From Caprimulgus europaeus (lineage: Eukaryota > Chordata > Aves > Caprimulgiformes > Caprimulgidae): a stretch of DNA of 64,000 nucleotides. The stretch covers positions 51,035,537-51,099,536 of the forward strand of contig OU015525.1 in assembly GCA_907165065.1 (NCBI GenBank), written 5' to 3'. The notes beneath the pieces are model-generated. The model had not been told where the DNA came from. It did not search any database and saw only the letters and a list, made by a program, of their open reading frames with translations. A program made the position numbers and the translations under genes. This document shows positions 1 through 64,000 of the stretch, piece after piece; positions within the stretch are counted from its first letter, which is position 1; each line of letters starts with the position of its first letter.

Positions 1-3000
1 ATGCATGAAGAGTAAGTGAGCACTTCATATGACTATCCCAGCCCTAACTAATTGCTGAATTGCCAGAAGAGCATCCTTCTGATGGGGTTATACATGTGAA
101 GATTCTCCTGGCATTGAAGATAAACTTATCTTGATTGCTCGTGGCCTTTGGGTACAAGCAAAAGCATTTTGTTGAAGAAGTTTCTGTCAAGATGTCTCCA
201 AACTAATTTCTCTGAACAAAAAAGAAATACAGTCTATTAGCTCTGCAGCTAGACCAGGAAGGAAACTCTTCCTTTAGCTGAAGGAAACAGGAAGAGAACT
301 TCCCCATCTAAAAGGAAGGAGCAGTGTAGCTACCAGCAATTGTGGATATAAAAGCATGAAATATTTTTAAATTGAAATATTTTATTTTTAATGCCTGAAT
401 ATTGAAAACACCTAAGAGAGTACCTTGTCTGAACACGTTTATTCCTCTGAACATGTTGCAAAATAAAGTACATATCTTTCATTTCTAAAACCACTTCCGT
501 TCTTCAAGAAAACTGGAAGTGGGTTTTGCGCACAATCTGACAATTAAAATAACCACTGTTTCCTAATGCTGCTATGTGTCGCAGAGCATTAATTTTTATG
601 ATGATTTCTTTGGTAGCTGTTCCATTCTGAATTACATGCGAGTGTGTATCCTTCTTCAGTGGCCAAAACCCCCTAAATCTGTTTGTGTATGTAAAAACTA
701 AAGCCTGACTTAGACACTGCAATATTTGTCATGTGCACTGAGAACAGAGGTTAGGTGTGGTTTCAATAGTGGTAAATCCTTTGTTAACACAATGACCTGT
801 AAAAAAAGTAGGGAGCTCCTACTACTTATTTACATGATAGCAATTCTTTTATTAACCCACTGTGCCATTACACATGCAACTCTTTTAACATAAACATTTC
901 AGGCAGTTGGGGAATTGCGATCTATTTTTTTCTCATTAATGTTCCTATAAATTATGTGATGGATCTACCTCCTCGAGGTCTCAAGTAATGGAAATTTACA
1001 CCTGTAAGAAACCATTGCAATAAATTATTATGCTGCTAAGGGAAAGTATAGATGCCATGAGATGGCAACACAGGACTGTGTCAAAGATTATTAAATTATT
1101 TTATTGAAACTCTGAGATCTAAGTGCCCTGTAGCTCCACAACATTATGATAGTTGTTGGGAAGATGGGAATCTTTTGTGCATGCGATGCTTCCACATTCC
1201 TAACATGAGAAAATGTTTTAGTGATAGCATTAATCTGTTGGAGGTATGCAGGCTAAAATACAGGCTTTTCTCTTATGCCCCTGCACTCTGGGTGGCTTAT
1301 GCAGCTCTTACCTAAACCCCAGATACTTGGGACCTTGGGATGCTTGTCCTAGTTGCTTATCTTTATGGTTTCAGCAGTATATAGATAGCAGCTCCCAGTC
1401 ACAGTTTGTTGCCCCAGCTGGTGGCTAAAAGCAAACATCAGTCTCAGGCCTTTTCTCTTAGGTAAAGATTTTGCTGCATTTTTATTTGTTGGGCTGAAGA
1501 TTCAGAGATGGAAACATTTTTCTGGGAGAGCTGAGAGGGAGAAACTGCTGCTGGGGAAGAGTTTTCATGAGTAAGTGTCTGGGTTTTTCAGTACTGTGGA
1601 TGATCACTTAGAGAAGCTATGCACAGAAATACCTACTCCCTCTTGGAGCCATAGACAACACTTACAGTTAGAGATGGAGAGGAAGCTGTCACAAAGAAGA
1701 AATTTAAACCCAAATACTGTCAGTGGATGCTCAAGTGCTGACTTAGCTTCTTTACCTGAGGCACTGTTGGATTAAGTGATTCATGTTATGGGTGAAGGAA
1801 ATGGTGAATAGTGACAGAACGTGAGTTCACAGGTAATCAGTCATAGTTTGGATGTAGTTGATAAATTTGCATTTGCTTAATCTGAAAATATAAAGCCTGA
1901 TTTTGCCTCTTTCAATTTTTTATCCTTCTACCATGAGACTGTCAGAAAACAAAAGTGCAACTTCGTTTCCTGATTATCTTAATTTCATCAGATTTCACTT
2001 AACGTCTAGCTGGGACATAATTTTTCTGGTAAGTACCTTATATAGGATGAGCAATGCACATAGTTCAGCTACAGATATGGTTATATTTCATGAGAATGAG
2101 AACATCACTTCAGACTCCACCTAATCAAGTCATAACAAAGCAACTGTCCTCTTGCCAAAAGCAAAATAAGTTTTCTGAAAAAGTCTCAATTTCGTATGTC
2201 TGTTTTTTTTGTTCAGCCAGACTGGAGAAATATAGAATAAATTATAATTATTCTATTTTGGAAAGGTTCATTTGGTTTAACCTCTTCTGTATGGATATAT
2301 GTACCTGCCCCCAATATTCCAGACAAAGCTTAATGGAATAATGATGCCACCTTTGCTATTAATAGAATGAGTTCAGGCTGATTAGTCAAGCTTAACCCAC
2401 TTGTTTTGACAAGGTCTTCAAGTTTATTTCTGTTTAAACAAGAATAGAAAGCTTCTCACTGATGTTTATTAAGTATGAAACTGTACTTTACTGTAATGAC
2501 AGTGAAATGAAATAAATAGTTCAAAGGTGCCAAATAAACATTTTAAAGTATACTTTGCAGAATAAGTGACCTTTGTCTGGTTTGTTTCCTCAGATGTAGT
2601 GAAAATACCCAACTCATATAATAACAGGAGGTGATCCAGTGTCAAATTCCTTTGTTAGGGGATGAGCAAGATGTATTATTTTATGCATTTATTAGGTAAA
2701 AGAATGGGTAATATTCACTCTTAAACATGGAATTTAATGGAAGGATCTGCATTACTATAATGAAACTGTAAATCACAACTCTCTATAGTAAATCTTAATT
2801 AAATGTTGTTCGTTCTTCGAAGAAAAGAAACCTAAACTCTAAATGTGAGTCCACACATTTAGATGCACACAAGGCATTTAAGAATTCAAATCTCTTTTAT
2901 CTACTGAATTAAATGTACTGGTCAGATAATTATTTCTTTTTTTCCACCAGGAAAGACCCTTTCTCTGCTATATCCTCCTCCTTCAGACAGTGGAAGCTAA

Positions 3001-6000
3001 GGAGACAATTAAGCCCTTAATGGAGGAACATCACTGAGGCAGGAGAGGACAGGAGCCCTTTTATTTGCTAATGCAGAACAGTGGCCAGCAGAAAACAGTT
3101 TCCCCTGAAGCTATGGCTCTGAAACTCAAACTGCAGATGAGTTCCTGTGCAGCTTCTACAGCTGTTCCTCATCTCCCCTGAGCTCATCACCCAATTAGTG
3201 AAAGTTTTTGTGGTAAATAACTCGATGTGACACATAACATCATGCTTCCCCGTGTGTGCTTTAGCTTGCATCTATGCATATATCCTAGGTGCCAGTTCCC
3301 TGGTTGTGCTGGCTGTGTAAGTTGTGCAGGCATGCCAGGGTTGGCTGGACAGGGGAGACGGCCACCTGATGTACACCGTTATCTAAAGTCAGTCTGGAAA
3401 CAGAGCACAACCTAGACTCAGAAACTGGAAGTGAAGACAGCTCTGATAGCTTACATATTACCTGAGCATCCCTGCCTGCAAAAAAACATTACTTACCAAT
3501 CTGAAAAGACATGTAGCTCCATAATGATCTAATTCTCTCAACCACAGCTCTGAACTGTCAGGCTTATCTGTCTTGTCTTGTAATAACAATCAGCTTGGTG
3601 GGGTGGCACTGAGGAGCACAGGGGACTGACTTTCAGGTCTGGTGGGATGGGGAGGAGGGTAGAGCAGAAACTGTCTGTGTAGCTGACCACAGGCGACTGG
3701 GCTACTGGGATAAGCTTGCTGAAGGCAGTTTCCAACATCTGGTTTGAGAAACAGCTGTGATTTGCTGATCTACATAATTGAGATGCCTCCCTGGAATTAA
3801 GTGTCTCCAGAGGAAACTTAGCATCTGAGCAAATAAGACAACCAGGAAGGATGTGGTATTGAGAACATGGAAGTCGGGTCTCCCATCTCTCTGTGGGCTA
3901 AACATCTTTCTTGGGTGCCTCACTTCTTCACAAAAGATTTATAATGGGCAGTGTCAGTGCTGCAGCCTCCTGGTCAGGCCACATGGAAGTTAGTAGCTGA
4001 TTATTAATCCCATGTCTCTGCTCATGGTATTTGAGCTGACAGACACACATCCGTCTCCCTTCAATGCAGAATTCTTGCCCAGGAAGCTTTCCAGTCCTTG
4101 TCCAGTCTCTGTCTTCAGACACCAACATTTCTCTTTGGACTGTATTTCAGTCCAACAGTGCCAGGGTATTTCCCCTTATATTTAGGCTGATTTTTTGCTA
4201 CTTTGATCTCTTTGTGCTAGCCCACACCATTCTACTCCCTCCTCGGCTGCTAGCCCCTATGGCACTGGTCGAGCATTCCTCTCCACACTCCTGTATGAAA
4301 TGCTCAATTTCTCCTACTAATCCTTGTCTTGAAAAAGCCTGTTCCCCAGGCCTCTAATCGATATTTATCTTTGAAGAGACTCTGTCTGAAACCTTTTTGT
4401 ATGTATTCCTGATAAATGGCTTTCCCATTCCAAATGTTGCTTTGAGTAGTGAGGGGGAAAGCACAGATGCAGGAGGCAGGGATTAGGAGAAAGGGAAGAA
4501 ACAATAACAGAAATATTTTACATTCCCCAAAACACATGAAACTGTGCCTATCATTTCACTTTTAGTGGGATTCAGCTGCTTTTCCCCAGAGCATTTTGAA
4601 ATGACAGGCATAGTTTTTGCAGCTTGGAAAATGCTAAGACATTTCTAAAATATATCATATAGTAAAGGAAGCCTGCATTGCAATTTTTTACCAAGATAAT
4701 TTCCTGTGGCAGCTAATTTCTTATTAAAAAGCAAACAGTTAACTTCTAATTGTCTTGAATGCATGCCTCTGACATAGATGAAAACTGGTTTTCAACTGTA
4801 TGAGTTATAATTTTTTCAGAAAAATGCAACAATTACAAATAATATAATTGAAAACAAATGCAAACAAAGCACAACTCATAAACAAGCAGGGGGGGAAAAT
4901 ATCCCTGTCTTATGAAAACAGGTTATTATCTTAGACACAAGTAAATTTTCCAGGTCAGTCATGTCTCTCAAACACACACAGCGCTATCTGACCAGCTACT
5001 GCATTTTACACTCACATATATATACTTAGGGCTTCGTGTTTTCAAAGGATCTTGCTTGTCCTCTACGTGGAGCCCCAATCCTTCAAGCAATTTGAGGTGA
5101 TGCACCTTCAACTTCTGCTAGGGCCAGGGCAGGCAGCTCCGAAAGACAATCTGGGGTACATCAGTACTTGTTAACTCCAGGGCAGACTTGTGCTTGAGGC
5201 TGAATATCAGATGGTCCACACTGCCTACATGACTTTTCAAGCTCTAGCTGATGTCCCAAACCAGGTAGTAGGCTGAAAACTAGAAAAGCTGAGGAACAAG
5301 GGAGGAATGGTCCCTTTGCTACAGACAGTGTAGAAAACAGTGCTTTGGGGCACAGTTCAGCCAATTAAAGTCCAAATTTTGGTGTGGCAGAATAGATGTA
5401 GCCAAGGAGATTTAGACTCTGTAAAATAAATTTGAGGGGGTTAGCAAAAATGCAAATCAGGGCCTTGATTATTGTGCCTGGCTAACCAGCTACCTTCCAA
5501 ATTTAATATACCCACATTGAGAAAACTGACCCTAATCCTTATACACTTTAAAATTTTCGGTCTGATCTGTGGGAATTGAACTGCCAAGTAGAGCAAAGTT
5601 ATATCTCAAGTTCACTTGTCCTTATAAACTCCTGAGCTTTTATATTACAAGGATGGAAAGTGCAGAAGACAAATCCATCTACAAAGACACAAAACCATCA
5701 TATGCAAATCTCCCTTATTGTGACTATGCATAAAGACAATAATGCTGCGATGTTGTTCAGATGTTTGTGTTATTGCAACCTGTAAAAGGTTAAATAATCC
5801 TCATGCCTCAACTAGCATTCTTAAATGCCTTATTATTTAAATAGGTTATTTAAATTGCAGACATAAAAGCTGTATAAACACCTCTCTTACGATAATGACT
5901 TACTTTGTATGCAAATATGCATCTATTTCTCATTGATTCTGTATCAGTTCATAAACAACGGAAAAACCCCAGCTTAGTATTTAGCAAAAAGCCTAACATT

Positions 6001-9000
6001 TATGCTGGGATCATCTCTCTACTTTGAAAGACACAGGCATCTTAAACTGGGGTATGTTGGGGAAAACTACACAGTTAGTTACTTAGTTGCTCCCAGCACT
6101 CTGTTATGTCTTGGGTCTAAAGCTAAGAGCTGTCATACTGAAACTTGCAGGAGCTCTGGCTTAAAACTGCAGAAAAATATTACTGCTATGAACTAGATCC
6201 TTAGGGTTATACCAGATGTGCTCCTGGCCCAGAGCATTAATCTTCTCTCATTTAAAGCCAAGACTCATGTAAATTATGCGAGCTGCTCTCAGTTTTGTTT
6301 GGGAAAATGAACAAACTGTGGTGAAAGAGCTTTTCTTCAGTGGCTGAATCCTGCAGGGCCGTATATCCCATGCTAAACTTCTGTCCCATAAGTAACTTTA
6401 AAAGCTTTTAATTTCTACAGACCTTTTATAAAGAAAACTGAGAAGAACATCTCCTGAATATATTTTTAGCTAATTTAGTGTTCACACATTTAATTTCTGT
6501 GAATATGCTATTACCAGTCCTTTCTGAATAGCTCTGCTTTTGGTCATTTAGTTAGTATTTACTGCAAGCTGATCTGCATTCTTTTTGGACTCCCATTGAC
6601 TCGGACAGAGGCTGTAGATTCAGCTGAAGTCTTGTTCGTGTGGAGTGAAGTCAATAGGAGTACTTCCAGGGATTCAAATGAGCTTCTATGGGCCCTAGCC
6701 CAGGACAAGAGTTTATAGTGTTTGGAGCCAGAAAGAACTGAATGAGATCATCTGGTCTGATCTCTAGTTAATCACAGGATATGAAAGTCCTATCTAGATA
6801 TGCCAGGACTGAAATAGCATTTTTTAACTTGGGAGATTACAAAGCATGTACCATGGAGAGGAGATGCAGAAGTCCTTTCCTCACGGTGTGACACCCTGGC
6901 TGCTGGGACCTGCTCAGGTGAGATGTTCCTGGGTGACCTTAGCTTGATTGCCAGCCACCACAACATGGCTGATGGCACAGCGTGGTACCCGCTTCCTTCC
7001 CAAATCCTGCAGGAAGCTGAGGATTAAAGAAAATGTAATCAATACTGTTTCCCATCAAACTCAGGAACAAAGGTGGGAAGCAGAAGTTGTCAGGCTGACA
7101 TTCTTTAGGGCCAGAAAAGACTGCAAATACCAGTCAGCCTAATACTCTGATGATGTGTGTGTACGTATGATAAAATGTCAAAAAGAAATATGGTTGTACA
7201 AGGCTAAAATAAAAAATATGTCTAGCCCAGTACTACTTCCAAAAGTAGCAGATGCGTACAAGAAATACAAAAAGCAGAGCAATGTAAAATAATCTGTCTC
7301 ATAATCAGTGGTTTAGGAATCTCTTGAAATGGAGGTTGGACCCGGACCAGTATACTGCAATAAACTGGTGGAGGGGTCTTTCCTTCAGGAACTGCTTAAT
7401 AATTTTTTTTAAAGCCACTGAGATTACTCCCAGAATCTGTATTAATCCCCTTTTTCTTTTAATATACTTAATGTCATTATAAGAACTCTATGTGAGGGTA
7501 AAGCCACTTCCTTCTCATAAGCTGACTCAATATTTTCCTCACAGCTATGAGGAAATGTCTTATTTCAAGGCTGATTTTTTCCAACTCTAACTTCCCCGTG
7601 CTAGCTCTTAACACACCTTTGTCAGCATACTTGCAACAGAGGATGGAAAACAGATTTTTATCTTTACCTTCTCCTTTTGTACTGTATCAGTTTTTAGGTA
7701 ACAGCCATTCAGATTTTTAAAATCCTGATCCAGAGGACCATTTAATCGCATGATTTACTTTAAGTACATAAGTAATCCCATTGACTTCAATGGGACTATT
7801 CTCAGGTTAAAAGTTAAATGCACGGTTAAATGCTTTGCTTGAATAGCATTTAAATTCTTTTTAATTTCTCATTTACTCTCATTTCTTGCTTATAATACTG
7901 GATCTGTACAATGTGTTGGAAGCACAGCATTTCAAGTAAATAGTTCAGCATGGGATCACGTAGGTTACAACACAGCAATTTCCATTGCAGCTTTTGTCTA
8001 GCGCTGAAGGAATTCTGACTGATGGATACCAAGGGCTTTTTTGATGTTATTTTCTCTGAGGAACTAATGCTCTTCATTCCTGCTAATTCCCTCTGCTGCC
8101 TAGTTTATTTGTTCAGCAGTGCCCTAAACAAGAAAGGTTTCCTTCAAACAATAAGCTGCTTTGCACTCTGTGTGTGTGCGGTTTACTGAATCCAGACCTA
8201 GGGAAAATGTACTGGTCTTCAGCTGGTATGAATCAGAGCTGTCTGCAGAGATGAGGGAGCTATGCTTATTCACATCAGCTAAGGATGTGACCTGATGTCT
8301 ACTGTGTTCATAGATAAATGTGTGTATGCGTGCAGTTAAACATATAACACCTGGGAAAAGGACTAGGTCTTCGATAATCTGCTCTTGGGACATGAGATAT
8401 AATATCAGAGACACAAGGGCAAAAGGATGAAATTAAAGCTGATTTCTTCCCGAGGTCATGTATGAAAATACATAATATGGTATCATCTACCAGTGCCAAT
8501 AGCAAAATACTTTTGAATAATGTTTGCAGTGTAATTATATCCATACTATGGACCTTCAAAAGCATGTAAGGTGTTTCAAATGAATCTGCATTATTTCAGA
8601 ATTTTCAGTATTAGTCATTGGCTATTCCTGTGTCCTACATATATGTGACTGGGGGTTTAGCTCCTTCTGCAAACAACGCGAAGTTGCCATTTCCGATCAG
8701 CCAAGCTAGGAAGTTAAGTATCGCCTGACTCATGGTTTCAATTATTTTCTGAAGGCTTCTATATCTGTCTGTTGACCAGATGCAGAGCCAAACCCCTTCT
8801 GTAAGGCGCTCAGCATATACAGTGAGACTATTCCTTAACATACAGTATTACCCAAATACTTCAGATTTTTGTCAATATTCCAGAGTAAAACCTTTTTTCA
8901 TTAAATTGCTTATTAGTAATTTACATATACGAACGACATTGTACATAACAGAGATCCAATTCTTAAAGAACTAAATAAAATCCAAACTGAATGAGCAAAT

Positions 9001-9120
9001 GGTTATGGTTTTCTGCCTAATTTGCAATTGGAGTTGAGGTGACTATTTTTACATCTTTAAATTTTATAAAAATCTCAATGTAGAGATACAAAGTAGCCTT
9101 TGTTTGCATAGGAAGCAACA
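1..9120. other. gene-free AT-rich intergenic DNA
   Basis: I find no exon, RNA gene or clear mobile element in this stretch. Open frames are all under 100 codons, overlap on both strands and resemble no family I know. A short segment near 6.72-6.79 kb vaguely resembles an ancient CR1/L3-type 3' end but is too decayed to call firmly. Distal regulatory elements or untranslated first exons of CLUL1 could lie here and would not be visible by eye. Confidence 0.6.
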
Positions 9121-9121
9121 G

Positions 9122-9164
9122 ATCAGTTAGTTTTCCACAGATCAGTTAGTTTTCCACAGATCAG
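9122..9164. repeat. short tandem repeat, about 19 bp unit x 2.3
   Basis: The unit ATCAGTTAGTTTTCCACAG occurs twice head to tail, followed by a partial third copy. It is a local duplication in intergenic DNA with no coding context. Confidence 0.85.
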
Positions 9165-9752
9165 GAAAGGCAGGGCTCCATTGTAATGAGACCCTCTAAG
9201 AGCAGAGAGGTCATCACTCCAGTAATTTCTAGAATAATGTTTTGATGTAATTGCTGAGTCAGGAAAGCAAAGCCATAAAAAACCCCTGTACCACTGAAAA
9301 ACAGTGAAGTATCTCGCTTTAGCATTTTTATGAGAAAACAAATACCTCCTAGGTAAATCCTTAAATAAGAACTTACCTCAAATATCTTCCCAGCAGGTAG
9401 AAGTTCATGGACTTTTTGATCTGGAGACAGCATTTTCTCCACTGTGCTAAATAATCACAATCAGTCGATCTTCCAAGTTTTTTTTACATCGTTTATCTGT
9501 AGGAACAAAATAAAACCATCAGTATTAGGACTCCCTACAAGCCACTGTCCAGAAAGTAGGATGTGTGAAACTGTGCTGGACACTAATTATAATGTAGCTA
9601 ACCCAAAACCTAAGTGAAAAATCAGCATGACTTTGAAGTGCGAGAGTCTAATCCTAAATAAATGACTGTGCTTCTTAGGAGTTTGCCTTCATCTTTTACA
9701 AGTTTAACACTCTAATTCAAGTTTTCAGAAAGGTGATGATTCAGATGTGGTG

Positions 9753-9765
9753 GCCGCCATCTTGG
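9753..9765 (+). promoter_or_regulatory. perfect YY1-type motif in intergenic DNA
   Basis: GCCGCCATCTTGG reads as a full YY1 consensus (reverse AAGATGGCGGC), with two CpGs kept in an otherwise CpG-poor, AT-rich region about 8.3 kb upstream of the CLUL1 start codon. The motif match is seen directly. Any binding or promoter role is inference, and there is no CpG island around it. Confidence 0.35.
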
Positions 9766-9948
9766 CTGACTGCAGACTGTGCTAGGAAATGGTTGACAGG
9801 ATTTTGTACAGCTTGAAATAATTTCTAATTTGGACGTGCTTTACGGGTGAATGCTCAGAACCTGTCAACTTCCATGCATGATGGATGTTGCACATATCCA
9901 TATTTAGCAGGCTATCTATGTATCCCATTTTGGCCTGTATCATACACA

Positions 9949-10444
9949 TCATAGAATCACAGAATGTTTTGGATTGGAGGGAAATTCAAAGGCCATCTAG
10001 TCCAACCCCCCACCACAGGCAGGGACATCTTCCTCTAGATCAGGTTGCTCAAACCCCTGTCCAACCTGACTTCGAATATTTCCAGTAATGGAACATTCAC
10101 AACTTCTCTGGGCAACCTCTTCTAGTGTCTTACCACCCTGATCATAAAAAATTCTTCCTTATGTCCATTCTAAATATACTCTTTTCCAGTTTAAAACTGT
10201 TATTCCTTGTTGTATCACTACAGGCCCGGTAAAAGTCTGTCTCCAACTTCCTTAAAGCCCCCTTTTGGTATTGAAAGGCCATAATAAGGATTCCTCAGAG
10301 GCTTCTCTTCTCCAGGCTGAACAACTCTCTCTGTCCTTCCTGACAGGAGAGGTGTTCCAGCCCTCTGATAATTTTTGTGGCCCCCACTCTGGACCTGCTC
10401 TAACAGGTCCATGTCTTTTGTGTACTGGGCTCCCCAAAGTTGGA
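9949..10444 (-). mobile_element. CR1 LINE 3' fragment (5'-truncated)
   Basis: On the plus strand the block opens with ATAGAATCACAGAATG and a CATCTAGTCCAACCCCCC-like segment. This is the reverse complement of the CR1 3' end, so the element lies on the minus strand. It continues through the usual C-terminal and 3'-UTR region with phrases such as CTTCTCTTCTCCAGGCTGAACAA. It is 5'-truncated, as most avian CR1 copies are, and its reading frame is broken. A second CR1 follows immediately. Confidence 0.9.
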
Positions 10445-10446
10445 TA

Positions 10447-11045
10447 AACATGGAAAACACAGAACTGTTGTGGTTGGCAGGGATCCCTTGAGATCATCTA
10501 GTCAAAATTCCCTGCTCAAGCAGGGCCACCTAGAGCTGGTTGCCCAGGACCATGCCCAGTCACCTTTTGAATACCTCCACAGATGGAGACTCCACAGCCT
10601 CTCTGGGCAACTTTGTTCCAATGTCTAACCATTCTCAGAGTAAAAAGGTGTTTCTTGTGTTCAGATGTAATCTCATGTCTTTTGTGCCTGTTGCCTCTTG
10701 TGCTGTCCCTGGGCACCACTGAAAAAAGCCTGGCTCCCTCATCTTCATTCCCTCCCATCAGGTATATAAACACACATTGATAGGATTTCCATGAGCCGCC
10801 TTCTCTCCAGGCTGAAGACTCAGCTTTTTTGGCATCTCCTCATATGAAAGATGCTCCAGTCCCTTAATTATCTTTATAGCCCTATGCTGGACATGCTCCC
10901 TTGTGTCCATGTCTCTTTCACTGTGGAGCCCAGAACTCAACCTGGCATTCCAGGTCTGGCTTCATCAGTGCTGAGTAGAAGGAAAGGATCACCTCACTTG
11001 ACCTGATGGCAATCTTTTTCTTAATGCAGCTCAGGATACTGCTGC
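10447..11045 (-). mobile_element. second CR1 LINE 3' fragment
   Basis: Another 3' end begins at about 10,447, with ACAGAACTGTTGTGGTTGG followed by GAGATCATCTAGTC, directly after the preceding CR1 and in the same minus orientation. Restarting the 3' terminus means two separate insertions rather than one longer copy. This copy is more diverged and belongs to a different CR1 subfamily from its neighbour. It ends in the GATGCAGC-CAGGATACTG region typical of truncated copies. Confidence 0.85.
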
Positions 11046-11344
11046 CAAACACAAACAAGCCAGGTCTTGCTGAAAACTGCATGTCACATCAAGTCAGTTT
11101 TAAACAGGGTCTTCCAAAGTGCAACTCATCTAACTCTGAGGTCAAGGTCTACAGTAGGTCAGTTAAATTGCAACTTAGCCTACAGCTCTTCTTTGGTTTC
11201 AAAGAAAACCTAGATCACTTACTAGCTGAGTTGCACATACTGTTTGCACACTCAAATCTGGACTGCTAAGTCCTATAATTATTGTCTCAGTGATTAGCAT
11301 CTCACAGTGCTTGCAAATGTATTAAGCAACTTGGTATGTGGGCA

Positions 11345-11424
11345 AATCCCCTGTGGCAGGGCGGTTGGACTAGATGGTCTTTGAAGGTCCCTTCCAATCC
11401 AAACCATTCTGTGATTCTATGATG
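11345..11424 (+). mobile_element. CR1 LINE 3' tip, plus strand
   Basis: GGTTGGACTAGATGGTCTTT and the following CCTTCCAATCC-AACCATTCTGTGATTCTATGATG are the canonical last ~80 bp of CR1 with its 8-bp-type terminal repeats. Only this 3' tip is recognisable. It lies opposite in orientation to the two CR1 copies about 300 bp upstream. Confidence 0.9.
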
Positions 11425-14400
11425 TGTATGGTACAGGCCAAAAAATTGCCTCGATGCTTTTGTACCAGAGCTGAAGGAAAGAGGAAGAACAAAAAGGGAT
11501 TTCAAGGGTTATATAGTTGTCCTGTTCTGCCATATGTCCATCATCATGGGCTTCCTATATTATTGTTGTTTGCAGTAACTAATTAGATGTTGGTAGAGGA
11601 TATGGAAGTGTATTTTACTTCATATATTTCCAGTTGGAGAGACTGTTCTAATCAGTGTCTCCCCTGACATTTTGGTACTTTGTGGTCTTTCCTATCTCAC
11701 CTTCATTTCCCTTTCTGCCTTTTTTTGTCTCATTTCTAATCTTGTTTGCTCTAAACTCAGTTTTTCTTTTTTTATTCTCCTCCCATTTGTCAGATCTCTG
11801 TAACTAGAGTTGTTTTTTCACAGCGCTTTAAAAGCTTAGAGTACTGAGGCAGATACATGGGGCAGTGTACTAGTTATATAAAAGGACAGCTGTAAAAACA
11901 TGTGCGACAGCAATTAAGCAAGAACTCTTAGAGAATCATGAAGTCATTAATTCTAATTGCAGTAAAGCTCTTAGAAATTGTCCCTAATATTTGAAATGGA
12001 GAAAAAGTCAGCTTCGGGCAGCATTCCAGCTTTACTTCCTCCACTTCCATGCTACTGCAAGCAAGGGGACTGCATGTGTCCTATTATCGGCTACACCGAG
12101 GAAGCTTTGTCTTCAGACATCCCTCTTTGGGTTTGCTGTCCCACAGGCACTGGAGTAGGTTCCATTTTAAGTGCAGCAAAAGCCAAGTTACCAGCCAGAG
12201 GATTATTCTGCACCAAAGCAATTTCCAGTTTCTTCATCAAATATTATCAAGGCCTTATCCTGAATGCCTTCAATTACTTTTCAAGAAAGCAGCAGATTAT
12301 GCAGTCAGCAGCATCTTCAGGAGTTGTTCACCACCTCATAAACTGATAATCTGGGCATGTTAAGTTCATTAAACTCCAGAGTTGTTTCCACTAAGAAGCC
12401 TTCTTTTAACTAGCTGATATAGAGCTGAATGATGAAGATATGCTTAAGCAAACCAGATGAATACACACAAGGAGCCCTGTTGCTTTCAGTTGCAGGCTGA
12501 AAGCTGATATATTACATGTCTGCATGCAATAAAACTTTTTTGTTTTAATGTTCCTAGGGAAGCTTGAAACTAAATCCTTGCAAAACATCTGGTTCAAAAC
12601 TTCAGCATTTTAATATTAAATGCTTCCTGAAATCTGTTTGTGTAAGTGTTCCACGCAGGTTTGCTTCATAGCTTTATAATTGTTTCTAGCTCATTTTGTT
12701 ATCCTTGCACTGACTTTGATATCTCCTGCTGATAACATAACATCAGTAATAGTGCTACTCCGAGTTCAATAGTTAGCTGATATCCTAAGCACAAATCCTG
12801 AAGAAAACCACATAATTTTCAGGTTTCAGCTTTGTATTGTCTTACATCAGCTCTAAGGTTTTAATTCTCTGTTCCTTAAAATTAATTAAGTTCCTTTATG
12901 TTATAGATTTGTCTTCCCAAATACGGTGTTCAGCATCACAGTATGTCCCTTCTGCAATGTCTCTGGATAAGGCGTGAAGAAACCTTGCATGCCCCTGTGA
13001 ACAACAGTTGTCATGTTACTGCTGGGACTGGTATTCAGAGCTTTGTGTCAAAGCCCTGGAGGACTTGGAAAAAAAAAAATCAGCAGTGAAGTGAAGAATT
13101 TTTCCACACGTAATAGTCACCCTGAGCATCCATGGATAGACAAGCAAAAGAAAATCAGAGAAGGCTCATACATTTTAAAGCATGCTAAGCCTTGTGAAGA
13201 TGGTCTTGCTGACCTCAAAAGTTGTAGTTTAATAGTTACAAATAAAGCCATGTTAAATCTTAATGTGATGCTCTAAGGTACGCAGGCTGATTTCATTCAT
13301 GCCTTTAGCTGGTTTCATGGTTGTGGTGAGCACAGTGCAGCGTCCTGAACTGGCCTTGTCTGACTCTCCTCCAGACAGGGTAGTTGTGTCGACCTGACTC
13401 TGAGCTGCAGAGCTCATGAACTTTGGGATCCTGTCACATTAACACAGCTGTGCTACTTCTGGGGCCTGAGATGGTATTTTTGCAAGATGTGTAGCTTAGA
13501 CTTTGGCTATCCAACTTAGGCTATCCAACTTTGGCTATCCAACTTAGGGTAGTCTCAGCTCCTTGGTCTGAGGTCTTCCAGCATGACTGAGAGCATCTCA
13601 GGAGCTTGCCTCTCTCTGGGCTAAATAAGGAGCCTTGGTTCCTAACTTCAGCTACCTGGGTAGAGCTCAAAGACAGACTGAATACAAACTGAAGGAGAGC
13701 TCCGAGAGCCTTTGAAATACAGGAGAAAGCAGAAACCACTCAGGGGCTCCTGAAGTACTAGAAAGAATTAAAAACAAAACAAAACTTCACACAACAAAAG
13801 TTCAATTCTTTAGCCTAAAAACCCATACTAACTGTTAGCAAAGCTTTGTGCATGCTTTAGATTAGCCATGTAATTACACAATAAACCCCCACTAGGATTT
13901 CATTTCAATTGAAAGCAATGGAACTAATGGTGTGCTTACAAATAAAGCTAATTAAGATTTTGTAGAACTGGGGGCTATTTCATAAAAATATCAGGAGATT
14001 TAATGTCAATATGCAGCACTTTGCATGACTCATAGAGTTATAAATATATACAGGTATTTTCAGCCTGATCATTATACGACTGGCCTAGCTCAGAAAGAAA
14101 CGTGAAAATACATAACAGGAAACAACTCTTCCAAACAGCAAATAATTGTGTAAATATCTAACTGGAACAAAATCCTACAGCTGATGTATAACACAGGAAA
14201 TTCCATTTCAACATATTTCTTGATGCTTAATCCTGCCAGGTGGAATGGATCAGCAAAAAGGGAGAAGTCCCAGTACATTGTGAAAAAATGTTACACATTG
14301 TGAAGGTCATCCAACAGGACAGAAGGAAACTCCACAAAGCAGCTACAACTCTCCTTGTTCAAGTTCAGCTAGGTTCAAGCTCAATGTCTATCTGTATAGT

Positions 14401-17400
14401 TATAATTATTTACGTTTCAATTTATCAGTATCTTGCAAAAAAAACATTCTTACTGAAATCCCTTTTCAAGCTATTTCCTTATTTTTTGCCAACATGTACA
14501 TACTAATTTCATTTAAAATATAGTAGAACTGGAATAATAATTGGGTAGGGAAGAAGACACTTTCTATGACTTGCTCACAAGAGCTTCTTCAGACTGCCTC
14601 CAGTATGATTCAGTATTAGAAGAGTACCTTATAATATGTAACAGCATCAGTGAGCGATGAATCATCTGCTTGTCTTAGACTGTGAAAGAATTACCATGTT
14701 AGCACAATGTCATGATGTGGCATACTATAGCTGATCGAAGCACTCCAATTCAGAGGAAAATAAAATATTAAGAGGAAACTGTTGAACATGGCAGCTGAGA
14801 TAAAAATTTGAGATCTCCACAAGAGGTCACTGCAAATCAGATTTGGAATGTTAAAAGAAAAGAGAGTGGCTATTTGATCTGAAACCTGAAGGTATAACTG
14901 GTGAGATTTTTGTTTAATTAAATTCAAAACAGAAATGAGAGAGGAAAAGATTTCCAGAGTGAGCATGACTAATAACTGCCTTTCATGAACAGAGTGTTGG
15001 GTTCTTAAGTGCACTTAAAAGGTTAAGCTTAAGACCAAGATTAACTTTAACAGGCAGACTAGCTCTAGACAATTTTTCCCTTAAGTTCCTTAGACCTCCT
15101 CTTTGAGCCATTAGATATATATGAAATAACATGACAGCAAAGAACTAGGATTTGGTGTTTTTGTAAGAAGAAATAGATATATATAGTAATGACTATTTTA
15201 ATGTGGGTACACAGTAGTAATAATAAAGCACGAGGAATAACATTTAAGACAATGGAACACACTTTGCAATGTTCAAAATAAACTGAATGGAGAAAAGGAG
15301 CCCAACACCCACCAGGACTCCATGTCTCAGCATGAGCTTTGGTACAGATTTCCCTTAAGGGCTGACTTCAAGGTGCAAGAGTGTGTTTGACAAGAGACTC
15401 CCACAGAGACCTTCAGAAGACAGGCAATTCTGAAAACAAGTAGATGGGATCTGTGCCAGAGGCAGCCTCCAGCCTCTCCAGCCTGGGGCAGGGGTGCTGC
15501 TCTCTCTCTCCATGGGGCTGAGGCTGCCTGCTTTCTTGCAGAATACTATAACTACGGGTGATGTGTTGAAACTGCCCTTTTTGCTCTGGATAGACTAAAG
15601 CTTACTCTATATTAAGCCAGGTCCAGAAAGGCCAGCAGTAACTTTTGCTAGTAAACGAATATTAGCAAAGATAAATGCCAGAAATGAGGGGACAAACCCT
15701 TGCAGTGAAAAATTAAAGTCTTTGTTAGGATTCATTAAACACGCAGGGTAATAACATGCCTTTCACAAGTGTCAGTAATAGATTGTCTTCCTTTGTGCAA
15801 ATATATTTTCTGTTTACTCTCTATCCTGGGCCAAGCATGAGCATGAGGCCCAGAGAGAGAGACTGTCCCTTTTACTTCAGCCCAAGCCCCGGGGGTGCTT
15901 AACAAACAGTCTGGCCAGGGGATTGCGAAGTCTACAAGGGTGCCTGCTTGGTATTGCCACAAAAGAGAACTTGAAAGGTTTTGTATAGTGATGAGTCTTG
16001 GTCAAGGAGTAAGCAGCATTTCAGTGAGCCAGCAATTCATATATATTAAAATAAAATACATATTTTCCTCCCATCCATCATTTACAGAAAATAAGAGTGG
16101 AGCTATCTTAATTTTTAATGCAAATTGAAGACTTGCAGTTCTCATTAGAGCTAACAGGTTCTCCACTCTTCCTGATAATGTATTTAAAAATAAAACCCTC
16201 AAATCCCTTGCCTGAGCAGCATTAATCATGCTGGATGTTAACCATCAATCACCAATTGGCTTTTATGAACTATGAGGTAAACAAAAAAAAGAATGGAATG
16301 TTTTAAAACTGCTGTTACAGATCATGAGCTACAGACATCTACTTTTCCTATCTCCTCTTTAACTTCAAGGGAGTATTATTGCTGAACATCACAAGGTGGG
16401 ATATGATTTGCTAACAATACTTGTCCATGTTTTATATTAAGCATCTGTTAGTATTTAAATATCTTATTTCAAAGTATCCAAAGCTTCATGCAGGTCAGAT
16501 CCTAGACATATTTCGCACACATAAATTAACTGAAGAAAATTATTAAGAGGGCAAACCCCTAAAAAGTTAGCAAGTATAATGATGTACAAAATGCCAAAAT
16601 TTGCTTATCTCATTTCAGACTTTACTCATATGCCAGCCTGTGTCTGGATTCCTGAATTTTTTTGATTTCTGCATTTTCAGAAGGTATATGAAGAAGGCCA
16701 TTATGTCATTCAGTGGTTTTTTTTATAGAAAACTAAAACTACACTGAAGAGATTAAATGTTGGAAGCTATTTTTAGTGCAGCTAATTGTAAAAATTTCAC
16801 TAAGAACATAAGCTGCAGATGTCTCCTAAGGTAAAAAGCAAGATGACAGAAGAGTTATTGAGGTGAAAAGTCGCCCCGTATGGAAGAATAGCAGATCCAA
16901 ATGACTTGAAATGGCGCAATTCTGCCCAACGCTCCCCCTGGTGGCTTTGCCCACAGGGATGAGCATGAAGTCCCATACGTGCACAATCCTCCAGCCTAAT
17001 GACAAAATGTCCCGCTAATAGGATTAAATGCCTTCTCATCAGATAAGTAGAACATGGCAAAATCCCTGACACTGCCAGCAATTAGATCAGAACACAGCCC
17101 GACCCCTTCCTGAAGCAGGAAGCAATTTTGCAGAGGAGGTGTTTCGTATTAATGGTAAATATGCTGGGCTTTTTTTACTTTTCTTTGGTAATGGGTTTGT
17201 ATTTCTTTGCAAAGTTAATTGTTCTTTTGCTATACATGCAAAGGTACAATATGCAAGTAACTATAGAAGTAAATCCAGGCTATAAATATATCCAGGCTCT
17301 TAATTTAGATATGCACTTGTGCATCTCCAAGAAGGCTATACTGGCTAACAAGAAGGCACTTAAATACTGTGTTCACTTCATCAGATGAGAACTATAAAAT

Positions 17401-18029
17401 GTAGTTGCATGGTTTCTAAAAAAATAAGCCTTTCTCCTCTAACTGATCTTAGGAGGGATATAAAGAAAATGGCATTTCTTTCCCTTATTTTGTAGGAATT
17501 TCTTTCAATTGCTGATGTGTTTGTCTACAAAACCAATCTAATATTGCCAATTTCTTGGCATACTTACTATTGCATCTGCTATATTACACATTATCCTGAA
17601 GGATAATGAAAGGAATTGCATGTTCAGAGACAAGGAAAGGAAAGGAAAAACCTTCAAGAAATTTCCCTTTTTAAATTTGGGAATTATGTTTAACATGGAT
17701 GCATTTATCAGACGAACTAAGAACAAAGTGTGAGATCAGTAATTAGAGTGTTTCACGAGGTAGAAAAGGGACAGGCAGCTGCATAAGCTTTCAGTTTTTT
17801 ATATATATATATGTTCTGATTCCGTTAGATGACTGTGCAAACTCCATGGAATTAATCTAATTAGTCTGAGTACACAATTACAAATGAGGTCAAGCTCCTT
17901 ACTCAGTTGTTTTCACTAACAGTAGCATTTAGGTGCATCAGTGGGCACTTGTATAGTATTTAGTAAACATTATACCTAGGCATCATGAAGATATTTATGG
18001 TTAACTGCACTGACCTGCTTCTTTAACAG
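11425..18029. other. intergenic / upstream region of CLUL1, no gene seen
   Basis: No supported coding exon or RNA gene lies here. The 122-codon plus-strand frame at 11,978-12,346 overlaps another open frame and resembles no protein I recognise. The coding first exon of CLUL1 begins with a splice acceptor at 18,030, so at least one untranslated CLUL1 exon and its promoter probably lie somewhere upstream. I could not locate them. Confidence 0.55.
13501..13550. repeat. short tandem repeat (GGCTATCCAACTT units)
   Basis: The phrase TTGGCTATCCAACTTAGGC recurs in three to four near-identical copies over about 50 bp. It is a small minisatellite-like duplication in intergenic DNA. Confidence 0.8.
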
Positions 18030-18036
18030 AAAGAAC

Positions 18037-28259
<10,223 letters not shown>

Positions 28260-28945
28260 GTGGTAAGTTCATTGTTTTTCTTTTTGTAGAGAATGCAGTT
28301 CTTTATAAGAGGTATTTACATTGCAATAAACTTAGTTGGAACAGGATTCAGTCATGGTATATTGAAAACCATCTCCTCAGAAATAACACAATTTTTGAGA
28401 GACAAACACAAGCGTTATGGAAAACAAAACACATGCTCGGTGTTCTAGTTTGCAACACACATGATGATATTAGAAGACTTACTTAACTGTGAAACCCTCA
28501 GTCTTTAAGTAATAAATGTTCCTTCAGAAAAGAATCGCCTCACAACCACAGTCTAGAGCCTTGGCATCAGAAACCATGTCTTTGTGTTCATTAATCATGA
28601 ATGAACTGGAATTACCACTATTCATTGTGTTTTTTTATTTTAGGTGGTGTTTAAGAGCATACTCCATTTCATTCCTAAGAAAAGTGGCATTACTTTCCAA
28701 ATCACAATTTTAAGTTCAGTTTGCAGAAGAGATTCAGGGTACATGAAAGTGCCATGAAAGCAAAGAGTTAATACTCAGAGAGATTATCTGAAGGGAAAAA
28801 GAGAAAAAAAAAATCTGATTCAGTCTGATTTTTAATGTTGTTTTTCTACAGCAGGGCACTGATACTTTCTGCATACACTTATTTTTCTGACATAGTTTTC
28901 TCAGTCCAAAACCAAAATGTTTAATTATTTTTTTTTTCCTCCTAG

Positions 28946-29090
28946 GAAAGAAGATGTGTGAAATCTTTCTTACTGAAATCCATCATATACTCCTTAGGTG
29001 AAATACTCCTAAGCTCAACGTACAGCTAATTGTTAAATGACTATGGTTAAAATAGTTTTATATAAATAAAATTACTTAGTAAATACTGTG
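28946..29090 (+). other. CLUL1: probable CLUL1 3'-UTR exon with poly(A) signal
   Basis: The donor at 28,263 (GTAAGT) pairs well with acceptor TTTTTTTCCTCCTAG ending at 28,945. A second possible acceptor (TTTTATTTTAG) ends at 28,643. AATAAA at 29,065-29,070 lies about 120 nt into the exon starting at 28,946. A splice junction only 3 nt after the stop would not trigger nonsense-mediated decay. This is inferred from splice-site quality; read-through of the intron is also possible. Confidence 0.55.
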
Positions 29091-29884
29091 ACATATGAGC
29101 TAGCAACCGAAGATTTTAGAAATCTTTTAATTCAAAACCAAATTCAAATCTATTTAAATGCTCATCTATTTAAATAAAATGATATTTATTATGTAAATTA
29201 GGTAATATTTGATAACCATCTATGGCCCTGGTTATGCAAAAATTTAAGGATATAACCAGCTGTAAGCATACAAATAATTCCTATTTGCATAGTTAAATTC
29301 AAGCACATTATTTAGCCTTTTCAAGATTGGTCCCTACAGATGTTGCACACTCAGCTAAGTCTGAATCAACCAGATTTCCATATGCAACATATTATTTTCC
29401 AATGAAAATGTTCCATTTCTTCTTCTAGTTACTTTTGATGTTTATCATGTAAATTAAATGACTTTTCTGAATATGCAGTAATGAGTAAGTCTTCTGCCTT
29501 TGGCATTTCTTACTTGTAGTTCGCCTCTGGAGTCATAATTAGTGGGGAATCTTTTATCAGAGATGTTTGTTTTTTCCTAAATTACACACATTAGCTTGCA
29601 ATGGTATTTGCAAATTATAATAAAGGTTAAGAACTAATATATCTCTCAGTTAGAAGCAGAGCTCTAGATGATTTGGAGTCATTTGCTGTGCCTGGCATTT
29701 CTAAGCATTTTTTGTGCACTGTTATACTCACCATTTCCTGTATCTCTGCTGAATAAATTGCATTCATTTCAAAGCGTACAACACCATCTATATTAGATAT
29801 GAGTATAGAAAAATAACCATACCCTAATTATACCTTGCCTTTTCCTTTTCTTCTTTACATGCAAGTAAGTCTACATGTTTATTT

Positions 29885-29901
29885 AAAAAAAAAAAAAAAA
29901 A
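29885..29901. repeat. poly(A) run
   Basis: About 17 consecutive A residues lie between the CLUL1 poly(A) signal and the TYMS CpG island. No recognisable retroposed body precedes it, so it is simple sequence rather than a clear processed-copy tail. Confidence 0.7.
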
Positions 29902-30570
29902 GGCCATTTCATTGTTTTAATTAGCGGAAAAGTTATATTTTCCTGCCTGCAGTCAGGAGAAGCAGCATTTCTTAGTCGAGAGCCTTCCGCTCCACTCAGC
30001 TTCCACTACATATGCCTGTCTGGAGAGACCGCCAGTCCTACCCCGGGCATCACACCGGCTGTCAGAAGTGGGCTTTACCTGAGAGATAAGTGACTCTTAC
30101 GGGTCCCTGACTTACGAGATACACTGACACAGAAATATTCACAGTTTGTTTCAGAGTATTTCAGGCAGTTTGTTTTGACTAACAAAAAGAGTATATTTAG
30201 AAAAATTTCAGAGGACACCACGTTGGGCACAGAACGAGGGAAAAACAGTGTGGTTTGGAGCACAGATGGGGGCTCGGGGCAGCCCTCCCTCAGGCAGACA
30301 AGGCCTGTGCGGGGCAGAGAGGGCGGCTGTGGAGGACTCCAGCACAGGGCGAGGAACTCCACAGGAACGGGACACAGGCCACCCGCCTCAGCGCGGCCCC
30401 GCGGCCCTCCCACGCCTCGCACGGCCCCCGCCCAGCGCCGACTGAGTCTCGCCAGCGGCGCGGAGGGCAGGCACGAATCGGCAGCGCTGAGGAGCCGGGG
30501 GCAAGAGGCGGACGACGGCCGGGCGGGGAGGGAAGTGGGAGGGAGGGAAGGAGTGGGCGGTGGCGGTCCG

Positions 30571-30583
30571 CTCCGCCCGCCCC
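30571..30583 (+). promoter_or_regulatory. TYMS: GC box pair (Sp1-type) upstream of TYMS
   Basis: CTCCGCCCGCCCC contains overlapping CCGCCC/CGCCCC cores about 140 bp upstream of the start codon and just before the E2F-like sites. The motif is seen directly; its use is inferred from known TS promoters. Confidence 0.6.
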
Positions 30584-30593
30584 TCGGCGCCGC

Positions 30594-30604
30594 TTGGCGG
30601 GAAA
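30594..30604 (+). promoter_or_regulatory. TYMS: E2F site, TTGGCGGGAAA
   Basis: This is an exact E2F-type element about 115 bp upstream of the ATG. TYMS is a classic E2F target induced at G1/S, so the site fits the gene. A second, partial site lies 9 bp downstream. Confidence 0.7.
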
Positions 30605-30612
30605 GGCCGGGC

Positions 30613-30621
30613 TTTGGCGGG
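30613..30621 (+). promoter_or_regulatory. TYMS: second E2F-like site, TTTGGCGGG
   Basis: A core TTTGGCGGG repeats the neighbouring E2F motif in the same orientation. Paired sites this close are common in S-phase promoters. Confidence 0.55.
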
Positions 30622-30719
30622 CTTGGAGGAGAGGCGGCTGGCGGCAGGGGGACAGCCGGGCAGCCCACCCCACTCCACTCCGACCCGCAGGGAGCCACCC
30701 CGGACACCTCTCTCCCGCT

Positions 30720-38875
<8,156 letters not shown>

Positions 38876-39286
38876 CGCTATAAACCAGCTTTTATTTATG
38901 TGGAAATGTACCTAAGCTGCTTAGCTTTCTCTGTACTTTAAGTTATGGGGGTTTTATATGCTTCAGAAGATAGATATATACTTTATGATTGAAAAAAAAC
39001 AGATACTAGTGGGCCAGTACTGTCTGCAGTACTAAACTGTAGTCCTACAGAAGATTATTTATTCTGCTGTACTATGCAGATGCTAACCCAGTTTCAAGTT
39101 GTTTGTGAGATAGTTTTCTACATATTGTTTCAGTTACCAGTGGCCACTTCTGTTACCATTTAGTTACTATGAGTGAGTAGTATTTCCTTACATGCTCTAG
39201 TGCTGAAAATAAGAACTTTTATTTATGATAGAGGAGTCCTTCAAGGTTGTAGAAGTCTTTAAATATGTTCTAAAGAGCATATGTTT

Positions 39287-39292
39287 AATAAA
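39287..39292 (+). promoter_or_regulatory. TYMS: TYMS poly(A) signal AATAAA
   Basis: AATAAA lies 412 nt after the stop codon, followed by T-rich DNA, and so defines a 3' UTR of about 430 nt. The 3' end does not overlap any ENOSF1 remnant I could recognise. Confidence 0.75.
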
Positions 39293-39309
39293 GCTTTTTA
39301 AAAAAACAT

Positions 39310-40505
39310 TTTCTGGAAGGGATGATGCATGTTTAATTCTAGATTGGTTTTTTATAGTTATTAGTAAATAAGAGTTAGGCAGCAAAGGTAAATTCTGTTT
39401 TACTTTAGGATGTTGGAGGGTGAGATCTAGCAAGGAAAAACAAACTTCACATGGTCTTCATAGATGAACCAGTGGGAAGTCCAAAGATCTTAATGGAGCC
39501 TTGTCTGAAATGCAGTCTTTGCATAACATCTCTGTATCAGCATTTTTTTTATTCCCCAACCTTACATGAATGATAAATTTTATATAAACCAAACAGAGCT
39601 GTAGTTAAACAGAGGTTACCAGATAGTATGAGTAATAATCTGTCTGTCATCATTTAAAACCAGATTCCACAAACATATGGACTAATTCTGCAGCCTGGAG
39701 CAGTAAAAGTTAGGGATAGTAGTATTTGTAGGATTGGACCTTTTTAATTAAATCTTAGCAGAATTCAGCTTGCGTCTCTCCTTATCCTTGCAACTTCTGC
39801 AGTAACTTCAGTCCTTATAAAATTCCTCTTGAGGAATTCAGTTGTGAATAAATCTACAGTTAATATTCAGACATAGCATATTTAATACATGTTTGAACAC
39901 ATGGAGAAATGTATATTAATTTTTTGTTTAAGGTTTTAAGTCAGTAAACTGGTAAATATCATTATAAAATTGTACAATTTGAGATAATAGTATGTTTTGA
40001 TTCCATTCATTCAGGGGCCTGCATAAGAGGACCACTTCATCTTTCTTAAACCAAACTGATCATAACTTTCAAAAGCATATTTTGTATCAAAATTAATTAC
40101 AAATCTCATTGCACTGTTCTTCATTATACTGATCACTGATCTTCAGACTAAATTTTTTGTAGTGCCATGTTGTGCTCAAAACTTAAGTTGTTCTCTTTTC
40201 CTGGCACTTAGCCCAACTCAACAAAATTGCAGAAAAAGGATGACATTATATTTTTATAAGTACATCAGATGTAAATAGGCCACTGCTTATTAGAAAAGTT
40301 CTCCAGTTTCTCCCGCAGTCCATCTTTCTTGCACAGAGATGATCAGACTATGTGCTATTCAGCTGAGATCATACGAGAAACTTGATACATGGAAGGATCA
40401 AACCTGTCTTTTTCTGAGGCTGCATCCAATGGACACTCGGTAGCCAACCTATAGTTAAACACACTTGGGTCTTCTTTCAAATTACGGAACTCACAGGTAG
40501 TAGCA
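39310..40505. other. TYMS downstream intergenic DNA, nothing recognised
   Basis: AT-rich DNA with no exon or repeat I can support. In mammals the last ENOSF1 exons overlap this side of TYMS, but I found no match to the expected C-terminal sequence by eye. Confidence 0.55.
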
Positions 40506-40509
40506 ATAT

Positions 40510-40698
40510 TCGTGAGGGTAACAGAAGAGTGGAACAGGCTACCTAGAGAAGTTGTGGAGTCTCTGTTTCTGGAGGCATTCAAAACCTGCCTGAACATGTT
40601 CCTGTGTGATCTACTGTAGGTGATCCTGTAGGGGGGTTGGACTAGATGATCTTCAGAGGTCCCTTCCAACCTCCACCATTCTGTGATTCTGTGATATT
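40510..40698 (+). mobile_element. CR1 LINE 3' end, plus strand
   Basis: It contains GAGTGGAACAGGCTACCTAG, GGGGGGTTGGACTAGATGAT and ends CCATTCTGTGATTCTGTGAT, the textbook CR1 3' terminus. It is close to consensus and so looks fairly young. It lies 1.2 kb beyond the TYMS poly(A) signal. Confidence 0.93.
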
Positions 40699-42520
40699 AG
40701 ACTGGAAAGCCATGTCACATGCTCCTTGTAATAAATTTCATCTCAGCTCTACTAGTCTTATACTTTAAAATCACCTGGTTCATGTATTCCAGGTGTCATC
40801 TGCATTCATTATACCTCCTAGCAGTAGGTTGTCAGCAACTTCTTACCATGTGCATACTTCTATAAGTTAAAGGTTCTTGAGTGTATTTACAGTCCTCTAA
40901 AGTACAGGAAAACAGTTTAGGTTGCAAATTCACTTAACAGTTCTGCCTACACTTAGCAAGTTACGTTCCTTTTGCTGGAAAACACTGCATTTAACACGTC
41001 AGATGAGGTGGATTTTTAGGGCCTTTTATCAAGCGCAGCCAGAGAGGACATGAAACAAAATGTTGGCCTTGGGGCTTGACTAGTGGGAATTACCAGTGTC
41101 ACTGAAGTTAACCAGGACAGGAATACTCAGGCAAACAAGAATTTAGAATGGGAATAGTTTCCTTCCTTTCATAAATTACAGAGGAGTTAATCCAATCAGA
41201 AGGAAAATGTTTTTTATGTATTACCATCATGAAACATGACAAATGGTCTCACAGAGGTGCATGGACATACATAACATGCTTAAACAGACCAATATATGTA
41301 GCTCTGGAAGAGCTACTGCTTTTCAGTATTGGAATTAACAACTTCATTGTTACCCTTTATCAGCACAATTTACTGCCAATAGCAGTTGTTGAAATGAAGC
41401 TTGTACCTTGAAGTCCAAGAAGGTTTATGCTGCTCAAAACATCAGAAAGATGGAAAAAGCAGATTTTGCACAGCACACTTTAACGTGAATAGAAGTGAAA
41501 ATACACATTTTAAATTAATAGGCATGACACTTCTATGATTTCAAGCAAAAAATATGAATATTCAAAGAATTTTAATATGTAGACTTACACAGGAGGTACT
41601 CAAGCAATTTTGATATGCAGGATATGAAGGCTGTTACTGCTGCAGAGATGACTAATATGATTGCAAGCTACATTCAGAGCAGTATTTTAGACAAAACACA
41701 GGACACTTAGATCCTTTTGGGAAGCTCTGAAGGTAACCTATAGGCCTACTGAGGGAAGGGGGTGTTCTTGGACTTGCTTCCTGATGAATAAGCTGTCCCA
41801 GCGGCTCCCTGTCCCCTGCACACCTCAGCTGATGACTTAAAGAGATATACAGATGGCATTAGAAGTCAGCTCCTTACCAGCTCTGCATAGCCAGAGCATT
41901 TCTGAGTCCTTGCCATTGCCCTGCTGACTGCTACACTCATGCTGCCTCACATTTTGGCCTTGAAGAGTTTCTTCTGTTAATCTGCCTCTGAATGCATCCT
42001 TTTATCACTTCCCCACTTTCCAAGGGCAACTCAATCAACTCGGAGACAGCAAAGAAATTTCTTACCACTTTGCTCAAATACCAACTCCCTCTATGTTCTA
42101 CTTTCTTAGAGAAGCTTTCGTAACCCACGTGATTTCTGACATCTTGTGATATGTTGCAAAATTTGCCTTACTGCAATACTAGAAAGAATATTAGTTACCT
42201 GGTCATGATAGATGAGGGGTCAGAAAAGAAGGAACTGTTTCTGAATTTTGAGATAAACACCTACTTCATCAGCCATCAAAATCAATTAGTTTAATCAGTT
42301 TGACTTGGTGAGTTTGCAACCATAGTGACTGGCATCTGTGAAGTGTCTGAATATGAAATACAGCCCAAGTTTCAAGCACCTTTATCAAAACCACAAACTG
42401 TGCACTTTCACCTGCTGAAGTTTAATCCATACTTCTGACTTCCCTTTGTAGCCCCCACAAGGGTGGGCTTGGAGTGTAACAAGACAAATGCATGCTGTGA
42501 CCACTATGTATAACTAACGT
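40699..42520. other. intergenic DNA; missing 3' exons of ENOSF1 expected here
   Basis: No coding exon is recognisable. By synteny the last two ENOSF1 exons should fall here on the minus strand, but I could not find their sequence, so they are deleted or diverged beyond recognition by eye. Confidence 0.5.
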
Positions 42521-42589
42521 GCTTTCAGGTACTGGAATACAATCAAATTTTATCAAGTGCTGGACTAATTCACAAAGATGCCCAAGTCC
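42521..42589 (-). pseudogene. ENOSF1: ENOSF1 remnant exon (GLGHLCELVQHLIKFD)
   Basis: The frame reads GLGHLCELVQHLIKFDCIPV then PES, against mammalian GVGLCELVQHLIIFDYISVS. One His codon is inserted. Directly upstream the expected PVCPHAGG reads V-F-P-stop-C, so the catalytic-site motif is destroyed. The terminal SLENR is not kept. It lies only about 180 bp from the previous exon. Confidence 0.75.
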
Positions 42590-42800
42590 ACACTAGGGAA
42601 AGACAGTGCCCGATACCATGACACTGAAGCTCTTTGATGCACTCCTACAGCACGACATGAAACAGAGAAAATTACAGCAGTGCATGCAAGCTTATGCTCA
42701 GAAATCACAAGCACGACAGCTGAGGAAACTAACCAAGACTGGCTTGGAGGGTGGGGGGAGAAGCGTTTTCTCATTGCTGCTGCATTTTGCAGAGCCTTAC

Positions 42801-42930
42801 TGTGGGACTTTTTGGCTCTCAGCAGCACAGACAAGTTTTCATTCACACTTCCCAGCCTGCAGCTGTCAATTTGGAGATAACTCAAGGCCTTAGCTCTTCG
42901 AAGCTGTTTAAATACCACTCTGTTGTGGCA
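42801..42930 (-). pseudogene. ENOSF1: ENOSF1 exon with lost splice acceptor
   Basis: The frame reads CHNRVVFKQLRRAKALSYLQ, IDSCRLGSVNENLSVLLRAK and K, nearly identical to mammalian CHNRVIFKQLLQAKALQFLQ and following residues. The polypyrimidine tract is intact (TTTTTTTTTTCCCCTTAC) but ends in AC instead of AG directly before TGC; position 42,931 is the changed base. A GTAAGG donor follows at 42,795-42,800. Confidence 0.88.
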
Positions 42931-43114
42931 GTGTAAGGGGAAAAAAAAAAGTTAAGACCCACAGTCTCACAAATTAACATATTACAAGAGCTGCTGGCAA
43001 CTCATATAAAAACATTTGTATAGTGTCCTCCTGTGTGTCTCAAGAAATCCAAATTATTTTAATTACTCCATTTAAATGAGAGATCACATGAGAATTTGGA
43101 TGAAGTTCACAGAA

Positions 43115-44545
43115 CATAGAATCATATAATGGTTTGGGTTGGAAGGGACCTTTAAAGGTCATCAAGTCCAACCCCCCTGCAGTAAGCAAGGACACCTTCA
43201 ACTGGGTCAGGTTGCTCAGGGTCCTGTCCAATCTGACCTTGAATGTTTCCAGGGATGGGACTTCTACCACTTCACTGAGCAACCTGTTCCTGTGTCTCAC
43301 CACCCTCACCATAAAAAGTTTCTTCCTTATACCTAGTCTAATTCTACCCTCTTTCAGTTTAAAACCATTGCCCTTTGTCCTGTTACTACAGACCCTGCTA
43401 AAAAGTTTGTTCCCATCTTTCTTACAGGCCCCCTTTAAGTACTGGAAGGCCACAATAAGGTCTCCCCCAGAGCCTTCTCTTCTCCAGGCTGAACAACCCC
43501 AACTCACTCAGTTTCTCTTCATAGGAGAGGTGCTCCAGCCCTCTGATCAGTTTTGTGGCCTCCTCTGGACCTGCTCCATCAGGTCCACATCTTTCTTGTA
43601 TGGAGGGCTCCAGAGCTGGAAGCAGTACTCCAGGTGGGGTCTCACCAGAGCAGAGTAGAGGGCAGAATCACTTCCCTCAACCTGCTGGCCCCGCTTCTTT
43701 TGGTGCAGCCCAGGATATGGTTGGCCTTCTGGGCTGCGAGTACACATGGCCAGCTCATGGCCAGCTTTCTGTCCACCAGTACCCCCAAGTCCTTCTCTGC
43801 AGGGCTGCTCCAAATTCTTTCATCCCCCAGCTTATATTGATACTGAGGGTTGCCCCAACCCAGGTGCAGGACCTTGCACTTGGCCTTGTTGAACCTCATG
43901 AGGTTCATATGGGCCCACTTCTCGAGCTTGTCCAGGTCCCTCTGGATGGCATCCCGTCCCTCAGGCATATCAACTACACCACTCAGCTTTGGTGTCATCT
44001 GCAGACTTGCTGAGTGCACTCTATTTCACTATGTATGTCACTGATGAAGATGTTAAACAGTACTGGTCCCGGTATGGACCCCTAAGGGACACCACTTGTC
44101 ACTAATCTCCATCTGGACATTGATCCATTGATCACTACCCTCTGGATGCGACCATCCAGCCAATTCCTTATCCACCGAACAGTTCACCCATCAAATCCAT
44201 ATCTCTCCAATTTAGAGAGAAGGATGTTGGGAGTACCAACATGTCAAAAGCCTTACAGAAGTCCAGATAGATGACACCTGTAGCCCTTCCCTTGTCCACT
44301 GATGTAGTCACTCCATCATAAAAGGACACTTGGTTGGTCAGGCAGGACTTGCTCTTGGTGAAGCTGTGCTGGTTGTCCCAAATCACCTCCCTGTTCTCTA
44401 TGTGCCTTAGCACAGCTTCTAGGAGGATCTGTTCCATGATCTTCCCAGCCTCACAGAAGTGAGGCTGACAGGTCAGTAGCTCCCAGGGTCATCATTTCCA
44501 CCCTTTTTAAAAAATGGGTGCAATGTGTCCCATTTTCCAGTTCAA
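43115..44545 (-). mobile_element. CR1 LINE, 1.4 kb with reverse-transcriptase remnant
   Basis: The plus strand opens with CATAGAATCATATAATGG, the reverse complement of the CR1 3' terminus, and runs 1.4 kb to a 5' truncation. On the minus strand a frame at 44,168-44,437 keeps reverse-transcriptase phrases such as [12 protein letters not shown] (the FDxV region) and [11 protein letters not shown] second frame at 43,642-44,019 has [20 protein letters not shown], the conserved CR1 C-terminal part. Frames are interrupted, so it is dead. It sits inside an intron of the ENOSF1 pseudogene. Confidence 0.95.
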
Positions 44546-45931
44546 GGATGTTGCCAATAATAAAAATATCAATTTATACTTGTAATGTCAACAGCACTAC
44601 ACCTGACACAATGAACTGAAGGTACACTGAAAAAAAATCATTGTGTGCCAAAGGGCATGGTTGTCCTGGAATGAGTTTGGAAATTACTGCCCCTTAACTG
44701 GATGTTGAACCACGTAAGTGGAAGTGAAGTGAAGTGAAAATGCCAAGTGAAAATGGCTCTTCTATTCCAGGACAAGGACAGGGGCTTAACCTATGCAAAG
44801 GCATCTGAGTTTGTAGTGAAACTATTATGTCATGCTTACACAAACTGCTTGGGAAGCTCTGCCAGATAATTGCCTCACAGACTGCCTCAAAATCATTTTA
44901 GGATTTAGGTTCCTGTAGGAGCCAATTCACTCCCCTCTGCTCACCCAACCGTGTCCCCAGGCAGGGACTTTGGGTGCACTGAGGACTGGACTGTTTTAAC
45001 CCCACTTCAGCATGTTCAGGACTGCCCCAGCTTTGGATGTGCCGGCCCACATGAATGAGCAGCTATTCCCACAGCTAAAGTGAATATAGCAGTGATTCTG
45101 CTGTAGGAAATAATTTCTTCTTCTGGAGACCAGCCTAGCTAGATGAAAGCTGGCCTTGCAGACAAGATATGCTTGGATAACAGTCAGGATCCAATTTCTA
45201 GCTGTGCTACAGATTTCCTGTCTAGAGCTTGGCTAAGTTGTTCAGCCAGTTCAAGCGTCACATTAATTTCTCATATTTGTAGTATGGATAATAGCACTGC
45301 CTTTATTCGCAACGGGATTCTGTGGATAATACATTAAATGCTTATGCAGTTCTCAGATGTTATGGGGAAAGGAAGAAAAAGGTTATACAAACCAGCAAGT
45401 AAAGCCAGTATTCAAGACTGGCCTTTACTTTGTAAAGCAAGGCCATACTAATGAGTAATTAAAACCCATCCTAATAGTTGTTCATTATAAAACACCCCCT
45501 CCCCAAATTAAGTGTCCTACTGGTAGACAACAGCTGAGAGCAAGAAGCACAATTAAATATGTTGATAGCAGGGCTTGGCAGGAGAAATGGTCAGCAAAGA
45601 GACTATGCTGATACAGTCACTGTTGTCTCCAGCTGCTGCAGAGAACCGAGAATTTGTTAATTCACATCGTTTGGCTCCGTAGATTTGGAGTCAAGACTTG
45701 GCAAAAAGATGGGTGCAATAAAAAACAATTTACTTTAGGTTGGAGATTGGTATTCTAAAAGGTACCAGCCTGTCTATTTGATGTACAGCAAAACACAGAA
45801 TTTTCTACCAAGTGGGATCCTGTTTCACAATATAACCAGCCCATTACCTTTAGCTTGTGCAAGTCCAGTTACTCTGTATAAACTGTGCACACCTTACCAA
45901 TGACTATGCCCTTGAAGAGGAGCTAAAAGGC
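44546..45931. other. ENOSF1-pseudogene intronic DNA, nothing recognised
   Basis: No exon match. The small ENOSF1 exon holding the third metal ligand (GIATGEQ) should lie between 42.9 and 49.2 kb, but I found no trace of it here or nearby. Confidence 0.45.
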
Positions 45932-46362
45932 TGTTAAAAGGAGAACATCCTGCCCCAGAAGGCAGCAAAAGCTGGATGATTGTCCAAGAAGGATGAAGTC
46001 AGCAAGAATCTGCAGTAACTGGGGGAAAGGTAAATGCGTCAGGGGGAAATCGGGACCACCGACTCAATTAGAGACTGAATGGACTTACCCCCCTCCTGTA
46101 CTAGAGCACACACTGTGAATTCTTTGTGTGTTGCACTCTTACAAGGTAAGGGAACCAAGTATGAGCCAGTCATAAAGTAGAACAGTCATGCACAGGTATA
46201 GTGGGTGGAACAAGCTCATCAGTTATGTATAAATGTGTGAAGTTTTGCAAACTCGCTGTGCTGGCTTTGTGGAATAGCACCTAGAGCCCGTATCTGTGCA
46301 AATATCGTCTCTGTGTATATTGGCATCTGCACACTGGGTAAATGACCTGCTTTGGGACAACA
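45932..46362 (+). mobile_element. possible solo LTR of an endogenous retrovirus
   Basis: The 431 bp segment begins TGTT and ends AACA (inverted termini). It contains a TATA-like TATAAAT at 46,228 and a downstream GGCATCTGCACACTGGGTAA segment that resembles avian retroviral LTR 3' ends. I see no clear flanking duplication (AAGGC before, CTGAC after), primer-binding site or internal gene, so it would be a solo LTR or fragment. Boundaries are tentative. Confidence 0.4.
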
Positions 46363-46539
46363 CTGACACCTCACTATTCATGATATATCCGGGAACTGGT
46401 TCTGGTCTTTGGACTCATTAAAAATTTTTCATGTGAAAATTATTTAAATACAGCTGGTGGTAGTGACTTACTACTGCTAGCAATGAGTTTCCTGAGGGAA
46501 AGGAAAGGTTTCAACCTTATAACATAGCTGCATACATAC

Positions 46540-47825
46540 CAGCCAGATTCCTGCTAAGGCCAGACAGGGCACTGAGCGCACTGGCAGGCCTCATCCTGAC
46601 CAGTCTCACTGGGAGCCCACACCCTCTGCCCACGGGCCTTCATTTCTGCCTGGGCTGCATTGCAGGTCTACCTGCTTCCAGCAGTGGTACAGCTGTGGAC
46701 ACGTCTGGCCATGGACCAACACCCTGGCCTGGCCTATGACCATGGCCCTGCTCTGTCATGGCCCTGCCCAGACACTCCCTGGGCTGTGTCTGACCTTGGT
46801 CCTGACCTGAACCCCACTTGCACTGCTGGCCTGCCTGGCTGGGCTCAGCCCATCCTTGTCCCCAGGGAAATGCCCAGTGCTTGGGACTGGAGCTACCTCA
46901 CTGGCCCCACTGACCCTGCTCCTGACTGGGGGTGGGATGGGGCTGGCTGGGAGGCCTCTGCCCTGCTGCCCCATGGGGACCCCCCACAGCACCCACTCCA
47001 TAGAGCTCGGCCCACAGCTGCATGAGGCTTTGCCCTACAAACCTAGCCTGGCTCTGGGCTCTGACCCTCCCACAGCACTGGCCCCTGCCTAAACTTCAGG
47101 TTTCTGGGGTCTTCAGGGCTCTTCAGGGGCCGTCTAAGAATGCCCTCTTTGCCCCCCAGTAAGGCTGTCAAGCCTCTGGGGCTACTCGGAGTCTGCCTGA
47201 GCCCCCCCACCTGGCTGCAATCCCCCTGCCATGTCCCTTTCCCATTTCCCTGTCCCTGCCCTGGTCCTGTGTCTCCTGAAGTGCCCCCTACACCCCACAG
47301 CCGTTAAATCACTCTTCAGCAAGTCCCACCTGAGCCCAGATCTCTGTCAGATCGGAGGACACATCCCTCCAGGCAGGGGGGGGCTGCGATGGCAGGAGTG
47401 GCCTTGCTGGCCCTGTCCAGCCTCACCGGAGGTCTCCATGCCTGCCCTCGGGACCCACCTCAACTCAGGCCAGAGTCCCCAGGCCCTGTCAGGGGACACC
47501 CCCAGGTGTGAGCATCTCCTGTCACATTGAAGCTGTGCCAGCCATAGACCTTGCTGGTCTGGACCCTGAATGGCAGGCTGATGGCCCAGCTCAACCTGAG
47601 TATGGCTACATCACCATGGATGGGCTGGCAGCTGCTGGGCTGTATCTGACCCTGGTCCCTGTCACTGGGACAGACCCTGCCCTCAGAGCTGTCTCCTCAC
47701 CGTGACCTTGTCTGGCTGACCCTGGCTGCCGCCACTAGATCTGCTCTGCCAGCCCTGCTATCGGCTCCTGGCTCCCCAGCCCTCCCTGCACCCTGACCAT
47801 GCCCTTCACGCCACCGAGAGGATGA
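46540..47825. repeat. C-rich, strand-asymmetric block of unknown origin
   Basis: About 1.3 kb is rich in CCTGCCC, CTGGCC and CCCTGAC words, with far more C than G on the plus strand. It stands out abruptly from AT-rich flanks and lacks the CpG density of a CpG island. It may be a dispersed GC-rich repeat or internal part of a retroelement linked to the LTR-like segment just upstream. Open frames within it look like composition effects. Confidence 0.5.
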
Positions 47826-49243
47826 ACTACAGCTTGCTAACAGCATGATTTTCTTGGATTTGATCTTTACAGTTGAGTTAGTGCGGCACAAACAGAGGTG
47901 ATAGAAGAGGAGCCAGGAACCTCTCCACTCTAAAAAAACACTCCTTCATACAGCCATTGCAAGGTCATGTCTACACATGCACAGCTGCGCTGAGCACAAC
48001 AGTCACTTAAGCACCAAACCCACAGAGCAAGATGGGAGCTGTAGTAATTTTCCTTTGGCTACAGGGGATATCAGCTTCAGCAGCCCTGCAGCTCTCTACA
48101 GACCGCAGTGTCCAGCCTACACTGTTCCGCACAGATGTTATCCAAGTTGTCTCATGGAGCTGCAGTGTGCTCCACGGAGCAGCATGAACTTACTCTTTGT
48201 ACCTTGCTTCTCTACCTTTCCTTTGGGCAATCACAATCATGGATGCCTTCTTTTATATTTATCACTGATATGAGAAGATGAAATTTTAGCAGTTACTCTT
48301 TTATAATAATAAAAAAATCAGATATTTCCAGGTTGTTCACAAAAATTACGTGTGGGAAGAATGAACCAGGGAAATAAGGTGAAGGGAGGCAACCTTGGTA
48401 GGGAACAGCTGAAATAGATACCAATTAATTTCCAGCTGTAGTATTTAAGTTTAGTGAGAAATGCAAAGGAATTTTGTCACCAGCTCCAAAGGTTATGCAG
48501 TAGTTGCATTAAACAAGTAGTAATTAGGAAAAAGGCACTTATACATATCTCACATGTTCTCTAGTTGCCACACTAATTCCTAGCAATGCTAAGGCCTGCA
48601 AGGACGTAACAAACGTTCAAGACTTGCTTCTGTTTTTTAATTTCCAAGAGTTACTCGGTAGCATAAAGGATGTAATAACAGTTGATTCAGCATATTGTTT
48701 TCTACTCATTTTATAGAAAATGTAATACATGCTGTAAAACTTCTTATTGATTTTTTCCCTGCTTTCTCTGCTCCACAAGCAATTTAAAGATTTACATGGC
48801 AGGGTATGTGGAGCAGTAAAGAAATGCACATCCTGTACATCTGGGGTTTTAACAGTGCTGCTAAGTATAGTGTGTTGGGAGCACACATTCTCAACTGAAC
48901 TTCCAATTTCACTGGAAACCACACATTTTAAAAAAAGTTCATTCACATTTCATACTAAATGTTGGCTGTCTTCCACATGCAGGCATTACAGTCCTTTTAA
49001 GTATTTTTTTTAGAAACAAACTATTTAAACTTAAAGGAATACAGATGCAGAATGTGTGTCAAGGTCCTGTAGCAAATACGTTTAGTGATACTCTGAATAA
49101 CTAGTTCAACAAGAACTCTGAATATGTGAAGGAACAGTATCAACATTACACTATGGTACTGACTGGAGTCACTGTATTATTACTGAAATTAAAAAAACCC
49201 AACAAAATAACTCTCCAACCTTTGAAATGGTTGCATATCCCAC
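47826..49243. other. ENOSF1-pseudogene intronic DNA, nothing recognised
   Basis: AT-rich DNA between the C-rich block and the DANQ exon. The 109-codon minus-strand frame at 48,617-48,946 matches no family I know. Confidence 0.5.
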
Positions 49244-49365
49244 CTGGACATGCATATCTCATCTGGAAAAGTCGGTTCCTTAATGCACAAGGGTGTAAAC
49301 TCAGCTGGGTTAGTGACCCACTCTATTGCTTCCTTTATTTCCCATTGTTGGTTTGCATCCAGCAT
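49244..49365 (-). pseudogene. ENOSF1: ENOSF1 exon with metal-ligand loss and altered length
   Basis: Acceptor TATCCCCAG, donor-like CCAG|GTGGGA. It encodes MLDANQQWEIKEAIEWVTNP, AEFTPL and CIKEPTFPDE. The family motif is MMDANQRW ... LWIEEPTSPDD. The first Glu of EEP, a Mg2+ ligand, is Lys here and the preceding Trp is Cys. The exon is 122 nt, about 13 nt shorter than I expect for the mammalian exon, with the loss after PDE, so the frame into the next exon is broken. Confidence 0.82.
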
Positions 49366-51866
49366 CTGGGGATATGGAAAATAAGAATCAGATACCCTCA
49401 AGGATCTGTTGACTTTTTTTGTCAAACTCTCATAAAAAGAGCTGCAAAACTGATATGAAGTGGTAGAAATTCATGAAATAGAAAGGAAATGAAAAGCTGG
49501 AATTGTCATTCTGCCTATATTGTACTTTTGGGCACCCTTACACTGAGTTGCAATGACTACAGCAATATCCAGACTAGCTTTGAACCAAGCAGATCACGAG
49601 CTGTAGGAAGCAGAGCAGTTTTCCATGGGAATAAGTATATCTTGGCAGCATATATGTGAGTAAAGCACCTAAAACATGGACATGGCTGCCTGAAATATTC
49701 TTGATGAAAAAATGCAATAGTTTAAATAAGATGAGTTTCTCAAGCAGCACTTCTCTCCCACACAAGGGAGAATTTTTCTCCCTACAAAAGTGAAATATCT
49801 GAAAATAACACCACAGTTCCTCTGCAGGCTCTTCAGGTCCTTGCCATCCTGTATTCAGAGTTCCTGGTTCTCATGATATATGGGATCCCATGAAAGCTCG
49901 GTGCTGCGCTGCAGCACCCAGAGTAGGTCCACAGCTGTGGCATGCCAGGGAACACATGGGGCAAAGGATCTAGTCCATAGCAGTCAAGAGAGTAAAATTT
50001 CCAAATCAAAATGTCTCACTTCCACCTAATTATTGCTTTTCATTCAAATATTTTAGTTTGAAAAACTTATTTTCTGGTTTATTTTTGGCCAAACATCAGT
50101 GAAAAAATATTAACAGGCTTTACTGTGGAAGCCTCCGTGGATATAAAAGTCACTTTAAATCTTCTAGAAGACAATCCTGGAAGTGGGGTTCCCCCACAGA
50201 CTTGAATGGAAGTTCTGGCACAGAATACAGGATAACATTCTCAGTAATACATCTACTTTGGTCACATCCAATACTGCTCTTTGTTGATATTTATCAAAAT
50301 TTGTTGCCATCATTATTCGGGATTTGAAGAAGGAGGAAAAAATATCTGTTAAAAAATGTATATAATGAGATATTTCATCTAATGTTTTTAGATGGAAAAT
50401 AACATAGTACAGTATCAAAAAGTGATATTCACCATTACTTTGTCTGGGCTGATCATTTCTCATGTAAATTTGCATCTGCAAATGTCATCCTGCAGATCTG
50501 CACTCTCCTTTACTTTGAACCTAGATGCTTATTTGGAACAAGATATAGATGACTTCTGAATGATTAATGCAGCAGTAAACAAATCCATAAACTAGAATTT
50601 ACAATTTCAGCATCACTGTCTTACAAAAAGAACTTTCTTATTACTTCTCTTCCCTTGTGAGTAAGCTTCATCCTACTCTAAAAATAAAACAGCAATGTAT
50701 TTTCATAAATCAATGGAAACATTTATCTTAATTTGTGATCAGCCCTCAGCTTTGCCATACCATTACTGTTTTCCTGCAATGCAGCATTATGCAGTAGTAG
50801 AAGGGGAAATTGGCTGAGAGAGATACAGAAGCAGTCATCACTGCTCATGTCATAGACCTGGAGGAGTTAGACTAGGTCTAGTCCATCTGTTTAAAGTACA
50901 AGGAACAGAAGAATAACACTCAAGACAAGTGTTCAACTTGTCCAGCCTTCTCTCAAGGCCTTTGTGTGTTAACCGCAAGCAAAGTTACATCAATTATACA
51001 TCTCCAAATAACTCGACCACACTGCACCTAGAATAACATTAATTTACACATTTTCAAAATAAGAAGCAGCTTTTTATTTCTTCCTAGGAGTTAGCAGAAA
51101 AACATCAGAAAATGAGATTAGAGATATGAATAACATCCAGCTGAACTAAACCCCTCAACTCAGCTAACATATGATAAATTTTTCTAATCCAGGTATAAAC
51201 GTGACTCGACAACACTGTTTCTAGATATACCAAGGCATATATTCCCAGATGATAAATCTCAGCTGTATTAATAAATGTGACACCAATAAACTGTCCAAAG
51301 CTTTTACAATATTTCAAAGAAAGCCAAGCACGTGCATATCTCTCTGGCAATAAGGATGCTGCTTTACAAAGGAAGCAAAGGGCCCTTGGCTGCTGTGTTT
51401 TCAGAGTATCCCTCAAAACCAAGGCAACCAGGAGTTCTAGAAGAAACCAGCCACTATCAAACCTCTGAGGTTCATGTTGTCTGTGGTGGAGACATCCCCA
51501 TTTCTCATCTATGAAGTTACTGCAGCTTAAGGAAACTGTGCTTCTGAACATAGCTATCCAAACACAGATTTTATTTGTTTTCATTAATACTCTTAATGAT
51601 CACACTTTTGGTTAATTCACATTGCTCTCCTGAGTATCCTTATGTGCATAAGCTCCTTGCTTAAACCAACACAGCTAGACCTGTGCAAACTCGCTGTTAT
51701 ACAAAATATACCAACATAAAGAGACATCAATTTCTACCTTAATACGTTGTTCTCAATACTCATATTCCTTGGGTGTATCCTTGATGGTAGACAGGGCTGT
51801 AACACTCTGTCTTACTGGGAAAATTATTTAAATGGTATTGGGCCTGCTTTTTACCTCCCAAAATGG
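49366..51866. other. ENOSF1-pseudogene intronic DNA with one long open frame
   Basis: No further exon is recognised. The stretch includes a 159-codon minus-strand open frame (51,105-51,584) that is long for AT-rich noncoding DNA but resembles nothing I know and lacks splice context. Confidence 0.45.
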
Positions 51867-51923
51867 ATCTGCAAAGTTACGTTTTCACTCGGTCCAGCAA
51901 AACTTCAAAGTGTTTAGGAGCAA
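51867..51923 (-). pseudogene. ENOSF1: ENOSF1 remnant exon with in-frame stop at Lys-x-Lys
   Basis: The frame reads LLLNTLKFCWTE, stop, KRNFAD, against mammalian LCAQALKDGWTRFKVKVGAD. TGA at 51,885-51,887 lies just before the catalytic Lys-x-Lys, which is no longer present. No AG precedes the expected first codon (the plus-strand neighbourhood gives TTTTCACTGC on the minus strand), so the acceptor is lost too. Confidence 0.65.
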
Positions 51924-52008
51924 GCAGTGAAAATTAATCATAATGTTAGCATTTTCCCACTTCACATACCATTTTAAATCTTACTATTACAGGAGAGAAC
52001 ATTCAAAC

Positions 52009-52091
52009 CTGTTTTAACTGTTGGTCTGAATAGCCCAGCCAGGCACAAGATCTTGTATAAGCCAGATATCTATGCTTCAACATTTGCTGTT
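52009..52091 (-). pseudogene. ENOSF1: ENOSF1 exon, frame and splice sites intact
   Basis: Acceptor ACCTGCTTCAG, donor ACAG|GTTTGA, 83 nt. It encodes QQMLKHRYLAYTRSCAWLGY and SDQQLKQ, against mammalian KQMLAQGYPAYTTSCAWLGY and SDDTLKQ. Phase 1 in and phase 0 out fit the preceding exon. This is the best-preserved segment and makes the family identification firm. Confidence 0.9.
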
Positions 52092-52378
52092 CTGAAGCAG
52101 GTGAGGACAGTTTCAAGTCAGGCTATGTTTTAGTCAACAGAGGATTATTTTGTTAAATAGTGCATCAAAGCATGTTCTTTGGGGAAACTGGAGGATTGGA
52201 GGTGTTTTGCCTTCTTTTTTTCCTTGAAAGCCATAATTTTAATCAAACAGATCAATTTTGCTGAATAAGCCTTTCCCTCTTCTCCCTAGCTATTTCATAG
52301 CAAGAGAACTGCAAAACAGATAAATACTTGAAAGCAGCAGAGAACAGCACAATCCCCTTGCTAACCCAACACAAAGAG

Positions 52379-52384
<6 letters not shown>

Positions 52385-52435
<51 letters not shown>
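52385..52435. repeat. (AT)n microsatellite, about 25 units
   Basis: An uninterrupted AT dinucleotide run of 51 bp lies between two ENOSF1 remnant exons. It is likely to vary in length between individuals. Confidence 0.97.
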
Positions 52436-52440
<5 letters not shown>

Positions 52441-52846
52441 ACCAATGTAGCACAAACCGAATGTCTGACTGCACTCCTGGAACACGTGAGGAGATGCTAG
52501 CATCACCAGGCTTCATCTCACACTATCCCCTTCCCATTCTTTAAGAGATGCAGAGTAATGGTTTTCATCAGGTACACGTCCATTTAAGCTCACCGCTTTC
52601 CTTTTTCCCAAGCAGGCCATTTTGTAGTATTTCTGGAGGGGAACAAGCATAAATAGCAAGTTACACTGAACAATAACTTCTCACCCTCCAGATTCCATCA
52701 TTACAGTTGTCTCTCCAACCTGTCTTGGTCTTACAGGCTGGATGTATATTCCTGAGTGAGCTACTCCCACCAAAACTGATGAGACAACTCATGGACTGGG
52801 AAGATGGAGGGTACTGAAGTCCAGCTTTGAAGGAGAGAAGGCTTAC

Positions 52847-52919
52847 CATAAGATTCTTCATCTGTTAGCACATCAGTAATATTTCTGACATCCACACAGA
52901 ATAGCAATTGTTTGGCATC
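52847..52919 (-). pseudogene. ENOSF1: ENOSF1 exon, frame and splice sites intact
   Basis: Acceptor ATGAATCAG, donor TATG|GTAAGC. It encodes DAKQLLFCVDVRNITDVLTD then EESY, against mammalian DPRMLVSCIDFRYITDVLTE then EDALE, so one codon is missing. It ends in phase 1, compatible with the next exon. It belongs to the beta/alpha-barrel start of the enolase-type protein. Confidence 0.85.
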
Positions 52920-53510
52920 CTGATTCATGGATGACATATAAAATAAAAAGGCATAGCATAATAAAACAGTATGATGAAAAAAAGAGTAAGTAATGCTAGT
53001 CACCTGAGGAATGGCTGTCGATCTTCCCCCCATTTCCCTGAAGCAAGCAGGGAGTTCAGATATTCTAAACAGCAGATATTCTAAACCTTCCTCCTCAATC
53101 ACCTCATCAGCCTGTGTTGCACTGCCAAACGTGTGTGTGCCTAATTTCATAGCTGTGAGTAGTTGATAATAAGACCTTCTGAGTTTCTTTTTAAACTGTC
53201 TCCAAGCTGGAGTAAAAAATTAAACAGGAAAGCCAAGTCACACTTTTCAGCTGTCAAATTATGACAGAGAAGCATCCCTGTTGTCACACCTCCTGCTGTC
53301 AAGAAAGGAAAAAACAGGTTATTTTAGAACAGGCTCTTTTAGAGTTCAATACTGAATAGAATTCCCCCCAAATGACTGATCACTTCATCAAACAGATCAA
53401 CACACAAGGCCCAAACATTTGCTAGCAGACAACGGTAGCATATGCAGTTCAATTACTGAGTTGTTAGTTTTCAGTAAGGAGTTATTTTTGGGAAAGACCC
53501 CCCAGCAATT

Positions 53511-53527
53511 AAAAAAAAAAAAAAAAA
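53511..53527. repeat. poly(A) run
   Basis: An A-run of about 17 bp lies directly beside the weak ENOSF1 remnant at 53,536. On the minus strand it is a T run after the remnant's stop. Confidence 0.75.
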
Positions 53528-53535
53528 GCCTCTGA

Positions 53536-53586
53536 TTATCCAGACTTAAAGAAAGGCAGTTCCTTGTCCAAATCATAAACAAAGAC
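53536..53586 (-). pseudogene. ENOSF1: weak ENOSF1 remnant (VYDL-K-E...P-FFK)
   Basis: A TTTGTAG acceptor-like site precedes VFVYDLDKELPFFKSG and a stop TAA (53,536-53,538). It resembles mammalian AVWDLWAKQEGKPVWKLL only with three single-residue gaps. It is supported mainly by lying in the correct order between clearer remnants. Confidence 0.35.
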
Positions 53587-53818
53587 CTACAAATTAAAGC
53601 ACAATTTTTCAGTACACAACTTCCTGTTAGCAGTAGGCATCAGTTCTGGGGCTGCAATCTAGCATGGTTGTTTTGACTGTTCAACAACACACCTTGAACA
53701 TCTCTGTGAGTGGTGTGTTCCACAGTTGCTGGAGGAGCAGGGAGCCATCCTCACTGTTTTTATGATGAAGCAGTCTAAGTGACTAGATGTTCTCCTTATT
53801 TATGGCAGGAGTCATGCT

Positions 53819-53884
53819 GAACTGAGATATATCCTTTATTGTTTTTGAAAGAGCAGAAATGCTTCTTGACCCAGCAAATACAAC
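53819..53884 (-). pseudogene. ENOSF1: ENOSF1 remnant exon (VV-A...LSKTIKDI...F)
   Basis: The frame reads VVFAGSRSISALSKTIKDIS then QF, against mammalian VVCAVNALAHHVLNKDLKDI then VGDF. The match needs one residue deleted in each half. Beyond Phe the similarity ends, and the frame hits TAG at 53,783-53,785, before the exon should finish. A CCAG lies directly upstream as possible old acceptor. Confidence 0.55.
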
Positions 53885-53899
53885 CCTGGCACATCCACA

Positions 53900-55770
53900 C
53901 ACTGAAGCTGAGAGAAGGATCATCAGCCACGCACGGAGGCCCTGGAAGCCTGCCCTGAATGAGGGTACTGAATGAACAGTAAATGCAGCAGCTGACACCT
54001 GCTGAGGTCCAGGAAAGAAGTGAGTTGTTAGCATGCATGGGATGGATTTTCAGGGCCAAATGTAAGACGCACAGATCTATCTATTTCCCAGTACGCACTT
54101 ATCAGTAGCCTTAGCTAGAGACTCAATAACCTAACAGCAGGGCACAAAGGAGCAGGGTGAAGTACTCCTGCTGGGAGTAACTTTTTGATAAAAAAAGAAA
54201 CGCTTTCACAGCAGTCAGCTTCAGTATTGATACATGACTGATTCATGAAGAGTGCTTGTATTCAGGTTTCCCTTTTAAATTTCCAGCCTGTTCCTCAGAC
54301 CCTGCTGAGTTTAACCAGGCAACTGTCCTCTTTCATTTAAGAACAAATTAAAAGCAACATGATGGCCAGCACGTGTTTCTACTCAAAGGAAATCAAATAC
54401 TGAGAGATGGACAATGTTCTGTAAAAGTACACAGTGCTATGAATACTTTGATCCCCCAACAACAGTGGTTATTACAATTTGACAAAAAATATGCCTTTAA
54501 ATTAAAGGAGAATGTTAAATAACCAACACGCTACCTACATGAACCACGTGTTTGCATGCAGAACTGACAAGGAAAATAAGCTCAAAAAGTAGGACCAGTA
54601 TAGAACACGGGTCCCATGGGCAATGTCTGAACTCTGTTGAGTTTCTAGGCATGCCATACCCACATGGAAAAGAGAGAAACCTAACACAAAGTCCTACGTT
54701 CACATACGTGCACTAGGAAAGAAGTGCTAAGTTACTCGCCAGTGTCTGAAATGCCATCACTGTGGGGCTGAGCTCCAGAGGCAAGCATCCCTGTCAGTTT
54801 GGGATCCAGGGACCAGTATGTCCCTGTACTGGTTTGTTTGGGTTTTGTTTTTTTGTTTTGTTTTTTTTCCTAATTGCTGATGAATGTTCCCTCTAACAAA
54901 TGACACCAGAACGATGCTCTCTTTCAGTATTGGGACTCTCCAGCTAATATGAAGGGGCTCTGCTAGGAACCAGTCTGGGTGAGGTGGCCAGATCACCACA
55001 GAGAACAGAAGCAGCACTTGGCATTAGCCTTGCTCCATTTCCACTGGCCACAAAGGAACAGATGCTCCCTGTAAGAATCAGTAGGGAATAGCACAGAGAG
55101 AAAAAGGAACTTGGTCCTTGAGCAAATAGTTAAGTATGTGGCTGTGAGTGAAGTCCTGCCGTGGGTTCTGCTCCCACCTAGCAACCCCCCGAACAAGATC
55201 CATCAGCAATCCAGGATTCTTGATCAGAGCCCATGTTTTCCACTCTAGGACATTACATCAAAATGGATATAACCATCCCACTCATCTACTGTCTCTTCTG
55301 ACCCCATCTGGAAAAGGTGTCTGCCAGACACGTGCACCGTGGAGGTTTGCAGCCATGCGCTGACTGCCAGCCTCCGGCCGTGCCTGGAAGATCAACAGCA
55401 GTCTTGCTCCTGCATTGGGAGCAGGCTGAGGTAGGTGCAAGATATGCTGCTGTGAAGGCACCTGCATTTCTAGGCACGTGCACCAAGTCCAAACCCCTAA
55501 TGCACAAGACAATAGCTATTTGATGAATTACAATTTGGACTTCAGCAGCTTTCCACCCAGACCTGCTTACAGTGCCCAAATCAGTTACTCAAATTTAATC
55601 TTAAATTCCTTAGCAAGGTGTGAGAATTTGTATGTCCTGTTTGCAATGTACTGCTTACTGTGAGCGCTTCTGTGATTTAAACCCAATATGACTGTTGAGC
55701 TCTAAGCGAAGTCTTGTGTGTTGGGGGAAAGTTGGCACAAACACAAACATCTACAGCATCTTCACAGAAA
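53900..55770. other. intergenic DNA where ENOSF1 5' exons would be expected
   Basis: No clear match to the N-terminal ENOSF1 exons, no CpG island and no exon of another gene. Absence of a CpG-island promoter here fits loss of the ENOSF1 promoter. Confidence 0.5.
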
Positions 55771-55774
55771 AACT

Positions 55775-58700
55775 TAAAAACTGAGAAGTTTATTGGATTT
55801 AACAGATCAAAATAAATAACAAAAGTGGGGGCTCATTAAGTTTAGTTGCTTATATTAATTTATACTCATTCCAGCTGTGGATAATGTGCTTCAGAATAAA
55901 CAGTATTGTAAATGACTACAGGTAAGACAGGATTCCAGCTCGCTTCTACCCATCAGCAAACGCTAGGAGATTTTCTTAAGGGAAAAAAACCCAAAATCAC
56001 CTTTCCCAGGCTACTTCTCAGTGGTAAGAGCTACTCACAAGCCTAGTGAAGTGACAATTCAGTGGTTGCAAGGATAAGAACACGGAAGGTTCTTCTGATA
56101 ATGCTTTACGCTAAAGTAAGGATGTATTTTAACTGAATAGTAGGATCGCACACATCTTTATGTTTGGAAGTTTACTCAAAAATAGTATGAAAATATTCTT
56201 AAAATACTACAGTTTGAAACAACACATGACAAACAATCTGCAGGCCTAGCATGCAGAATGGGTATCACAATGGACGTGGAGAGTACAGATTAGCAGAAAT
56301 TACATTATTGTTGTAATTAAAAATAGTAAAACATTAATTACATTACAAGAAATACTAAAAATACAGTAAACTTCGCAGTTTGTAGGTTCTGTAAGAAGAA
56401 TGGTTTTAGTGCTGTATTAGTTATTACTGAAACTTGAACAGTACTAGCCCCTTAATCCACACTGGCACTGTATATACATGTCAGGATCTGCGGTTTGAGT
56501 TGTACTGGTCACTGAAACAGGTAACATTCAATGAAGTCGAGATAAAACATCAGCTATCACAAAAACAAATGTATAAAATTCCCTGAAAAATTGCACAGAA
56601 GTCAACAGTGGCTGCTAATCCCAGATGAAGCAAGAGAGGAAATGTGTTTGCCTCGGAGCATGGCAGTGGCTGCCAGCTGAGAGTCTACACTGGACTTGCT
56701 CTCACAAGAATCCCAAGTCTGCCTGTCCATCCGTCATGAGGGTTAGTTTTAAGTCTAGACAGAATTGTTTTAACCCATTCCTGCCAAGAACTTCTGAACT
56801 GCTCTAGAAAATGTCTCCCTTTTCACAGCAATAATGCACCATGAACTCAGCATCTTGTACGAAAGTACATTAAAATAGTTTACAGAAGATAAAAATACAC
56901 CCAAAACTCATGAAGGTTTTATTCCCCTCGATATGAAGGCTACTCTGCCTTTGTCCCCCTCCCCCCTTCCTCAAATAAGCAGATGCAATCAAGGAGAAAT
57001 TTATTTTGAGCCAATTCTGCAAAACAGTTCAACAATGCCATACTTTATAAAAATACTTAGTTACATAATTATTACTATTTATATAAAAAGTGTGAATGTG
57101 AATTTTAAACTCTGTTAGGGTAAGAACCACATCAAAGTCTTCAGGTGAAACAAATAAATTTTCATAAACATACAAACTCTTTTGGAGAAGTCTTATAATA
57201 CACAACCATTTACAATGAACACGTTCATTAAGTTAGTGTTTTATTCCTTTACTATACAAGTGTTATTACAATGAACTGTTCCATTCAGTAATTAAAAATC
57301 CAAACAATGCCAGTGTCATTTTTGGCATTTTTTGTTATAACTGTATTAATACATAAACTCATATGATTGTGTTACTAATTTTAAAATATTTAGAAAAATT
57401 AAAATACCGTTGTATTTTTTTTGGGTTTTGTGATTTTTTTTTTTGTGTGTGCTTTTTTTGTTTTATTTTTGTTTTTCTTACATAAAGCCCTTTTAAAATT
57501 TTATAACCACAGATGTATAGGTGATGAGCAACAATGAGGGAAAATTAAAAATGATGGCACTGTTCTTACAAAGATCTGTTTGGTAGTTGGATTCAATGTA
57601 GTGTAAACCCATGAAGAATGTTAAGTTTAGTACCAGAACTGTAATTACCAGTGTTTCTGAAATGCATTTGTTGTACAGTTTTACAACGGTAATATGAATT
57701 CCAACCTGGTAGCAGAGTTTAGTGTTTCAAAATTAAAGTACAGAATTTCAAGAACCTCATGCAAATTGTTGAGTAAAAGACATGATGTTATTGCTTGATA
57801 TGTCAGTAGCCAAAGAAAATAAATCTAGATGTAGTGTCAGCTGGGCTGAATGCCAGCAAATTTCAATGTCACTATATTTGGACAATATTAAATATATTTT
57901 ATCCCTTTAGTTTTTAAAATTTCACATTTTCTTTTGTTTATTTTCAGTTAAATAATTCTGTAGGAAGGGCAGAAGCGGGAAGAGCAACTGCGTGTAAGTG
58001 TGTCTTAATAGTCAAGAAAAGCAAAAGTGCAATCAAATCCCTGAACTAGTGACAGCTAGCATCTGTGGCACCCACCCTCGTTAACACATATAAGCCACAT
58101 ACAACAGTACCAAACCTGTCTCTGAAAAAGGACTAAAAAGTGGCCATTTACCAGCTTCAGTCTTGCTTTCCTGGTGAGCTTTGTTCAGGCAGTCTTACTA
58201 CACAAAAGCTCGCTGTTGGATTGGAGCTTTAAAGATTAAAAGCTTTCCCCTCCTGATTGTATTACATAGCTTCAAGTTCAAATATCATCATCCGTTATCA
58301 AGACAATTTTATAAAATATTACCTCATTTTCTAGTTACCTTCATTATTCTTAATTAGCTATGCAGAAAGAAAAAAACCCAAAGAATCTCTCATGCTACTT
58401 TCCAGTTATATTAATACAAGTATTAACACAGTGCATTATGCGCTCTACTTTTGCTATTGAGGTCTACCATTTAAATCAAGTTTTTAATTCATTGTTCCAA
58501 TTTATCTTTTAACCTGCCTACCCTAAAATTAAGTCCATGCAAGAGGAAGCTTAAAGATCAAGACTATAAATCAAATACAGTTGTATCATCTTTTCTTTTG
58601 GGGGGGTGGTGGGCACACACATGTAATTTTAAACATAAGGAATTCTACAGAACTGGAATAGAATTGCTTGGTCCCACAAAGTTCTTCTGCTTTAAAAATG

Positions 58701-59087
58701 TCTTACCCCAAGATCACCAATTCCAGACAATTCACTCTTTAGTAGAATAATTATCAAATGTTGGGAAAAAAAAGGATTTGAAACATTGGTTTTTCTGCTA
58801 TTGTTCACACCAACGCTCATTTTTCTACCCCGTATTTTCAGTAAGCTTCCTTTGGACCCTGAAAATAAGTTGGGAAAGAGGAAAAAAAATAAAAACATGT
58901 CATTGGTAAATTAGATTATAACACTTTAAAAGTGGTTTTGTGCAACTGCCGTATGAAATTCCAGTTTGCCATTAAGAGCATGCAAAGTAGCAAAGATTTT
59001 CTTTCCTTTGATTCTTTATAGACATCAGGAATTCTTTGCAAGTCTTTTACATTTGGCAGATTTGTGCATGTTATATAGACTCTTGGC
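55775..59087 (-). other. YES1: YES1 3' UTR
   Basis: It runs from the stop codon at 59,088-59,090 to the distal poly(A) signal. It is AU-rich, with A-rich tracts in the mRNA sense near 57.4 kb, and has no coding exon. The end point is inferred from the poly(A) signal, not from transcript data. Confidence 0.65.
55789..55794 (-). promoter_or_regulatory. YES1: YES1 distal poly(A) signal
   Basis: AATAAA on the minus strand (TTTATT on plus), about 3.3 kb after the YES1 stop codon. This gives a 3' UTR length like that of mammalian YES1. Other AATAAA copies upstream, for example near 57.0 kb, could serve shorter isoforms. Confidence 0.55.
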
Positions 59088-63863
<4,776 letters not shown>

Positions 63864-64000
63864 TCAGATTTTATTCTCCATTATAACACTGAAGAGATTT
63901 TCCACTGAAACTGCTTGCTTTTTGATTCTGTTTTCTTAGGTAACAGAATAATTATAAACTAGAAATATATTTAATATTACTTTTATCTTTAAGTGACTGA

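Follow-up and report, generated by a model that had tools for sequence, protein, structure and literature searches.

The window, by which we mean the whole 64,000-nucleotide stretch analysed here, carries a decayed ENOSF1 between TYMS and YES1. We put the probability that this is the orthologous gene, surviving as a unitary pseudogene at its original location, at about 0.9. Nine exons, which we labelled e7–e15 for this analysis, lie colinear on the minus strand from 52919 to 42521. A sequence-only reading of this DNA had proposed ENOSF1 segments in the right order and strand in this slot, and tblastn and shuffles place them there above chance, with both flanking genes located as it claimed. 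Its tally of seven clear or fair segments and one weak segment fell short of the nine exons found, which include e13 at 48595–48554. Its upper limit of 53884 is unsupported because we found nothing recognisable above 52919, the highest coordinate of e7. The features of the interval are as follows.

TYMS, 30771..38872, plus strand: human TYMS residues 29–313 match every coding exon; apparently intact.
YES1, 59091..63857, minus strand: 3' coding exons of an SRC-family kinase that we take to be YES1 from its locus, presumably the ENOSF1 neighbor in other animals as well; apparently intact, the gene extending beyond the window.
ENOSF1 e7, 52847..52919, minus strand: DAKQLLFCVDVRNITDVLTDEESY; frame open, AG acceptor and GT donor retained.
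ENOSF1 e8, 52594..52632, minus strand: ILQNGLLGKKES; frame open, both splice sites retained.
ENOSF1 e9, 52009..52091, minus strand: QQMLKHRYLAYTRSCAWLGYSDQQLKQ; frame open, both splice sites retained, phase matching e8.
ENOSF1 e10 remnant, 50937..50965, minus strand: TKALREGWT; donor TT, not GT, at 50936–50935; acceptor and 5' end unrecognisable.
ENOSF1 e11, 50433..50520, minus strand: FKVK...; both splice sites retained; in-frame TGA at 50462–50460.
ENOSF1 e12, 49220..49365, minus strand: both splice sites retained; 12-nt insertion common to birds.
ENOSF1 e13, 48554..48595, minus strand: ALALLGISVATREH; AG acceptor and GT donor retained.
LINE remnant, 43104..44488, minus strand: in the e13–e14 intron, with reverse-transcriptase-like ORFs; CR1-like, which we take to be its family.
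ENOSF1 e14, 42801..42930, minus strand: CHNRVVFKQL...; frame open, GT donor retained; acceptor AC in place of AG at 42932–42931.
ENOSF1 e15, 3' part, 42521..42592, minus strand: GLGHLCELVQHLIKFDCIPVPES.

Detection rested on several kinds of query. Echidna, turtle, and gecko ENOSF1, run as tblastn queries, gave a single chain of minus-strand pieces, in which e7, e9, e11, e12, e14, and e15 were each significant alone; e8 (E 0.07–0.33), e10 (E 9–13, from two of four queries), and e13 (E 7–15) are weak singly and are counted by position. A 17-sequence profile found six of the nine exons at E up to 0.0025 and e13 at E 28 only, missing e8 and e10. Exon-sized queries against the TYMS–YES1 interval exceeded the maximum of 40 shuffles in 9 of 15 cases, namely e7–e15, all ordered and on the minus strand. 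The remaining six (e1, e2, e3, e5, e6, and e16) did not exceed their maxima; e16 reached a score of 38 at best, below the 40 of its highest-scoring shuffle. The N-terminal capping-domain exons of the enzyme (e1, e2, e3, e5, and e6) are therefore not recognisable in the window, where neither reptile pieces nor stork and flamingo pieces of the N-terminal exons rose above background, and no ENOSF1 piece was recognised above 52919 by tblastn, profile, exon queries, or the stork and flamingo pieces. Exon e14 retains 90% identity to turtle ENOSF1. Rfam at gathering scores gave no matches in the window.

The reading frame is disabled by the TGA in e11, a frameshift in e12, the lost donor of e10, and the lost acceptor of e14. 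AG and GT borders are present at e7, e8, e9, e11, e12, and e13, but e11 carries the stop and e12, at 146 nt, is 1 nt shorter than we infer for the form that the birds share, which puts it out of frame. Open frames with both splice sites thus persist in four exons (e7, e8, e9, and e13), where two intact exons had been proposed. The active site is also damaged. Of the three acidic metal ligands, which we take to be Asp250, Glu276, and Glu305 (numbers that agree with the Anolis numbering used here), Asp250 and Glu305 are retained and Glu276 is replaced by Lys in e12 (codon AAG at 49281–49279). In e13, the Gly adjoining a metal-ligand Glu has become Arg (codon AGA at 48562–48560), and the PHAGG motif holding the catalytic His of L-fuconate dehydratase, expected on the 5' side of e15, was not found there. 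The stop, the missing His motif, and the missing metal ligand noticed earlier are all present; of the "lost acceptors," that of e14 was borne out.

The remnants are separated by gaps of 208–5623 nt, and the introns kept between nine exons exclude a retrocopy of this gene as the source. Because introns, order, and syntenic slot are kept and no other copy was found in the 1.18 Gb assembly, we consider the locus a unitary pseudogene that decayed in place, as first proposed: the slot is ancestral, flanked by TYMS and YES1, and the gene is functional in relatives. A duplicate or retrocopy with a working gene elsewhere is very unlikely. GC-rich small chromosomes can escape assemblies, so such a gene could be unassembled, but echidna and crocodile ENOSF1, each searched against the whole genome (E up to 10, covering assembled, unmasked sequence), both matched it five times, always at the remnants in the window. 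The earlier reading had called for this search and had named alternative exons nearby as grounds for refutation; a search for such exons in both window and assembly found none. As a positive control, human BDH2 was recovered as nine colinear pieces (52–84% identity) within 10 kb of C4. Since the genome searches recovered just five of the nine known remnants, missing e8, e10, e13, and e15, a second copy equally decayed could escape detection. No intact bird ENOSF1 was among the matches listed in each of three protein searches (120 each). Among the 120 listed for the human and gecko queries, none carried a bird name, and 16 unnamed entries were nearest to amphibians or fish. That the gene is intact and its lesions are assembly or base-calling errors has a negligible probability. 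An error of this sort is conceivable in principle for a lesion of one base, the e12 frameshift for example. The damage to the active site, however, is repeated in gene models of four other bird genomes, and six exon queries are unmatched while the adjoining TYMS and YES1 pieces are clean.

Those models, from gull, king vulture, stork, and flamingo, form with the window a set of five birds. The metal-ligand Glu-to-Lys change, the Gly-to-Arg change beside another metal ligand, and the 12-nt insertion in e12 occur in all five; PHAGG is absent from the four birds with e15, the stork model stopping before that exon. Across e7–e13, 12 derived residues are common to all informative birds. Crocodilian ENOSF1 models retain IEEP, ATGEQ, and PHAGG, lizard proteins are full length, and turtle and crocodilian isoforms retain the active-site motifs. 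A tree built from 202 columns groups the four birds with the window (support 100); their stem branch measures 0.136, against 0.040 for the two-crocodilian stem, although long branches also occur outside birds, as in a turtle isoform (0.134). Together with the bird models, this grouping is our ground for taking the window to be bird DNA. The loss had been framed as that of a single bird lineage; the loss itself stands, and since its lesions are common to five birds it is older and wider than that.

Alternatively, some birds might make a shortened, catalytically dead protein with a new job, the gene being remodelled rather than dead. The gull model (P0159, 253 aa) bears no low-quality label and is open across e7–e15, and e14 is unusually well preserved: it has fared better than e7–e13 in all five birds, with 3/41 changes in the window against 33/143. 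Against such a pseudoenzyme stand the window's own e11 stop, e12 frameshift, and splice sites lost at e10 and e14, as well as the models themselves, of which three of four are named LOW QUALITY PROTEIN and all four contain pieces matching window introns. Where a model holds a whole intron piece (5 of 16 cells: 18/20, 17/18, 18/18, 17/19, and 9/10 alike), the match to the window is as good as for e14 (33/43, 36/43, 37/43, and 35/43 alike in the four models) or better. We therefore rejected functional constraint on e14 as weak: intron-derived pieces are equally alike between birds, the five birds do not count as independent cases, and it was a gene predictor that picked the models. On balance, the pseudoenzyme explanation is improbable, and the four bird entries named mitochondrial enolase superfamily member 1 look like gene predictions drawn across a relic.

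Returning to the decayed ortholog, the ENOSF1 enzyme was probably dead before the window bird, gull, king vulture, stork, and flamingo diverged, judging from active-site lesions common to these birds in motifs kept by crocodilians; its death probably fell early in bird history. The active site would already have been wrecked in the common ancestor of the window bird, gulls, New World vultures, storks, and flamingos, after which each lineage may have decayed independently. In the window lineage, this decay would have erased recognisable exons at both ends (e1–e6 and e16). We infer that the window bird lacks an L-fuconate dehydratase of the ENOSF1 family. The antisense partner of TYMS may have been lost as well, a suggestion with only indirect support from e16, the end nearest TYMS, which was not found.

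HSD17B14 is the first enzyme of oxidative L-fucose breakdown. All birds may have given up this pathway, with ENOSF1 dead before the neoavian radiation, HSD17B14 also gone, and BDH2 left, an extension that we offer as tentative. Human HSD17B14 matched only short-chain dehydrogenase pieces in the assembly (29–47% identity). An SDR gene at 18.22–18.24 Mb of C12, which we guess to correspond to chicken chromosome 12, was rejected as HSD17B14; its pieces are 25–49% identical to the human protein, and it looks like another SDR because BDH2 matches the same place at 27–49%. Table 1 of a 2020 survey (PMC7064643) lists no HSD17B14 for chicken, and PMC12747192 applies that name to a gene on chicken chromosome 12.

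ENOSF1 absence in chicken, zebra finch, and mouse has been published (PMC1261261, PMC3197473), and birds apparently lost the gene according to the 2011 paper (PMC3197473). Failed searches can mislead, because that paper found no ENOSF1 in pig, a pig protein being present among the matches listed for our protein search (P0027), and the 2005 paper (PMC1261261) mentions unpublished signs of a mouse protein. Judged by titles and abstract openings, the papers listed in our PMC searches include no description of this bird ENOSF1 relic, and the main text of PMC4290089 does not contain the name. ENOSF1 has a single mention, as a miRNA target, in a 2025 chicken paper (PMC12586055), and this counts against death of the gene.

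What we add is the relic itself and the lesions that it has in common with the other birds, five in all. An absence known from failed searches becomes an event whose lesions can be named and whose age has a lower bound, and L-fuconate dehydratase activity is predicted to be lacking in bird liver and kidney. Birds thereby offer a natural test of two questions: what purpose L-fucose degradation, a little-understood pathway, serves in vertebrates, and whether regulation of TYMS requires its antisense neighbor.

Primate GULO is a unitary pseudogene, and ENOSF1 resembles it in that both are metabolic genes with one copy, which decays in place, although gene and pathway differ. Compared with ENOSF1/rTS, the human L-fuconate dehydratase (PDB 4a35), the window relic has an identical exon order and likewise adjoins TYMS, as in the conserved TYMS–rTS pair (PMC1261261), but it lacks an intact frame, a metal ligand, the His motif, and recognisable e1–e6 and e16. 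The same gene is missing in birds in the earlier reports (PMC1261261, PMC3197473); those rest on failed searches, whereas here the relic is described and its lesions are shown to be common to five birds.

The sequence-only reading held that ENOSF1 has decayed in place between TYMS and YES1, and it proved right in substance. Pieces matching ENOSF1 from residue 139 to about 379 lie colinearly on the minus strand between the two genes. The flanking genes and the best preserved remnant are as follows, the five birds being the window together with protein models from a gull, a king vulture, a stork and a flamingo.

30771-38872, plus strand: TYMS coding pieces, no stops in the well-matched parts
63857-59091, minus strand: YES1 3' coding exons, no stops in the well-matched parts
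42930-42801, minus strand: ENOSF1 e14, the best preserved exon of any length in each of the five birds

The ENOSF1 protein was split into 15 exon-sized queries (e1 to e16, with no e4), with exon-skipping isoforms of turtles and snakes guiding where the borders were set. Each query was scored ungapped on the minus strand of 38873-59090 against 40 shuffles of the same interval. Nine of the 15 (e7 to e15) exceeded the shuffle maximum, all in order, the weakest being e13 (39 vs 32), e10 (40 vs 33) and e15 (64 vs 42); e1, e2, e3, e5, e6 and e16 did not exceed it in this interval. A profile recovered only six of the nine remnants at E up to 0.0025, and e8, e10 and e13 were not significant singly in tblastn. 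All three were accepted on their position in the chain, to which e8 and e13 add their splice borders. The intron between e13 and e14 holds a GC-rich block (46001-48000; GC 0.56 vs 0.39-0.46 in neighboring 2-kb bins) in which TRF found no tandem repeats, and an (AT)28 microsatellite lies between e8 and e9 (52379-52435).

Open frames with AG and GT borders persist in e7, e8, e9 and e13, and e7, e8 and e9 are still mutually in phase. The stop, lost acceptor, missing metal ligand and destroyed His motif described from the sequence alone were each located: an in-frame TGA at 50462-50460 in e11, whose borders are good; AC in place of AG at 42932-42931 before e14; Lys (AAG, 49281-49279) in place of the WIEEP ligand Glu in e12; and no PHAGG motif, which carries the catalytic His, at e15 of the window. 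The borders of e12 are also good, but at 146 nt against 147 in the shared bird form, a length inferred from protein models, it is out of frame. The donor of e10 is lost (TT at 50936-50935), with no recognizable acceptor, and in e13 Arg replaces the Gly adjoining a ligand Glu. Following the general pattern of the enolase superfamily, we take the WIEEP Glu, the TGE Glu and the PHAGG His to be the ligands and catalytic His; all three motifs are preserved in human ENOSF1 (4a35) and in the bacterial L-fuconate dehydratase 1yey.

Echidna and crocodile ENOSF1 served as queries in six-frame searches of the whole 1.18-Gb assembly, in which contig C3 contains the window. Up to E 10 each query matched at five places, namely the C3 remnants e7, e9, e11, e12 and e14. 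The proposed check for an intact gene elsewhere thus returned only window remnants, and no second copy was found by this search, which covers assembled sequence, scores only the best candidates and passed over four of the nine remnants known from the window. The positive control was human BDH2, which yielded nine colinear pieces (52-84% identity) within 10 kb of contig C4; therefore, the short exons of a functional gene can be detected at such divergence.

With the joined window exons as a protein query, four bird-named entries appeared among the best 120 of 4218 matches, each named mitochondrial enolase superfamily member 1 and each containing pieces that match introns of the locus.

Bird protein models matching the window exons
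Larus michahellis: P0159, 253 aa, not labelled low quality
Sarcoramphus papa: P0160, LOW QUALITY PROTEIN in source name
Ciconia maguari: P0175, LOW QUALITY PROTEIN in source name
Phoenicopterus ruber: P0178, LOW QUALITY PROTEIN in source name

Because of these intron matches, the entries appear to be gene predictions built on a pseudogene. Human and gecko ENOSF1 queries gave no bird-named rows among their best 120 matches each, and the 16 nameless rows in those listings have amphibians or fish as nearest relatives; the tally of bird proteins concerns the matches listed and is not a census, as 90%-identity clusters may hide members.

Comparison with other birds had been proposed for dating the disabling changes. 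In alignment with the window, Lys at the ligand Glu (IKEP), Arg for Gly in e13 and four added residues (MHVQ) in e12 occur in 5/5 birds, the last lying within the shifted frame in the window. PHAGG is missing from the window and from all three bird models covering e15 (the stork model ends earlier), absence from a gene model being weaker evidence than absence from DNA. Relative to five references, 12 derived residues in e7-e13 are common to all informative birds (four or five), and none in e14. Two crocodilian models, P0157 and P0158, represent isoforms without the beginning of the protein and preserve WIEEP, ATGEQ and PHAGG. Given the lesions common to the five birds, inactivation most likely predates the last common ancestor of the window bird and the gull, New World vulture, stork and flamingo; bird phylogeny puts this ancestor close to the root of Neoaves, roughly 65 million years back. 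In a tree of 202 columns the five birds group together (support 100); their stem measures 0.136 substitutions per site and that of the two crocodilians 0.040, as expected if constraint was lost on the bird stem. Nodes relating the reptile groups have low support (59-62), and a turtle isoform likewise sits on a long branch (0.134). Parts of e3 and e5 survive in both the stork and the flamingo model, and part of e6 in the former; none of these was found in the window, and the N-terminal exons were therefore lost later, in the window lineage.

Counting against a pseudogene, the gull model P0159 has an open frame and bears no low-quality label, and e14 is better kept than e7-e13. Between the window and all five references, 3 of 41 positions differ in e14 vs 33 of 143 in e7-e13 (Fisher p 0.026); pooling the five birds, wrongly treated as independent, gives 10/205 changed cells vs 85/645 private cells (p 0.0006). 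Where a bird model contains an intron piece whole, that piece resembles the window no less (18/20, 17/18, 18/18, 17/19 and 9/10) than e14 does (33/43, 36/43, 37/43 and 35/43), and we therefore read the pattern as neutral decay at a slow rate of divergence. The five intron cells come from a set of 16 and are the ones with the entire piece in the model; in nine the piece is absent, and in two it is present in part (flamingo 11/20, vulture 8/20). A chicken paper mentions ENOSF1 once, as a miRNA target, which may count against loss (PMC12586055). Two other papers report chicken and zebra finch without ENOSF1 (PMC1261261, PMC3197473). Such reports may mislead, because the 2011 paper (PMC3197473) found none in pig, yet pig protein P0027 is among the matches listed here.

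In mammals, according to one paper, L-fuconate dehydratase has been identified as ENOSF1 and L-fucose dehydrogenase as HSD17B14, BDH2 being a candidate for the next step (PMC13406643). BDH2 is present in the assembly (C4). Human HSD17B14 gave 19 matches there (29-47% identity), scattered over many contigs, which look like other short-chain dehydrogenases. Because the bird counterpart of the human HSD17B14 region is hard to assemble, absence of HSD17B14 from the assembly is a lead, not a result. One table of a 2020 survey gives chicken without hsd17b14 (PMC7064643), yet a 2025 paper calls a chicken chromosome 12 gene HSD17B14 (PMC12747192). Contig C12 carries, at 18224837-18241352 (loci L026-L028), a gene for a short-chain dehydrogenase with 25-49% identity to human HSD17B14; this gene, at 18.22-18.24 Mb, is possibly the counterpart of the chicken one.

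As an object it is of an ordinary kind: a unitary pseudogene, found in a lineage for which absence of ENOSF1 had been reported before. Newly added are the relic itself, the list of its lesions and the active-site lesions common to five birds, which place the enzyme's death far back in the history of birds.
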